Part shown: positions 1 to 64,000 of the stretch, one piece after another
How positions within the stretch are numbered: position 1 is the first letter of the stretch
How the letters are laid out: each line of letters starts with the position of its first letter
From: Thermaerobacter marianensis
GTDB taxonomy: Bacteria; Bacillota; Sulfobacillia; DVGY01
NCBI GenBank assembly: GCA_020724425.1
Contig: DYGY01000002.1
Coordinates: 102,662-166,661 of the forward strand
Length of the DNA stretch: 64,000 nucleotides
Reading direction: 5' to 3'
Position numbers and translations under genes: made by a program
Notes under the pieces: generated by a model
What the model was told of the DNA's origin: nothing
Databases searched by the model: none
What the model saw: only the letters and a program-made list of their open reading frames with translations

Positions 1-24
1 ATCGACTACCATAATCCTTAACAT
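1..24 (-). CDS. 5' end of a CDS running off the window (MLRIMVVD...), possibly a CpaE/TadZ-like or receiver-domain protein of the Tad cluster
   Basis: On the minus strand, ATG TTA AGG ATT ATG GTA GTC GAT follows a G-rich Shine-Dalgarno-like run downstream of cpaB. Confidence 0.4.
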
Positions 25-41
25 GTCTATCCCCCCTAAGC

Positions 42-734
42 CTAGTTCCCATCCACTATGCTGGTTAACCCTATCTTTTGCCCTTCTGCAGTTAAAGGTC
101 TTAAGAGCAACCTGATATCGCCAAACTCATCTGCCCAAACCAGATGTACCGCTTCCTTTGGTGTAACAGCCACAGTCAAATATGAATAAATGCCTTCCTC
201 CCACTCTTCCAATTCCCTTTCCACTGCCAAAACCAGTATCTCCTCTAGAATAAGGCTGGCAACATTCTCTCTTTCAGGATTCTGATAGGTAACAATGATA
301 TCCACATAATTACCTGGTTCAATAAAGCCACCCACACCAATAATTTCATTGGCTCGAAAACTCACAGCCCGCATACCCTCAGGAATCACATAAGCAAGCT
401 TACCACTATGATACCTATCAGTAACTCTAGCACTCCGAACAGGTTCACCTTCTAGTACAGGTGCTAAGGCATACATTCCAGATAACTCATCAATATTGCC
501 AAAAGTATCGCTAGTGAGATATTCTGCTGGTACCTCCTTTAACATCAATACCTTAGGGCTTAGTTCCATACCAGCTTCCAAATCTTCTCTAGCCACAACA
601 ACACTAACCATTTCCATATCGGTTGCATCCACAACTACTTCAGTCTCCGGCCAATAGCTGTACACCAGCAAGGTTACCAGCAAACCAAACAGACCTGGCA
701 ATATCAAAAACTTAATCGCTTTCTGCTTACTCAT
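42..734 (-). CDS. cpaB: Flp pilus assembly protein CpaB/RcpC (SAF domain)
   Basis: N-terminal TM followed by SAF-like 'VVVAREDLEAGMELSPKVLMLKEVPAEYL' and 'GNYVDIIVTY'; located next to TadE/Flp genes. Confidence 0.85.
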   Translation of the reverse strand: MSKQKAIKFLILPGLFGLLVTLLVYSYWPETEVVVDATDMEMVSVVVAREDLEAGMELSPKVLMLKEVPAEYLTSDTFGNIDELSGMYALAPVLEGEPVRSARVTDRYHSGKLAYVIPEGMRAVSFRANEIIGVGGFIEPGNYVDIIVTYQNPERENVASLILEEILVLAVERELEEWEEGIYSYLTVAVTPKEAVHLVWADEFGDIRLLLRPLTAEGQKIGLTSIVDGN

Positions 735-746
735 CTCTAAAGCCCC

Positions 747-1652
747 CTATTGGCTCAATCGCACACCATAAAGGCCATAATCTCTATATCCTGCCGACAA
801 TGGTGCAGTCTCACCAGGTACTACCTTTTTCATGAATCTTCCATAAACCGTATCTGTTCCCTGAATATTTTCAAGAAAGAAAGCAGCAAAACCAACGATA
901 GTCACATACTTCCTTCCTTCAACTTCAAAGGACTCAACAATAGGCACATAAAGAATACGGGGTGAATCCACAGATACATTCTCAAAGGTTGCCGTTGGAT
1001 CTTGATCTATTCTCTCCTTTAACCCCTGCCTGGTAGGTCCCCTCATATCCCCAGGTTCTGTTAGAATCTCTTGACCAACACTTAAGACTCCCGAATACCC
1101 GTGAATTATATGGTTTCTGTACCTATCCGCACCCGTACCATCTAAAGCCAAGGCCTGGAAATTACCCTTCCTCGGCTCTATTTCTCCATCCCCGGAGACC
1201 TTTAAGGTATATCTGTCACCATAAGCAAAATCTCCTAGCTCAACACCCCAAGGTTGTGCCCCTCTAATCCCCACAATCTGTTCTAGATCAGCTGCAGAAG
1301 AAACACTGGTATAGGCGCTATCCCTATTCCAGATAGCCTGAGCAATTACCCAGCCCTGCAGCGTTCCCACCTGAACAATAACCCTAGAATAGTCATCATC
1401 AATATGGACTAAGGTCTCCTCAGAATTAGCACCGTTAAATTCAACATACTTAAGGGCTTCGTTTTCGATGGCATTAGGGTTCTGGGTATGCAAAAGAGCT
1501 GCTCCAGCCAGAGCCCCAGCATCAGCAGCCGTCTGTATCTCACTTCTAGTAACATACAGTCGACCCAAGTCCACACTCAAAGCCATAAACCCGGCTGCAA
1601 CCACCATAAACATGGTAGTTACAATTAGGACTGCACCTCTTTCATTCTTCAT
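747..1652 (-). CDS. TadG-like pilus assembly protein
   Basis: 'MKNERGAVLIVTTMFMVVAAGFMALSVDLGRLYVTRSEIQTAADAGALAGAALL' is typical of a TadG N-terminus. Confidence 0.8.
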   Translation of the reverse strand: MKNERGAVLIVTTMFMVVAAGFMALSVDLGRLYVTRSEIQTAADAGALAGAALLHTQNPNAIENEALKYVEFNGANSEETLVHIDDDYSRVIVQVGTLQGWVIAQAIWNRDSAYTSVSSAADLEQIVGIRGAQPWGVELGDFAYGDRYTLKVSGDGEIEPRKGNFQALALDGTGADRYRNHIIHGYSGVLSVGQEILTEPGDMRGPTRQGLKERIDQDPTATFENVSVDSPRILYVPIVESFEVEGRKYVTIVGFAAFFLENIQGTDTVYGRFMKKVVPGETAPLSAGYRDYGLYGVRLSQ

Positions 1653-1661
1653 CCCATCACC

Positions 1662-2042
1662 CTATTCCACCCTCATGGTTGATCTAGCAGTAAGGGTTAT
1701 GCCCTCACCGGTAAGAGACGAAAACAAAGGAACAAAAAAACTATGATCATATCTAATCTCTACAGTTAGAGGATCACCACTTCTCTTCACCGCGGGAGTA
1801 ATGATAACCACATACAACTCATCATCTACTCCCATAATAATCTCTCTAACCTTAGCGACAATCTGTTCATCACTAGCACCAACTACACCTAGACGTACAC
1901 CTTCACGACTAGCATTATCAAGCATCAACTGCACACTATAGACCCGGCCAAACTCAACAATCCCTAACAACAACAGAAGAAGGATGGGGAGCACAATAGC
2001 TAATTCAACTAAAGATTGTCCTCTCTGATTTCGCACTACCAT
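1662..2042 (-). CDS. TadE-family pilus assembly protein
   Basis: 'NQRGQSLVELAIVLPILLLLLLGIVEFGRVY' TadE signature. Confidence 0.9.
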   Translation of the reverse strand: MVVRNQRGQSLVELAIVLPILLLLLLGIVEFGRVYSVQLMLDNASREGVRLGVVGASDEQIVAKVREIIMGVDDELYVVIITPAVKRSGDPLTVEIRYDHSFFVPLFSSLTGEGITLTARSTMRVE

Positions 2043-2197
2043 CCCTCCTTAGATAGTTTAAGGGCTGAAGACAGCACCGGTTTCCCAGTCCAGTCCCCAG
2101 CCCCAGGGAACCTCCCCCCATAGTCTGGCTCAGGGGGACAGAACTAGGGGGGACAAGTATAAACTATATATATTTAGTCTGGGGGTCCTTCAACAAA

Positions 2198-2383
2198 TTA
2201 TTCTCCACCACCGAGTCCATCTAAAACATCAGTGAATATGCCAACTACACCGTCTCCCAAAAGACCCAAGGCCACAATCGCTGCCACAGCCACCAACGCT
2301 AAGATCAAACCATACTCCACCATACCCTGCCCACGCTCATCATTCCTCAAGACACTAATCACATTCATCAATGTACGGATCAT
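2198..2383 (-). CDS. Flp family type IVb pilin
   Basis: 61 aa; 'DERGQGMVEYGLILALVAVAAIVALGLLG' Flp pilin signature. Confidence 0.93.
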   Translation of the reverse strand: MIRTLMNVISVLRNDERGQGMVEYGLILALVAVAAIVALGLLGDGVVGIFTDVLDGLGGGE

Positions 2384-2529
2384 TCTGCCCTACCCCCTTC
2401 AGTGAATTTGTCTGGTGAGATCCGCTTGTTGTACATATCTTAGCATCTTCTAAATAATCAGCATATCAGGCAGCAGTCCCCTTAAGGACAGGCAATGGTC
2501 CCAAATCAAATGCCCTTTAGTCCTATTAA

Positions 2530-2567
2530 AAAAGCCTGGTACAGGACTTTGGTCCTACCAGGCTTTT
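2530..2567 (-). terminator. Rho-independent terminator after degU
   Basis: AAAAGCCTGGTA..GGAC/GTCC..TACCAGGCTTTT hairpin. Confidence 0.75.
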
Positions 2568-3234
2568 AACCTATCTTCACCCAGCCCCTCTTGAGGGCCT
2601 CAATTACCGCTTGAGTTCGATCAGCTACATCCAACTTCCTAAAGATATTAGTAGCATGATTCTTCACTGTCTTTTCACTTATGTACAACTTATTGGCTAT
2701 CTCCTTATTGCCAGCTCCCTCTGCCATAAGTCTTAAAACATCTAACTCCCTTTCTGTTAAAACCTCTAAAGCCGGGTTCCCCTGAGCATGTCCCTGGGCC
2801 ATATCAGACAAACGATTCAACTTGTCAATAACCTTGCCGGTAACCTGAGGATGTAGATACGTACTCCCTGCCTTACAGGACCTAATAACCTCTATGAGAA
2901 TCTCTGGATCCACATCCTTAAGGACATACCCATTTACTCCAGCCTTAATAGCCTCAAAAAGATACTCCTCAGAGTCATGAATAGTAAGCATAACGATACC
3001 CGTTTCCGCTTTCTCTTTTTTGATCTCCTTTGCCACCTCAACACCACTTATACCCGGCATACTGATATCTAGCAAAATAACATCAGGAGAAAGCTGCTTA
3101 TGTAGCTTCAATACTTCATTTCCTGTAGAGGCTTCACCAACAATATCCATATCCTTTTCCATCTCTAGAATCTGTCTAAGACCCTGTCTTAAAAGAGCAT
3201 GATCATCAGCAATCAGTACCCTAATCCTATCCAT
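2566..3234 (-). CDS. degU: NarL/FixJ-type response regulator, DegU-like
   Basis: Receiver domain 'IRVLIADDHALLRQGLRQILE' plus LuxR HTH 'LTERELDVLRLMAEGAGNKEIANKLYISEKTVKNHATNIFRKLDV'; internal start Met14 of ORF 2566..3273 is likely. Confidence 0.88.
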   Translation of the reverse strand: MDRIRVLIADDHALLRQGLRQILEMEKDMDIVGEASTGNEVLKLHKQLSPDVILLDISMPGISGVEVAKEIKKEKAETGIVMLTIHDSEEYLFEAIKAGVNGYVLKDVDPEILIEVIRSCKAGSTYLHPQVTGKVIDKLNRLSDMAQGHAQGNPALEVLTERELDVLRLMAEGAGNKEIANKLYISEKTVKNHATNIFRKLDVADRTQAVIEALKRGWVKIG

Positions 3235-4384
3235 TGCTCTCATCCCCATCTGGTAGAGGTAGCTTAAAGACAACCCGAGTCCCCCTGTTTACCACAGATG
3301 TGATCTCAAAACTACCACCTAGAATATCTACTCTCTCCTTCATACTAGTTAAACCAAACCTCTCCTGATTAACCTTCCCTGCCTTTTCAACATCAAAACC
3401 AATACCATCATCAGAAACAACAGCTATAACCTGGGTTGTACCTAACTCTAATTTCACATCAACAAAACTGGCTTGAGAATGCTTAGCCACATTATTTAAC
3501 GACTCCTGAATTAACCTGAAGATAGCCACTTCCCAGTTAGGATTAAACCTCCTTTCATCTCCAAGTATCTGAAGATTAGTACCAATTCCAGTTCGATCTT
3601 CAAAACTATTAACAAAACCCTTTAGAGCTGGCAGCAAACCTAAATCATCTAAAGCCATCGGTCTTAAATCAAAGATAATCTTCCTTACATCCTGAAGACT
3701 CTGACGAACTAGATCTTTAAGCTTACGAACCTCGCCCCTAGCCCTCTCTAAATCAGACTCCATCACTCTTTCAGTAACTTCTAACCTTAATACCACATTA
3801 GCCAAAAGCTGTGCCGGTCCATCATGAATATCCCTAGCAACCCTTTTCCTTTCCTCTTCCTGAGCACTGATAATACTCATGGCATGGAGCTCTCTGTTCT
3901 CCATGTTACGCATCTCAGCATTAACTCGCTGCAAGTCTCCCCTTAAAAGGTTCATCGCCATACCCACATTGCTAACCAACTCTTCTGCTCTATCCACCAT
4001 CTGTTTGATATTCTTTAAACGTCTCTCTAAGGCATCCCTTTGTTCCCTAAGAATCTTTTCTCTCTCCCTAGCCAAAAGAAGCTTGCTCTGAACAGTCTTA
4101 GCATTATCATAAGCAGCCTTTATTTCATCCTGGGAATATGCAGAAAAATCTTTAGAGATCTCCATTAAATGAAGCCTAGTCCGACGGTCTTCCCTCTCTA
4201 ACTGATCAACCTCTTGAATACGTTTTAAGACCTGTTCCTTGATAGCCTGAAGCTCATCAGAAACAGCCTGATAATCCTCCCTAGCGGAATCCGCTATGGA
4301 AAAAAGCTGTTCCTGACTGCTCTCAACAACCTTAAGCGTATCATTTATAATGTTGTCTAGGATTGCATAATCTATCTTTGCCAA
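3227..4384 (-). CDS. degS: Sensor histidine kinase, DegS-like
   Basis: Coiled-coil N-terminus, HisKA_3 'EEERKRVARDIHDGPAQLLANVVLRLE', HATPase; overlaps degU. Confidence 0.88.
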   Translation of the reverse strand: MAKIDYAILDNIINDTLKVVESSQEQLFSIADSAREDYQAVSDELQAIKEQVLKRIQEVDQLEREDRRTRLHLMEISKDFSAYSQDEIKAAYDNAKTVQSKLLLAREREKILREQRDALERRLKNIKQMVDRAEELVSNVGMAMNLLRGDLQRVNAEMRNMENRELHAMSIISAQEEERKRVARDIHDGPAQLLANVVLRLEVTERVMESDLERARGEVRKLKDLVRQSLQDVRKIIFDLRPMALDDLGLLPALKGFVNSFEDRTGIGTNLQILGDERRFNPNWEVAIFRLIQESLNNVAKHSQASFVDVKLELGTTQVIAVVSDDGIGFDVEKAGKVNQERFGLTSMKERVDILGGSFEITSVVNRGTRVVFKLPLPDGDESNG

Positions 4385-4397
4385 CCTGATCTCCCCT

Positions 4398-5492
4398 TTA
4401 TCCCATCAGGTCCAAAAGAACTCTATCAAGTATTTTTTCTGGTACAATACAATTTATTTTAGCCTTACCTATTCTTTCAGGCAAGACCCATCTAACCTGA
4501 CCTTCACTCTTCTTCTTATCCTTGCCAATACTCTCCTTTATTCTTTCCTTAGCATACATACCCTTTAACCTTACAGGCAACCCCACCTGCTCAAGCAAAG
4601 CAATAACCCTCTCCTTATCACCCCTTTCCACCAAACCCAATTCTTCTGCCATAGCAAAAACAGCAACCATACCAATACTCACAGCTTCCCCATGTGAATA
4701 TTCCCGATATTCACCTAGCTGTTCAAGAGCATGCCCTAAAGTATGACCAAAATTCAATACAGCCCTAACACCTAAGTCAAGCTCATCCTGCCTCACTATT
4801 CCCGCTTTCAACTCACAAGCTCTAGCAACCATCTCTTCCCGTAAAAACCTATCACCTTCAAGAATACCGGCAACATTCTCCTCTAAAAAAACAAAGAACT
4901 CATAATCCAAAGCAACCCCATACTTAATGACTTCAGCGATAGCTCCCCTTAACTCTCTCTCTGAAAGAGTATCTAACAAGGACGGATCAACCAAAACAGC
5001 TTTTGGCTGATAGAAACTCCCGATTAGATTCTTTCCTAAAGCATGATTAACGGCCACCTTCCCACCAATACCAGCGTCCACCTGAGCCAAAAGAGTACTA
5101 GGAATCTGAATATAGGGAACACCCCTTAAGTATGTGGCAGCTGCCATACCCGTAATATCACCAACAACTCCCCCACCAAAAGCCAAAAGCACATCCCTAC
5201 GCTCATACCCATTAATAATCAAATAGTCATACAACCTATTTAAATTCTCAAGATTCTTGTTCTCTTCCCCTGAAGGCAAAACAAACAAATCCACCAGAAG
5301 ACCAGCAAAACTCTCTAGAACCCTTTTCCCATATAACTCAGCAACAACCTCATCAGTAACTAGGAGGAAACGCCTATCCCCGGGTGCAATCTCAGCTAAG
5401 ATCTCCTTTAACCTAAAAAGCAAACCATACTCAATCTGAATAGAATATGCCCTATTATGAAGAACAAGCTCAATCCTTTTCAAACCCTTCAC
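4398..5492 (-). CDS. aroB: 3-dehydroquinate synthase
   Basis: 'LLAFGGGVVGDITGMAAATYLRGVPYIQIPSTLLAQVDAGIGGKVAVN'. Confidence 0.96.
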   Translation of the reverse strand: MKGLKRIELVLHNRAYSIQIEYGLLFRLKEILAEIAPGDRRFLLVTDEVVAELYGKRVLESFAGLLVDLFVLPSGEENKNLENLNRLYDYLIINGYERRDVLLAFGGGVVGDITGMAAATYLRGVPYIQIPSTLLAQVDAGIGGKVAVNHALGKNLIGSFYQPKAVLVDPSLLDTLSERELRGAIAEVIKYGVALDYEFFVFLEENVAGILEGDRFLREEMVARACELKAGIVRQDELDLGVRAVLNFGHTLGHALEQLGEYREYSHGEAVSIGMVAVFAMAEELGLVERGDKERVIALLEQVGLPVRLKGMYAKERIKESIGKDKKKSEGQVRWVLPERIGKAKINCIVPEKILDRVLLDLMG

Positions 5493-5985
5493 TCCCAGAA
5501 ATAAGGCTGACTATCATATTAGCAACCTCTAACGATGATCTATAGTTGGTATCAATAACATAATCAGCCCAAGCATAAGCATTAACTCTTGCTCTCATCA
5601 GCCTTAAAAGCTCTTCTTCCAGATTCCCTGCTAAAAGTGGTCTCTGCTCACCCTTTTTTATCCTAGAAAGAATTTGATCATAAGAAGCTGTTAAATGAAC
5701 AACCAGACCCAGCTCACTTAACACCCTCCTATTGTCTTCCCTTAACCCAATTCCCCCACCAGTAGCGATAACAGCAGACCTAATCCCCTTAAGCTCCCCA
5801 CAAACCTCAGATTCCAGATCTCTAAAACCCTCTTCACCAAGCTCTTCAAAAAGCCTTGCTATCGACTTACCTGTCCTGTGCTTAATCAGCTCATCTGTAT
5901 CAATATAGCGAAACCCAAGACCCGCCACTGCCAATGCCACCGTAGACTTACCAGTACCAGGCAAACCAATCAAGATTATGTTCAT
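5470..5985 (-). CDS. aroK: Shikimate kinase
   Basis: Walker A 'LIGLPGTGKSTVA', 'FRDLESEV', 'IATGGGIGLR'. Confidence 0.94.
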   Translation of the reverse strand: MNIILIGLPGTGKSTVALAVAGLGFRYIDTDELIKHRTGKSIARLFEELGEEGFRDLESEVCGELKGIRSAVIATGGGIGLREDNRRVLSELGLVVHLTASYDQILSRIKKGEQRPLLAGNLEEELLRLMRARVNAYAWADYVIDTNYRSSLEVANMIVSLISGSEGFEKD

Positions 5986-7238
5986 AACTCACTCAAAGGA
6001 TAACCCCTTACCCTTTCCAGATACTTTTCATATGATACCTTTAAATCAGCCATAGTATCATTGGCAAACATCTCTAGCAAACTATCAGCCAGAACCATAG
6101 CCACCATAGCCTCAGCAACCACCACAGCTCTAGGTGCAGCACAAACATCAGACCGTTCAACCATAGCCTCTTCCTCTTTACCAGTATGAATATTAAAACT
6201 CCCTAATGGCTTTAGAAGACTAGGTATTGGCTTTAACCCAAGATATATAACCAGTGGTTCCCCATTACTCAAACCACCCTCAATTCCTCCAGCCCGATTA
6301 GTATTTCTCTTAACAACTCCATCCTTGTAACCTATCTCATCATGAACATCAGAACCTAATCGAGACGAACTAGCAAAACCTTCACCAATCTCTATAGCCT
6401 TAACTGAAGGAATACTCAAAAGAGCCTGTCCAAGCCTGCCATCCAATCTTCTGTCCCAGTGAACATGACTGCCAACACCCGGAGGCAAACCTAAAGCCCA
6501 AACAACTATCTCGCCTCCAAGAGTATCCCCTGCAGCTTTTGCCCTAGCAATACCAGCAACCATCTTGTCACTTAAGACAGGATTAGGACACCTGACCAAA
6601 GAACCCTCAATTTTTTCCTGTAATACCCTACCTCTTTTAACAAAAAAAAGCTCCCTAGGATAGTGATCATGAAAGTACCTGCCACCAGCAGGCTGACTTC
6701 TTATCTCTTCAGGCAGCCAGTCATTAATCTCTTCCCTTGAAGCCTTAAAACCACCAATATTGCTTACTGCACCAACCACAAAAATATCAAGCTCAGCCAA
6801 AAGCTCTTTAGCCAGAGCACCAACAGCAACCCTGACCGCAGTCTCCCTAGCACTAGCCCGCTCCAGAGTATTCCTTAAATCACTAAACCCATACTTAATT
6901 CCCCCAGGCAAATCCGCATGACCAGGCCTTGGCCTATCAACAACCCTTGTAGACTCTCCCTCTTCCACACCCATAACATCAGACCAGTTCTCAAAATCCC
7001 GATTCCTAATCACCATGCTTACAGGACTACCAAGGGTATAGCCAGCCCTTATCCCTCCAAGAACCTCAACCTGATCCCTTTCAATCCTCATCCTGCCACC
7101 ACTACCAAAACCCTGCTGACGCCTAAAAAGCTCCCTGTTAATACCCTCAATATCAACTCTTAAACCCGAAGGAAAACCCTCAACAACTGCCGTTAGAGCA
7201 GGACCATGAGACTCTCCCGCTGTCAAATATCGCAACAC
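5982..7238 (-). CDS. aroC: Chorismate synthase
   Basis: 'MLRYLTAGESHGPALTAVVEGFPSG', 'RPRPGHADLPGGIKYGFSDLRNTLERASARETA'. Confidence 0.97.
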   Translation of the reverse strand: MLRYLTAGESHGPALTAVVEGFPSGLRVDIEGINRELFRRQQGFGSGGRMRIERDQVEVLGGIRAGYTLGSPVSMVIRNRDFENWSDVMGVEEGESTRVVDRPRPGHADLPGGIKYGFSDLRNTLERASARETAVRVAVGALAKELLAELDIFVVGAVSNIGGFKASREEINDWLPEEIRSQPAGGRYFHDHYPRELFFVKRGRVLQEKIEGSLVRCPNPVLSDKMVAGIARAKAAGDTLGGEIVVWALGLPPGVGSHVHWDRRLDGRLGQALLSIPSVKAIEIGEGFASSSRLGSDVHDEIGYKDGVVKRNTNRAGGIEGGLSNGEPLVIYLGLKPIPSLLKPLGSFNIHTGKEEEAMVERSDVCAAPRAVVVAEAMVAMVLADSLLEMFANDTMADLKVSYEKYLERVRGYPLSEL

Positions 7239-7240
7239 AA

Positions 7241-7888
7241 CTAATCCCCCAGTTCCCTTAAAAAAGGATTCCTCTCTGGTACTAAAGGAACATCCGCTAG
7301 AGGTATCTCTGGCAACTCCTCATCATTAGTAACCAAATAGACCACAACCTCATACTGTCCAACAAGCAACTCATCAGCAAGCCTTAAATCTATCGCTTCA
7401 ACCCATACCCTTGGTACAAACTCCAGCAAACCCTCCAAAAAAGCATAATGCTCCATAAACTCTCCCTTTACACTCACACTAGCACTACCCTTAATTAAAG
7501 ATTGATTAACAGGCTGAAAATCCACCTGTCCCAAATAGTATGGCTCACTACCATCAAAAGAAAGCTCTAGAATATCTAACCCACTATCCTCTAGCAAAGC
7601 CTCAATATCCCTTAACCATTGCGCAACATCAATATATGAAGGAGTATACCCAATTAACTCCTGTTGTCTTCCATATAGCTCCTCATAATCCTCACTTGCA
7701 GCATCTAACCTTGCCTTTTCTCTAGAAACCTCATAAAGATTATTCTCCCAGTATATAATCTCATCTTCAAGTTCCTGAGCCTTTGATACCATTGGCATAT
7801 GAACATAATTTATAAAGGCATAACCCAAAAAAACAACCAAAAGGGTAAGTAGAAGAAACCCTTCACGTCTAGAAAGTCTCCCACTCAT
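7241..7888 (-). CDS. pilO: Type IV pilus inner-membrane platform protein, PilO-like
   Basis: Single N-terminal TM and coiled coil, positioned after PilM and PilN. Confidence 0.7.
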   Translation of the reverse strand: MSGRLSRREGFLLLTLLVVFLGYAFINYVHMPMVSKAQELEDEIIYWENNLYEVSREKARLDAASEDYEELYGRQQELIGYTPSYIDVAQWLRDIEALLEDSGLDILELSFDGSEPYYLGQVDFQPVNQSLIKGSASVSVKGEFMEHYAFLEGLLEFVPRVWVEAIDLRLADELLVGQYEVVVYLVTNDEELPEIPLADVPLVPERNPFLRELGD

Positions 7889-8421
7889 CAGTCTACCCCC
7901 TTACGTTGACCGGATAAACTGAAACTAACAGGATATGACCCTTCACTATTAACCCTATCAATACTTAACTGAAGATCCTCATACACCCCTAAAGCCCTCA
8001 ATTCCTCACTTATCCTCGCTACAGCAGTAAGACTAATAGCCTCTCCTCTAAGACTAAACACCCTGCCATTAATACTAAACTCCCTAACCTGTACATCCCT
8101 AGCAGAAACAGCACTTAACTCAGCCAAAACCAATCCAGAATAGTGCTTTTCTTCTAGGCCAACCAGAATCCTCTCCCTGTCCTTAACATCTTCAGCAAGA
8201 CCCTTAATATCCTTGTAGCCACTCAACTCAGCCCAAGCTAGTGAATACTCTTCCTCTACCATCATAAGCCTATCCTCTAAAACACTAATCTCATTTTGCC
8301 AATAAAAGATATAGTATACCCCCGAAGCAACACCTAAAGAGACCATAACAAAAACCAAAAAACCCCTGAACCACCTTCTTTTCTTAAACTGAATCTCCCG
8401 GGGCAAAAGATTAACCTTCAT
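7888..8421 (-). CDS. pilN: Type IV pilus assembly protein PilN-like
   Basis: 'MKVNLLPREI...' N-terminus plus TM typical of PilN. Confidence 0.82.
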   Translation of the reverse strand: MKVNLLPREIQFKKRRWFRGFLVFVMVSLGVASGVYYIFYWQNEISVLEDRLMMVEEEYSLAWAELSGYKDIKGLAEDVKDRERILVGLEEKHYSGLVLAELSAVSARDVQVREFSINGRVFSLRGEAISLTAVARISEELRALGVYEDLQLSIDRVNSEGSYPVSFSLSGQRKGVD

Positions 8422-9473
8422 CGGTCAGCCTCCTTCCACAGAGCCAGACCAATAGCGGTAAGGTAGTCACTAGACACCATATCCCTATGTCTCTTCCCCT
8501 TAGCAAACCTGACATTAGATCCCCACTTGAACTGTGGTACCAAAATACCATAGTCAAGACTCAATCTCTGCACCAATTGCCTATCTAAATACTCCCTTAA
8601 CTCCTCATGAATACCCTTCAACAAGGAACCTCCACCAACCAGATAAACATTGGGAGTCCTATATTCCCTGTTCTTTAAAAGGAAAAACTCTAAAGACTTA
8701 CCAATCTCAAAAAAGAGATCCTCTAAAGCCTCTAGCAAAACACTCCTTACCTTACCATCCTCACTAAGCCCTTTATAGCACTTCAAAGACTCAGCCTCTT
8801 CCAAATCATATCCCTGCCCAGCCAGATGCCTTGTTAAATCCATACCCCCGGTACTAATACCCCTGGTCATAACCGGAACATCTTTAGCAAAGATACTAAC
8901 CCTTGAACTATTTAAGCCAAGATCAATGACAGTATGAGCCTGCCCAATCCCACTATCAAGATACCCAAGGAAATCAAGAGCCCTAAAAGCAGCCAGACTA
9001 TCAACATCCACAGTCTTAACCCTAAGACCACCAAGCCTTGTAATCCTTAAAAGCTCAACCACATCACTCTTCTTAGCCGCTATTAGCAATACCTGCATAC
9101 CTTCAGACTCACCAAGAATAGGTTCATCTACAACATGATAATCAAGAATGGCCTCATCCCTAGGAATTGGCACATACTTATCCCACTCCCACTTAAGAAC
9201 ACTCTCAATCTCACTCTTTTTCATCTTAGGAAAACTAGCCAAACGCATAATTACACTCTGACTATTTAAAGAAACAGCTAGATGTCCCCTCTTCCTAGCC
9301 CTTTTCCTCAGCTCTCTTCCCATCATCTTTAACCTTTTATCCTCATTAACATCCTCAGAAGGAACAGGGAAATTGCCATAATCTAGAACAACAAGGCCAT
9401 TCCTAATTGTCTTTAACCTTACAGTCCTAAGAGTACTGCTACCAAGATCTACACCAATACCTACCCTAGCCAT
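8418..9473 (-). CDS. pilM: Type IV pilus assembly protein PilM
   Basis: Actin-like 'VGIGVDLGSSTLRTVRL', 'VIDLGLNSSRVSIF', 'VYLVGGGSLLKGI'; Met21 of ORF 8418..9533 is the likelier start (GAGGGGAG upstream). Confidence 0.87.
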   Translation of the reverse strand: MARVGIGVDLGSSTLRTVRLKTIRNGLVVLDYGNFPVPSEDVNEDKRLKMMGRELRKRARKRGHLAVSLNSQSVIMRLASFPKMKKSEIESVLKWEWDKYVPIPRDEAILDYHVVDEPILGESEGMQVLLIAAKKSDVVELLRITRLGGLRVKTVDVDSLAAFRALDFLGYLDSGIGQAHTVIDLGLNSSRVSIFAKDVPVMTRGISTGGMDLTRHLAGQGYDLEEAESLKCYKGLSEDGKVRSVLLEALEDLFFEIGKSLEFFLLKNREYRTPNVYLVGGGSLLKGIHEELREYLDRQLVQRLSLDYGILVPQFKWGSNVRFAKGKRHRDMVSSDYLTAIGLALWKEADR

Positions 9474-9489
9474 CGCCCATCTCCCCTCA

Positions 9490-10545
9490 TCAGTTCCCCT
9501 CAGACCAACTACCCCACGAGAAGCCTTCACCAACTAAATCACCAAAAACACCGATAGCCTCACCTGACCACTTACCAGCAGTCATATCTCCACCCCACTC
9601 CAAATGCTCAGCAGAAATAGAGCCATCAACCTTAGCATTACCCTCCCACTTCAACGTGTTATATGCTATCAAACTGGCTCCAACCTGATTCGCACCCTTA
9701 GCAGTCAAGTATATATCAGAAAGACTAATCAACAACAAATGTCCCTGATCATCCTTCATCTTAATATTATCAGTCACAGTAATTTTGCCAGAAACAACAA
9801 TGACTCCGGTACCCGTAAAAGTACCATGAATACTCAAATCACCCTCACGAATATACAACCTACCATTGAGATTCATCGGCCGATTATCACTTGGAGTCAA
9901 AACCCCGGATTCCAATACCACATGTGACTGGCTCTGATAATGCTCCAAACTAGGCCTGCTCCATGAGATCTGTGGAACCTTTCTAAGATAAGCAGTATTA
10001 CCCCACTTATCTGCCCCTGTATAATTGATACCAGTGTAATATATATCAATCACCGTGTTACCCGGAGTATCGATCTTGCTCTGACCACCTAATCGAATGT
10101 CCCCATTAACCCAAGAATCTCCCGCAAAAGTAATCTGCCTTTGAGTGGGTACAATCAAACCACCAACACCAATATTACCATGATAATCAAAACCAAATGC
10201 CATAGACCTAAAATCCATACTAACCCTTTCAGTAACTCCCCTGACAGTACCCTCAGAAACAAGAAGATACCTACCACTCCCCAAATCCTCAATACTCAAC
10301 CTATAGCTCCCATTACCAAGATCAAAAGACTCACTACCAGGCCTCCAGTTAGGATTCCTCTCAATCTCAGCCATAGCCACAGCCAAACCACCCTCAGCAA
10401 TAGCAAAAGCCTGAGCCGAACTCCTCTGCCTATCCACCCAGAAAAGATCATTCCCAGCGATAGCCACAAGACCAAAACCCAGAACAATAAACAAAGCTAT
10501 AGTCACAGTAACAGAAACAAACACCAATCCATTTTCATTCTTCAT
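9490..10545 (-). CDS. PilX-like pilus assembly/minor pilin-associated protein with a repetitive beta-rich C-terminal region
   Basis: N-terminal 'KNENGLVFVSVTVTIALFIVLGFGLVAIAG' and 'AFAIAEGGLAVAMAEI' (PilX-like); repetitive Gly/Asn beta-rich remainder. Confidence 0.65.
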   Translation of the reverse strand: MKNENGLVFVSVTVTIALFIVLGFGLVAIAGNDLFWVDRQRSSAQAFAIAEGGLAVAMAEIERNPNWRPGSESFDLGNGSYRLSIEDLGSGRYLLVSEGTVRGVTERVSMDFRSMAFGFDYHGNIGVGGLIVPTQRQITFAGDSWVNGDIRLGGQSKIDTPGNTVIDIYYTGINYTGADKWGNTAYLRKVPQISWSRPSLEHYQSQSHVVLESGVLTPSDNRPMNLNGRLYIREGDLSIHGTFTGTGVIVVSGKITVTDNIKMKDDQGHLLLISLSDIYLTAKGANQVGASLIAYNTLKWEGNAKVDGSISAEHLEWGGDMTAGKWSGEAIGVFGDLVGEGFSWGSWSEGN

Positions 10546-10555
10546 AAAATACCAC

Positions 10556-10981
10556 CTAATTTCTCAAGGTAGCCTTACCAAACAACTCATACACCTTTCC
10601 ATCTATACCAATCCTCTTCAAAGAAGACTCAACCATCCCACCAGAACAACTAAAACTAACCTCATCCATATCCCTAACAGCAACCAGAATACCCTCACTA
10701 CTCTCCCTCACAAGCTGCCTACCAGCCACATAATACTCAATATTATCTACAATAAGAGTATCACCAGAACACACAACCCCACTAGCACTCCTCACATCCC
10801 TATTAATCCAATCCAAACCCAACTGCATATCCCTATAGGCACTAGCCTGAGACTCCCCACTCCTCCATGACTGAAAAGCAGCCAACTGAAAATCAGTAAC
10901 CAGCACAAGTACAAGCCCGAGAATAGCTAGAACAATCAAAACCTCAACCATACTAAAGCCCTTCTCATTCACCCTCATCAT
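10556..10981 (-). CDS. Prepilin with N-terminal cleavage/methylation motif (PilW-like)
   Basis: 'NEKGFSMVEVLIVLAILGLVLVLVTDF' class III signal. Confidence 0.82.
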   Translation of the reverse strand: MMRVNEKGFSMVEVLIVLAILGLVLVLVTDFQLAAFQSWRSGESQASAYRDMQLGLDWINRDVRSASGVVCSGDTLIVDNIEYYVAGRQLVRESSEGILVAVRDMDEVSFSCSGGMVESSLKRIGIDGKVYELFGKATLRN

Positions 10982-10983
10982 AC

Positions 10984-11340
10984 CTACTCCCGCACCTTAA
11001 TAATCGAAGTCAAAGAAAAGATCTCTTCCTCTTCCTTCACATAAACAGTTACTGACTTCAATCCCTTCTCACTATCCTCAGCCCAAACATCCACCCTTAA
11101 CCAAAGCCCAGGATACTCACTAACCCCCACCCAATCCTCACTAACAATCTCCCCATAACCACTAACCCTTAACTCCTCCAACTTCCCCTGAGCCGCATTA
11201 ATAGCCTGAAGAGTATCAGTACTAGAATCAATACTAATTAAACTCTGCCCAAACAAATTAATTGAAGGCACAAGCACCAAAACCAGAATAGTCAAACTCA
11301 CCAGAACCTCTACATAAGAAAAACCCTTCTCATTCCTCAC
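10984..11340 (-). CDS. Prepilin with N-terminal cleavage/methylation motif (PilV-like)
   Basis: 'NEKGFSYVEVLVSLTILVLVLVPSINLF'. Confidence 0.82.
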   Translation of the reverse strand: MRNEKGFSYVEVLVSLTILVLVLVPSINLFGQSLISIDSSTDTLQAINAAQGKLEELRVSGYGEIVSEDWVGVSEYPGLWLRVDVWAEDSEKGLKSVTVYVKEEEEIFSLTSIIKVRE

Positions 11341-11346
11341 GGGAAC

Positions 11347-12093
11347 TCACCAGCCCCAATTAGACAAATACCACCTGATAATCTCATTACCCCACAAAAC
11401 AGCCACAATACCACCAACAGCCATAAAAGGCCCAAAAGCCATATAATCCTTCCTACCTCTAAGTTTCAACAATATTAGAGCTATTCCTGCAAAAGCCCCC
11501 AGGAACACAGCACCAAGAAATGCCACAATACTCAACTCAATCCCCAAAAAAAGACCAATAACAAAAGCTAACTTAATATCTCCCCCACCCATACCACCTC
11601 TGCTCACAACAGCAGTCAGCAAAAGAACTCCCCCATAAAACATAGCCCCAAAAACCGCCGCAGAAATAGTTATAGGCTGAAAAACAACAAGCCAAACAGC
11701 CCCCAACACAAAACCCACCAGATTCACCCTATTAGGGATAATCTGAAACTCAAGATCAATCAAAGCAGCCACCAACAAAACACTAACAAGAATATAATAG
11801 TACCCCACCAACTCCAAACTATAACCCCTCAAGTATACCAAAACAAAAAGAACCCCCGTAGACAACTCCACCAAGGGATACCTCACACTAACCTTCTCAC
11901 CACAACCCCTACATTTACCACCTAGAACCACCCAACTAACCACAGGAACCATCTCCAAACCCCCAAGATACCTCCCACAACCAGTACAATGTGACCTAGG
12001 CCTTACCACAGACTCCCCCCTGGGCACCCTATAGATGACCACATTAAGAAAACTACCAATAACTAACCCAAGGATAAATTGTAAAGCTAACAT
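11347..12093 (-). CDS. pilD: Prepilin peptidase
   Basis: 'GSFLNVVIYRVPRGESVVRPRSHCTGCGRYL', 'GGKCRGCGEKVSVRYPLVE', 'GGGDIKLAFVIG'. Confidence 0.95.
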   Translation of the reverse strand: MLALQFILGLVIGSFLNVVIYRVPRGESVVRPRSHCTGCGRYLGGLEMVPVVSWVVLGGKCRGCGEKVSVRYPLVELSTGVLFVLVYLRGYSLELVGYYYILVSVLLVAALIDLEFQIIPNRVNLVGFVLGAVWLVVFQPITISAAVFGAMFYGGVLLLTAVVSRGGMGGGDIKLAFVIGLFLGIELSIVAFLGAVFLGAFAGIALILLKLRGRKDYMAFGPFMAVGGIVAVLWGNEIIRWYLSNWGW

Positions 12094-12148
12094 CTATTCA
12101 CCTCCGCAGATATGGTGTAAAGGATGAATATGGATTATGAATATGGAA

Positions 12149-12174
12149 AAGGGTGGTGGAAAACCACCACCCTA
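12149..12174 (-). terminator. Hairpin between pilA and pilD (partial terminator/attenuator)
   Basis: Perfect GGGTGGTGG/CCACCACCC arms followed by TTTT on the minus strand. Confidence 0.65.
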
Positions 12175-12193
12175 GAAAAAACTAATTGTTTCT

Positions 12194-12541
12194 TTACTCT
12201 TGAATTTTTCCGTTTCGGTCAATTGTAAAAGTCATATCTACACCATTACTTTGTGGCCAGTTGCGGACATAATTTGGCATAAGCTTATCCTTATCTACAG
12301 TCGTAGGATCATCTACTACAGTTGGAAAGCCACCTGTATCAAAGTGATATCTATCCACTGCATTCTGAACCACAGCTCTACTACCATCATCAACTTTACC
12401 CTGTGAATCAGCTCTTACATCAGTAAAACTACCCATAGCCATTGTAGCCAATATGGCAATGATAGCTACAACAATTAGTAACTCAATAAGTGTAAAACCT
12501 TTCTCCGCCCTTAGCATTTTCTTAATTTTTAGCATACCCAA
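12194..12541 (-). CDS. pilA: Type IV major pilin PilA-like
   Basis: 'AEKGFTLIELLIVVAIIAILATMAMGSF'. Confidence 0.92.
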   Translation of the reverse strand: MGMLKIKKMLRAEKGFTLIELLIVVAIIAILATMAMGSFTDVRADSQGKVDDGSRAVVQNAVDRYHFDTGGFPTVVDDPTTVDKDKLMPNYVRNWPQSNGVDMTFTIDRNGKIQE

Positions 12542-12633
12542 AGTCCCCCTTTTGTTTTTCTTTGTTGCCAGACCTTTTTCTTCCTATTTAGTTTATCTAA
12601 CTTTTGGCTGTATTGTCAACCTTTTTCTTGTAT

Positions 12634-13845
12634 TTAGAAGGCCATATACGATTCAAACATTGGTATATATATTGCTAGGAGTATGATAGCTACTATAAAG
12701 CCTAGGACAGCTAACATAATGGGTTCTATCATCACTGTTAGTTTGTCTGTTGTGTTCTTTATATCTTGGGTATAGAAGTCGGCTCCTTTATTAAGCATTA
12801 TACCTAATGAACCTGATTCTTCACCAATGGCTATCATCTCTACTAGCATGGGTGACACTACTCCGGATTTCCGGAGGGGTGCAGAGAGGCTGCGGCCTCT
12901 TTGTACCTCTTGTTCCGCTTCAGCTATTGCTTCTTCAAATATGGGATGGTCAACTATATCCTTGACTACCCCTAGTGCTTGAAGGAGTGGTATACCACTC
13001 TCTACTAGGGTAGAGAGTGTTCTGGCAAAGCGTTCCTGGGACCGAATAGAAAGCAGGAGACCTACGATGGGTAGTCTCATGGCAATCAGGGTTAGACTTC
13101 TACGGCCTGATGGTGTTTGTTTGTATCTTTGAAAAGCAAAATAGAGTAGGCCTAGGAGTACAAGAAGAAGATACCAGTATGTTAAGACTATATGACTGGT
13201 GGTCATTAGTATCCTTGTTAGGAGAGGTAAATCTATACCCATATCATCGAATAGGGTGGCATAGGTAGGTAGAATAAAGACTACCATAAAGAGAACAACA
13301 GCAATAGAGATGGTTAAGATTACTTTAGGGTAGACTAGAGCTGTTTTGACCTTGTTCTCTACTTCTTCTTCTCTTTCAAAATGATCTGCTAGTCTTTCTA
13401 GAGACTCATCAAGAAAACCGCCAACTTCTCCGGCTGCAGTCATACTGACCATGATTGTGGGCAGTCTGTTACCCTGTTTGCGAAAGGCACCTGCGAGGGT
13501 ATCACCATTATTTAGAGACTTAATTACATCCTCTAGGACTTCTTGTAAGGGTTTGCTTCTTGTTTGATCATAGATTATCTCTAAGGAGGACATGATGGGA
13601 ACACCTGCTGCCAACATGGTGCTTAAAAGACGACAAAAAGAAGCTAGCTCTTTACGGGGAACCTTCTTTTTGCCGATAACCATTCCTTTAAGCATGTCAA
13701 AGACATCCTCAACCTGACGAAGCTCAAGCAGATAGAGATTCTCTTCCCTTATTCTCTCTCTAGCTGAGGATAGATCAGCTGCTTCTACTATCCCTTGGTG
13801 AAGATTGCCTTGTCTGTCTCTTGCTTTATAGCTAAACTCTGGCAT
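12634..13845 (-). CDS. pilC: Type IV pilus inner-membrane platform protein PilC (type II secretion F family)
   Basis: 'MPEFSYKARDRQGNLHQGIVEA', two GspF-like repeats with 'MLAAGVPIMSSLEII' and 'LVESGIPLLQALGVV'. Confidence 0.95.
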   Translation of the reverse strand: MPEFSYKARDRQGNLHQGIVEAADLSSARERIREENLYLLELRQVEDVFDMLKGMVIGKKKVPRKELASFCRLLSTMLAAGVPIMSSLEIIYDQTRSKPLQEVLEDVIKSLNNGDTLAGAFRKQGNRLPTIMVSMTAAGEVGGFLDESLERLADHFEREEEVENKVKTALVYPKVILTISIAVVLFMVVFILPTYATLFDDMGIDLPLLTRILMTTSHIVLTYWYLLLVLLGLLYFAFQRYKQTPSGRRSLTLIAMRLPIVGLLLSIRSQERFARTLSTLVESGIPLLQALGVVKDIVDHPIFEEAIAEAEQEVQRGRSLSAPLRKSGVVSPMLVEMIAIGEESGSLGIMLNKGADFYTQDIKNTTDKLTVMIEPIMLAVLGFIVAIILLAIYIPMFESYMAF

Positions 13846-13857
13846 TAGGTCATCTCC

Positions 13858-14898
13858 TTACACAATGAAACCAGAATCATCGGTGTTTTTACCCTCAGGA
13901 TCAGCTATTAGTCCCTTGTCATAGAGATCGCGTAGTGATGCTTCCATGGTTACCATCCCATACCTTGCTCCTGTCTGTAGGGAGGATTGCAACTGATGAG
14001 TTTTTCCTTCTCTAATCAAGTTACTCACTGCAGAGTTGGCTACAAGAATCTCAAAGGCAGCTACTCTGCCTTTACCGTTTCTTCTAGGCAGAAGCTTTTG
14101 AGCAATGACACCCTTTAAGCTAGCAGCGAGTTGAACCCTAATCTGTTGTTGTTGATGGGGTGGAAACACATCAACAATACGATCTACAGTCTGAACCGCA
14201 CTACTAGTATGTAAAGTAGCGAGGACTAGATGGCCTGTCTCTGCTGCTGTCAAAGCAACAGAGATTGTTTCTAAATCTCTCATTTCGCCAACAAGGATAA
14301 CATCTGGGTCCTGTCTTAAAGCAGCCCTTAAGGCATTGGCAAAACTAGTTGTGTTCTCCCCTATCTCCCTCTGGTTAATAACCGATCTCTTATGATTATG
14401 AATATACTCTATGGGATCTTCAATGGTCAAAATATGTTTTTTGTATTTCTCATTCAAATAGTCTATCATGGCAGCTAGAGTAGTTGATTTACCAGAACCG
14501 GTAGGTCCGGTAACCAAGACAAGCCCTCTTTCATGTTCGGCTAAACTCTTTAGAACAGAAGGCAAGTTTAGCTCATCAATAGTTGGAACATCAGCAGAGA
14601 TAAGGCGTAAAGCTAGAGCTATTCCTAGTCTGTCCTGATAGCAGTTAACACGAAAACGAGTCAGTTCTGGGATACTGTAGGCAAAATCTAGCTCACCAAG
14701 TTGTCTAAATTGCTGCTGTTGTTCTGGAGTGGCAATGGTCTTAAATATCTCTTCAGTATCCTCTGGTGAGAGTATCTCTTCTTGCATGGGTAATAGCTCA
14801 CCATTAACCCTTAAGACTGGTGAAAGACCAACCGCTAGATGAATATCAGAAGCCTTCTTTGTCCATGCCTCTTTAGCAATTGCCAAGAAATCTACCAC
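13858..14898 (-). CDS. pilT: Twitching motility ATPase PilT
   Basis: 'VTGPTGSGKSTTLAAMIDYLN', 'EDPIEYIHNHKRSVINQREIG', 'LRQDPDVILVGEMRD'. Confidence 0.96.
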   Translation of the reverse strand: MVDFLAIAKEAWTKKASDIHLAVGLSPVLRVNGELLPMQEEILSPEDTEEIFKTIATPEQQQQFRQLGELDFAYSIPELTRFRVNCYQDRLGIALALRLISADVPTIDELNLPSVLKSLAEHERGLVLVTGPTGSGKSTTLAAMIDYLNEKYKKHILTIEDPIEYIHNHKRSVINQREIGENTTSFANALRAALRQDPDVILVGEMRDLETISVALTAAETGHLVLATLHTSSAVQTVDRIVDVFPPHQQQQIRVQLAASLKGVIAQKLLPRRNGKGRVAAFEILVANSAVSNLIREGKTHQLQSSLQTGARYGMVTMEASLRDLYDKGLIADPEGKNTDDSGFIV

Positions 14899-14910
14899 TA
14901 GGAATCCCCC

Positions 14911-16596
14911 CTAAGAGTCCTCTCCGTATGCAACCCTGAGTACTTCTTCCAAAGATGTTTGGCCTTGTAGGGCTTTATCAACGCCATCAGCAGCTAGAGT
15001 ACGCATCCCCTCTTTAACGGCCTGTTCAAAGATTATGTTTGTTGGCGCGTTATTTACCACAAGCTTACGTATCTCCTGACTGACCTCTAGAAGCTCAAAA
15101 AGAGCCAACCTCCCCTTATAGCCCGTATGGTTACAATTAGGGCAACCTGAAGGCTCATAAACAGTTACAGCTCCTTTGGGAATGGGCAAGAGAATTCTTT
15201 CAGGAGCATCTGCTGCTAGTTCTCTTGAAACCTTACAGCGACACAGTTTTCTAGCCAACCGCTGACTCAAAATACCAGTAACAGCAGAAGCAACTAGATA
15301 TGCTTCAATGTCCATATCAACAAGACGGGTTAAAGCACCAGCACTGTTATTTGTATGAATAGTGCTAAAAACTAGGTGGCCTGTCAAGGCTGAACGGATA
15401 GAGATCTCAGCAGTCTCAGAATCACGAATCTCACCAACCATGATAATGTTGGGGTCCTGACGGAGAATACTGCGTAACCCGGTAGCAAAGGTAAGGCCGG
15501 CTTTGGGGTTAATCTGAACCTGATTAACCCCGGTAATCTCATACTCAACAGGATCCTCTACAGTGACAATATTAACCTCATCATTGTTCAGATAATGGAG
15601 AGTAGCTGTTAGAGTGGTTGTCTTTCCACTTCCAGTTGGGCCAGTAACTAGAATCATACCATAGGGTCTTTTCAATAGACGATAGTATTTCTTTAAGACA
15701 TCACTAACAAGACCAATATGATCTAGGGAAGTAATGACACTATCTTTGTTTAATAACCTCATCACTATCTTCTCACCATAGACAGTTGGCAAAGTGGAAA
15801 CACGAATATCTATATCTTTGTTTCTTTCTTCAATCCTGATACGACCATCCTGAGGAATTCTTCTTTCGGAAATATCCATCTGCGCCATAATCTTAATACG
15901 AGAAACAACGGCTGCTAGAGCATCTTTGCTGACAGTAGTTATCTCTCGGAGAACCCCATCAACACGAAACCTAATCCGCACACGCTCCTCTAAAGGCTCA
16001 ACATGAATATCACTAGCCCCTTCAGCAACAGCCTCTTCAAACATACTGTTAACAAAACGAACAACAGGAGCATCATCAGTCCTAGTAGTTAGAGAGAAAC
16101 GAGCATCCCTTAAGGCAGACTGAGGTGATTCTACAGAAGTACTTAACTCATCAGGAGTTGGATCATGCTTTCGATAGGCCTTATCTAAAGCCCTATCCAA
16201 AACAGACATACTGACAATAACGGCTTCAACCTTTTTTGAGGTAGCAAAAGCAACCTCATCCAAAGCAAAGACATTTAAGGGATCATCAGTAGCTACCTGT
16301 AGCCTACCAGCACTTTCAGACACAGGCAATACCCTATGCCTTCTAGCAAGATCTTCACTAACCGTATGGGCAACCGCAGCATCAACTCTTAACTTGCCTG
16401 CCGGAACATAGGCCATATCAAACTGTAGAGCTAACACCCTAGCCAAGTCTTCCTCAGTTACAAAACCAGAACGAACCAAGACCTCTCCCAAACGGGTCCC
16501 GGGATGTTTCTTGAGTTCAGTTAGAGCAACACTTAACTGATCTTTAGTAATCAGGCCATGATCAATCAATATTTCGCCCAAGGGTTTACGGATCAT
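14911..16596 (-). CDS. pilB: Type IV pilus assembly ATPase PilB (GspE N-terminal domain)
   Basis: 'VTGPTGSGKTTTLTATLHYLN', tetracysteine 'CRCKVS...CPNCNHTGYKGR'. Confidence 0.96.
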   Translation of the reverse strand: MIRKPLGEILIDHGLITKDQLSVALTELKKHPGTRLGEVLVRSGFVTEEDLARVLALQFDMAYVPAGKLRVDAAVAHTVSEDLARRHRVLPVSESAGRLQVATDDPLNVFALDEVAFATSKKVEAVIVSMSVLDRALDKAYRKHDPTPDELSTSVESPQSALRDARFSLTTRTDDAPVVRFVNSMFEEAVAEGASDIHVEPLEERVRIRFRVDGVLREITTVSKDALAAVVSRIKIMAQMDISERRIPQDGRIRIEERNKDIDIRVSTLPTVYGEKIVMRLLNKDSVITSLDHIGLVSDVLKKYYRLLKRPYGMILVTGPTGSGKTTTLTATLHYLNNDEVNIVTVEDPVEYEITGVNQVQINPKAGLTFATGLRSILRQDPNIIMVGEIRDSETAEISIRSALTGHLVFSTIHTNNSAGALTRLVDMDIEAYLVASAVTGILSQRLARKLCRCKVSRELAADAPERILLPIPKGAVTVYEPSGCPNCNHTGYKGRLALFELLEVSQEIRKLVVNNAPTNIIFEQAVKEGMRTLAADGVDKALQGQTSLEEVLRVAYGEDS

Positions 16597-17336
16597 ATAT
16601 CTCTCCCCAATACCTCATGAAATGTACTAACAGGTCCCAAAAAACCAAACCAGATCTCCCAGGCTAAAGCAGCCTGGTAAGCTAACATCCCTTTACCATC
16701 AACTGTCTTTCGATTAAGACTTTTAGCTCTAGATAAAAAACCGGTATCTGTATATCTTAAATCGATAACTATGGCAGATTCTTTTGTTTTAGCCAGATCT
16801 ACCGGCGGGTCAACCGGGGTTGCATTAATTAGTATATCTGCTGAAGATATAAGCTCTGTATCAGTATATGGATAAACCTTCAAACCAAAAGGAAGTTCTT
16901 TGTTCTCTCTATTTACGACAGAAACAGAAGATATACCTGCCTCAATCAATCCCCAGATTATTGCTTGGGAAGCCCCCCCGGCACCAAAGATAACTGCCTT
17001 TTTATTTGAAACATTAAAATCTAGAGATTTAATGAACCCTTGAGCATCAGTATTAAAGGCTAAAGCTCTACCGTCACTAAAAAGGATAGTGTTAGCAGCA
17101 CCAATAGCCTTGACCTCAGGGCTAACCTCATCAACAAGATCAAGAACAGTCTGCTTATGGGGTATGGTTATGTTTAAACCGACAAAATCCTCTATGAGCA
17201 GGGGCCAGGCCTGATAGATATCTCTAGTGGGTATAAGTTCATAGGAATGATTTAGCCCTAGTTCTGTAAAGCCGGCACTATGTAATTGTGGTGAAAGGCT
17301 ATGGGCAATAGGATAGCCCACAAGACCAAAACGCAT
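16593..17336 (-). CDS. aroE: Shikimate dehydrogenase
   Basis: 'FGLVGYPIAHSLSPQLHS', 'GLNITIPHKQTV', 'IGAANTI'; Met7 of ORF 16593..17354 is the likely start. Confidence 0.93.
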   Translation of the reverse strand: MRFGLVGYPIAHSLSPQLHSAGFTELGLNHSYELIPTRDIYQAWPLLIEDFVGLNITIPHKQTVLDLVDEVSPEVKAIGAANTILFSDGRALAFNTDAQGFIKSLDFNVSNKKAVIFGAGGASQAIIWGLIEAGISSVSVVNRENKELPFGLKVYPYTDTELISSADILINATPVDPPVDLAKTKESAIVIDLRYTDTGFLSRAKSLNRKTVDGKGMLAYQAALAWEIWFGFLGPVSTFHEVLGRDI

Positions 17337-17358
17337 AAGATCCCCCCCAAACAAGGAA

Positions 17359-17378
17359 AGCGCCTCTCTTGAGGCGCT
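17359..17378 (-). terminator. Terminator after ornithine aminotransferase
   Basis: AGCGCCTC/GAGGCGCT hairpin then TTTCC on the minus strand. Confidence 0.65.
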
Positions 17379-17384
17379 CCTATC

Positions 17385-18575
17385 CTAAGCAAATACCTTC
17401 TTTACTCTCTCAATCGCCCAGTCTAATTCCTCTTTAGAGATAATAAGTGGTGGAGCAAAACGAATGACAGTGTCATGGGTTTCCTTGGCTAGAACACCTT
17501 CTTCTTTTAACCTTTCACAGTATGGCCTTGCTTTGGTAGTAAGTTCAATCCCCACAAAGAGTCCCTTGCCACGAACGTCCTTGATTTCAGGATGTTCAAT
17601 CTCCTTAAGTCTTCCTAAGAGATACTCACCTAGTTCTAGAGATTTCTCTACCAGATTCTCTTCAATAATTACCTCTAGAGCTGCTACTCCCACTGCTGCA
17701 GCTAAAGGATTACCACCAAAAGTAGAGCCATGGGAACCTGGTTCAAAAACACCGAGGATATCATCATCTGCAGCTATAGCGGAGACAGGATAGACCCCGC
17801 CGCCTAAAGCCTTACCCATAACATAAATATCAGGAACAACACCTTCCCAGTCACAAGCAAACATCCTGCCTGTACGTCCAAAACCAGTCTGAATCTCATC
17901 AGCAATAAAGAGGACGTTATTTTCCTGACAAACCTTCTGAGCATCCTTTAAGAAGCCTTCAGGAGGAATAATGATACCTGCCTCTCCCTGAATGGGTTCA
18001 ACCATGAAAGCAGCGGTATTCTCAGTGATTGCTCCTTTTAAGGCTTCAATATCTCCATAGGGAATAATCTTAAAACCAGGAGTTAAAGGACCAAAATCCT
18101 TTTTGTAGTCCTCATCTGAAGAAAAAGAGATAACAGTAGTTGTTCTACCATGGAAATTACCTGAACAGACAATAATTTCTGCCTTATCCTTCTGTGCTCC
18201 CTTTACCCTGTAGGCCCAACGTCTAGCTGCCTTAATGGCAGTTTCTACAGCTTCAGCCCCAGTATTCATGGGCAGGATCTTCTCTTTACCTGTCACTTCA
18301 CTAATTTTCTCATACAAAACACCGAGTTGATCATTGTGAAAGGCCCTTGATGTTAAGGTAACCTTATCAGCTTGATCCTTTAATGCCTGAATAATCTTGG
18401 GATGTCTGTGTCCCTGATTCAAAGCAGAATATGCACTAAGCATATCCATATACCGATTACCCTCCGGATCCTCAACCCATACACCTTCAGCTTTGGAGAT
18501 AACTATCGGTAATGGCAGATAGTTTTTTGCTCCATACTTCTCTGTCTGAGTAATTACTGCTGTACTCTTAACCAT
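17385..18575 (-). CDS. rocD: Ornithine--oxo-acid aminotransferase
   Basis: '[50 protein letters not shown]' is RocD-like; '[13 protein letters not shown]'. Confidence 0.92.
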
Positions 18576-18587
18576 GAACAATCCTCC

Positions 18588-19112
18588 CTATTCCCAGTCT
18601 TTAAGTAGCCCATTTTTTGTCAACGCCTTTAAGACACTCTTTTCTACCATTCTCACCATTCTTGTGCCAATGAACTCCTTGCTGCTAATAGGTACAACCA
18701 GAATGGTTAGTAAACCCAACCTATTTCCTCCTAGAACATCAGTAAAGATCTGATCTCCTATAACAACCGTATTCTTGGTATCTGTACCCATCAACTCCAT
18801 TGCCTGATAAAAGCCAGATCTTCTTGGTTTTGCTGCTCTGGGCACCGCAGGAATATCATATTCCTTAGCAAAAAGATCAACTCTTGCTCCCGTATTATTT
18901 GAGTTAATACAAAGACTAATACCTGCATCCTTTAGTTCCTTAATCCAATCAGCCAGCCTATCATTAGGCACACCAAGCCGCCAGGCTACAAGAGTATTGT
19001 CAAGATCAACAATAACTCCTTTGATTCCCCTTTTCTGCAACGATTCCTTAGTAATAGCATAGATTGATTCCGCATATGCATCCGGAGTCAATGCCTGCAA
19101 AAACTTCTTCAT
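18588..19112 (-). CDS. YqeG family HAD phosphatase
   Basis: 'GIKGVIVDLDNTLVAW', 'AAKPRRSGFYQAMELMG', 'VVIGDQIFTDVLGGNRLG'. Confidence 0.92.
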   Translation of the reverse strand: MKKFLQALTPDAYAESIYAITKESLQKRGIKGVIVDLDNTLVAWRLGVPNDRLADWIKELKDAGISLCINSNNTGARVDLFAKEYDIPAVPRAAKPRRSGFYQAMELMGTDTKNTVVIGDQIFTDVLGGNRLGLLTILVVPISSKEFIGTRMVRMVEKSVLKALTKNGLLKDWE

Positions 19113-19130
19113 CCACTTCCCTCCGACTCT

Positions 19131-19320
19131 AAAAAAGTCTGGGGTAAACCCCAGACTACATCTACAGTTATATTGTTTGACGTAATAACCAGATTATCCT
19201 TCCAACCCAAAAGAGAATCAGCAAACTTTAATTGGGTCGGGATTTTGCCTCCGGCTTCCTTCAGATTCCACCTCACGATGGCTAGCCGACTTTTACCGCC
19301 TATGCCGGGCACACAAAAAA
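19131..19320 (-). ncRNA. Candidate structured non-coding RNA between sigK and yqeG with its own 3' terminator
   Basis: About 190 nt; conserved-looking segment GUGUGCCCGGCAUAGGCGGUAAAAGUCGGCUAGCC...GUGAGGUGGAAUCUGAAGGAAGCCGGAGGCAAAAUCCCGACCC...GGGUUGGAAGGAU. UGCC-CGGC can pair with GCCG-GGCA, and AUCC-GACCC with GGGUU-GGAU; ends in AGTCTGGGGTAAACCCCAGACT plus T6. Confidence 0.5.
19136..19157 (-). terminator. Rho-independent terminator of the intergenic RNA candidate
   Basis: AGTCTGGGG/CCCCAGACT followed by TTTTTT. Confidence 0.8.
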
Positions 19321-19341
19321 GAGTGCTCCGAAAAAGCACTC
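19321..19341 (-). terminator. Terminator after sigK
   Basis: GAGTGCT/AGCACTC with T-rich downstream TTTTTT on the minus strand. Confidence 0.75.
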
Positions 19342-20037
19342 TTATTCACTTAATTCACTGGTTAGTTTCTGGATGGCTTTCTTCTCTATTCTAGAAACAT
19401 AAGACCGGGAAATGCCCAGTCTTGTAGCTACCTCCCGTTGTGTCAGTCGCTGACCATTTATAATCCCATAACGCATCTCTAATACCTTTCTTTCTCTTTG
19501 AGAAAGACTTTTTAGAAGAGACCTAATCTTCTTTAGGGTTAAGCTTCTGCCAACCTGTTCATCCACCTGATCCTCATCTGCTTGCAATACATCCATTAGG
19601 GTTATCTCGTTACCTTCCCTATCAACACCGATAGGTTCTTCTAGATGTACCTCTGTTCTGTTTTTCTTGGTTGCTCTTAAGTGCATTAGGATTTCATTTT
19701 CAATACATCTTGCTGCATAGGTCGCTAGACGAGTCCCCTTATTAGGATCAAAGGTACTAACACCTTTAATCAAACCCACTGTTCCAATGGAGATTAGATC
19801 ATCGGGATCCTCTCCTGTACCATCAAATTTCTTAACAATATGAGCAACTAATCTTAGATTGTGTTCAATAAGGGTGTTACGAGCCTCTTCACTACCACTC
19901 CCCATCAGGTCTATATACTTCTTTTCCTGTTCCCTGCTTAGTGGTTTTGGAAAGGTCTTGCTGTTACTAACATATCCAGTGAGAGTTAAGAGGTTGCGTA
20001 AGAATGTAACTAAGGCGGTGTTTAAGAGACCATCCAT
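19342..20037 (-). CDS. sigK: RNA polymerase sporulation sigma factor SigK (uninterrupted)
   Basis: 'PLSREQEKKYIDLMGSGSEEARNTLIEHNLRLVAHIVKKF', 'DPDDLISIGTVGLIKGVSTFDPNKGTRLATYAARCIENEILM'; N-terminal pro-like extension. Confidence 0.93.
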   Translation of the reverse strand: MDGLLNTALVTFLRNLLTLTGYVSNSKTFPKPLSREQEKKYIDLMGSGSEEARNTLIEHNLRLVAHIVKKFDGTGEDPDDLISIGTVGLIKGVSTFDPNKGTRLATYAARCIENEILMHLRATKKNRTEVHLEEPIGVDREGNEITLMDVLQADEDQVDEQVGRSLTLKKIRSLLKSLSQRERKVLEMRYGIINGQRLTQREVATRLGISRSYVSRIEKKAIQKLTSELSE

Positions 20038-20100
20038 ACTTCTCCCTCCCCGAGCCTAAGTACTCACTATTCTATGCTCAGGAAAGGCTAAAAGTGCCTG

Positions 20101-21645
20101 TCACCTTGTAACTTGGACAATCATATCCGCAATTTCTTTAAATAGCGGAGCAGCTGTTTTTGATCCAGACCCACCATTTTCAGCTAACACCACAATTACA
20201 TATTGAGGATTCTCTAAAGGGAAAAACCCAGCAAACCAGGCATGTGCCCCATTGCTTCCAGATTCAGCTGTCCCTGTTTTCCCTGCTGAGCCATAACCCT
20301 CAACCCAGGCAGCTGTACCTGTACCATCTAGGGTTACTCTCACCATAGCCTCATGCAAAACCTCGATAGTCTCTTCACTTAAGAGCCTTTCACCGGTAAT
20401 CGGTCTATTTTCTTCAATAATTATCCCTTGACTATCCTTGACCTGTCTAACAAGCAAAAGTGGTTTTTCGACACCATCCACAAGGTTAACCATAACCTGT
20501 GCCATCTGTAACGGGGTAACCAGAAGATCCCCCTGCCCCATACTTAGATTAGCCATAGCTAAAGGGGAATCCACATACCTTGGTAAATTTCCAGCAGCCT
20601 CTTCAGCAAAAAGACCAATATCTACTTGTTTCCCTAACCCAAGGGTGCTAGCCATGGATAAGACCTTCTTTGAACCAAGTTCCTGCCCTAAAGCAATAAA
20701 GGCAGGGTTAGAAGACCTAGCAAAAGCACTCAAGATATTTATTTCATCTAAAAGAGGCCAATCAGGACCAAGATAACTTCTCCCAGAAATACTTAACCCA
20801 TTAGGCAACATGGTTTCCCTGTCCACAAGATTACTCTCTAGACCTGTAGCCAGCAAAACAATCTTAAAGACTGAACCAGGAGGATAGCTGCCTCTTGTAG
20901 CCCGGTTCCAGAAGTATGCCTGCTCACTATCCTGCATATATGGCGCTGGATTATCCTGTTCAAACACCGGTCTACTTGATAGAGCTAGAATCTCCCCGGT
21001 CGTTGCATCAGCAACAACTACTGCACCCTTAGCCATATTTTCATCCAGTATTTTCTCAAGACCAGTCTGAATCCGTGTATCTATGGTAAGGCCAATAATA
21101 GGTCTTTCTTTACCCGCCTCCTTTAGGACACTATCATAAATCCTTTCTAATCCCATTACACCGGTTCCTCTGCTATCTAAATACCCTACTAGATGTCTTG
21201 CCATACTATCGCTACCATAACGGGATTCACTCTGCAAAAGAGAAACACCGGTTAGATTCTCCTGACTGATGAGATATGCCGTGGTAGCACTTATCCCTCT
21301 GTAAATAACCTGTTCTTGTGAGGCTAATATTTCATAGATGCCTTTCCCATAACGTCTTTCTTCCTCTGCTAGAATACTCCTAACCCGTTCTAAAGACTCC
21401 CTTTCAGTAAGTCTGACCTCAACTTCCCAAACATAGCGGCTATCTAAAAGAGACCGGCCATCCCTGCCAACAATATCCCCCCTACTAATACTACTAGTTA
21501 TCCTCTGCTTGACAGCCTGTTCACTCAGTTCAGTACCAGAGATAACCTGAAGCTGAAAGAGCCTACCAACAAGGATCAAATACAAAAGAGAAACAACAAT
21601 AAGCAAAATTAGTGTTCTATGTTTATATCCAGAAAAACTCCTCAT
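20101..21645 (-). CDS. Class B penicillin-binding protein (FtsI/PBP2-like transpeptidase)
   Basis: 'PGSVFKIV' (SxxK), 'SSN', 'AGKTGTAE' (KTG). Confidence 0.9.
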   Translation of the reverse strand: MRSFSGYKHRTLILLIVVSLLYLILVGRLFQLQVISGTELSEQAVKQRITSSISRGDIVGRDGRSLLDSRYVWEVEVRLTERESLERVRSILAEEERRYGKGIYEILASQEQVIYRGISATTAYLISQENLTGVSLLQSESRYGSDSMARHLVGYLDSRGTGVMGLERIYDSVLKEAGKERPIIGLTIDTRIQTGLEKILDENMAKGAVVVADATTGEILALSSRPVFEQDNPAPYMQDSEQAYFWNRATRGSYPPGSVFKIVLLATGLESNLVDRETMLPNGLSISGRSYLGPDWPLLDEINILSAFARSSNPAFIALGQELGSKKVLSMASTLGLGKQVDIGLFAEEAAGNLPRYVDSPLAMANLSMGQGDLLVTPLQMAQVMVNLVDGVEKPLLLVRQVKDSQGIIIEENRPITGERLLSEETIEVLHEAMVRVTLDGTGTAAWVEGYGSAGKTGTAESGSNGAHAWFAGFFPLENPQYVIVVLAENGGSGSKTAAPLFKEIADMIVQVTR

Positions 21646-21652
21646 GAAAAAA

Positions 21653-21685
21653 GCCCCCTTGGGAGGTATTATTTCCCAAGGAGGC
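21653..21685 (-). terminator. Terminator after mltG
   Basis: GCCTCCTTGGGAAA...TCCCAAGGGGGC then TTTTTT on the minus strand. Confidence 0.75.
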
Positions 21686-21696
21686 TCTAAAATATT

Positions 21697-22746
21697 CTAT
21701 CGTTGCTCACGCACATTAGCATTATGTTCACTTAAAGTCCTGCTAAAAACATGTTCTCCAGACCCATCACTCTTTGCAACAAAATAGAAATAGGGGACAT
21801 CTGCCGGATACAAAGCTGCCTCTATTGAGCCTTTACCCGGTGCAGCAATAGGTCCCGGTGGCAAACCTGCATTCCTGTAGGTATTATAAGGAGAATCCAC
21901 CTCAAGATCCACATACAAGACAATCCCATCATACTTCTTAAGTGCATACCTGACAGTAGGGTCTGCATCAAGCTTCATACCAATATTTAACCTATTATGA
22001 TAAACACCAGAAATAGTCTCTCTCTCAGCAGCAACCATAGCCTCTTTTTCAATAACTGAAGCAAGCGTAACTATTTCATGAATCGAATAACCAAGCTCAA
22101 GAGCTCTCTCCCTGTATGTTTGATCAAAAACTCTCTCAAAAGCATCTAACATATGGCGAACTATATCACTCTCACTAGTACCTCTAGGAAACGTATATGT
22201 TTCCGGATATAAATACCCTTCAAGGGGAAACTCGGCCTGCTCCCTATACTCATCATTTATATGAGGCCAGGTTTCAGTTTCTCTTTCAATTGCTTCCCAG
22301 AGCTTCTCCTCCTCAAAAAACTCATGCTTAGCCAATACAGCTACAGTCTGTTCAACTGTCAATCCCTCTGGAACCGTAACCCGATACTGAACTACTTCAC
22401 CTCTTGCTAGCTTCTCCATGATATCCCACATGGACATACCCGGACTTAACTCATATTCGCCAGCCTTTAACTTCCCATCAAGTTCCTTTTGCCTTGCTCC
22501 TAACCGGAACAACCACTCATACCTCACTAGACCTTCATCTTCAAGAACCTTTGCAATCTGAGCCGTACCCCAACCAGGCTTCACCTCAATAGTTACAACC
22601 TCATCTGTTTCAGGAACCATGGGTAAAGGTCCTGTGGAATATATGTACCAGGCTCCCAACGCCACTCCCCCTGTACCTAAAAACAACAACAGAAGGAATA
22701 CAACAACAACCTTTAACCATCTTCTTGACTTTGGTTTATCTTCCAT
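21697..22746 (-). CDS. mltG: Endolytic transglycosylase MltG
   Basis: 'LEGYLYPETYTFPRGTSESDIVRHML', 'IVTLASVIEKEA', 'YNTYRNAGLPPGPIAAPG'. Confidence 0.95.
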   Translation of the reverse strand: MEDKPKSRRWLKVVVVFLLLLFLGTGGVALGAWYIYSTGPLPMVPETDEVVTIEVKPGWGTAQIAKVLEDEGLVRYEWLFRLGARQKELDGKLKAGEYELSPGMSMWDIMEKLARGEVVQYRVTVPEGLTVEQTVAVLAKHEFFEEEKLWEAIERETETWPHINDEYREQAEFPLEGYLYPETYTFPRGTSESDIVRHMLDAFERVFDQTYRERALELGYSIHEIVTLASVIEKEAMVAAERETISGVYHNRLNIGMKLDADPTVRYALKKYDGIVLYVDLEVDSPYNTYRNAGLPPGPIAAPGKGSIEAALYPADVPYFYFVAKSDGSGEHVFSRTLSEHNANVREQR

Positions 22747-22879
22747 GATTGATACCTCATTTTCAAGTATTCATTAATATGGTATCACAATCAGGATAAA
22801 TGGGGCAATGTTCAAAGTTGTAGATTACAGCACAAAGAAATAAAGCTGCTGGCAAAACCAGCAGCCCACAGTCTAACTC

Positions 22880-23185
22880 CTAAAACTCGTCTTCTTCCTC
22901 ATCCATCTCATCTTCTTCAAACAAGAGCTCAATATCTTCTTCTTCATCTAGCAAAGCTTCCCAAGCAGCGGCTACACGATCCCATTCTTCATCACTCTCA
23001 ACCACTGTGAAAGTTTCTTCGCCATCTTCAGTCAAGTCTACTCTTAACATAAATGCCTCATCTTCAGACTCTGGCATAGCCAAGATAACATACTCTTGAT
23101 CATCAACTTCTAAGTAGTCCAAAACCTCATACTCATGTTCATGACCTTCATCATCTTTTAGAACGATAATGTCCATATCTTCCAC
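22880..23185 (-). CDS. DUF1292 family protein
   Basis: 'DIIVLKDDEGHEHEYEVLDYLEVDDQEYVILAM'; acidic tail; likely GTG start at 23185 after AAGGAGGGG. Confidence 0.8.
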   Translation of the reverse strand: MEDMDIIVLKDDEGHEHEYEVLDYLEVDDQEYVILAMPESEDEAFMLRVDLTEDGEETFTVVESDEEWDRVAAAWEALLDEEEDIELLFEEDEMDEEEDEF

Positions 23186-23286
23186 TGAAAAACCCCTCCT
23201 TAAAATGTTTGCGGGCACTAAACACTTACCAAAATTGTCCGTTATCATGGACAATCATACTCCCTTTTTCCCCGCTAGGTCAATAA

Positions 23287-23712
23287 CTAGTTTTGATTTT
23301 TCTGCCTCTCTCTATCCAGAAAGCCCTGAAGAATTATTACGGCTGCCAGCTTATCGACAACCTTCTTTCTTTTTCCCCGACTAACGTTAGCCTCTAACAG
23401 GGCTGCTTCTGCTGCTCTAGTTGAGAGTCTTTCATCCCAAAAATGTACCGGTACAGAGATAGCTTCCTTGAGATTTTCCACAAACTCTTTTGTTATCTCT
23501 GCCCTAAAACCATAACTTCCATCCATATTCCTTGGCATACCTACAACAATACCATCAACCTCATACTCAACAATTAACTCAGTTAATCTCTGTATATCCT
23601 TTTCCAGTGTGTTTCTCCGGATAACCTCTATTGGCTGAGCACTAAAACCTAACCCATCACTTATAGCTACCCCTATCGTCTTATCTCCCACATCAAGCCC
23701 CATATATCTCAT
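23287..23712 (-). CDS. ruvX: Holliday junction resolvase RuvX (YqgF)
   Basis: 'MRYMGLDVGDKTIGVAISD', 'VVGMPRNMDGS', 'WDERLSTRAAE', 'KLAAVIILQGFLD'. Confidence 0.95.
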   Translation of the reverse strand: MRYMGLDVGDKTIGVAISDGLGFSAQPIEVIRRNTLEKDIQRLTELIVEYEVDGIVVGMPRNMDGSYGFRAEITKEFVENLKEAISVPVHFWDERLSTRAAEAALLEANVSRGKRKKVVDKLAAVIILQGFLDRERQKNQN

Positions 23713-24401
23713 TAGCCACTCTCCCTGGCTTCTTTTTTGCTAAAAAGACCAACCATAACCATACCGGCTAAAAACCCACCAATATGAGCCCACCAAGCTA
23801 CAGTCTCTGTCACCTCTGCAGCTCCAATACTAGCAAGACCACTTACAACCTGCAATCCAAACCAAATAAAAAGAAACATTACCGCAGGCACCTCAATAAT
23901 CGTGAAAAAGACCCCCAGGAAAAGCAAAGTCAAGATCTTCGATCTAGGGAAACTTAGAAAATATGCTCCCAAAACAGCTGCTACAGCCCCACTTGCCCCT
24001 ATAGTTGGAATATTAGAATTAGGATTGGCAATTACATGAGCATAATTTGCTATGGCTCCAGCTACAAGATAAAAAACCAAAAACCTCTCTTTGCCCATCC
24101 TATCTTCCACATTATCAGCAAACACCCACAGGTACAACATATTTCCCAGAAAATGAACCCAACCAGCATGTAAAAAGGTCGCAGTAAAGAGAGTACCAAT
24201 AATCTGCAGACTCAAAACCGGATCCCCAATGGAAATCTCCTTAAAATCCCGTGGCACTACCCCATAAACATAGACAAACCTTCGTAACTCCTCTTGAGTC
24301 AGCAATAACTCCCAGAAGAACACCAGTGCATTGGCTATAATCAAACCAATAGTTATCACAGGCAGTTTATCTGAGCGAATACTGTCTCGCAAGGGAATCA
24401 T
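23712..24401 (-). CDS. Rhomboid family intramembrane serine protease
   Basis: 'MIPLRDSIRSDKLPVITIGLIIANALVF', 'HFLGNMLYLWVFADNVED', 'IGASGAVAAVLGAY', 'AWWAHIGGFLAGM'. Confidence 0.93.
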   Translation of the reverse strand: MIPLRDSIRSDKLPVITIGLIIANALVFFWELLLTQEELRRFVYVYGVVPRDFKEISIGDPVLSLQIIGTLFTATFLHAGWVHFLGNMLYLWVFADNVEDRMGKERFLVFYLVAGAIANYAHVIANPNSNIPTIGASGAVAAVLGAYFLSFPRSKILTLLFLGVFFTIIEVPAVMFLFIWFGLQVVSGLASIGAAEVTETVAWWAHIGGFLAGMVMVGLFSKKEARESG

Positions 24402-24404
24402 GCA

Positions 24405-24665
24405 TCAATCATCCTTTTCCAGATAGCTTCTAACCAGTTCCTCTAATATTTCATCCCTATCTAGCTCCTGAATCTTCCTCCGAGCATCCCTAAACCCGGT
24501 AATATAGGCAGGATCACCAGAGAGCAAATAGCCGACAATCTGATTTACCGGGTCATAGCCCTTTTCAATCAAAGCCATATGAACCTCTCTTAAGATATCC
24601 CCGGCATCCTTCTCTTCTTCCACCCGTGCCTGAAAAGCACGGGTACCATTAATATCTCTAATCAT
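24405..24665 (-). CDS. IreB family regulatory phosphoprotein
   Basis: '[58 protein letters not shown]'. Confidence 0.93.
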
Positions 24666-24692
24666 CTTAAGGCTCCCCTCTAAAAGCTAGTC

Positions 24693-27332
24693 TTATTCAA
24701 GCATTTCCCTTGCTATTTTTTCTCCCTCTTTTAAGGCTAAAGCCAAATTAGTTACATCCTTCCCTCCGGCCTGGGCCATATCCGGTCGGCCACCACCACC
24801 ACCGCCAACCATTTTAGCAATATTACCAATTAGTTTGCCAGCATGAACACCCTTGTTTACAGCATCAGGGGTACAGCTAGTAACAAGCATGGCCTTTTCT
24901 CCGTTTCTAGCACCCAAAACTACTACAGCAGAACCCAGCTTATCCTTTAACAAATCAGCTGTTTCCCTTAATGTCTCCATATCCTCAGCAGAGACCTCAG
25001 TTGCAAGTATCCTGATACCTGAGACCTCAACTGCCTTATCAAGTATCCCCAAAGCTTCTTGTCTGCTACCAGCCTTCTTTAGCTGTTCAAGTTCACTGCC
25101 AAGAACACTTACCCTGTCCTTAAGCTCACTAACTCTAGCTACCAACTCCCTAGGTTCTGCCTTTAGAATACCCCCGATACGCTCCATGGTATCCTCCAAC
25201 TCTCTAAGATACTGCAGAACCTTAGGACCAGTTATTGCTTCAATTCTTCTAATACCAGAACCAATACTACCTTCACTCAAAATCTTAAACTGCCCAATAG
25301 AGCCAGTAGAACGAACATGAATACCACCACATAACTCAAGACTATAGTCAGCAATACCGACCATTCTAACTCTTTCCCCATATTTTTCCCCAAAAAGAGC
25401 CATAGCTCCCCTCTTCTTGGCTTCATCTAAAGAAAGAATCTCAGCCTCAACAGGTAAATCCTTAAGAATCTGTTCATTTACCAAATCCTCAACCCTCTGT
25501 AACTCCTCCTTGCTCAAGCCCTGCAGATGACTAAAATCAAACCTTAATCTCTCAGCTTCAACAAGAGAACCTGCTTGATTAACATGATCACCAACAACCT
25601 CTTTCAATGCCTTATGTAGCAAATGGGTTGCTGTATGATTTCTAGCAATATTTTGCCTATTCCCATCCACTATTGCCGACACTGTATCATTAAAGGCAAG
25701 ACTACCCTCTAACTTACCAATATGGATTACATGATTACCCGCTACCTTCCTGGTATCCCTAATCTTCACCCTACCAGTACTACCTTCTAGAACACCCTTA
25801 TCACCAACTTGACCGCCACCCTCGGGGTAAAAAGGAGTTCTATCTAAAACAACAAGAACCTCAGAATCACTAATACTTTCCACAAGACTACTTCCAGCAA
25901 CTATAGCTAAAACCCTACCAGAATCTTTAAAGGTATGATGTCCTATAAACTCAGTCTCTGGCAAATCAACTAACAGATTCTCCAAAACATCACTTTGCTG
26001 CACAATACCTCTAGCGGCCCTAGCTCTTTCCCTTTGCTCCCTTAAAGCCTGCTCATAAGCCTCTTTATCAACCTTTAGTCCTGCTTCAATAGCAGCATCC
26101 TCAGTTAAATCAAGAGGGAACCCATAGGTATCATAAAGAAGAAAAGCAGCAGAACCATCAATAGTATCCCGGCCCTCACTCTTAGTCCTTAAGATAATAT
26201 CATTAAGAATCTGAGAACCCTGATCTAAAGTCTGCAAAAAGCGTTCTTCCTCTAACCTAATCACCTTAGCAATATACTCATCCTTACCCTTAAGCTCAGG
26301 ATAAGCAGAACCCATCTCAGCAATAACTGCCTCTACTAATCTATACAGGAAAGGCTCAGTTAATCCTAAAACCTTCCCAAACCTTACAGCTCTACGCAAG
26401 ATCCTTCTTAATACATAGCCCCTACCCTCATTAGAGGGTAAAACCCCATCAGCAATCAAGAAGGTACAGGCCCTAGAATGATCAGCAATTACCCGGTGAG
26501 GAAAACCCTTTTCATCTGAAGAATACTCAACCCCGGTTAACTCCTCAACCCTCTTGATTAAAGACCTAAAGAGATCAGTATCAAAGTTAGAATCTACCCC
26601 CTGCAGAACACTAACAAGACGCTCTAACCCCATACCCGTATCAATACTCGGTCTTGGCAAAGGACTTAAATTGCCAGCTTCATCCCTATCAAACTGCATA
26701 AAAACAAGATTCCATAACTCTAACCAGCGATCACAATCACACTCACCAATCCCACAAACATCCGCATCACAACGATACTCTTCCCCACGATCAATTACGA
26801 CCTCACTACAAGGACCACAAGGACCTGTATCACCCATAGCCCAGAAATTATCCTTCTCCCCTAAACGTAAAATCCTCTCTTTAGGAACATTAGTTAACTC
26901 TAACCATAACTCATATGCTTCATCATCATCAAGATAGACAGTAGCCCAGAGACGCTCCTCAGGTAAACCCATCTCCTTAGTTAGAAAATCCCAAGCATAC
27001 CTAATAGCATCTTTCTTGAAATACTCCCCAAACGAGAAATTACCTAACATCTCAAAGAAAGTATGATGCCTAGCAGTCTTACCTACATTCTCTAAATCAT
27101 TATGCTTACCACCCGCCCGCACACATCTCTGCACAGTGGTCGCCCGGGTATAATCCCTCTTCTCCTTACCCAAAAAGACATCCTTAAACTGTACCATACC
27201 TGCATTTGTAAAAAGGAGAGTCGGATCATCAATAGGTACAAGAGAAGAACTACCCACTACCCGATGATCCCTCTCAGCAAAAAACTCTAGAAACTTCTCT
27301 CTAACTTCCCTACCAGTTAATTTTAGCATCAT
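24693..27332 (-). CDS. alaS: Alanyl-tRNA synthetase
   Basis: 'FLEFFAERDHRVVGSSSLVPIDDPTLLFTNAGMVQFKDVFLG', 'HTATHLLHKAL', 'CGGIHVRSTGSIG'. Confidence 0.97.
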   Translation of the reverse strand: MMLKLTGREVREKFLEFFAERDHRVVGSSSLVPIDDPTLLFTNAGMVQFKDVFLGKEKRDYTRATTVQRCVRAGGKHNDLENVGKTARHHTFFEMLGNFSFGEYFKKDAIRYAWDFLTKEMGLPEERLWATVYLDDDEAYELWLELTNVPKERILRLGEKDNFWAMGDTGPCGPCSEVVIDRGEEYRCDADVCGIGECDCDRWLELWNLVFMQFDRDEAGNLSPLPRPSIDTGMGLERLVSVLQGVDSNFDTDLFRSLIKRVEELTGVEYSSDEKGFPHRVIADHSRACTFLIADGVLPSNEGRGYVLRRILRRAVRFGKVLGLTEPFLYRLVEAVIAEMGSAYPELKGKDEYIAKVIRLEEERFLQTLDQGSQILNDIILRTKSEGRDTIDGSAAFLLYDTYGFPLDLTEDAAIEAGLKVDKEAYEQALREQRERARAARGIVQQSDVLENLLVDLPETEFIGHHTFKDSGRVLAIVAGSSLVESISDSEVLVVLDRTPFYPEGGGQVGDKGVLEGSTGRVKIRDTRKVAGNHVIHIGKLEGSLAFNDTVSAIVDGNRQNIARNHTATHLLHKALKEVVGDHVNQAGSLVEAERLRFDFSHLQGLSKEELQRVEDLVNEQILKDLPVEAEILSLDEAKKRGAMALFGEKYGERVRMVGIADYSLELCGGIHVRSTGSIGQFKILSEGSIGSGIRRIEAITGPKVLQYLRELEDTMERIGGILKAEPRELVARVSELKDRVSVLGSELEQLKKAGSRQEALGILDKAVEVSGIRILATEVSAEDMETLRETADLLKDKLGSAVVVLGARNGEKAMLVTSCTPDAVNKGVHAGKLIGNIAKMVGGGGGGRPDMAQAGGKDVTNLALALKEGEKIAREMLE

Positions 27333-27349
27333 TAACCCTCCAGTCTAAA

Positions 27350-27565
27350 ATACAAAACCCCGTCCAATACAGGGACGAGGTTACTCTCGTGGTACCACCC
27401 TACTTCACCAAGAGATCTTACCCTCTTAGCCTCTAGGATAGGTTGCCAAAACAACCCTAACTATATTCATGTAGCTTCAGGAATGGCCCATCTCTATTCA
27501 GGACCCTTTCAGCCAGAGGAGTCCTTCTCTGTCCATTAAAGCTAGAGACTTCTTTCCTTGCGTGT
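27350..27565 (-). promoter_or_regulatory. T-box leader upstream of alaS
   Basis: Minus strand contains 'GTAGGGTGGTACCACGAGAGTAACCTCGTCCC' (antiterminator AGGGTGGTACCACG) followed by a GGGACGAGG/GGACGGGGTTTT terminator; stem I region upstream. Confidence 0.92.
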
Positions 27566-27693
27566 AATTATATTCCTAGAGGATTTTCGTGTCAAGCAAA
27601 TACAGGATTTTCCCTGGATAACCTATCCTAATTGTGTAATTTCATGCCATATTGTGTTATACTTATTTCAATATTCTAAAGGAGTTGAATCTA

Positions 27694-29115
27694 TTGCGAA
27701 AAAAGATTATCGTGTTGATTCTGGTGACCTTTTTGCTCTTCTCTTTAGGAACTACCACTTTTGCCGCTGAATTTGTTTCTCAACCTTATCTAGACTATGA
27801 CAACAATCTGCCTGCATTTATCCTCACAAGTTTGGGTATCATGCAAGGAGACGGTGGCATAGGTGGTTATTTTCGACCCGACAACTCAATCACCCGCGAG
27901 GAATTTGTTGCAGTAGCCTTAAGACTCTACGAACTTGAACACAATAGAGAATATACAAATCTCTTTAAATCAAGAGGATCGGATAAACCCTCCTCTGTGT
28001 ATAATGTAGAGAGCAATATTCTCATTGACAGTTTTGCAGATGGAGCAGATGTATCTCTATGGGCGAGAAATTACATGGGTACTGCTATCGAAATAGGACT
28101 CATTAAAGGTTATGCAGATAATACTTTACGCCCAAAACAAAACGTTACTCAAGCAGAAGTAGTCACAGTACTTATGCGTGTTCTAGGCAATCAAGAAATC
28201 GCGGAAAATCGTAACATATCATGGCCCGAAAATTATGATACCCTCCCAACTTCTCCAAGAATACCCGAGTATACTCGCAACAGCCCAGCTACTAGGGGTC
28301 AAGTGGCTTCTCTAGTTCTCGCAAGCTTTCAAAGCCTTACGAATGGTCTAAGTGAGCCTGGTTTAGTAACCGAATATGTTGCTACCGTTCGCATACTTGC
28401 TATAGATGATACAACAATTACTGTCCTCGTTAGAGAAGATGGCACACATGATGTGATGGGACTTAGACTACCAGAAGCATATCTTCCCAGTTATCTAGAC
28501 ATGTTCAATAACGGAGAGTCCTATAAGTACTTTGTTGCCAAATATAACCTTGCTGATACTGTCTTGATTAATACTGAATCGCACCATGCAGTAGGCCATG
28601 TTGCCTATATAGTTGGGCGAGGTAACACTATACACGGCATTCGTGTCCAGGGTCAAGATAGGACTATGACAAGTTCAACAATACCAGAGGCAGAAGCCCG
28701 TCGTACAGCACATACACATGCCCAAACAGTTGTAGATAGCTATGTTAATGAAAATGATACTCTTCCCACATCATCTGGTACACCTAGTTTTGTAGCGCGA
28801 GATAAATTAGACTTAACGCTTGCTTTTAACTACCTTTATGTTGTAGATAGTAACGGCATTGTCTATACCGAGCAAACTAAACCCTCGTCAACCTTATTAA
28901 GCCTCATTAATGCGGCGAAGCTCGATACTGATACTAAATACCAGCAAGTCATCCAAAAAGCTATAGATGAATATATGAAGAGTCATGATGAATATCCCAT
29001 AACAGAAGAAAACATAATCGATTATGATATACTCATCAAGACAGGCTACTTGCTAACTGCACCCATCATGTCCACAGTATTAACAGACGAAGGGCTAGTC
29101 CAAATAGCTGATTAA
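27694..29115 (+). CDS. Secreted S-layer homology (SLH) domain protein
   Basis: TTG start after AAAGGAG, signal peptide 'LRKKIIVLILVTFLLFSLGTTTFA', SLH-like 'ILTSLGIMQGDGGIGGYFRPDNSITREEFVAVALRLYE' and 'GTAIEIGLIKGYADNTLRPKQNVTQAEVVTVLMRVLG'. Confidence 0.83.
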   Translation: MRKKIIVLILVTFLLFSLGTTTFAAEFVSQPYLDYDNNLPAFILTSLGIMQGDGGIGGYFRPDNSITREEFVAVALRLYELEHNREYTNLFKSRGSDKPSSVYNVESNILIDSFADGADVSLWARNYMGTAIEIGLIKGYADNTLRPKQNVTQAEVVTVLMRVLGNQEIAENRNISWPENYDTLPTSPRIPEYTRNSPATRGQVASLVLASFQSLTNGLSEPGLVTEYVATVRILAIDDTTITVLVREDGTHDVMGLRLPEAYLPSYLDMFNNGESYKYFVAKYNLADTVLINTESHHAVGHVAYIVGRGNTIHGIRVQGQDRTMTSSTIPEAEARRTAHTHAQTVVDSYVNENDTLPTSSGTPSFVARDKLDLTLAFNYLYVVDSNGIVYTEQTKPSSTLLSLINAAKLDTDTKYQQVIQKAIDEYMKSHDEYPITEENIIDYDILIKTGYLLTAPIMSTVLTDEGLVQIAD

Positions 29116-29489
29116 AATACCCTCCTGCATTGATATGCTCCCCTAAAGGTAGGCCAAGAACCGGAAGGGGAGCATTGCTATATCCAAAAGAACCTACCGA
29201 TTCAAGAGGCCAGTACCCTTCCTTCAAGAATAAACTGAATTCTTCTAAATGACATAAAGTATGAGTTGGAAAATGTATAGATAACTGCCCACTAGAATCC
29301 TTTTGGATCATCATCAAGTGAGAATACTATCCAAAAAACATCTCACCTAAGCTGACGCGATAGATGAATATATCAGCTTCTACAAAAAAACGGCCTCAGC
29401 CTGAGTAATTCCAGAGCTTTAGCCGCTTAAGTCAACTTAAATTATTCCCATCTACCTGACAGGATGCAATTCAAAAAAGAGGGGTTCTT

Positions 29490-30839
29490 TCAAGAATGCA
29501 CTTCCTCAAGTTCAGCTACAGGAATTCTCACAACACTTTCCTGCAAAACACCACCTGTAGCCACTAAGCCCGCAAGCATAGCTACCATAGCTGCCACCAC
29601 AGGACCCATACTGGTTCTATATCCATCAGGCAGGACCCCACCCTGATAAGCTACCACAGCCGCTACTACCGAAAGTATTGCCAATGAAAGAATAGCTTTC
29701 CTCGATATATTAATACCATATTCATGCTTAATTCCATTCAAACTATCAAAGCTAAACATTCTGCCACCATCAAGAGCTAAGACTGCAAAGAGATACCCAA
29801 ACATGAAAGGTGAATAGCGAGTGAAGCCCAAGACAATTAGCAACGCTAAAAACCCTAGTCCAATCTTAGCTGCGATTCTCGTTCTGATGCCCAAGAGCAA
29901 CATAATTGCTACCGCTGTATGAATTACTGCAAAGAAAATCGCCCAGAAACCAGCTGTAGGAATAAACACACTATCCATCAAGAAACCAATAGCCGGCCAA
30001 TGCAATTCACTAATCTGAGTAAAGACAGCAGTTAGTTGCTCTTTTGTACCCCAACCAGGAATACCATTGAGTGCCGGTACATTGCGAACAAAAATCTCAT
30101 GCAAGAACCGATAGCCTAACCAGATTCTTAATAAAGAAGTAGTTAGATCAATCTTGTTCATTTTATCGTTGGCTAAGAAAAACCAAGCAGCAACAAAACC
30201 AAACAATATACCTAAGTCTAAACTAACCATTTTAATCTTTTCGGTATCAATTACAGTAGTTTTCTGGAGATAATATACGGCCAGAACTGCAGCAGCAGAT
30301 CCTGCCACATAACGAGCCTTATCTGGGAAGAAATTCAGATTAATCAGTTTCTTTAACCACTCCTTGTCATACCTATTGACTAAATAGGCATCCAAACCAT
30401 AGTACATACCGGCATTAGTAGCCAAAACAAAAAGATGACCAATAGAGAAGAACGGAGGAATCCTTGAATTACCAAGCATAAAAATAAAGAAATCCATACT
30501 CAAACCAATTACAGCCATTGGTCTAACAAAAAGACCAAAAATAAATGCCAAAGCCAGCATTATCTGTACAGCTACAGCAACATAGCCCCATAAAGCTGCG
30601 TTAGGATACATCAAGGTCTCTAGTACCCAAGCAAACCAAGACCAGGTACCAGCTGCAATACCTGCATTACCCTGTTCAATAAGATAACTACCAGCCTCAG
30701 GACCAAACCACCCTGGATGAGGTCCAGAAGTAAAACTACCAATCTTCCAGTTATGACCTATAGTGACTTCATATAACCAGAATACACCCAGAAAAATACG
30801 CACAAAAGCAACCCAGGGACCTGCATTACCCTTAAACAT
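29490..30839 (-). CDS. Tandem DoxX/DoxD-like membrane protein
   Basis: Two DoxX-like units: 'FVRIFLGVFWLYEVTIGHNWKIG...' and 'LLRIWLGYRFLHEIFVRN...GIRTRIAAKIGLGFLALLIVLGF'; start Met after AAGGAGG at 30839. Confidence 0.7.
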   Translation of the reverse strand: MFKGNAGPWVAFVRIFLGVFWLYEVTIGHNWKIGSFTSGPHPGWFGPEAGSYLIEQGNAGIAAGTWSWFAWVLETLMYPNAALWGYVAVAVQIMLALAFIFGLFVRPMAVIGLSMDFFIFMLGNSRIPPFFSIGHLFVLATNAGMYYGLDAYLVNRYDKEWLKKLINLNFFPDKARYVAGSAAAVLAVYYLQKTTVIDTEKIKMVSLDLGILFGFVAAWFFLANDKMNKIDLTTSLLRIWLGYRFLHEIFVRNVPALNGIPGWGTKEQLTAVFTQISELHWPAIGFLMDSVFIPTAGFWAIFFAVIHTAVAIMLLLGIRTRIAAKIGLGFLALLIVLGFTRYSPFMFGYLFAVLALDGGRMFSFDSLNGIKHEYGINISRKAILSLAILSVVAAVVAYQGGVLPDGYRTSMGPVVAAMVAMLAGLVATGGVLQESVVRIPVAELEEVHS

Positions 30840-30976
30840 CAGCACTACCTCCTTAAGAAACGTTCTGATTAAATTATCATCCCTTAAGAAAAATCCCGGT
30901 AGTGCCATCACTCACCCTAAAACTAAGAAATATGCTTCCTAGAAGAGCACAAATGTCATGATTCAGTCTAGGACAT

Positions 30977-31624
30977 CTATTCAAAAAACTTATATTTCAT
31001 AACTAAAGATGCAGCTTCAACCCGGTTACTCACACCAAGCTTATTCAAGATCTGACTCACATAATTCCTAACTGTCTTCTCACCAATCCCAAGAATCTCA
31101 GCAATCTCCTTATTAGCCTTGCCTTCAGCAATTAACCTCAATACTTCCTTTTCCTGATTGGTTAACTCACCAAAAATTCTCTCTTTTTCCGATATGCTTC
31201 GCATCTTTCGAAAGACTTTCTCTGTCACTACTGGGTCCAAAAGCGACTTGCCCTCAAGAACCATCTTAATTGAATGAATTAGTTCCTCTCCTTCAAGCCC
31301 TTTTAAAAGATAACCACTGGCATTGGCTATGATACTTTCATATATCGATGATTCATCAGCAAAAGAACTCAGCATAACTACTTTAATATCAGGCAACTGT
31401 TCCTTAATTTTTGCACAGGCGGCAATGCCGCCTTCCTGACTTCCCTCTGCTGACAACTTAACATCCATAATTACCACATCTGGCCTTAGTTCCAAAGCTT
31501 TAGCAACAGCTTCTTCTTGGGTACTAGCCTCACCAACTACAGAAAAATCACCATGGATCTCTAGCAGACTTTTTAGACCCCTTCTCACTACCTCATGATC
31601 ATCAACAATCAAGATTCTTGCCAT
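30977..31624 (-). CDS. NarL-type response regulator
   Basis: 'MARILIVDDHEVVRRGLKSLLE', HTH 'LTNQEKEVLRLIAEGKANKEIAEILGIGEKTVRNYVSQILNKLGV'. Confidence 0.9.
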   Translation of the reverse strand: MARILIVDDHEVVRRGLKSLLEIHGDFSVVGEASTQEEAVAKALELRPDVVIMDVKLSAEGSQEGGIAACAKIKEQLPDIKVVMLSSFADESSIYESIIANASGYLLKGLEGEELIHSIKMVLEGKSLLDPVVTEKVFRKMRSISEKERIFGELTNQEKEVLRLIAEGKANKEIAEILGIGEKTVRNYVSQILNKLGVSNRVEAASLVMKYKFFE

Positions 31625-31626
31625 AG

Positions 31627-33051
31627 CTATCCTCCCACAGGAACCGTAACCAAAATACTTGTCCCTCTACCCTTAACTGATTTTATCTCCATGTTCCCCT
31701 CAATACTACCTATTCTCTCTCTCATGTTCTTGAGCCCCTGCCTGTTTCCGGCAAGTTCCTCTTCTACCTCTTCCAAAAGAAACCCTTTGCCATCATCACT
31801 AATCTCAATATGTAGGATACTTCCCTTCTCTTTCATCCTAACTACCAGGTTCTTGGCTTGTGCATGTTTTAAGACATTGCTAATTGCTTCTTTAAGAACA
31901 AGGGCTAGATGGTATGAGGTAGCATAGGGTACAGAAATATCTACATCCGGACACTCGACCTTCACAGCTAGTCTTTCCCTCACACTCAGTTCATCTAACA
32001 GAGCCTCAATCCTCTCCTTAAATGACTGAGTCTTTGGTATCCTCTTCAACTCACCAATATATTCTCTAATCTCAGAGATGATCTGATTACGCTTCTTAAG
32101 GGATATGTCTAATCTGTTCCTGGCTTCATCAGGATCCTCTTTAACCAAATGCTTGACTACCTCCAACTCCAAGTTGCTAGCATAAATAGATTGGATAATT
32201 CCATCATGAAGATCCTGGGCAATTCTGTTTCTTTCATCATAGATAGCTCTTGTTTTTTCACTCTCCTGAATCCTTGTAATATATTCCATATCAAATACCT
32301 GAATAACCTTCAAGATACTGACACTCAAAAAGAACCCACTAGCAGCACGAATCGTTTCAATAGGGATGCCAAAAACAGTGCTAAAAACCTGATCATTAAC
32401 AATTCTAGCAAGACCAAAGGAACTAGCCGGCACTATTAGCCCTGCGGCCAAAGTATATATCAACAAAGATATTCTCGCCATGTTGAGATACCTAGCAAAC
32501 TCTGCATACCCTGCTTCAATAAATTCCTGTCTTTGTAAACCAATAGCGTACCCAGCTAAAAGAGTACCCGGTAAGGCCAACAAGTATCTAGCCCAGATAT
32601 CCCCCATCCTTACCCACCAGAGTTCATCACCAACCATATCCAAGAAAACAATGTAAGCAATCATCTGTACTAACCAGATTAGAAAAATAGCTAAAGGGAA
32701 TACTTTTAATCTTCTGTCTAACCCCTTAGTATCAATCAATAGTGAAAGACCAAAATAGAACATGAACATGAAGGAGAGGGCATTAATAACTATCCGAATA
32801 GTTCTTAGAATAATGTAGGTCTGCTCACTAGCATAAGCCTGCTGCAAAGGGATAAAGAGATGCCCCCAATCAGCAAAAGCATGAACTATACCAAACAAAG
32901 CCAACCAATGTAAGCTATGCGCCAACTTAAAACGACTATGCTGTCTGCTCTTTAATAGAATGCCAAATCCCATGAGGAAAAAGATCATCCCATAAACAAA
33001 CAGAATGACCACCTTATTAGCCTCTAACAGCTCATGGAAGGTCCCTAACAA
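31627..33051 (-). CDS. Membrane sensor histidine kinase (HisKA_3), partner of the NarL-type regulator
   Basis: Multi-TM N-terminus, 'YDERNRIAQDLHDGIIQSIYASNLELE', HATPase 'EISDDGKGF', 'GLKNMRERIGSIEG'. Confidence 0.9.
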   Translation of the reverse strand: MLGTFHELLEANKVVILFVYGMIFFLMGFGILLKSRQHSRFKLAHSLHWLALFGIVHAFADWGHLFIPLQQAYASEQTYIILRTIRIVINALSFMFMFYFGLSLLIDTKGLDRRLKVFPLAIFLIWLVQMIAYIVFLDMVGDELWWVRMGDIWARYLLALPGTLLAGYAIGLQRQEFIEAGYAEFARYLNMARISLLIYTLAAGLIVPASSFGLARIVNDQVFSTVFGIPIETIRAASGFFLSVSILKVIQVFDMEYITRIQESEKTRAIYDERNRIAQDLHDGIIQSIYASNLELEVVKHLVKEDPDEARNRLDISLKKRNQIISEIREYIGELKRIPKTQSFKERIEALLDELSVRERLAVKVECPDVDISVPYATSYHLALVLKEAISNVLKHAQAKNLVVRMKEKGSILHIEISDDGKGFLLEEVEEELAGNRQGLKNMRERIGSIEGNMEIKSVKGRGTSILVTVPVGG

Positions 33052-33171
33052 AGATTAGCCCCCTCACAAATATTGCTAGCTTAATACTACCACACAAATA
33101 GCCAAAGCAAACTCCTTTTGATAAATCTGCTTAGAATAGGGAATACATATCCTGTGAAAGGAGCAATTAAA

Positions 33172-36100
33172 ATGAAAAAGACATCCCCTTTGATAAGGAA
33201 CCTCAAATACTTTTCCAAAAGAGAGAAATACTCAGAAGGTCATAGCGAACTATCACCCTTTGATAGAGAGATGGAAAAAACATACCGTCGTCGCTGGCAA
33301 CATGACAAGGTTGTGAGATCTACCCATGGGGTAAATTGTACAGGTTCATGTAGTTGGAAGGTATATGTCAAAGACGGCCTTATTACCTGGGAAACACAAC
33401 AGGTAGATTATCCCTCAACAGGTCCTGATATGCCCGAATACGAACCAAGGGGTTGTCCTAGAGGTGCAAGCTTCTCCTGGTATATCTATAGTCCTTTAAG
33501 AGTTAAATATCCATATATCAGAGCCCCACTGCTCAGTCTCTGGAAAGAAGCTCTAAGACAGGAAAAAGACCCAGTACAGGCATACAAAAGCATTGTGGAA
33601 GACCCTAAAAAAACACAGGAATATAAACCATTCAGAGGCAAGGGTGGCTTTATAAGGGCTTCCTGGGATGACATAAATACACTTATAGCAGCCTCTTTGA
33701 TCTATACCATTCAAAAATATGGACCTGATAGAATAGTGGGTTTTTCCCCCATTCCTGCCATGTCTATGGTCAGTCATGCAGCAGGTTCACGCTTTCTCAC
33801 CCTAATTGGCGCGCCTATGCTCAGTTTCTATGACTGGTATGCTGATTTGCCACCTGCCTCACCACAGATCTGGGGTGACCAGACCGATGTACCCGAGAGT
33901 GCCGACTGGTTTAACAGCGGCTACCTATTAGTCTGGGGTAGCAATGTGCCGCAAACCAGAACCCCTGATGCCCATTTCCTGGTCGAAGCCAGATATCGGG
34001 GGACTAAAGTAGCAGCAGTTAGCCCAGACTATGCCGAATACGTCAAGTTTGCCGATACCTGGCTACCCGTTAATGTGGGAATGGATGCAGCCCTAGCCAT
34101 GGCCATGACCCATGTAATCCTAAAGGAATTCTATCTAGACAATGAGACCCCATACTTCCTAGACTATGTAAAAAAGTATACTGATCTACCCTTCCTAGTT
34201 ACTCTTAAACCTCAAGGGCAAGCATATGTAGCCGATCGCTTTCTTCTAGCAAGCGATTTGAACCTGCCCTTAGATAAAGGCGAATGGAAACCAGTATTGC
34301 TAAATCAAGATCTAACCCCTGCTATACCTAAAGGGAGCATCGGTCATCGCTATGATGGCAAAAAGAACTGGAACCTTCACCTAGAAGATGAAAACAACAA
34401 CAAGATTGAACCTTTGCTCTCAATCCTAGATCATCATGATGAACTAGTTGATCTATCTCTGCCATATTTCGGCATTGATGAGAGATCTGTAATTCAGCGT
34501 CAGATACCTGTAAAGAAAATAAATAAATATTATGTAACAACTGTCTATGATCTCCTCTTAGCCAACCTAGGCCTATCTAGAAGTCTTGGGGGAGACTATC
34601 CGGCTAACTATGATGATCCAAAACCATACACCCCTGCCTGGCAAGAGGCAATCACAGGAGTCAAAAAAGACTTAGTCATCAAAGTAGCTAGAGAATTTGC
34701 CGAAAACGCTAAAAGGACCAAAGGAAAATCAATGATCATCATGGGAGCTGGTATCAACCACTGGTATCATGGCGACTTGATCTATCGAGCCATACTTAAT
34801 CTAGTCCTTTTGACAGGCTCCCAGGGAGTCAATGGTGGTGGCTGGGCTCACTATGTGGGTCAGGAAAAAGTAAGGCCACTAGAAGGCTGGCAGACAGTCG
34901 CCATGGCCCGAGACTGGGGTGGACCACCAAGACTTCAAAATGGCACAAGCTACCTATACTTTGCTAGTGATCAATGGCGCTATGAACACTTACCAGTATC
35001 CGAACTAGTCTCCCCCCTCTATGAAAAACCAAGATACCAACACTATGCCGACTACAATGTTCTAGCTGCCAGATTAGGTTGGCTCCCAGCCTATCCCCAA
35101 TTCAACAAGAACACACTAGAACTATATGAAGAAGCACAGAAACAAGGGGCTAAAACAGACCAAGAAGTAGTTGAACATTTGGTATCTCAATTACAAAACC
35201 AACAACTAGACTTTGCCATGGCAGACCCAGATGACCCACAAAACTTTCCTAGAGTCATGTTTATCTGGCGTGCCAACCTTGTTCCTAGCTCAGGTAAAGG
35301 CCATGAATATATCCTAAAACACCTACTAGGGACAGACCATGGAGTACTCGCAGAAGAAGAAGGAAACGTCAAAACAGAAGAAATCAACTGGAGAGAAGAA
35401 ATTCCCCAAGGGAAACTAGACCTTTTAATCAACCTTGATTTTCGAATGACAGGTACAGCCCTGTACTCCGACATCATTCTTCCAGCTGCAACCTGGTATG
35501 AGAAATATGATATCAGCAGTACAGATATGCATCCCTTTATCCATCCCTTTAACCCAGCAATTGCTCCTCCCTGGGAAGCAAGGTCAGACTGGGATGCATT
35601 CAAAGAACTAGCTAAGACATTTTCCAAACTGGCAGAAACCAGTCTTCCGGGAACCAAAAAAGACATTGTAACCATACCACTCTTGCATGATTCACCAGGA
35701 GAGATTTCTCAACCATACGGGAAAATATCAGACTGGAAAAAAGAAAAAACTAAGCCAGTCCCCGGCCAAAACCTGCCGCAAATTCAAATAGTTAACCGGG
35801 AATATCCAAAAACCTATGCCAAAATGATTACCCTTGGTCCAACAATTAAACAGCAAATAGGGGCCAAGGGCCTGGCCTTTGCTGCAGAAGCAGAATATGA
35901 AAAACTAAGAGACCTCCTTGGCAACAGCAAAGAAATGCCTGAACACGTAAGTATATTTACCGATAGAGATGTGGCTGAAACCATCCTTACCCTATCAAGT
36001 ACAACCAATGGTTCCCTAGCCATTAAAGCCTGGAAGGCCCTTGAAGAAAAAACAGGCCAGGATCTTAGAAAACTTGCTATGGGTAGAGAAGAGGAACACC

Positions 36101-36828
36101 TGAGCCTGCATGATATAACCACTCAACCAAGAAAGGTAATATCCTCACCAATGTATAGTGGTTCAGAAACAGGTAATCGTCGGTATTCCCCCTTTACCAC
36201 CAATGTGGAGGGCCTAATACCCTGGCGTACCCTAACAGGCAGACAACACTTCTATTTAGACCATGAAATGCTCTTTGAATTCGGTGAACCACTAGCACTA
36301 TTTAAACCAACACTACCAAACCAACCATTCAATGAAAATGACACAATTCCCAAGAGTACCGGCAAAGAGCTAACCCTAAGATACCTAACACCACACTTCA
36401 AATGGTCATATCACAGCACTTATGGCGACACTCTACCCATGCTTACCCTGTTTCGTGGAGGTCCCCATGTCTGGCTTAATGACCAGGATGCAAAAGAAAT
36501 AGATATAGCCGATAATGACTGGATTGAAGTCTTTAACCGGTATGGTGCGGTCATTGCCAGAGCCGTAGTTAGCCATAGACTTCCAAGAGGGATTGTCTTT
36601 ATGTACCACTCCCAAGACAGAAACATCAACATACCAATCTCTAACCTAACTGGCAAAAGAGGTGGAAGCCATAATAGCCCGACCAAGGTATACCTTAAAC
36701 CTACCCATATGATTGGTGGCTATGCTCAACTAAGCTATGGCTTCAACTACTATGGACCCACCGGTAACCAAAGAGACCTAACAGTATTAGTTAGAAAAGC
36801 AACAGAGGTGAACTGGCATGAAAATTAG
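33172..36828 (+). CDS. narG: Respiratory nitrate reductase alpha subunit
   Basis: 'STHGVNCTGSCSWKVYVKDGLITWETQQVDYP' and 'SFYDWYADLPPASPQIWGDQTDVPESADWFNSGYLLVWGSNVPQTRTPDAHF'; start ATG at 33172 after AAAGGAG. Confidence 0.97.
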   Translation: MKKTSPLIRNLKYFSKREKYSEGHSELSPFDREMEKTYRRRWQHDKVVRSTHGVNCTGSCSWKVYVKDGLITWETQQVDYPSTGPDMPEYEPRGCPRGASFSWYIYSPLRVKYPYIRAPLLSLWKEALRQEKDPVQAYKSIVEDPKKTQEYKPFRGKGGFIRASWDDINTLIAASLIYTIQKYGPDRIVGFSPIPAMSMVSHAAGSRFLTLIGAPMLSFYDWYADLPPASPQIWGDQTDVPESADWFNSGYLLVWGSNVPQTRTPDAHFLVEARYRGTKVAAVSPDYAEYVKFADTWLPVNVGMDAALAMAMTHVILKEFYLDNETPYFLDYVKKYTDLPFLVTLKPQGQAYVADRFLLASDLNLPLDKGEWKPVLLNQDLTPAIPKGSIGHRYDGKKNWNLHLEDENNNKIEPLLSILDHHDELVDLSLPYFGIDERSVIQRQIPVKKINKYYVTTVYDLLLANLGLSRSLGGDYPANYDDPKPYTPAWQEAITGVKKDLVIKVAREFAENAKRTKGKSMIIMGAGINHWYHGDLIYRAILNLVLLTGSQGVNGGGWAHYVGQEKVRPLEGWQTVAMARDWGGPPRLQNGTSYLYFASDQWRYEHLPVSELVSPLYEKPRYQHYADYNVLAARLGWLPAYPQFNKNTLELYEEAQKQGAKTDQEVVEHLVSQLQNQQLDFAMADPDDPQNFPRVMFIWRANLVPSSGKGHEYILKHLLGTDHGVLAEEEGNVKTEEINWREEIPQGKLDLLINLDFRMTGTALYSDIILPAATWYEKYDISSTDMHPFIHPFNPAIAPPWEARSDWDAFKELAKTFSKLAETSLPGTKKDIVTIPLLHDSPGEISQPYGKISDWKKEKTKPVPGQNLPQIQIVNREYPKTYAKMITLGPTIKQQIGAKGLAFAAEAEYEKLRDLLGNSKEMPEHVSIFTDRDVAETILTLSSTTNGSLAIKAWKALEEKTGQDLRKLAMGREEEHLSLHDITTQPRKVISSPMYSGSETGNRRYSPFTTNVEGLIPWRTLTGRQHFYLDHEMLFEFGEPLALFKPTLPNQPFNENDTIPKSTGKELTLRYLTPHFKWSYHSTYGDTLPMLTLFRGGPHVWLNDQDAKEIDIADNDWIEVFNRYGAVIARAVVSHRLPRGIVFMYHSQDRNINIPISNLTGKRGGSHNSPTKVYLKPTHMIGGYAQLSYGFNYYGPTGNQRDLTVLVRKATEVNWHEN

Positions 36829-38293
36829 AGCCCAAATGGCAATGGTAATGAGCATGGACAAGTGTATCGGCTGCCACACCTGTAGCGTAACCTGCAAAAA
36901 CACCTGGACCAACAGACCAGGTGCAGAATACATGTGGTGGAACAACGTTGAAACCAAACCAGGTATAGGCTATCCAAAGGAATGGGAAAACCAAGAGACC
37001 CATAAAGGCGGCTGGATTCTTAAAAACAACAAACTAGAGCTTAAAGCAGGAGGTAGACTAACAAAACTGCTACAGATCTTCTACAACCCAGACCTAACAC
37101 CCATAGATGAATTCTATGAGCCCTGGACATACAACTATGAGAACCTAATCAACAGGAAACTAGGTAAATATCAACCTGTAGCCACACCCCATTCCCAACT
37201 AACCGGCGAAAGAATCGAACTGAAATGGGGTCCTAACTGGGAGGATGATCTAGCTGGTGTTCACATCACCGGAAAAAGAGATCCCAACCTTGAAGAAGCA
37301 ATCAAACTGGCCTATGAACAGGTCTTCATGTTCTATCTTCCAAGAATCTGTGAACACTGCCTAAACCCCTCCTGTCTGGCATCCTGCCCTTCAGGAGCCA
37401 TCTACAAAAGAGAAGAAGACGGCATCGTCCTAGTCGATCAAGACATGTGTAGAAGCTGGCGCTTTTGCATGACCGGCTGCCCCTACAAAAAAGTATACTT
37501 TAACTGGAAAACCCATAAAGCAGAAAAGTGTACCTTCTGCTATCCAAGAATAGAGGTGGGTCTACCCACCATCTGTTCAGAAACCTGTGTGGGCCGAATC
37601 CGCTACATTGGCATTATCCTATATGATGCCAATCAGGTTGCAAAAACTGCTTCAACTGAGGACCCCTATCAGGATCACCTAAGTCTGTTCCTAAATCCCC
37701 ATGATCCCAAAGTCATTGAACAGGCACGACATGATGGTATTACCCAGGATTGGCTAGAAGCAGCACAAAGATCACCAGTATACAAGCTAGCAGTAGACTA
37801 CCAATTAGCCTTTCCACTCCATCCTGAATACAGAACACTACCAATGGTATGGTACATACCACCACTTAGCCCGATGATCAATGCCGTATCTCAGGAAAAC
37901 CTTTTAGATACGGTAGAAGAAATGCGCATTCCTCTAAAATACTTAGCAAACCTCCTCACAGGAGGCAAAACAGAACCAGTCAAACAGGCCCTTAAGAAGA
38001 TGATTGCCCTGCGTAGCTACATGCAGAAACAATACTATGACCAGGGTGAAGATCTCCTAGAATCCCTTGGTCTTAAACCAGAAGAAGCTAAAGATCTCTA
38101 CAATCTTCTGGCCATAGCCAAATACTCTGATCGCTATGTCATTCCCACAAACCACAGAGAACACAGTGTAGACTTACATGCAGCCCAAGGTACAGTAGGG
38201 TTGGAATTCCAAGAAGCCTGCCTCACCTGTGGCCTAGAAACCTATGAAGAGCAGAACCTTATTAGAAAAACGGAGGTGCAACATGGACGCTAA
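36818..38293 (+). CDS. narH: Nitrate reductase beta subunit
   Basis: 'MVMSMDKCIGCHTCSVTCKNTWTNRPGAEYMWWNNVETKPG', 'CRSWRFCMTGCPYKKVYFNWKTHKAEKCTFC'. Confidence 0.98.
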   Translation: MKIRAQMAMVMSMDKCIGCHTCSVTCKNTWTNRPGAEYMWWNNVETKPGIGYPKEWENQETHKGGWILKNNKLELKAGGRLTKLLQIFYNPDLTPIDEFYEPWTYNYENLINRKLGKYQPVATPHSQLTGERIELKWGPNWEDDLAGVHITGKRDPNLEEAIKLAYEQVFMFYLPRICEHCLNPSCLASCPSGAIYKREEDGIVLVDQDMCRSWRFCMTGCPYKKVYFNWKTHKAEKCTFCYPRIEVGLPTICSETCVGRIRYIGIILYDANQVAKTASTEDPYQDHLSLFLNPHDPKVIEQARHDGITQDWLEAAQRSPVYKLAVDYQLAFPLHPEYRTLPMVWYIPPLSPMINAVSQENLLDTVEEMRIPLKYLANLLTGGKTEPVKQALKKMIALRSYMQKQYYDQGEDLLESLGLKPEEAKDLYNLLAIAKYSDRYVIPTNHREHSVDLHAAQGTVGLEFQEACLTCGLETYEEQNLIRKTEVQHGR

Positions 38294-38762
38294 AACCACA
38301 TATCAAGTAACTGCTCAGTTGCTAGACTATCCAGATAACTGGATTAATCAAGACATACAAACCAGTGATTCAAGAATCTTAAGCTTCTTAACCTATGCCA
38401 AAAACACCCCCATAGAAGAACTATGTCAGCTATATGTTAACACCTTCGACTTTAGCAAAGATACAACCCTGTATCTCACATACTACCGCTATCAAGAACA
38501 GAAAGAACGGGGAGAGGCTTTAGTAAAGATCAAAGAACAGTATACCAATGCCGGTCTAGATCTTAATAAGGAACTGCCAGACTACCTGCCAGTCATGCTG
38601 GAATTTGCTAGCATCAATCCAGCCGGAGAAACCCTATTAGAGCAATATCTGCTAGCCCTCCTAACTCTTAAAAAGAACCTTTGCAAAAACCCATACAATT
38701 TCCTTATTGAAACAATACTAAGGCAGATTGAAACTCCAAAAGCGGTAGGTGATATACAGTGA
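38283..38762 (+). CDS. narJ: Nitrate reductase chaperone subunit NarJ
   Basis: Position between narH and narI, 'TYYRYQEQKERGEALVKIKEQYTNAGL...ELPDYLPVMLEF'; start ATG at 38283 after GGAGG. Confidence 0.9.
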   Translation: MDAKTTYQVTAQLLDYPDNWINQDIQTSDSRILSFLTYAKNTPIEELCQLYVNTFDFSKDTTLYLTYYRYQEQKERGEALVKIKEQYTNAGLDLNKELPDYLPVMLEFASINPAGETLLEQYLLALLTLKKNLCKNPYNFLIETILRQIETPKAVGDIQ

Positions 38763-39439
38763 GCCAGTTTCTCTGGGTTGTCTTTCCCTATCTAATGCTA
38801 ACTACCTTTGTTGTCGGACATCTGTACAGATATCATACCGACCAGTATACCTGGTCAGCAAAATCTAGTGAAATCCTTGAAAAAAGGATCCTAAAATGGG
38901 GTAGCTTGCTCTTCCACTACGGCATCATCTTTACCTTCTTTGGTCATGTAACCGGCCTTTTTATCCCCAAAGAAGTCTTTGATGCCCTAGGTATAGACCC
39001 CCATCTCTACCATATCTTTGCCGTAACCATGGGTACCTTAGTGGGTATTCCAACACTAGTTGGTCTGCTAATCCTTGTCTACAGAAGAATGACAACACCA
39101 AGATTAATCCTGCATACCTCAAACTTTGATCTCTTTGTCCTGCTGCTCCTTTTAGCAGTTGTACTTGAAGGTATGTATATAACAGTAATCCACTCGGGCT
39201 TCCTTGAAGCCTATGACTACAGAGAAACAATCAACCCTTGGGTTAGGGGCCTCCTAACACTAAAACCCGATGCCAACCTGATGGTCAATGTACCTTTCAG
39301 TTTTCAGCTTCATGCCCTAACTGTTCTGCTGCTTATGGGTCTATGGCCCTTCAGCAGACTGGTACACTTCTGGAGCCTACCCTTAATCTATCTAACCAGA
39401 AGCTACCTCATCTATCGCAAAGCGGGACAGAAGAACTAA
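38759..39439 (+). CDS. narI: Nitrate reductase gamma subunit (cytochrome b)
   Basis: 'QFLWVVFPYLMLTTFVVGHLYRYHTDQYTWSAKSSEILEKR...WGSLLFHYGIIFTFFGHVTGL', 'PFSFQLHALTVLLLMGLWPFSRLVHFWSLP'. Confidence 0.95.
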   Translation: MSQFLWVVFPYLMLTTFVVGHLYRYHTDQYTWSAKSSEILEKRILKWGSLLFHYGIIFTFFGHVTGLFIPKEVFDALGIDPHLYHIFAVTMGTLVGIPTLVGLLILVYRRMTTPRLILHTSNFDLFVLLLLLAVVLEGMYITVIHSGFLEAYDYRETINPWVRGLLTLKPDANLMVNVPFSFQLHALTVLLLMGLWPFSRLVHFWSLPLIYLTRSYLIYRKAGQKN

Positions 39440-39444
39440 AGAAA

Positions 39445-39464
39445 GCCCCTGGAATCCCAGGGGC
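39445..39464. terminator. Shared convergent terminator between narI and the PlsY-AAR-like gene
   Basis: GCCCCTGG/CCAGGGGC hairpin. Confidence 0.7.
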
Positions 39465-39470
39465 CTATTT

Positions 39471-41162
39471 CTATAACTCAGTACCATCAACAACCTCAAA
39501 ACCCAGTTTCTCTGCTTCTGATACTAGGAAATTTATGCTCTCAGTCCTAGTCCTATCACCCAGACTCTTATGCTCATAAGCTCCGGTAAGAGCTAGAACC
39601 ATAGTTTCAGCCAGACAAGCTGGCACCTGATTCTCACCAAAATGAACATCAAGATTCCCCTTAAACCCTCCTGGAGGTCTAACAACTCCCCCGGGAATAA
39701 CTTTAACATCAGGCACATCAGCAACCTCAGGACTCACATCCGGTGGCCTACCTATATCAAATACAATGGCACCAGGCTTCACATGCTCAGGAAAGATAAC
39801 AGCTTCCGGTGAAGAAGTAGCGGTAAAGATGATATCTGCCTCCGGCAAAAGATCATACTTAGTATCAGCAACAACCTCTGTATCAGAAAACCGTTTGGCA
39901 ACAACCTTTCGAGATCTCTCTAATCTCTCCGCATTCCTGCCAATCATGATTAGCTTCCCAACTCGATCACCAATGCTGCGAGCAATTCCTAGACCAACAA
40001 CACCATTAGCACCAACAATAGCGGCAGTTATCTCTGATTTGTCCTTGCCCTCAAGAGCAGCTAAAGCTCTTTCAATACCAATCTTAACAGTCCCTGCAGT
40101 ATAACCCCCACCATTGGTGACCGGTATATCAATACCCTCCTGAACATCCATACCCTTGTTACCAACAACTGACCAGAATGCTCCCAAACCAATATCTCTT
40201 GCTCCCAAATCCCTTGCCAACCTTGCTGCCTGTTTAGCTCTTTTTAACGCTAAATCTGGTTCAGACACAATTTGTTCCGCAAAAAGAGGAGCACCAAGAA
40301 TATATACCCTTAACCGTTTTCCATCTTTGCTCTCAATCCCCACATACTCATCTAGCTTCATGGGTCTCATAAACCTGCCAAGATAGCGTACCATACGCTC
40401 ATTTAAGAGCCCCGCTCTATACATACTCTCCAACCAGCCAAACCTTGGTGGTTGCCAGAAATCATCCACAGTCATCGGGTGAACCAGAAAAGCACAAGCA
40501 ATCTCACCTTCACCACTAGGTAAAGGTCTCTCCTGCCCCAACCTCACCTCAATACCATCTAAAACTCTCCCCAGATTCTCCTTATGCCTCCAGAGAATCA
40601 ACAGAAAAACTAAACCTAAAACAAGAGCCACATCATACTTACCCAAGAAAACATAAACAACAGGAACTACTAAAGCTCCAGTCACATTGGCTAAAGAGGG
40701 ATAACCCCATTGATCAGACCATAACCTCGGTAGACTAACCACAATTGCCCAAGTCAGCATACCCGCAACAACAGGTATAAAGGAGCCTCCTCCAAGACCC
40801 AAACCAAAAACAGCACCAAACAAAACTGTTACACCACGGCCCCTAGAGGGTTCCTTCTCCGGACTCAACCATCTCAAGAAAGGAGAATATAGATGACCAG
40901 CTACAACACCCATTACACCAAAAACCGCTGCTTCCGGCCAAAATAGTCCCACAACAACCGGTATAAAAGCTCCCTTTAAAAAATCAACAGCAAGAAAAAG
41001 GATTGTACGCAATACACCAACCTCTTTAATAGATGCACCAAACCCCACATTATAACCATGACTTCTCCGGGTCTTAACCCCTGTCCACTTACCTAACCAG
41101 TATCCCACTGGTATGGTACCAACAAGGAAACCACCAGCCAAAGCTAATATCCCCTGAATCAC
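39471..41162 (-). CDS. Fusion protein: divergent PlsY-like acyltransferase membrane domain (aa ~1-210) plus acyl-ACP reductase (AAR)-like Rossmann domain (aa ~220-563)
   Basis: N-terminus 'GTIPVGYWLGKWTG...NVGFGASIKEVGVLRTILFLAVDFLKGAFIPVV...GHLYSPFL...GRGVTVLFG...WRHKENLGRVLDGIE' follows PlsY order; C-terminus 'TGGGYTAG..IVGANGVVGLGIARSIGD...GRNAERL...PACLAETMVLALTGAYEHKSLGDRTRTESINFLVSEAEKLGF' follows cyanobacterial AAR. Confidence 0.75.
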   Translation of the reverse strand: MIQGILALAGGFLVGTIPVGYWLGKWTGVKTRRSHGYNVGFGASIKEVGVLRTILFLAVDFLKGAFIPVVVGLFWPEAAVFGVMGVVAGHLYSPFLRWLSPEKEPSRGRGVTVLFGAVFGLGLGGGSFIPVVAGMLTWAIVVSLPRLWSDQWGYPSLANVTGALVVPVVYVFLGKYDVALVLGLVFLLILWRHKENLGRVLDGIEVRLGQERPLPSGEGEIACAFLVHPMTVDDFWQPPRFGWLESMYRAGLLNERMVRYLGRFMRPMKLDEYVGIESKDGKRLRVYILGAPLFAEQIVSEPDLALKRAKQAARLARDLGARDIGLGAFWSVVGNKGMDVQEGIDIPVTNGGGYTAGTVKIGIERALAALEGKDKSEITAAIVGANGVVGLGIARSIGDRVGKLIMIGRNAERLERSRKVVAKRFSDTEVVADTKYDLLPEADIIFTATSSPEAVIFPEHVKPGAIVFDIGRPPDVSPEVADVPDVKVIPGGVVRPPGGFKGNLDVHFGENQVPACLAETMVLALTGAYEHKSLGDRTRTESINFLVSEAEKLGFEVVDGTEL

Positions 41163-41222
41163 AAGCCTTTCCCCCTAACAGAATACATCTGTTCTCAGTT
41201 TAGCAGATGAAAAGGCCAGTGT

Positions 41223-41438
41223 CTAACCAAAAGATACCCTGTACCCTGCTTCCTCAATACCCCTTATAACATCCTCTGTACTTAAATGTTCCTCATCATA
41301 CTCAACAGCTACCTCTTTAGACTTAACATCAACTACCACATCCCTAACTCCAGTTAAGCTATGCAAACTCTCATTAATAGCCATAACACAGTGCTGACAG
41401 GAAATATCTAATACCTTGAATACCTCTCTCACATACAT
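41223..41438 (-). CDS. copZ: Heavy-metal-associated (CopZ-like) copper chaperone
   Basis: 71 aa HMA fold with CxxC 'ISCQHCVMAINESL'. Confidence 0.85.
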   Translation of the reverse strand: MYVREVFKVLDISCQHCVMAINESLHSLTGVRDVVVDVKSKEVAVEYDEEHLSTEDVIRGIEEAGYRVSFG

Positions 41439-41443
41439 CCCTC

Positions 41444-43795
41444 CTACTTGTATGGATTAAAACGCTTAAGTAACGAAGCATTGCTCACAACCGAAACAGA
41501 ACTTAAGGCCATTGCCCCACCAGCAATAATTGGAGTCAAAAGACCAAAAGCAGCCAAAGGAATACCTAAAGAATTGTAGATAAAAGCCCAAAAAAGATTC
41601 TGCTTAATCTTTTTCATGGTGGCCCTGCTTAACTTAATACTAGCAGGTACACCCCCCAAATCCCCACTCATTAAAGTTACATCACCAGCTTCAATGGCTA
41701 TATCAGTACCAGTACCGATAGCTATACCCAAATCAGCAACAACTAAAGCAGGAGCATCATTAATCCCATCACCAACCATAGCAACAATTCTGCCTTCATC
41801 CTTAAGCTTCCCTATTTCCCTTGCTTTTTCTTCAGGCAGTACTTCAGCTAATACCCTTTTAATCCCAACCTGTTTAGCAATACTATTAGCTGTGCCATAA
41901 TTATCCCCACTTAGCATCACTACCTCTAAACCCAAACTCTCTAGCTCCTTGATAGCTCTAAAAGAAGTATCCTTAACAGTATCAGCTACCGCTAAAACTC
42001 CCTCAATATTTCCATCAATACTGCAGACAACCACAGTCTTCCCCTCTGTTTCCATACTAATAATCAAGTCATCCCTAGACTCTGGTCTACCAACATAAAC
42101 CTCGTGATTTCCAATTACAGCCCTAACACCCTTGCCAGGGATAGCCTGAAAATCTCTTACACTATCAAGCTCTAGTCCCTTTTGACTTGCCTTATCTAAA
42201 AAAGCCCTGGCAAGCGGATGTTCTGAATTCTTCTCCACACTAGCTACAGTTCTTAAGAGTTCATCTAGAGATAACTTGCCAATGGGAATAATATCTGTTA
42301 CCTCAGGTCTTCCTGTAGTGATTGTACCTGTCTTATCTAAAACTACAGTATCCACCTGACTAGCTCTCTCCAAATACTCCCCACCCTTAAAGAGAATACC
42401 ATTCTCAGCTCCCAAACCAGTACCAACCATAATGGCTGTAGGGGTAGCAAGCCCTAGGGCACAAGGACAGGCAATAACAAGGACAGTAACCATGGTTAAA
42501 AGAGCGATAGTCAAACTACTAGTCCAATAATACCAGCCTAGGAAAGTGACTAAAGCAATCACAAGAACAGCTGGAACAAAGTATGAACTCACAAGATCAG
42601 CCATCCTCTGAATTGGTGCCTTTGACCCCTGAGCATCCTCCACAACCTTGATAATCTGAGCTAACGCCGTCTCCTTACCCACCTTTTTAGCTTCAAAAGT
42701 AATAGTGCCGTGAAGATTAATCGTGGCTCCAATCACCTCATCACCCACATGCTTTTCAACCGGCATACTCTCACCAGTAAGCATGGATTCATCCACGGTT
42801 GAATAGCCCTCTTTAACCACACCATCAACAGGCATCTTCTCTCCGGGTTTAACTAAAACAAGATCTCCCACCCTAACTGCCTCAACCGGAATATCATACT
42901 CCTGACCATCCCTTAAGACTGTAGCCGTCTTAGCTTTAAGACCCATAAGCTTCTTAATAGCTTCAGAAGTCCTTCCCTTTGCCAAAGCCTCAAGATACTT
43001 ACCAAGAATAATTAAGGTTATCAATATGGCACTAGTTTCAAAATACAGATACTCAACATCTAGGACATCACCAAAAAGCATTACAGCAACACTATAGAAA
43101 TACGCAGCCGAAGTACCTAAAACAACCAATGTGGACATATTGGTATTCCGATCCAAAAGATTCAAATAGGCATCCCTATAGAACTGACCACCCGCCCAAA
43201 ACTGAACAGGAGTAGCTAAAGCAAACTGAACCCAGGGATTCATCACAAAATGAGTCAAACTATTGCTAATCCCAAAAACATCCCCAATCATCACCAACAA
43301 CAAAGGCGTAGAAAGAATGGCAGAAACTAAAAACCTCCTACCCTGAAGCCGAATCTCCCTTTCCCGAGATTCGCCCTCAGAATCTTCCTTGGCATAAGCC
43401 TTATACCCTATACCCTCTACTTCAGCAACCATATCCTCGATAGCCACACTACCTATGACATACCTGACAAAGGCCTTCTCGGTAGCAAGATTAACAGAAA
43501 CATCTAACACCCCAGATAAGTCCTTAAGTTTCTTTTCAATCCTGTTTACACAAGCAGCACAGGTCATACCCTGAATCTCTAAAGAAACCTCACCTACAGG
43601 TACAGAATATCCCGCTTTCTCCACAACCTGAACAATCTCCACTAAAGAAACTAAGTTGGGATCATAAGTAATGCTTGCCTTTTCTGTAGCCAGATTAACT
43701 CCAGCACTTACCCCTGATAAACCATTTAAATTCTTCTCAACCCTACTAGCACAAGCAGCACAAGTCATACCTAAGATAGAGAAATCAGCTCTCAT
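41444..43795 (-). CDS. copA: Copper-translocating P1B-type ATPase with two HMA domains
   Basis: '[15 protein letters not shown]', '[15 protein letters not shown]', '[13 protein letters not shown]', 'DKTGTIT'. Confidence 0.97.
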
Positions 43796-43824
43796 AAAAT
43801 CACCTCATATACTATACGGGGGTA

Positions 43825-44100
43825 TTAATCCACAAACTTCTTAATCACCAACATCAACTCATCAATCTTTCTTGCTTCATCTTCTGTCTTCATTGCTTCA
43901 GCTACACAACCCCGGGTATGATCCTCAAGAATAATTAGACCAACCCTGTCTAAAGCAGCCTTAGCAGCACTTATCTGATTTAAGATGTCCACACAATATC
44001 TATCCTGTTCAACCATCTTCTGAATACCCCTAATCTGCCCTTCAACTTTTCGTAATCTTTTTAAGAGATCCTCTGAGTCCCTCCGATACCTACTATGCAT
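43825..44100 (-). CDS. csoR: CsoR-type copper-sensing repressor
   Basis: 'LLKRLRKVEGQIRGIQKMVEQDRYCVDIL', 'EDHTRGCVAEAM' with the C-H-C ligand set. Confidence 0.93.
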   Translation of the reverse strand: MHSRYRRDSEDLLKRLRKVEGQIRGIQKMVEQDRYCVDILNQISAAKAALDRVGLIILEDHTRGCVAEAMKTEDEARKIDELMLVIKKFVD

Positions 44101-44141
44101 ACTATACTCCCCCTATGTATCCCGATATAATTAAAGATAAC

Positions 44142-45092
44142 CTATATTGATTTTAACTTCAAGAGATATTGATAAATATGAGAAAAAAGCACCCTTAGGA
44201 AAGCTACCAGAGGTACCGCAAACAAAGCTCCAAAAATCCCATAATGATACCCCCCTGTAAGAACCGCAGAGAGAATCAAAAGAGGATGCAAACCCAAACG
44301 ATCACCCATGATTTTTGGAGAAAGAATCACAGCGTCAATCTGTTGAATCACCACAAAAGCAACAATGACCTTGATAACCAAAGCCGGAGACTCTAAAGCC
44401 GCTAACAACACCCCGGGAATCGCACCAACAATCGGACCCACATAGGGAATAATGTTAAAGATTCCCGCAATAAACCCAATCAAAAGACTATACCTAACAC
44501 CTAAAAGACTCATAGCCACAGCAACCATAGTGCCCACAAGAAAAGCAATTAGCAACTGACCTCTAATAAAAGCAGTCAACACATAATCCATGTCAGACAA
44601 CATGTTAAGTACCGGCTTCTTATGCTTAGAAGGTAATAGATTTACAAAAGTAGTCCTAAACCGAGGAAGATCCCTTAAGAAATAGAACCCGAGAATAGGA
44701 GCAAGAACTAGACTTATTAGAACCGAAAAAGCAGCCAAAGACTCCTCAATAGTCCTTTGAATTAAATTTTGTAATCGCACTTCACCTTCTAATAGCATAT
44801 CATCAATAGCTTTCCTTACCGTATCCGGCAAAGGTGCCTTGCTATAATCAGCCTGATAGACATTGATGAGCTCTTGAATAGTCCTTGTATACTTTGGAAT
44901 ACTCGCTGAAAAAGCATATAACTCTCTAGCAAAGCTAGGGATAAGATAAGCAAGAAAACCCGTAAAAACAAGAGACATAAGCAAATAGAGAATCAAAATA
45001 GCCTGAGTTCTAGTTAAACCCTGCCGAGTACCCCATTCCACCACCGGCAAAAGCACATATGTCAAAGTGACAGCAAGGACAAAGGGAATCAC
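44142..45092 (-). CDS. AI-2E family transporter (PerM/YtvI-like)
   Basis: 'GFIAGIFNIIPYVGPIVGAIPGVLLAAL', 'VIQQIDAVILSPKIMGDRLGLHPLLILSAVLTGGYHYGIFGALFAVP'; N-terminus may extend past the called start. Confidence 0.88.
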   Translation of the reverse strand: MIPFVLAVTLTYVLLPVVEWGTRQGLTRTQAILILYLLMSLVFTGFLAYLIPSFARELYAFSASIPKYTRTIQELINVYQADYSKAPLPDTVRKAIDDMLLEGEVRLQNLIQRTIEESLAAFSVLISLVLAPILGFYFLRDLPRFRTTFVNLLPSKHKKPVLNMLSDMDYVLTAFIRGQLLIAFLVGTMVAVAMSLLGVRYSLLIGFIAGIFNIIPYVGPIVGAIPGVLLAALESPALVIKVIVAFVVIQQIDAVILSPKIMGDRLGLHPLLILSAVLTGGYHYGIFGALFAVPLVAFLRVLFSHIYQYLLKLKSI

Positions 45093-45208
45093 TAATGGCT
45101 TAACAACCCAAAGAAGCAGGAAAAAGAAGACTGCAGCAACAATAAAAGCCGCAGTCCCGAGTAACCCCTTCGAATATGTTCCCTTACTAGTAACCGGAAT
45201 TCACCCTT

Positions 45209-45406
45209 TCAACGTCTAGTTACCCTCTCTAGCATCTCTCCAGCCCTTTCCGCAGAGCGCTCCCAGATCCCAGAATGATTATCCTTAACCGGAACAGTTA
45301 CTTTCCTTCGCACAACAGTTGGGTTAAGATAATAATACAAACCTATACTTGCTAGTGCACCTAAAGCAATCCCTTGCCAAAAACTACGACTGAACATCTT
45401 GTTCAC
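45209..45406 (-). CDS. Small hypothetical protein with N-terminal membrane anchor
   Basis: 65 aa, one hydrophobic segment, in an operon-like arrangement. Confidence 0.45.
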   Translation of the reverse strand: MNKMFSRSFWQGIALGALASIGLYYYLNPTVVRRKVTVPVKDNHSGIWERSAERAGEMLERVTRR

Positions 45407-45566
45407 CTCCTGAATCAGTTGGTATCAAATTGCCTTCATCATCAATCCAATAGGCTTCAACACCTGTACTATTTACAACTACTTCACTGTAGCATTCCCA
45501 ACAATAATACTGTTGAACACCTATTTTACCTATCATGCGACTACCACAAGCAGGACAATTCTCCAC
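45384..45566 (-). CDS. Small zinc-ribbon-like protein
   Basis: 'CPACGSRM...YYCWECYSEV' CxxC...CxxC. Confidence 0.55.
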   Translation of the reverse strand: MENCPACGSRMIGKIGVQQYYCWECYSEVVVNSTGVEAYWIDDEGNLIPTDSGGEQDVQS

Positions 45567-45581
45567 TGTTCTTCCTCCCCG

Positions 45582-46028
45582 TTAATGCCAGAGCATAAAA
45601 GTATCAGCTGTTAAGCTATAGCAGTTAGAGTACTGCTCCCTAGTTGTTCCCTCAAGAATATCTGCCAGAACACCTTGAGAAATTAAGACCTGATTTACAT
45701 AGCCTTCCCTTATCAACAAATCTCTAATCAAACCTATTTCCTCTCCAACCCTATTCATCACTCGCCTATTAATATAGTCTTCCCCTCTGCCAAGACTCTC
45801 TAAAAGATCCTTATCTAGAAAACAAATATCATCATCCCCAGTAACAAAGACTCCGATGCTACCAATCCTTTCAATGTTCTCCCAGGGTACTAGAAGACGC
45901 TTCCCAAGAATCAATAACCCTAACAGACGTCCATCTATATCATCAATAACAATGTCTTTGATAACTCCAATCTGCTCTCTACTTCTTAAAGAAAAAACAG
46001 GCAACTTTAAAAGATCTGACCTTAACAT
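45582..46028 (-). CDS. PRC-barrel domain protein
   Basis: 'LKLPVFSLRSREQIGVIKDIVIDDIDGRLLGLLI' and a second PRC-like unit 'NRVGEEIGLIRDLLI'; Met21 of ORF 45582..46088 preferred. Confidence 0.8.
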   Translation of the reverse strand: MLRSDLLKLPVFSLRSREQIGVIKDIVIDDIDGRLLGLLILGKRLLVPWENIERIGSIGVFVTGDDDICFLDKDLLESLGRGEDYINRRVMNRVGEEIGLIRDLLIREGYVNQVLISQGVLADILEGTTREQYSNCYSLTADTFMLWH

Positions 46029-46077
46029 GAAAAACTCCACCCTGAACCTTAGTATTGACAAAATAGAGATAAAAAAA

Positions 46078-46099
46078 ACACCCTCCAAGCGGAAGGTGT
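46078..46099 (-). terminator. Terminator after mnmA
   Basis: ACACCTTCC/GGAGGGTGT then T8. Confidence 0.8.
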
Positions 46100-46111
46100 C
46101 ACAATCTTATC

Positions 46112-47188
46112 CTATTTAACAACTTTGGTAATCGTTCCCCCACCAACAACACTATCTCCATCATAAAAAACTACAGCCTGTCCCGGGGTTACCGCCCTTT
46201 GTTCTTCTTTAAAAGTAACCAATACTCCCTCAGCATGAGGTTCAATCATAGCCAATACCTCTAGAGACTTATACCTAACCTTAACAGTAACCTCGGTAGG
46301 CTTAGTCAAATCCTCTATAGCTATCCAGTTAACCTTCTCAGCAATCAAACCCTTAGAGAAAATCTCTTCCTTTTTACCAACAATAACTGCATTATCAGTA
46401 CTCCTTAATTCAGCCACATACAAAGGAGTATCAGAAGTTATACCAAGACCCTTACGTTGCCCAATGGTATATAAAGCTATACCCTCATGGGTACCCAAAC
46501 GGTTCCCCTGCATATCATATATGGGTCCTAGCTTTAACTCATCAGGCACCTCTCTCTTCAAAAACCCTTTATAGTCATTATCTGTCACAAAACAGATCTC
46601 CTGACTGTCAGGTCTATCAGCTGAAATCAAACCCCTCTCAAAAGACATCTTCCGTACTTCTTCCTTTAAATATCCTCCTAAAGGAAACAGCACATGAGCC
46701 AACTGATCTTGAGTTAGACCATAAAGAACATAAGTCTGATCCTTATGTGTATCTCTTGCTTTTTTTAAAACATACCTGCCATTCTCATACTCAATCCTAG
46801 CATAATGCCCGGTAGCCACATGGGAACAACCCAACTGCTTTGCCTTTTCTACTAAAATATCAAACTTAACTACCTTATTACACATAATACAGGGGTTAGG
46901 TGTCCTCCCCTGGGTATACTCATCAATGAAATACCTGATAACAGTCTCTTGGAAAGTATCCCGAAGATTCATAACATAATATGGCATACCAAGATCAAAA
47001 GCAGTCTGTCTGGCATCTTCCACTGCCCCTAAAGTACAGCAACCACCCTGTCTTGCTTCCTCTTCAGGATCCAATGCCTTCCAGACATCCATGGTAACGC
47101 CAATTAGATGATAGCCCTGCTCCTTTAACAAAGCTGCAGTTAAAGAGCTATCTACTCCCCCACTCATTGCTACAAGAATCTTTTCCAT
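46112..47188 (-). CDS. mnmA: tRNA-specific 2-thiouridylase MnmA
   Basis: 'VAMSGGVDSSLTAALLKEQGY', 'GRTPNPCIMCNKVVKF', 'ATGHYARI'. Confidence 0.97.
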   Translation of the reverse strand: MEKILVAMSGGVDSSLTAALLKEQGYHLIGVTMDVWKALDPEEEARQGGCCTLGAVEDARQTAFDLGMPYYVMNLRDTFQETVIRYFIDEYTQGRTPNPCIMCNKVVKFDILVEKAKQLGCSHVATGHYARIEYENGRYVLKKARDTHKDQTYVLYGLTQDQLAHVLFPLGGYLKEEVRKMSFERGLISADRPDSQEICFVTDNDYKGFLKREVPDELKLGPIYDMQGNRLGTHEGIALYTIGQRKGLGITSDTPLYVAELRSTDNAVIVGKKEEIFSKGLIAEKVNWIAIEDLTKPTEVTVKVRYKSLEVLAMIEPHAEGVLVTFKEEQRAVTPGQAVVFYDGDSVVGGGTITKVVK

Positions 47189-47192
47189 ATTC

Positions 47193-48302
47193 TCATCCCT
47201 TGTTAACTATAGAGCAAATAATCTCTATAGCCTGATCTATTTCTTCCTTGGTAGTTGGCATGCCAATACTAACACGAATTCCTGCCTCTTCATTATACCC
47301 CATAGCAGTCAAAACAGGACTAATTAGAACTGTCCCTGCCCCACAGGCAGAACCACCTGAAACTGCCAAACCCTCATTATCTAAAAGCATCAATAGCATT
47401 TCCCCATCTAGACCCTCAAAAACAAAGTGAGCATTATTAGGCAGTCTATCCATACTCCCAGTTAGTTTCCCCTCACTACCCCTTAAAACACCTTTAATAA
47501 GCCTGTCTCTTAAGTATGTATAATGAGCTATTCTTTCATCTAGTTCCTCTTTAGCTAACTCTGCCGCCTGACCAAAACCAACAATCCCGGGCACATTCTC
47601 AGTACCTGCCCTTCTCTTTCTCTCCTGGGAACCACCAACTAACAAGGGATGAATCTGCACTCCCGCCTTCACATAAAGAGCCCCCACACCCTTAGGACCA
47701 TAAATCTTATGAGCAGATAAAGTCATACTATCAACACCTAGATCCTTCACATCAATGGCCATTTGACCCACAGCCTGTATTGCATCAGTGTGAAAAAGAA
47801 CCCCATGGCTATGAGCAAGCCTGACAATCTCCCTAACAGGTTGAATAACTCCAACCTCATTATTAGCCATCATAATGCTGATAAGTACAGTATCATCACT
47901 GATTTCTCTCTCTAGGTCCTCTAAAGAGATTTTGCCCTCTCTGTTAACAGGCAAATAGCTAACCCTGTAACCCTCTCTCTCAAGCTCATTAAAAACCTCC
48001 AACACAGAAGGATGTTCAATGACAGAGGTAATCAAATGCCTTCCTGAATTAGCCTTAACTAATCCTCTAATGGCCAGATTATTGGCTTCAGTCCCACCAC
48101 CTGTAAAGACTATCTCTCTTCTTTGAGAACCAATCAGACTAGCCACCTGTCTTCTAGCCACATCAATACCCTGCCTTGCTTCCCTTCCATATCCATGAAT
48201 ACTAGAAGGATTAGCAAAAACATCCCGGTAATACTTCTCCATCACCAGAAACACCCTATGATCTAACGGCGTACTCGCAGCATAATCAAGATAAACACCC
48301 AT
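47193..48302 (-). CDS. Cysteine desulfurase (IscS/NifS-like)
   Basis: 'VYLDYAASTPLDHRV', 'TGGGTEANNLAIRG', 'SAHKIYGPKGVGALYV', 'SGGSACGAG'; Met26 of the ORF preferred. Confidence 0.94.
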   Translation of the reverse strand: MGVYLDYAASTPLDHRVFLVMEKYYRDVFANPSSIHGYGREARQGIDVARRQVASLIGSQRREIVFTGGGTEANNLAIRGLVKANSGRHLITSVIEHPSVLEVFNELEREGYRVSYLPVNREGKISLEDLEREISDDTVLISIMMANNEVGVIQPVREIVRLAHSHGVLFHTDAIQAVGQMAIDVKDLGVDSMTLSAHKIYGPKGVGALYVKAGVQIHPLLVGGSQERKRRAGTENVPGIVGFGQAAELAKEELDERIAHYTYLRDRLIKGVLRGSEGKLTGSMDRLPNNAHFVFEGLDGEMLLMLLDNEGLAVSGGSACGAGTVLISPVLTAMGYNEEAGIRVSIGMPTTKEEIDQAIEIICSIVNKG

Positions 48303-48380
48303 ATGAATACTCCTTCTATTCAAGTCTGTACCTATGTTAGCAACCCCGCCTAGAAAAATCAAGCAATGTCCCCACAAAAA

Positions 48381-48401
48381 AACCGCTGGAATCCAGCGGT
48401 T
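48381..48401 (-). terminator. Terminator after the OsmC gene
   Basis: AACCGCTGGA/TCCAGCGGTT then T7 on the minus strand. Confidence 0.75.
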
Positions 48402-48847
48402 TAATCTTCAGGCACCTCTTTAACCTCACCGTTAATATCATAGAAATATGTTATCTTGGCAGCCTGTTTCAACATATATGAAACACTGCAGTATTTTTCC
48501 CTAGAAAGATTAATCGCTTTAATCACCTTATCCTCACCAATATCACTGCCACTAAAACGATAAGTAATGCGGATATCAGTAAAATATTTGGGATGTTCAC
48601 TAGCATTATCGCCCTCAATCTCCATATCATAAGAATCAACCTCAACTCGCATCTTCCTAAGAATAGAGACCACATCCATCCCAGTACAACCACCTAGAGC
48701 TGCTAACAAAAGCTCCATCGGTCTAGGACCCTGATCCTCTCCGCCAACCTCCTTTCTAGCATCCATCAAGACCTTATGACCAGAACCAGTCTCACTCTCA
48801 AACTGCATCCCATTAACCCATCTGACATTAGCTTTAGCCATTCTCAT
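48401..48847 (-). CDS. OsmC family protein
   Basis: 'GPRPMELLLAALGGCTGMDVVSILRKMR', 'YCSVSYMLKQAAKITYFYDI'. Confidence 0.92.
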   Translation of the reverse strand: MRMAKANVRWVNGMQFESETGSGHKVLMDARKEVGGEDQGPRPMELLLAALGGCTGMDVVSILRKMRVEVDSYDMEIEGDNASEHPKYFTDIRITYRFSGSDIGEDKVIKAINLSREKYCSVSYMLKQAAKITYFYDINGEVKEVPED

Positions 48848-48854
48848 GCTCCTT

Positions 48855-49139
48855 TCAATAGAACTTCAAGAAGGTATTTATGGTTCTTTCTACTGCGTCT
48901 TTAGTGTTACCTTCTTTCTTAAGTTCATCTTCAATACACATCCCCATATAGCCACCAATTAACTTCATACCGACCTTGTTAATAGCTGCTCTCATAGCAG
49001 CAAGCTGGATTAAGATATCCTCACAAGAACGCTGATCCTCTAGCATCTTTTGGATACCTCTAGCCTGCCCCTCAACCTTCTTCATCCTTGTTATAAGCTC
49101 AGAATAGTCTTCAGGTTCAATATATTCTTTATCCGCCAT
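48855..49139 (-). CDS. CsoR/FrmR/CstR-family regulator lacking the metal-ligand His (CstR-like)
   Basis: 'RMKKVEGQARGIQKMLEDQRSCEDIL...LIGGYMGMCIEDEL': both Cys kept, His replaced by Tyr. Confidence 0.85.
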   Translation of the reverse strand: MADKEYIEPEDYSELITRMKKVEGQARGIQKMLEDQRSCEDILIQLAAMRAAINKVGMKLIGGYMGMCIEDELKKEGNTKDAVERTINTFLKFY

Positions 49140-49231
49140 TGTTCTCTACCTCCTCCCCCATATCAGACCATAGGGGGTACATTACGAAAAAGAGGAGGAA
49201 AGGGTCTCCCCCCCCCTCCCTCAAAGTTACC

Positions 49232-49897
49232 CTATGAGCGGATCGCTTTTAGGACATGATCTAGATATGCTGCTTCAGGTAAAGCACCCTCAAAGGAGGT
49301 ATCCTCATTAATAACGACCTTAGGCACACCATATACCCCATAATGACTAGAAAGCTCAGGATACTCATTAGCTTCAATCATCTCAGCCTTAATATTCTCA
49401 TTAGCCATAGCCATCATATGGGCTGTCCGTACTGCCTTAGGGCAATATGGGCAAGTTGGAGTAACAAAAACCTTAATGGTAACAGGCTCAGTAATTCCTT
49501 TAATAGCCTCAATAGTCTTCTCAGTCAACTCAATATTACCAGTTGATACACTAACAATATCTTCTATTAAGGTGCCAAACTCATACCCAGAAGGAATCCC
49601 ATATAAACGAATATTATAATCCACATCGCTGACAACAGCGATAGCAGGAATTCTTTCAATACCATATTCCTCTACTAATTCCTCTTCTTCATAGTAGTTA
49701 TGAATCTCTAGCTTAATCTTATCAGACAGTTCAGAAACCTCTTCTAAGATAGCCTGAGTATCCTCACAATACATACACTCTTTACCGGGTTCATCAACAT
49801 TACCATTTGTAAAGAACACCAAACGAACATCCTTCTCTAACTCACTACCAAACTTCTCCACCAGATACTGACGATCCTCATCAGAAATTAAAGCCAT
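49232..49897 (-). CDS. Glutaredoxin-like protein disulfide oxidoreductase (PDO) with two CxxC sites
   Basis: 'KECMYCEDTQ' and 'PTCPYCPKAVRTAHMMA'; duplicated thioredoxin fold length. Confidence 0.9.
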   Translation of the reverse strand: MALISDEDRQYLVEKFGSELEKDVRLVFFTNGNVDEPGKECMYCEDTQAILEEVSELSDKIKLEIHNYYEEEELVEEYGIERIPAIAVVSDVDYNIRLYGIPSGYEFGTLIEDIVSVSTGNIELTEKTIEAIKGITEPVTIKVFVTPTCPYCPKAVRTAHMMAMANENIKAEMIEANEYPELSSHYGVYGVPKVVINEDTSFEGALPEAAYLDHVLKAIRS

Positions 49898-49945
49898 TAC
49901 CTATTTCCTCCTTTATTTTTGGGGTCTCTCCCCCTGAAAAATTCA

Positions 49946-50353
49946 TCAAAGCAACCTTTGATGTTCTTTTAACATACAGCGATCCATAATAACCTCTAAA
50001 CCTGCCTCACGAGCTAACTTCTCAGCTTCGGCATTAACTATACCCTCCTGAAGCCAAAGCACCTTAGCTCCAATCTCAACAGCCTCTCTAGCAATAGGTT
50101 GCACATCCTCAGGCTTTCTAAAAACATCAACCACATCAATACTAACGGGAATATCACCAAGTGATGCATAAACCTTTTGCCCCATAATCTCATCTGCTGT
50201 TGGATTAACAAAGAAGAGCTCATACCCTTGATCCTTAAGATACTCAGAAACATGATAACTAGGTCTTTCTTGATTCTTAGAAATACCTACCACAGCAATC
50301 CTCTTGCTTTCCTGCAGAATGGACTTAATTCTCTCATCGGTCACTCTTCCCAC
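49946..50353 (-). CDS. CoA-binding domain protein (YccU-like)
   Basis: 'KRIAVVGISKNQERPSYHVSEYLKDQGYELFFVNP', 'WLQEGIVNAEAEKLAREAGLEVIMDRCMLKEH'. Confidence 0.92.
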   Translation of the reverse strand: MGRVTDERIKSILQESKRIAVVGISKNQERPSYHVSEYLKDQGYELFFVNPTADEIMGQKVYASLGDIPVSIDVVDVFRKPEDVQPIAREAVEIGAKVLWLQEGIVNAEAEKLAREAGLEVIMDRCMLKEHQRLL

Positions 50354-50487
50354 CCCCTGAAATTATACCCTATACCCATAGGGGTATTCAAGTAGATTAT
50401 AGATAAGGATTATCACTTTGTCAAGGAACAGAAAAACAAAAGGGATATTCCTCTTTAGGAATACCCCTCTAGATTATTTCTTAAACA

Positions 50488-50814
50488 TTACAAAACTGGC
50501 TCCAAAAGCTTCTTCATCTCATCCTTTGGCTTAAAACCAACAATCTTCTTTACAGGTTCACCATTCTTAAATACCATCAATGTGGGAATACTCATAATAC
50601 CATACTGAGCAGCAGCCCTTTGATGATGATCAACATCAAGCTTGCCGACCTTCAACTTACCTGCAAATTCTTCAGCCAAACTTTCAACAACAGGAGCTAC
50701 CATCTTACAAGGCACACACCAGGCAGCCCAAAAATCAACTAATACAGGTAAATCAGCATCCAAAACCTCTGCATCAAAAGTAGCGTCAGTTAACTCTATA
50801 ATGTTTGCACTCAT
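50488..50814 (-). CDS. trxA: Thioredoxin
   Basis: 'PVLVDFWAAWCVPCKMVAPVVESLA' (CVPC rather than the common CGPC), 'YGIMSIPTLMVFKNGEPV'. Confidence 0.93.
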   Translation of the reverse strand: MSANIIELTDATFDAEVLDADLPVLVDFWAAWCVPCKMVAPVVESLAEEFAGKLKVGKLDVDHHQRAAAQYGIMSIPTLMVFKNGEPVKKIVGFKPKDEMKKLLEPVL

Positions 50815-50875
50815 TTTGTATCCTCCCTTTCTCTGCCATTATATCCAAGACAGCCACACTGTCAAGTGACTAAAA

Positions 50876-51988
50876 TCACTGCTTAAGCATCTTTAAGAAG
50901 TTCTCTTGCATATCCTGCTTCTTCTGACAGGAAGGACACAAATCTAAAGGCCCCACAAACTTCTCCTGACACTGCAAGCAAGTCTTCTTCTCAAAACTAA
51001 TAATCTCCTTTGACCTTTCCTCTTTAAACTCAAAGGGATTAATCCCTTGAACCAAACTAATTGCATCTAGAGGACACATGACTTGACAGACCCCACACAA
51101 GGTACAATACGCAGGGGTAAGTTCGATATGAGCTTTAGTATCATCACCACTTAACCTCAATGCCCCCGTAGGACAAACAAAAGCACACTGTTCACAATAT
51201 GTGCACTTTTCATCAATTGTTACCTCTCCAAGACCAAGCATTTCTGCTTCTTGCCACTTATCCTGCAGTTTTCGATTTTCCTTCTGTAAAGCAGCTAACA
51301 AAGCCTGTCTATTCAAAGGCAAAGCCTTAGCATGCTTGTTCTTCTTTGCAGCTCTTAACCAGTCTTTCTCTAATTGTTCTACCAGCCTCGCCGCCTTATA
51401 CATGCCACCATCCTTAAGAAAACCAAAGAAATCTCTTCTAGACATCCCGGTACTCTTAATGCTCTTCTTATCAGTATTTACAGATACCCTACCCGGTAGT
51501 TCCAACAGCTCCAAAGTCCTATTAGCTTGTTCCTTAACACCTAAAGCCAGCTGATAACCTGCCTTTTGTGGACACTGTTCACACTTTTCTCCATTAAGAC
51601 TTATCTCTTTAGGTCCCAAAGATAACAACCTAATTAACAACCCCGAATCTAACCAGCCAATACAGGGTACCTCAAAGGCACTAGACTCAACCAAAGGACA
51701 AGCCAACTCCATAGTACCTCCAACTTTAGCTTTAGCAGCCTCACCCAACTGCTTCATTGGAAAATCCCTTTCAAACACTCCAGTCGGACAAACAGCAGCA
51801 CAAATACCACACCCAGTACACAAAGACTCATCAATCTCCACACCTTCTTTAAGATCAATAGCCTCATGTGGGCACAAATCAGCACACAAAGTACAATCAT
51901 TACCCTTATATTTTCTTAAACACCGATCAGTCTCAATTTCCAAAGGAAAATCAGCGACAATCCCGGCTAATAGTTTTAAGCTAAGCAT
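50876..51988 (-). CDS. Multi-[4Fe-4S] ferredoxin-domain protein with C-terminal zinc-ribbon-like motif
   Basis: 'CTLCADLCPHEA', 'CTGCGICAAVCPTG', 'CTYCEQCAFVCPTG', 'CTLCGVCQVMCPLDA', 'CLQCQ...CPSCQ'. Confidence 0.82.
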   Translation of the reverse strand: MLSLKLLAGIVADFPLEIETDRCLRKYKGNDCTLCADLCPHEAIDLKEGVEIDESLCTGCGICAAVCPTGVFERDFPMKQLGEAAKAKVGGTMELACPLVESSAFEVPCIGWLDSGLLIRLLSLGPKEISLNGEKCEQCPQKAGYQLALGVKEQANRTLELLELPGRVSVNTDKKSIKSTGMSRRDFFGFLKDGGMYKAARLVEQLEKDWLRAAKKNKHAKALPLNRQALLAALQKENRKLQDKWQEAEMLGLGEVTIDEKCTYCEQCAFVCPTGALRLSGDDTKAHIELTPAYCTLCGVCQVMCPLDAISLVQGINPFEFKEERSKEIISFEKKTCLQCQEKFVGPLDLCPSCQKKQDMQENFLKMLKQ

Positions 51989-52104
51989 ACTTCATCTCTC
52001 CTCACATACCCATTATATTACACAAATGCATTTGAACCAACCTTAGTATCACTGAGAAATGCAGCATACATCGCCATTTATGTTCAATACTTGGAGGTGA
52101 ATCC

Positions 52105-52494
52105 TTGAAGAAATTCCTGTTTGCTCTGGCAATATTCCTAGCGGCCATACTCTTTGTCCAGCTAACCAACACCCAGATAAAGCCATACCCTGCCTCACAC
52201 CAGATTCGCTTGCTAATAGCTGGTACTCGCTATGTCATTACCGCCACCATACTCCTAACAACAATCTATCTCTCTACCCTTATCTGGATAATACTTTCAT
52301 ATGTCCCTGTCTTTAAGACAACAACTCGTATTGCTCCTTTAATTTTCAACATTGTTTCAAGTTTCCTTCTCATTAATATGCTAAGAACAGAGTCTAAAAA
52401 CATAGCTATATTGATAATTTTCCCTACAACCCTTGTCTTCCTAATCCTTATCAAAACACTCTTTCAGATCCTCTCAACAAACAGAAAAACTTAA
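52105..52494 (+). CDS. Hypothetical integral membrane protein
   Basis: 129 aa, about four hydrophobic segments, upstream GGAGGTG. Confidence 0.5.
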   Translation: MKKFLFALAIFLAAILFVQLTNTQIKPYPASHQIRLLIAGTRYVITATILLTTIYLSTLIWIILSYVPVFKTTTRIAPLIFNIVSSFLLINMLRTESKNIAILIIFPTTLVFLILIKTLFQILSTNRKT

Positions 52495-52577
52495 GACCTA
52501 ACCCAGAGGAAGCTTCTCCACCACAACATATAACCCATATTCTTGATTAATATCTGAAGATGTAGAGCTCAGATGAA

Positions 52578-52627
52578 GGCAAAACGGTCATAATCCTTGA
52601 AGCAAGGTGGATTATGACCGTTTTGCC
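52578..52627. repeat. Long perfect inverted repeat (19-bp arms)
   Basis: GGCAAAACGGTCATAATCC / GGATTATGACCGTTTTGCC separated by 12 nt, between convergent genes. Confidence 0.85.
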
Positions 52628-52662
52628 CTATAATATCCATCAAGTCCTGCTACCAACAAACG

Positions 52663-53910
52663 CTAATCCAACTCATTAACTAGGCCCAGAAAGAGAATCT
52701 CCTCGGTAGAACTATCATGAACCATGAAGAAAAATGGTCTATCCACTTTTAGGTTGAATTGACCTTCTGGCATACTAGTAACCGCTATCTCCACTGAAGT
52801 AGCGGCTGCTGCCTCAGTGCCTTTTTCATCAACTTTAATATATGACTTGTGTTTCACTTCACCGATAAATACTCTTTGATTATCATCCCAGGCCACCATG
52901 TCATAGAAATCCGCCATATTATCATCAAAGGCAACTGCCATACCCATAGCCTTCAGGACAGCAGTCAAACTCTGTTCATATTCCATTTCAAACCTTGGTA
53001 AAAGAAGGACACCATTAAGACTTCTAAATTCCTTTTGCCACTGACTCCACTCTTCCATACTGAACATATCGACAAACTCTTCTAGATTATCAGGCAAAAA
53101 CACATACATGGCCAGTCTTTCTTCTGTACCATAGGGCAACCGAACCGCTTCAAACTCTCCCTCTTTCTTCAGATATTCTGTCATTCCAGACCGATACATA
53201 AAAGGTACCTCAACGGTCTCACCTGACACATTATGAAAGACATCCATCCTTGTATCTCTAGAGTTAAATGCTTCACTCCAGTCCCCCTGAAAATATACCG
53301 TATTAATCAGAAACATAATAGTTTCAGGACTGATGGGATCTGCTATAATCTCTTTAATCATACCCTCTGTACTATCACTAACCCACCGGTTAATATCCTT
53401 AACAGCTTGACCTGAAGAAAAATCAAGCTCTGCTATCAATGCCTGATAGAAATATTCATTGCGCTCCAAGAAATCCCTATCAAACTGGATACCCTCTCTT
53501 AGCCACAACGAGTTCGCTATATTTAGCCTGACAGAGGGATCAGCTTCCTGCAGCAAAAATATAAGGGCGAGATTGTTCTTGTTAAATTTCTCTAGGTCAA
53601 CACCTGCAATACCTAGTACATCAGCCATGGCCTCTTGAGTATCTCCACTAGCCCCGTTATAGGTCATAGCAAGTGCTAGATAGATACTAGTCGGCGAAAT
53701 AAAGATATTCTTATCAGCCATCAGCTCCTGAAAAACTCTAACACCAAAATCATTAGAGTTAGCAGAGAGATTCTGATCAAAGGAAGCAAGAATCTCGGGG
53801 TCTACCTCCTCAAAATACATCTTACCACCGCTAGCTACCTGCTCCTGACAACCAGCGGCTGTTAAAGCAACTGCCACCAAAAGAACTAAAGACACAATGA
53901 ACTTCTTCAC
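52663..53910 (-). CDS. Serpin family protein, predicted lipoprotein
   Basis: Lipobox 'LTAAGC'; serpin 'NIFISPTSIYLALAMTYNGASGDTQEAM', hinge 'VDEKGTEAAAATSV', 'VDRPFFFMVHDSSTEEILFLGLV'. Confidence 0.95.
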   Translation of the reverse strand: MKKFIVSLVLLVAVALTAAGCQEQVASGGKMYFEEVDPEILASFDQNLSANSNDFGVRVFQELMADKNIFISPTSIYLALAMTYNGASGDTQEAMADVLGIAGVDLEKFNKNNLALIFLLQEADPSVRLNIANSLWLREGIQFDRDFLERNEYFYQALIAELDFSSGQAVKDINRWVSDSTEGMIKEIIADPISPETIMFLINTVYFQGDWSEAFNSRDTRMDVFHNVSGETVEVPFMYRSGMTEYLKKEGEFEAVRLPYGTEERLAMYVFLPDNLEEFVDMFSMEEWSQWQKEFRSLNGVLLLPRFEMEYEQSLTAVLKAMGMAVAFDDNMADFYDMVAWDDNQRVFIGEVKHKSYIKVDEKGTEAAAATSVEIAVTSMPEGQFNLKVDRPFFFMVHDSSTEEILFLGLVNELD

Positions 53911-54252
53911 TCAGACTACCTCCCCTCACTCATATAGACTAGTTCTCTATCTAAAAAGTTCCTGCCGATACTCAATACTGTCCTAACCAGCAGCGAATAT
54001 GGTATTCTAATCTTAAGACTCGAGGAATCCTTTTTGACATGGTAAGCAGGTTCGTAACGAGGATACTTCTTTTAAGCCCAAAGTAATACTAAGAAATACC
54101 ATATAGTGTTGAGTTATATAGCTTACAAGTTTCACTGAGTGCAATATTGCAACATGTTCGCCCGTAATATAACTAGCTAGTAAGAAGAAAGGAGGGAAGG
54201 CGCATTTCTCCCCCACTTATAGAAGATGGGGATATCCTGCGCCAGATGAAAG

Positions 54253-55014
54253 ATGAACATCACAATCTCAACTATAGATAGCAATAGGCATCATGCAGAA
54301 AAAATTGAAGAGAGTCTCATCAAGGCAGGACTACACGTTGTGGACGATGGTGAAACCATCGTCTCTGTCGGTGGTGATGGTACCTTCCTCAAAGCCCTAC
54401 ACAAATATGGATTCAGCAAGAGATATGTGGGTATCAACACAGGACACTTAGGGTTTCTCCCAGATCTCCTGATGGAAGACCTAGACCGGCTCATATCCGC
54501 TCTAAAGGATGGCACCTATCAGCTCATTGAATACCCTGTCCTTAATGCAACCTTTAACAACCAATCAGTCTGGGCCTTTAATGATATAGTCCTTAAAGCT
54601 TCAAACTCAAAAACTATGCATATCCATGTAAACGTAAACAAGATCCCTCTGCAGAAGTTTGCCGGGGATGGTCTAATTATCTCAACCCCCTTGGGCTCTA
54701 GTGCCTACAACTACTCGGCAGGGGGTGCCCTTTTACCGCCTGATAGCAGAGCCTATCAGATTACACCTCTAGCACCACTAAACACTAATGCATACAGATC
54801 ACTAACATCATCATTTGTTGTTCCAGCATACCAGATATCAACCCTAGATCTAGAACCTAGTCAAGCCATACCACACCTGGTTGTTGATGGTGAAGAAATA
54901 GATCATGAACCATTTGATAAGATCTCTTTTAGATTAGGACCTGATGTGGTAAAGCTTCTAAGAATAGCTGATTATGATTTCTGGGCCAGAGTTAAAGAAA
55001 AATTCCTGGGATAG
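54253..55014 (+). CDS. nadK: NAD kinase
   Basis: 'IVSVGGDGTFLKALHKYG', 'GINTGHLGFLPDL', 'GDGLIISTPLGSSAYNYSAGG'. Confidence 0.94.
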   Translation: MNITISTIDSNRHHAEKIEESLIKAGLHVVDDGETIVSVGGDGTFLKALHKYGFSKRYVGINTGHLGFLPDLLMEDLDRLISALKDGTYQLIEYPVLNATFNNQSVWAFNDIVLKASNSKTMHIHVNVNKIPLQKFAGDGLIISTPLGSSAYNYSAGGALLPPDSRAYQITPLAPLNTNAYRSLTSSFVVPAYQISTLDLEPSQAIPHLVVDGEEIDHEPFDKISFRLGPDVVKLLRIADYDFWARVKEKFLG

Positions 55015-55024
55015 GTGATAACTA

Positions 55025-57115
55025 ATGAAGACCCTACAAGAGAAAATAGCTGCTAGCCTTGCTGATTTAGATACCAGAGAAGCCCGTCGCAAAGGAGTTA
55101 TGGGTCATAGAGATAGAGTTATAGAAGTGAGTAAGGGGTTAGATGGCTTAAGAGAAGAACTGCGAGCAGCCAAACTAACAGTCCTTAACACAGAAGAATC
55201 TCTTAAGCACTATACAAACCTGGCTTCAGACAACCTTTTAGCCAATGGCTTTAAAGTCCATACCGCCAAAACCGCAAAGGATGCCTTAGAACAAATAGCC
55301 AAGATAGTTAGAAAAGGGCCTCTAGTTAAAGCCAAAACCAACCTGGGTAAGGAACTCGGTCTAACAGACCTCCTCAATGCTAGAGGAATTGAATATATTG
55401 AAACTGACTTGGGTGATCGCATTAATCAGCTAAATGGTACCCATTCTAGCCATACCCTGGCTCCAGCAATACAAATCAAAGAGGAACACATAGCTGAATT
55501 GTTTAAGAAAAGAGCCAAGGAAACCAACAAGGTTCTAGAAAGTACCGATGAACAATCTTTAGTCTCCTTTGCCAGAGAAGACTTAAGAGAATACCTGACA
55601 ACAGCCCCCTATGGTCTTTCCGGAGCCAATGCTATTGCAGCTGATACAGGCTCCATCATCCTAACCGAAAATGAAGGTAACATCAGAGCAGTAACCTCTC
55701 TGCCAGATGTTCATATAATCATTGCTGGAATAAATAAGATTGTGCCAACACTTGAAGACGGTATTAAAGTAGTTCAGGCTGCCTCCTCCTTTGGTGCCGG
55801 TCAGGAAATCGGCACCTACATAAACGTCATCTCTGCCCCAGGTAAGGAAATCGGGCCCAAAGAAGTACATGTAATTCTCTTAGATAACGGTCGTACCAAA
55901 GCAGTACAAGAGGGATTTGGTGAAGCCTTTACCTGTGTTAACTGTGGCAGCTGCTTAAACTTCTGCCCCGTCTACACCGTAGTCGGTGATGCCTATGGTC
56001 AAGATCTCCTCGGAGGCATAGGCCTCCTGCAAACATTCTTCATTCAAGGAAAAGAAGCAAGTATTGAACAAGGGTTATCCCTCTGTATCGGCTGTACCAA
56101 ATGCCTAGAATACTGCCCTGTGAAGATAGATACCCCACACATGATCTCAGAGGTAAAACAGGATATACCCGAAGAAAACTTCCTTAAGAATCAGCTATTA
56201 GACACAATAGCTAGACCAAAAAAACTTGATTCATTAACAAAACTCCTAAGGTTCTTTAACAGCTATAAGGATAACGCTTTTGTATCCAAAACCATCAACT
56301 TGCTCCCTTCTGATTGGCAGACCTATATCAGCATGCTCCCTCAAGATATAGCCAAACCAGTTACTCCAGAAGAAGCAGAGGGATACTCTAGAGGTGGAGA
56401 AATGATCCACTTCTTCCTTGGTTGTGTTATGAACAGCCTTTTTGCAGACATTCACAGAGATAGCCTCTATGTCTTAAGCAAAAATGATACCCGAATATCC
56501 TGTCCCACAGAGCAAGCCTGCTGTGGAGCTCTACACTTCCATGCCGGTGATAAAAGGACAGCAAAGGAGTTAGCCTTAAAAAATATCAAGGCATTTCCCG
56601 GGAAAGAACCAATCATCATTAACTCTGCCGGGTGTGGTGCCATGCTCAAAGACTATCCAAAACTATTTAGCGATAACCCAGAACTAAAAAGGAAAGCAGA
56701 ACAGTTCAGCTCCAGGGTAATGGATTTTTCTGAGTACCTCTCTCTTACCAAAAAAGACATACCCCAGAGCCTTAGCAAAAAAGTTACTTTCCATGATGCC
56801 TGTCATCTAGCATTAGCACAAGGCATCAAAGAACAACCTAGAGAGCTATTAAGAAATATTGATAACCTTGAGTTAGTAGAGATGCCGGATCGTAATGCCT
56901 GTTGCGGCAGTGGTGGTATCTATTCCCTTACCCATACAGATGTCTCTCGAGCACTCCTAGAAGAAAAGGTACAGGATGCAAAAACAGTTGAGCCCGATAT
57001 AGTGATTACAACTAACCCTGGCTGCTTAATGCACCTTAACTATGGTATGAAAGATACACCGACCTATCACCTAGCAACTATCCTAGCTAAAGCATATCGA
57101 GAGGGTGAAGAGTAA
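55025..57115 (+). CDS. LutB-LutA fusion: LUD domain, 4Fe-4S and CCG (cysteine-rich) domains
   Basis: LUD region 'GANAIAADTGSIILTENEGNIRAVTSLPDVHIIIAGINKIVPTLED', 'CVNCGSCLNFCPVY', 'CIGCTKCLEYCPVK', 'ACCGALHFHAGD', 'HDACHLA...NACCGSGGIYSLTH'. Confidence 0.87.
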   Translation: MKTLQEKIAASLADLDTREARRKGVMGHRDRVIEVSKGLDGLREELRAAKLTVLNTEESLKHYTNLASDNLLANGFKVHTAKTAKDALEQIAKIVRKGPLVKAKTNLGKELGLTDLLNARGIEYIETDLGDRINQLNGTHSSHTLAPAIQIKEEHIAELFKKRAKETNKVLESTDEQSLVSFAREDLREYLTTAPYGLSGANAIAADTGSIILTENEGNIRAVTSLPDVHIIIAGINKIVPTLEDGIKVVQAASSFGAGQEIGTYINVISAPGKEIGPKEVHVILLDNGRTKAVQEGFGEAFTCVNCGSCLNFCPVYTVVGDAYGQDLLGGIGLLQTFFIQGKEASIEQGLSLCIGCTKCLEYCPVKIDTPHMISEVKQDIPEENFLKNQLLDTIARPKKLDSLTKLLRFFNSYKDNAFVSKTINLLPSDWQTYISMLPQDIAKPVTPEEAEGYSRGGEMIHFFLGCVMNSLFADIHRDSLYVLSKNDTRISCPTEQACCGALHFHAGDKRTAKELALKNIKAFPGKEPIIINSAGCGAMLKDYPKLFSDNPELKRKAEQFSSRVMDFSEYLSLTKKDIPQSLSKKVTFHDACHLALAQGIKEQPRELLRNIDNLELVEMPDRNACCGSGGIYSLTHTDVSRALLEEKVQDAKTVEPDIVITTNPGCLMHLNYGMKDTPTYHLATILAKAYREGEE

Positions 57116-57615
57116 TGGAACTAAAAGAGAAACTAAAAGAAAAAAGGGTAAACCTTCACCTTATCAAAGAAGAAGAACTAGAAAACACCCTAGAAGCCAT
57201 AATACCACCAGATAGCAGGGTAGCAGTACACAAGGAATCTCTAGGAATATCCCTAAAACTTAATAGAGAGACTCTCTATACACCACTTCCTAAAGAGACC
57301 CTAACCAAAGCTACCCATGGGATTACCGGAGCCAGCTCAATCATAGCAGCTACAGGCACTATAGTCTTAAGTGAAACAGATGGTTATGGTCGTATCTTAA
57401 GTAATATGCCGGAAACCCATATAGTTATAGCAAGCACCCAAGCGATAGTACCTGATATGGCTGCCGCTTTAAAAGAGATTAGACAAACTGACTTCCCTCC
57501 CTATATCTCCTTTACTACCGGGCCAAGCCGGACAGCTGATATTGCCGGGAAGATTGTCCATGGTATGCATGGACCAAGAAAAGTTGAACTAATATTAATA
57601 GAGTACCGGCAATAA
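57115..57615 (+). CDS. LUD domain protein (LutC-like)
   Basis: 'GITGASSIIAATGTIVLSETDGYGRILSNMPETHIVIASTQAIVPDM', 'ISFTTGPSRTADI'. Confidence 0.9.
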   Translation: MELKEKLKEKRVNLHLIKEEELENTLEAIIPPDSRVAVHKESLGISLKLNRETLYTPLPKETLTKATHGITGASSIIAATGTIVLSETDGYGRILSNMPETHIVIASTQAIVPDMAAALKEIRQTDFPPYISFTTGPSRTADIAGKIVHGMHGPRKVELILIEYRQ

Positions 57616-57634
57616 CTGCCGGTACTCTATTACC

Positions 57635-58627
57635 TCAAGCATATAAATGGCAGGCCACATGATGACCACCACCAGCATCTAACCAGATTGGTTCATCAGT
57701 CTCACAAATCCTTCCCATCTTAACAGGGCAACGAGTATGAAAGCGACAACCCCTTGGTGGATTAATCGGTGAAGGTACCGTACCCTCAAGAATAATCCTT
57801 TCCTTCTTCTGACCGGAAACAACCGGAATAGCAGAAAGCAATGCTTTTGTATAGGGATGTCTTGGGTTGCTAAAGAGCTCATCACTATCTGCTAACTCAA
57901 CCACCTTACCCAAATACATAACAGCTATCCTATCACTGATATAGTAGATGACACTGAGATCATGAGCAATAAAGAGGTAGGTTAGCTTAAACTCATCCTG
58001 TAATCCCTCTAAGAGATCAATAATCTGTGCCTGAATGGATACATCAAGGGAAGACACAGGTTCATCAGCAACAATGAAACTAGGATGCATGGCCAAAGCC
58101 CTAGCTATCCCTATCCTCTGTCTCTGTCCCCCACTAAACTGATGGGGATATGAATCAATATGTCTCTCACTCAATCCCACTCTCACTAACAGATCTAGAA
58201 TCTCTAACTCTTTCTCTTTGTATCCCTTAACTCCCCTGCTAATTAACGGCACAGAGAGAATCTGTCTCACTGTAAGTCTTGGGTTCAATGACGCATAAGG
58301 GTTCTGGAAGATAATCTGTGCCTTCTGGCGATACTCCTTTAATTCTTTCTCTTCTAAAGAAGACACCTTCTCCCCCTCAAAATATATCTCTCCATCACTA
58401 GGGTCATATAAACGAATAATACTGCGACCTAAAGTTGTCTTCCCACAACCACTCTCACCCACTAAACCAAGAGTCTCCCCTTTATAAACCTGCAAATCTA
58501 CTCCATCAACAGATCTAATAACTATATCATCCTGCTTAAAGACACTCTTGGCCAAAAAGCTCTGTCTTTTATAGAAATATTTCTTTAACCCCTTTGTTTC
58601 CACTAATATCTCTCTATCCAAAGATAC
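57635..58627 (-). CDS. Oligopeptide/dipeptide ABC transporter ATP-binding protein (OppF-like)
   Basis: 'GLVGESGCGKTTLGRSIIRL', 'FSGGQRQRIGIARALA', C-terminal 'INPPRGCRFHTRCP'; the real start is probably at a GTG/TTG near 58618-58627 rather than 58687. Confidence 0.92.
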   Translation of the reverse strand, partial: VSLDREILVETKGLKKYFYKRQSFLAKSVFKQDDIVIRSVDGVDLQVYKGETLGLVGESGCGKTTLGRSIIRLYDPSDGEIYFEGEKVSSLEEKELKEYRQKAQIIFQNPYASLNPRLTVRQILSVPLISRGVKGYKEKELEILDLLVRVGLSERHIDSYPHQFSGGQRQRIGIARALAMHPSFIVADEPVSSLDVSIQAQIIDLLEGLQDEFKLTYLFIAHDLSVIYYISDRIAVMYLGKVVELADSDELFSNPRHPYTKALLSAIPVVSGQKKERIILEGTVPSPINPPRGCRFHTRCPVKMGRICETDEPIWLDAGGGHHVACHLYA

Positions 58628-58640
58628 CACCACCTTCCAC

Positions 58641-59627
58641 CTAAGTGTACAGGATACAACGCACCTGATGTCCTTTGTCAACTTCAATCATCTCTAACTC
58701 TGTGCCGATACATTCCCTCTTAGCATACTTGCATCGCTGATGAAATGGACAACCAGGTGGCATATTAATTAAATCCGGAACCGTTCCAGGTATGGCTTCA
58801 ATCTTCTTCCTTCTATCTTCAATTCGAGGAATTGAGTTAAGCAGTCCTTGGGTATACGGATGAGCGGGTTCCTCCACTAGAGTCCTTGTTGGTCCCTGTT
58901 CTAGAACCAGACCAGCATACATAACTACCATTCTGTGGGTAAATTCCGCTGCTACACCTAGATCATGGGTAACAAGGATAATGGTAGTGCCATGTTCCTC
59001 ATTAATTCGATTTAGAAGTTCAAGTATCTGAGCCTGGATGGTTACATCCAAAGCAGTTGTTGGCTCATCAGCTAAAAGAAGTTGAGGTTCACCTGCCAAA
59101 GCAATAGCTATTAAAGCTCGCTGTTGCATCCCGCCACTAAACTGATGTGGATACTCAAGATATCTAAGATCAGGCGAAGGTATTCCCACCTCAGCCATAA
59201 GCTCCAATACCCTCTCTCTTTCTCTATCTTTACGGTCACTGAAAAACCACTTGCGTTCACCCTTAATCAAACCATGGATCCTTAAAGCCTCCCGAATCTG
59301 TTCTCCCACAGGAAAAACAGGATTAAGGGTAGTCATCGGATCCTGAAAAACCATCGAAATATCCTTACCCCGGAGCATTCTCATCTCCCGATCACTCTTT
59401 TTTAAGAGATTATCTCCATTAAAGTTAATCTCACCAGAAACAATCTCACCTGGTTTGGGCACCAGCCTTAACATGGAAAGAAGTGACATACTCTTTCCCG
59501 AACCCGACTCCCCTACAATACCAAGGATCTCACCCTTATTGGCACTAAGAGTTAAACCATTGACCGCTTTCACCAGTCCCCGTGAACTAGGAAACTGCAC
59601 TCTTAAATCTTTTACATCTAATAGCAT
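58641..59627 (-). CDS. Oligopeptide/dipeptide ABC transporter ATP-binding protein (OppD-like)
   Basis: 'GIVGESGSGKSMSLLSMLRL', 'FSGGMQQRALIAIALA', 'INMPPGCPFHQRCKYA'. Confidence 0.94.
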   Translation of the reverse strand: MLLDVKDLRVQFPSSRGLVKAVNGLTLSANKGEILGIVGESGSGKSMSLLSMLRLVPKPGEIVSGEINFNGDNLLKKSDREMRMLRGKDISMVFQDPMTTLNPVFPVGEQIREALRIHGLIKGERKWFFSDRKDRERERVLELMAEVGIPSPDLRYLEYPHQFSGGMQQRALIAIALAGEPQLLLADEPTTALDVTIQAQILELLNRINEEHGTTIILVTHDLGVAAEFTHRMVVMYAGLVLEQGPTRTLVEEPAHPYTQGLLNSIPRIEDRRKKIEAIPGTVPDLINMPPGCPFHQRCKYAKRECIGTELEMIEVDKGHQVRCILYT

Positions 59628-59640
59628 AGCTTCAACTCCT

Positions 59641-60552
59641 CTAATCCTTCTTCAATCTAGGATCAAGGACATCCCGTAACCCTTCACCAAAGAGATTGAT
59701 ACTTAAAACCAAGATGACAATAGCCAGACCGGGTAGAGTAGATATCCACCAAGCATTAAGAATATAATCTCGACCATCAGCAACCATGGTACCCCAGGCA
59801 GGAATCCTTGGTGGCACACCAATACCCAGAAAACTCAAAGATGCTTCAGTGATAATCATATAACCCATTCGCAAGGTGGCTAGAACCAACACCGAATGAA
59901 AGATATTTGGAACTATTTCAAGCGTGATAATCTCTTTGCTGCTCCTCCCTAAAGCCCTAGCAGCTTCAATATACTCCTTGGTCATCTCAGACATGATTTC
60001 CCCTCGTACCAGTCTGAAAAACTCAACCCAAGCCTTAAAAGTCAAAGCCACAATCAAATTCCAAAAACCAGGTCCCAAAATAGCCATCACAAAAATAGTG
60101 AATATCAAAAAGGGAAAAGCCATCAACAACTCAGAAAATCTTGAAAGCACAGTATCAAAGAATCCTCGGTAGTATCCGGCAATAGCTCCAAGAACAAAAC
60201 CCACAAAAACCGATATAGCTATAGAGATAACTCCCACCAACAAACTAACCCTGCTACCATAGATAATCCTGCTAAGTATATCCCTACCAAGATAATCAGT
60301 CCCCAGTGGATACTCACTAGTTCCTCCCTCAAAAGCCATAGGCGGTAACAAGCGATTGGATATACTCTGCTTATTCGGATCATGAGGAGCAATAAAGGGA
60401 GCAAAAATAGCCATAAGGATATAAATAATGAGAATAACTAGACCTAATACAGCTAAAGGATGCTTCCTGAATCTTCTCCAAAAATCTTTTGTGTTCTGCC
60501 ACCATAATCTTGAACTATCTCTTAAGATCTCTTTTCCTTCTGATAAAGTCAT
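59641..60552 (-). CDS. Oligopeptide/dipeptide ABC transporter permease (OppC-like)
   Basis: 'YPLGTDYLGRDILSRIIYGSRVSLLVG', EAA loop 'EYIEAARALGRSSKEII'. Confidence 0.94.
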   Translation of the reverse strand: MTLSEGKEILRDSSRLWWQNTKDFWRRFRKHPLAVLGLVILIIYILMAIFAPFIAPHDPNKQSISNRLLPPMAFEGGTSEYPLGTDYLGRDILSRIIYGSRVSLLVGVISIAISVFVGFVLGAIAGYYRGFFDTVLSRFSELLMAFPFLIFTIFVMAILGPGFWNLIVALTFKAWVEFFRLVRGEIMSEMTKEYIEAARALGRSSKEIITLEIVPNIFHSVLVLATLRMGYMIITEASLSFLGIGVPPRIPAWGTMVADGRDYILNAWWISTLPGLAIVILVLSINLFGEGLRDVLDPRLKKD

Positions 60553-60563
60553 CCAACCACCCC

Positions 60564-61577
60564 CTACAACTCAATTTTCGGATTAAGATTAGTATACAGA
60601 ATATCCACAATCAGATTAGCCACCACAAAAGTCAGAGCATACAACATAACAGCTCCCTGAACCAGAGGATAATCTCTACCATAAATAGCATCAACAACAA
60701 GTCTACCTAGTCCAGGCCAAGAGAAAACCTGCTCAACAATCATGTTCCCACCAAGCAGAACACCAACCTGTAGACCAACAACTGTAATTACAGGAATCAA
60801 AGCATTTCTTAAAGCATGCTTAGTAACCACAGCCCATTCAACCAGACCTTTGGCTCTTGCCAAAGTTACATAGTCCTGTTCCAAAACCTCAATCATGCTT
60901 GATCTGACAACCCTAGCGACAATAGCCATCAGATTAGCCCCTAGAGTAAACCCAGGCAAAAGTAAATGCCTAACACTGCTTTTAAAGGCCTCTAGGTTAC
61001 CCGTCAGAATACTATCAAGGGTATATATCCCCGTTATTGTCTTTAGTTCAACAAAATGATCAAGCCTTCCCTGAGTAGGCAACAGACCCCAATTAACACC
61101 AAAAAGAATAATCAATACTAACCCCAACCAGAAAGCCGGCATTGATATACCTAGAAAAGCCCATCCCATAGTAATCCGATCAAGCCAAGAATTTCTCTTT
61201 ACCGCTGAGAGAATACCAATAGGGACACCTAAAAGAAGAGCAATAACTATCGCTGCTAAAGCTAACTCAATAGTAGCTGGTAAAGCCCTTAAGATAACAT
61301 CCTTAACCGGTGCATTAAACATATAAGAGTTGCCTAAGTCTCCTTTAAGAATCCCACCAAGGAAACTAAGCAACTGACTCCCAAAAGGTTCATCTAAACC
61401 CATAGACTCTCGAATCATACTCATTTCCGCTTCAGTAGCTAGAGAATCTCCCATCATGATGTCTACAGGATCACCCGGCAACATCCTCATGAAGACAAAA
61501 ACTAGGATAGCCACTCCTAGCATTAAGGGAATCGTTGCCAGTATACGTTCCAAAACCTTTATCTTCTTCACATACAT
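60564..61577 (-). CDS. Oligopeptide/dipeptide ABC transporter permease (OppB-like)
   Basis: 'RILATIPLMLGVAILVFVFMRMLPGDPVDIMMG', EAA loop 'DYVTLARAKGLVEWAVV'; Met16 of the ORF preferred. Confidence 0.94.
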   Translation of the reverse strand: MYVKKIKVLERILATIPLMLGVAILVFVFMRMLPGDPVDIMMGDSLATEAEMSMIRESMGLDEPFGSQLLSFLGGILKGDLGNSYMFNAPVKDVILRALPATIELALAAIVIALLLGVPIGILSAVKRNSWLDRITMGWAFLGISMPAFWLGLVLIILFGVNWGLLPTQGRLDHFVELKTITGIYTLDSILTGNLEAFKSSVRHLLLPGFTLGANLMAIVARVVRSSMIEVLEQDYVTLARAKGLVEWAVVTKHALRNALIPVITVVGLQVGVLLGGNMIVEQVFSWPGLGRLVVDAIYGRDYPLVQGAVMLYALTFVVANLIVDILYTNLNPKIEL

Positions 61578-61628
61578 CCCCCCACCTAAGCTGGGAGGGA
61601 CCCCGCAAAAGGGTCCTCCCACAGCATA

Positions 61629-63206
61629 CTAATCATTTACCCTATATCCCGCTTCTCTTAAAAGCTCCTTTGCTTTTTCAGGATTATATGAATATGGCTC
61701 TAAATCTGGATCATAACCAAATCCACTGGGCAAAAAGGCGGTAGACAAACGATGTGCTCTTCCCTGATACAACTCAGTAAGAATCTCATCCCAGTTAACA
61801 GCATAGTTAATTGCCTGTCTTACTCTAACATCATCAAAAGGTTCCTTAGCAGTATTAAACTCCAAACCATAAACCCTAGTTCCCTCTGCAGTCATCACAT
61901 TGACTCGTGGATCAGCCTCTAACCTTGGAGCCAAATCTTCAGGAACCATCTGGATAATATGAACCTCACCTGCTAACAAAGCAGATACCCTGGTAGAAGG
62001 CTCAGGCATATTCTTAAAGATTACCTTCTTAACAGGTTCCTTACCTGACTTCTTCAAATCGGGAGAACCACCATAATAGCCATCAAAACGCTCTAACACA
62101 ATCTGGTCATCTAAACGACCACTAACATACTTATATGGTCCTGTACCCACTGGATTTTCGGCCAACCCCTTAGCTCCAACTTCTTCAACGTAGTCCTTAG
62201 GAACAATCTGGGTGTGAACAAGAAGCTGCAAAAACACCGGAAACGATTCAGAAAGAGTAAAGCGTACCTGATAATCATCTATCTTCTCCACACTCTCCAA
62301 CGGCCCTAACAAACCCAACCTCGGTGAAGGCATACCATCAATGCCATCCGGTGCCATAATTCTCTCAAAGGTAAAGACCACATCATCAGCAGTCATCTTC
62401 TGACCATTATGGAAATAGACATCATCCCTTAATACAAACTCATAAACAGTAGGTTCAGGATTAGTCCAAGACTTAGCTAACTCAGGTACAACCTCACCAT
62501 CCGGAGTCCTTGTTACCAGACCATCATAGATATTGCGAATGACTGTTTCAGTCTCCCTATCACGATAATTAGCAGGATCAAGAGTTAGGATCTTATCACT
62601 TCTTAGACCCACTACAATGGTGTCACCCTCAGTAAGGGCAACATTATGAAGATTTATCCTGGTATCCATGCTAGGCTCCCAGTTCTGCACCTTTATCGAA
62701 GCAGCCTCAATAGAATCCTTATAGTACCCAAAAATCCATGGTGCATCTTCATGAATCAGCTGTTGTGCTTGAACATAGGCTTCATATCTTGCCTCTTCAG
62801 TAAACCCAGTTGAGCCCTGCATCAACAAAGCATCAACCTCCGAATTACTATAAAAAGAAAAATTCCCTCTATCATCGGTCTTTAGCTTCGGTACTGCCAG
62901 GTCATAGGGATCAAAAGTGGCACTACCCCAGTCACTGGTATAAACCTGCCTCTCACCAGCTAATATAGATTCCCTCAACGTATTCCATTCCCAAACACGG
63001 ACCTCAGCGTCAACCCCAATTTCCCTTAGATACCCGGCAATAGCATCTGCCTCAGCTTTACGGTCAGGTATACTATCAATCACAATTGACAACGTCTTAC
63101 CATCAGCCCCTGTCTGCTCCGTGGAATTTCCACAACCTCCTACCAAAAGGCCGACCATCAAAATGACGACCAACGTGGTTAGCAATACAGGATAGCGAAA
63201 TCTCAC
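61629..63206 (-). CDS. ABC transporter substrate-binding lipoprotein (SBP_bac_5/family 5) with apparent circular permutation
   Basis: Lipobox 'LVGGC'; aa ~38-191 resemble the usual C-terminal part of SBP_bac_5 and aa ~195-525 resemble the usual N-terminal and middle parts, ending at 'NPEKAKELLREAGYRVND*'. Confidence 0.85.
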   Translation of the reverse strand: MRFRYPVLLTTLVVILMVGLLVGGCGNSTEQTGADGKTLSIVIDSIPDRKAEADAIAGYLREIGVDAEVRVWEWNTLRESILAGERQVYTSDWGSATFDPYDLAVPKLKTDDRGNFSFYSNSEVDALLMQGSTGFTEEARYEAYVQAQQLIHEDAPWIFGYYKDSIEAASIKVQNWEPSMDTRINLHNVALTEGDTIVVGLRSDKILTLDPANYRDRETETVIRNIYDGLVTRTPDGEVVPELAKSWTNPEPTVYEFVLRDDVYFHNGQKMTADDVVFTFERIMAPDGIDGMPSPRLGLLGPLESVEKIDDYQVRFTLSESFPVFLQLLVHTQIVPKDYVEEVGAKGLAENPVGTGPYKYVSGRLDDQIVLERFDGYYGGSPDLKKSGKEPVKKVIFKNMPEPSTRVSALLAGEVHIIQMVPEDLAPRLEADPRVNVMTAEGTRVYGLEFNTAKEPFDDVRVRQAINYAVNWDEILTELYQGRAHRLSTAFLPSGFGYDPDLEPYSYNPEKAKELLREAGYRVND

Positions 63207-63452
63207 AGTATCGACTCCCTTCTCCAGTAGAATGTGTAATATATTTCCCTTCTCGAAAGAAGCCCTGATATCCTGCCCAATCTGTCATTTTTCGTTATTT
63301 TGTTGACTAATTTGTACATAATCAAAAGAAAAGTCCGTGAGCTTAACATCTTGCCAAAGACAAGATTGAAACACAATTTGCCATCGTAAACTACCCCCCA
63401 CTAAGAGGAGAGGGCTTTGAAAGAAGTTTGACTAAGAACCTGCATTCCCGGT

Positions 63453-63688
63453 TATAACGAGGGTGGATCGACACCTAGCGCTATGTAGATCTCTTCCTGC
63501 TTCTTGGCAACTTCGGCCGAGGAGCCGACCGTGCTCCGGGGACTCAAATCGCTCGATTGTATCGAGTTTATCAAACAAGCCTTGCAGGGTCCATTTTTCG
63601 AATAGACCAGCATCTTGCACTTTCTTCTTCACGTACGAAAGGTAAATAAGTGCTACAAACTCCACGAAAAGTTTCCGTTGAAAAAGAT
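63453..63688 (-). pseudogene. C-terminal remnant of an IS1634/IS4-type transposase, frameshifted
   Basis: 'EIYHLFQRKLFVEFVALIYLSYVKKKVQDAGLFEKWTLQGLFDKLDTIERFESPEHGRLLG' then a +1 shift into 'EVAKKQEEIYIALGVDPPSL*'. Confidence 0.7.
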
Positions 63689-63972
63689 GATAAATTTCCT
63701 GTATCTGTTAAAGGGTTATTGAGAAAATATGCAGGACATTTATATACAACATGGCCAGTCATTCTGAAGTTTTACACATGTTGGATTTTAGTGTAAATAC
63801 ACAAATTGACTTTCTGACGTGGATTAGAAGAGGGGCATTGGATGTAAAGGAAATTAACGCGGAAGACATTTCAAGAATCATTGACCTTTCCAAGAAGTAT
63901 TCAGATGTTCCTATGGACTTTGGGTCACGTCTTGTCAAGTGGTGTAAATTCTTAAGTCCAATGAATGCATAA
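63688..63972 (+). pseudogene. Truncated, frameshifted PIN-domain (VapC-like) toxin remnant
   Basis: 'VKGLLRKYAGHLYTTWPVI' in one frame, then 'EVLHMLDFSVNTQIDFLTWIRRGALDVKEINAEDISRIIDLSKKYSDVPMDFGSRLV' in the next; resembles the PIN 'TTWPVxTE...RGAL...KYxDxPMDxADA' pattern. Confidence 0.6.
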
Positions 63973-64000
63973 TGACCAAATTCACTTTGAAACTATGTTT

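Follow-up and report, generated by a model that had tools for sequence, protein, structure and literature searches.

The acyl-ACP reductase (AAR) of Synechococcus elongatus forms fatty aldehyde from acyl-ACP or acyl-CoA through a mechanism in which the acyl group moves to Cys294 and is reduced by NADPH (PMC7089970). Contacts with the aldehyde deformylating oxygenase (ADO) are made through R73, R79, K80, and R118, while His7 hydrogen-bonds a residue that pulls the AAR domains together (PMC7089970). PigE joins thioester reductase and aminotransferase activities; thioester reduction was observed in lysate, the purified protein being without reductase activity (PMC8341465). TamH, acting with TamA, carries acyl-ACP to aldehyde and on to amine, and uses NADH (PMC9594044). 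Here, we compare with these systems a protein in which a reductase of this kind follows a PlsY-fold membrane domain, an arrangement for which no description was found in a search of CC-licensed papers.

The gene lies on the minus strand (39471..41162) of a 64,000-nucleotide stretch of Thermaerobacter marianensis DNA (the window), where it stands alone between convergent nar genes and copA/csoR. It begins with GTG and encodes 563 amino acids in a single frame containing no internal stops. A preliminary description made from the DNA letters had proposed one reading frame with a PlsY-fold N-terminus and an AAR-fold C-terminus, and Pfam, NCBIfam, and Foldseek bear this out. The membrane domain comprises residues 1–205 (40548..41162, minus strand, as for all features below) and matches Pfam PF02660 (G3P_acyltransf) at residues 11–199 with 83 bits, against a gathering cut-off of 24.1. 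A short linker, delimited by secondary structure and pLDDT in a predicted model as residues 206–219 (40506..40547; ~14 residues), leads to the reductase domain at residues 220–560 (39483..40505), assigned by NCBIfam, phmmer, Foldseek, profile search, and phylogeny, within which Pfam places a Shikimate_DH Rossmann-like domain at residues 374–489. Neither Pfam nor Foldseek detected a class III aminotransferase domain in the polypeptide. The AlphaFold2 model, computed from 28 fusion proteins (the window protein and loci from a scan of GTDB contigs), has a pLDDT of 88.5 and a pTM of 0.87. Its best solved match in the PDB is AAR (6jzu, E 2e-16), followed by the carmabin-pathway domain 9e4u and PlsY 5xj5 (E 4.6e-7, TM-score 0.79 by target length). 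A profile of the same 28 fusions scored 5xj5 at 3.6e-32, AAR at 3.7e-23, and PigE at 3.2e-23.

The catalytic elements of AAR are found in the C-terminal half. Cys516 (codon 39615..39617) falls in the column of the catalytic Cys294 by both phmmer and MAFFT, at the head of a Cys-Leu-Ala-Glu segment (39606..39617) whose Glu519 corresponds to AAR Glu297. As had been predicted, it lies 47 residues from the C-terminus, like Cys294 in the 341-residue S. elongatus enzyme, and the alignment around it is ungapped ('vpaclaetmvlal' over 'mfacfaeamllef'). The AAR sequence used for that prediction is identical to 6jzu, so the comparison stands. The dinucleotide loop GANGVVG occupies residues 384–390 (39993..40013; AAR 162–168), and His228 (40479..40481) corresponds to AAR His7, described above (PMC7089970). 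In an alignment of 46 fusion domains, 24 standalone and six aminotransferase-fused relatives, and AAR, no variation occurs in the columns of Cys294, Glu297, Thr128, or the first two glycines of the loop; the His7 column is equally constant, save for one truncated row that has a gap there. In most fusions from Deinococcota, Ala takes the place of the third glycine. At the AAR pocket for the NADPH 2'-phosphate (R189, R193, R314), the window protein has Arg, Arg, and Asp.

The fusion thus shares with cyanobacterial AAR (TIGR04058, 6jzu) the C-terminal fold, the Cys, Glu297, His7, the dinucleotide loop, and the spacing of the Cys from the C-terminus. In other respects the two differ: identity is ~21%, the AAR model TIGR04058 scores 50.3 bits, far below its equivalog cut-off of 449.7, the TTGN motif reads TNGG, and a membrane domain precedes the reductase. 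At the positions of R73, R79, K80, and R118, the window has Pro, Lys, Arg, and Gln, and across the fusions position 73 is Pro or another residue and position 118 nearly always Gln, changes that make an ADO partner unlikely. The preliminary description had also reported no ADO nearby, and there is none among the neighboring genes inspected around the fusion in the window. Given the altered ADO interface and the failed AAR cut-off, we reject the cyanobacterial alkane pathway. The label “cyanobacterial-type”, originally given to this domain, is therefore not supported: PigE scores higher, both with NCBIfam (126.6 bits at residues 270–556) and in phmmer searches of the PDB (4ppm, 2.4e-20, versus 2.3e-11 for 6jzu and 1.7e-7 for PlsY 5xj5). 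The domain resembles the PigE/TamH branch as much as it does cyanobacterial AAR. It falls in that branch by score and, like PigE and TamH, is joined to another domain; in contrast, its partner is a PlsY-fold membrane domain, and aminotransferases of PigE/YgjG type are encoded by separate genes. In all likelihood, the reductase half is an aldehyde-forming thioester reductase.

Fusions elsewhere match the window protein at 42–50% identity. Six of 154 genomes of the window's class have it full-length: the window genome G000 and, at 44–50% identity, G015, G036, G052, G145, and G090. Of 399 genomes sampled across the phylum, two (G000 and G145) carry the fusion, and a standalone AAR-like protein of ~340–370 amino acids is common. 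A scan of GTDB contigs with an alignment recovered 44 loci, a single-protein query having returned nothing; they come from Thermus, Meiothermus, Calidithermus, unnamed Thermaceae, MAGs labelled Armatimonadota or Actinomycetota, and a few others. Within the Deinococcota, 109 of 112 genomes, Truepera radiovictrix among them, encode a protein matching the reductase domain, in nearly all cases a full-length fusion; the three exceptions (G615, G619, G643) gave weak matches of PlsY strength only. In two loci, L169 (Thermus parvatiensis) and L173, the fusion is split across two frames, through pseudogene formation or sequencing error. A search of plasmids yielded AAR/PigE/TamH-like reductase regions and no fusions.

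In a quick tree with long branches, 32 fusion reductase domains form one fully supported clade, apart from the standalone and aminotransferase-fused relatives, which suggests that the fusion probably arose once. Since the fusion recurs full-length in many genomes, chance and a frame or assembly artefact are ruled out, and the single open frame and single clade likewise dispose of an ordinary PlsY misread with a fused neighbor. The window genome also encodes a standalone AAR-like paralogue (L032:4142-6146, G000:C37), the start of which overlaps a 301-residue reading frame that has no Pfam match. Five other genomes of the class (G022, G014, G021, G035, and G053; loci L036, L038, L039, L040, and L042) carry Symbiobacterium-type proteins in which a class III aminotransferase precedes an AAR-like domain. 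These resemble the fusion in having the AAR-like domain at the C-terminus and differ in the aminotransferase identity of the N-terminal half and in their reductases, which carry an insert and make up a clade of their own.

Gene neighborhoods carry little common signal. Two clusterings, of ~50 and ~30 loci, revealed no conserved lipid genes beside the fusion. Nearby genes in the Thermaceae are infC-rpmI-rplT and an MqnB-like gene; elsewhere in the Deinococcota they are dnaB- and prmA-like. In G015 (L033:5760-9626) a polysaccharide deacetylase gene, the fusion, and a BadF-family (GlcNAc-kinase-like) gene stand in a row, the last two overlapping by 4 nucleotides. The MqnB-like neighbor and this deacetylase/kinase operon are local features.

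The aldehyde has a possible destination in the Deinococcota. A phospholipid of Deinococcus and Thermus containing a fatty amine was described in the 1980s. N-glyceroyl-alkylamine phospholipids are a lineage marker of Thermus, Meiothermus, and Deinococcus (PMC3035268, PMC3398001, PMC3111992), and the alkylamine of T. thermophilus carries an iso-heptadecanyl chain (PMC3398001), which is what an iso-C17 acyl thioester would be expected to yield. N-glyceroyl alkylamines also occur in some Bacillota, among which they are reported in Moorella (PMC13274423). A search of CC-licensed literature found no paper naming the enzyme that makes the Deinococcus/Thermus fatty amine.

We propose a model in which Cys516, in a cytosolic C-terminal domain, takes the acyl group from acyl-ACP (or acyl-CoA), the acyl-enzyme is reduced by NAD(P)H bound in the GANGVVG loop, and fatty aldehyde is released at the face of the membrane, to which the seven-helix PlsY-fold domain would tether the reductase. 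In the Deinococcota, and possibly in the window organism, the aldehyde would most likely be aminated by a separate class III aminotransferase of PigE/YgjG type, and the resulting fatty alkylamine would enter N-glyceroyl-alkylamine lipids. We put the probability of this reading as a whole, a membrane-anchored thioester reductase supplying aldehyde for the alkylamine of Deinococcota lipids, at roughly 0.45. Of the lipid product first suggested for the gene, membrane-delivered aldehyde is still the best inference, a fatty amine being likelier than an ether lipid as its further fate.

The amine branch of this model is the more tentative part. PigE, TamH, and, in the window's class, the Symbiobacterium-type proteins each unite reductase and aminotransferase in one polypeptide, and fusion-bearing genomes often encode a separate aminotransferase of PigE/YgjG type. 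In Meiothermus granaticius such a gene lies on the strand of the fusion, 6 kb upstream of it, and the best PDB matches of its product are YgjG (9e-112) and PigE (3e-103), ahead of ornithine aminotransferase (1e-87); the best PDB match of a Truepera aminotransferase is PigE (1e-64). The window genome has a YgjG-type enzyme, which may be an ordinary putrescine enzyme; the class III aminotransferase of the window itself (17385..18581), used as a control, is ornithine-type. No close PigE/YgjG-type aminotransferase was found in G145 or G546, and no lipid genes were found beside the aminotransferase candidates. The candidates may not form a single clade, and we regard the link that they provide to alkylamines as suggestive. 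Also against the model stand the lack of conserved lipid genes beside the fusion and the wide occurrence, within the window's phylum, of standalone AAR-like genes, some of them in lineages not known to make alkylamines.

A different fate for the aldehyde, conversion into long-chain 1,2-diols, fatty alcohols, or ether lipids instead of alkylamines, is unlikely. Thermomicrobium roseum is an all-diol organism. A zinc alcohol dehydrogenase gene lies upstream of the fusion in G145 (L081:3344-4576), an arrangement seen in that genome only. Some Thermus and Meiothermus, and probably Truepera, contain long-chain 1,2-diols (PMC3072082, PMC3035268), which have no assigned biosynthetic pathway (PMC2615216); all three genera carry the fusion. 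However, diols are apparently minor in M. ruber, and none are known in Deinococcus, where the usual methods would miss them (PMC3072082), yet almost the entire phylum carries the fusion.

The PlsY-derived half was at first called a PlsY-like acyltransferase; its site has been remodelled. Most of the PlsY motifs listed for it are in place, but two of them, 'NVG..AS' and 'GRGVT', are where catalytic residues have changed. Positions of the PlsY site were tabulated in 51 fusions using Aquifex aeolicus PlsY numbering. His92 and Gly39 are retained in all 51, in contrast to Ser35 (six), Thr41 (two, with Glu in 41), His177 (17, lost in the other 34), and Asn180 (30). Position 102, Gly in 97.9% of PlsY homologues (PMC5700162), is Arg in every fusion, and position 104 is always Arg or Lys. 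In the window protein, His92 corresponds to His90 (40893..40895), an acyl-phosphate contact in PlsY (PMC5700162), and Gly102-Gly103-Lys104 to Arg107-Gly108-Arg109 (40836..40844); its site reads Gly35, Gly41, Lys45, Arg102, Arg104, His177, and Asn180. The glycerol-3-phosphate clamp (Ser35, Arg45, Lys104, Asn180) has thus become Gly, Lys, Arg, and Asn, and of the two acyl-phosphate contacts His92 is kept and Thr41 is replaced by Gly. Compared with PlsY (PF02660, TIGR00023, 5xj5), the fusion retains the seven-helix fold, His92, Gly39, Arg183, and Glu189, and in the window also His177 and Asn180, but it differs at Ser35, Thr41, Arg45, Lys104, and Gly102 and scores 61.7 bits with TIGR00023, below the equivalog cut-off of 137.2. 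In A. aeolicus PlsY, most substitutions tested at the changed sites cost more than 80% of activity (PMC5700162). The changes at Ser35, Thr41, and the Arg45/Lys104 pair make acyl transfer doubtful, and the fusion probably lacks ordinary PlsY activity. Nor is it needed for glycerolipids in the window genome, which has two other PlsY genes (one of 182 bits) and PlsX. As the tested defining features of neither family are all present, the fusion should be classed neither as a cyanobacterial AAR nor as a working PlsY; the preliminary observation is confirmed and its interpretation partly supported.

A truly bifunctional enzyme, with a PlsY domain that still transfers acyl groups to glycerol-3-phosphate (or some comparable alcohol phosphate) and a reductase that draws on the same pool to form aldehyde, is accordingly improbable for most of the family. 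The case for it comes from two Actinomycetota-labelled MAGs, G545 and G547 (L149, L153), in which no PlsY homologue other than the fusion was found and the fusion keeps Ser35, Asn37, Thr41, Arg45, Lys104, His177, and Asn180, a state that may be ancestral. These two excepted, the residue counts above suggest that glycerol-3-phosphate acylation by the fusions is unlikely. G145, G090, and G543 likewise yielded no PlsY homologue besides the fusion, there in degenerate form, but PlsX, the source of acyl-phosphate, was not found in these genomes or in G537 and G545. In G015, G036, and G052, the sole other PlsY homologues are G015:C51 (L103), G036:C19 (L109), and G052:C15 (L117); the first two were inspected, and in them 'ENPGGNA(T/A)W' replaces the GSGN-GATN motif. 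A second kind of PlsY fusion also occurs in the class: in L105 (G009:C21), L107 (G035:C6), and L110 (G012:C265), a divergent PlsY-like domain is followed by a polysaccharide deacetylase in proteins of 468–488 amino acids, confirmed by Pfam for L105 and L107, with further cases suspected from the length of reading frames.

The retained residues could alternatively serve to present acyl-phosphate, instead of acyl-ACP, to the reductase, making the protein a membrane acyl-phosphate reductase. Other Cys-dependent dehydrogenases reduce acyl phosphates, and His92 and a basic residue at 104, both at the acyl-phosphate site of PlsY, are joined by an invariant Arg102 in all 51 fusions. However, most fusions have Glu in place of Thr41, the residue that contacts the carbonyl of the acyl-phosphate, PlsX, the usual maker of acyl-phosphate, was not found in the five genomes named above, and we know of no relative that reduces acyl-phosphate, so that we consider this reading quite improbable. 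A regulatory, non-enzymatic protein with both domains acting as lipid sensors only, which would fit the degenerate PlsY site and the uninformative gene neighborhoods, is very unlikely given that the reductase half is the better conserved (54% mean identity to the window versus 33% for the PlsY half) and its catalytic residues are invariant.

Returning to the membrane-anchored thioester reductase, the phosphate-binding His and basic loop of PlsY are kept and most contacts with glycerol-3-phosphate and the acyl carbonyl are lost or changed, so the PlsY-like domain probably binds lipid or passes it on rather than acylating glycerol-3-phosphate. In its most specific form, which we advance with reserve, the fusion would be the missing aldehyde enzyme of Deinococcus–Thermus N-glyceroyl-alkylamine lipids, and its PlsY half a new membrane site, usually with Glu41 and always with His92, Arg102, and Arg/Lys104, where the acyl or aldehyde chain would be handled and glycerol-3-phosphate left unacylated.

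Its near phylum-wide conservation in the Deinococcota and a chemistry fitting the first step toward a fatty amine make the fusion a good candidate for that step in the synthesis of Deinococcus and Thermus membrane fatty amines, and it is carried by strains of both genera with working genetics. The PlsY fold appears here remodelled for another use, and genes annotated as PlsY in fusion-bearing genomes may not encode acyltransferases.

Follow-up and report, generated by a model that had tools for sequence, protein, structure and literature searches.

Circular permutations of natural proteins are usually regarded as rare, old and single events. In the family-5 (cluster C) substrate-binding proteins (SBPs) DppA and OppA, both normal termini lie in the first lobe. 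A natural permuted ABC binding protein has been described in Treponema pallidum, where TpMglB-2 (Tp0684) was classified as 'Type Ic / Cluster Bc' (PMC4990184). It was shown to bind its ligand and to close, and its authors suggested an adaptation to tethering (PMC4990184). TpMglB-2 was the only natural permuted SBP that our literature search found, and the search returned no paper linking circular permutation with OppA or family-5 proteins; subscription papers were outside its scope, so that an earlier report is possible.

Here we describe a permuted SBP gene in a window of 64,000 nucleotides, the whole stretch analysed, from Thermaerobacter marianensis (contig DYGY01000002.1). A first-pass annotation had described the gene as an SBP_bac_5 peptide-binding protein with its two parts in swapped order, and its coordinates (61629-63206) and quoted residues were correct on re-check. 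The gene is organized as follows:

63215..63219, minus strand: ribosome-binding site GGGAG, 8 nt upstream of the GTG, read from the sequence
61629..63206, minus strand: circularly permuted family-5 substrate-binding lipoprotein, 525 aa, GTG start (Pfam, phmmer, AlphaFold2, structural alignments)
63132..63206, minus strand: signal peptide and lipobox LVGGC (Cys25), read from the sequence and by lipobox pattern scan
62634..63095, minus strand: C-block, aa 38-191, equivalent to DppA ~342-505, normally the C-terminal third (sequence and structure alignments)
62613..62633, minus strand: linker of a few residues, ~aa 192-198, LTEGDTI, that connects the former C- and N-termini
61632..62624, minus strand: N-block, aa 195-525, equivalent to DppA ~1-344, ending at LLREAGYRVND, the normal inter-block loop (Pfam, phmmer, structural alignment)

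The canonical cluster C chain has the N-block before the C-block. In the window protein the lipobox is followed by the C-terminal third (aa ~38-191) and then by the N-terminal two thirds (aa ~195-525), and the lipid anchor, as read from the sequence, now precedes the former C-terminal block. The motif LVGGC at aa 21-25 matched the lipobox pattern; the modification itself is predicted. Pfam detected SBP_bac_5 (PF00496) in two stretches, with 301.3 bits against a curated cut-off of 32.4. This was the sole family matched up to E = 1, and no homology to cluster B sugar-binding proteins was found within that limit. Searching PDB sequences with phmmer gave two matches per chain in exchanged order: for 6ofq, query residues 201-521 aligned to 36-369 and residues 55-176 to 390-516, and 5u4o and 3m8u behaved likewise. 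For the C-block alone (154 aa), matches were confined to the C-terminal third of family-5 proteins, e.g. 3m8u 358-495. The annotation had anticipated two HMM hits, C-part first and N-part second; Pfam provided the two stretches and phmmer their order.

AlphaFold2 (AF2) modelling of the mature window chain together with 22 relatives resulted in one confident fold (pLDDT 92.2, pTM 0.87), in which low confidence was restricted to residues 1-10, in line with the complete binding-protein fold that had been expected. With sequential structure aligners, model residues 167-501 matched the first ~340-360 residues of known structures, residues 171-501 aligning to 1dpe 1-344. The scores were Z 28.1 (rmsd 2.0 over 319) for 1uqw and Z 25.9 (rmsd 2.6 over 322) for 1dpe. 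Such aligners are unable to align both blocks together, and the C-block was hence modelled and searched alone. Its pLDDT of 75.9 was lower than that of the whole chain, as expected for a domain piece that needs the N-block. The separate model aligned to 1dpe 342-505 and 1uqw 322-479, and 5u4o was matched with Z 11.9. Coverage of 1uqw was complementary, with 3-324 from the whole-chain model and 322-479 from the C-block model, and the 1dpe ranges together comprise the complete two-lobed cluster C fold. Because these two ranges abut, the break falls at DppA 342-344, where the KELLREAGY helix gives way to the strand that follows, which agrees with the proposal that the new termini lie in the loop after KELLxEAGY. 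This point is in what we take to be the second lobe of DppA and OppA.

The permuted order is not confined to the window. Full-length collinear orthologues with 53-64% identity were present in 13 of the first 60 related genomes searched, some of them single-contig, and the public genome set added Moorella mulderi DSM 14980 (type strain) and one Limnochordaceae MAG. Sampling comprised 154 genomes of the class and 398 of the phylum, and other phyla through plasmids only. Across the 398 genomes, 25 loci exceeded 740 bits at full coverage (versus 515 for the top normal-order protein), and a permuted family-5 SBP was encoded in 31 of the 154 genomes of the class. The order was checked with one HMM for each block and was confirmed in every fetched case. 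Altogether ~50 genomes, several of them single-contig, share it, mostly within the same SBP-OppBCDF operon, so that the search for orthologues of like order suggested by the annotation was positive. In all permuted proteins the chain begins at the strand after the EAGY motif and stops no more than a few residues from that motif, with a short linker between the former termini. The two other family-5 SBPs that this query matched in the window's own genome are in normal order. No permuted copies were detected on plasmids: out of 4,218 plasmid records, the 25 ranked best each gave two separate matches, and the two best records, when fetched, had the normal order. In Desulfofundulus thermosubterraneus DSM 16057 (L038, 4840-5660) we observed a broken permuted SBP, of which the last ~190 N-block residues are left, fused downstream of the first part of another gene (DUF4387-like, by eye) and followed by OppB and OppC. 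A permuted orthologue in genome G005 (L014, 1315-3051) carries an in-frame TAG in the C-block and is either a pseudogene or a sequence error.

Permuted and normal proteins were placed in common trees after in silico restoration of the normal order. The permuted proteins were scattered over group A (window, Moorella, Limnochordaceae and others, with L020, L191 and L190 as divergent members), L018, group B (permuted members L019, L021, L023 and L144) and L083 from genome G418; group A, group B and L083 each stood among normal-order relatives. The first trees had placed L020 and L030 apart from group A, and both joined it once L190 and L191 were added. AU tests rejected a single clade of all permuted proteins (p = 8e-51), of B with L083 (p = 1e-7) and of A with L018 (p = 0.0017 and 0.0054); for the group B permuted proteins as a single clade, p was 0.051 and 0.050. 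N-block and C-block trees agreed on the A/B split, each group having normal and permuted members. The same split appeared in a tree of the neighbouring OppB and OppC genes, which the rearrangement does not affect. Several permuted proteins were nearest to a normal-order relative. After reordering, L018 is 65% identical to normal L071 versus 55% to the permuted window protein, L019 is 67% identical to normal L032 versus 61% to permuted L021, and the window protein is 56% identical to normal L065. All outgroups examined had the normal order. There is good support for the chain having been permuted independently at this one loop three times or more (group A, group B, L083). L018 is likely a fourth case, resting on p = 0.002-0.005, and the upper reading would perhaps be six; gene conversion between genes of the two orders might make the origins seem more numerous than they are. 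The permutation is old, widespread and recurrent.

Might pieces of a normal gene have been joined in the wrong order during assembly or binning? The window stems from a 45-contig draft genome, but identical order and joins in the ~50 independent genomes, including the single-contig ones and the type-strain isolate, mostly in the same operon, make such an artefact practically negligible. The reading frame in the window is also intact and has a single signal peptide and a single stop, and between the SBP stop codon and OppB there is no second C-block. Concerns about misassembly or a hidden second copy, raised with the annotation, were thus dispelled. Both blocks are swapped, complete and not duplicated, and together with the complementary structural coverage and the conserved order this upholds a true permutation over a truncation: the window protein is a genuine circular permutation. 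The scattered tree might alternatively reflect one ancient permutation followed by returns to normal order or by segment shuffling. The identical break in all cases would fit such a history, and the group B permuted proteins alone might just form one clade (p ~0.05). We nevertheless consider it improbable, given the rejection of the all-permuted clade and of B with L083, the normal order of the outgroups and the concordance of the N-block, C-block and OppBC trees; each exact reversion would, moreover, require a second permutation.

Tandem duplication followed by trimming is a plausible route to the permuted gene, in which fusion of the copies would have been followed by loss of the flanks. Among the matches listed in a C-block scan of the 154 genomes, none was a C-N-C or N-C-N gene. 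Standalone C-block ORFs were considered as intermediates, and those in G479, G480 and G535 proved to be broken normal-order genes, whereas those in G002 and G482 were located at contig ends. The normal copy in G003, considered as parent of the permuted gene there, was rejected as such, sharing only 32% identity with it. A tandem pair of closely similar normal-order family-5 SBP genes was seen at L082 (G404:C31:28500-33500), a layout that could give rise to a permuted gene.

Downstream of the SBP gene, the window encodes the remaining importer components:

60564..61577, minus strand: OppB-type permease, ATG at 61577 likelier than the listed GTG at 61622
59641..60552, minus strand: OppC-type permease
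58641..59627, minus strand: OppD-type ATPase
57635..58687, minus strand: OppF-type ATPase, start uncertain

This SBP-B-C-D-F layout of Opp/Dpp-type importers was found in the window and in most relatives, and permuted proteins and normal sisters occur in operons of this one type with shared neighbours. Neighbouring genes were examined at three group A loci, L114 and L123 (permuted) and L133 (normal). Pfam identified Peptidase_C26 among them, GntR-UTRA regulators beside L123 and L133, and octopine-dehydrogenase, amidohydrolase and MutL/B12-binding protein genes beside L114; octopine-dehydrogenase-like and MutL-like proteins were recognized by eye beside L133. Since operons and neighbours are common to both orders, the role is probably the same with either topology. 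In the window, LutB/LutC-like (LUD domain) genes and an HdrD-like iron-sulfur part (55025-57615, plus strand, by eye) are convergent with the Opp operon, and a lipoprotein-like ORF (52663-53910, minus strand) resembles a bacterial serpin by eye only. A further Opp operon in this genome (L136, contig C44) has the order D-F-SBP-B-C and a normal-order SBP.

The dipeptide-binding residues of DppA are R383 and D436 in precursor numbering, the Arg and Asp binding the peptide carboxylate and amine (PMC12136057). Read off our alignment, they correspond to R355 and D408 of the mature protein. Their equivalents are kept in group B and absent in group A, in permuted and normal members alike: group A lacks the RPYNP segment, and a small residue replaces the Asp (Ala in the window protein). 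In these residues the window protein does not match the DppA-type dipeptide binders. Of the label 'peptide-binding protein', family-5 membership stands, but the peptide part is doubtful because both residues are missing from group A. A simple dipeptide is an improbable ligand of the window protein, and from the neighbouring genes one might guess at a gamma-glutamyl or opine-like compound.

Sequence, predicted fold, operon setting and conservation together make it highly probable that the window protein is a working, membrane-anchored family-5 SBP with a circularly permuted chain that serves the adjacent OppBCDF-type importer. The two swapped blocks would fold into a normal two-lobed binding protein, with the former termini joined by a few residues and with the new termini, and the lipid anchor at the N-terminus, in the turn that links helix and strand at DppA 342-344. 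Ligand would be bound by the usual flytrap motion, and docking on OppBC may proceed as in the normal-order sisters, with the tether at a different surface point. The annotation had suggested that hinge dynamics, secretion order or docking to OppBC may be altered by the new termini. The same permutation appears to have arisen independently at least three times, in group A, group B and L083, probably owing to the proximity of the normal termini and the tolerance of this turn for a break.

A role as sensor or decoy instead of transport component, or decay of the gene, is very unlikely. The broken Desulfofundulus copy and the TAG inside L014 would agree with decay, but at most loci the permuted gene is the sole SBP gene of its SBP-B-C-D-F operon, and 53-64% conservation is retained across families. 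Whether the permutation is itself an adaptation to membrane tethering, with the anchor moved to another lobe, as proposed for TpMglB-2 (PMC4990184), appears doubtful. The lipobox of the window, Moorella, group B and L083 proteins and the new N-terminus at about residue 342 of the normal chain are consistent with this idea. However, a sizeable group A subgroup (families f89 and f102, Limnochordaceae) seems to lack a lipobox before the C-block and looks secreted via a plain signal peptide (pattern and eye), and lipoproteins also predominate among the normal-order relatives, whose median linker is the same (15 vs 15.5 residues). As to a wider meaning of the permuted chain serving its importer, we lean slightly towards family-5 proteins being prone to this one permutation: four to six origins in one phylum at the same turn would have left permuted and unpermuted pairs in equivalent operons, the lipid anchor moved to the other lobe and the transporter unchanged.

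A fold that was repeatedly permuted at a single site and has unpermuted sisters of 56-67% identity in the same kind of operon offers replicated natural controls for the effects of chain order, export order and anchor position, including the tethering idea for TpMglB-2. The break site is permissive and could be of use in sensor design. For annotation the case is a warning, as local HMM matches conceal a swapped order in a very large family. With DppA, OppA and GsiB (1dpe, 1ola, 1uqw) the window protein shares both blocks, the predicted fold and the operon partners; it differs in block order and anchor position, and group A lacks the equivalents of DppA R355 and D408. The normal sisters L065-L068 and L071 (group A) and L032 and L033 (group B) are close relatives after reordering but are not permuted; they belong to the same operon type, with shared neighbour genes where examined. 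Like TpMglB-2, the window protein is a naturally permuted lipoprotein of an ABC importer, and in both types the new termini lie in one lobe and many species are involved. Compared with that precedent, the cluster C case and its recurrence are new as far as our search found no earlier report. TpMglB-2 has a cluster B sugar-binding fold in which ~70-100 residues moved from front to back, with an extra fourth hinge crossing, whereas in the cluster C (family 5) type described here ~155 residues moved from back to front with a break in one turn, apparently from several origins and with closely related normal-order proteins in operons of like type.
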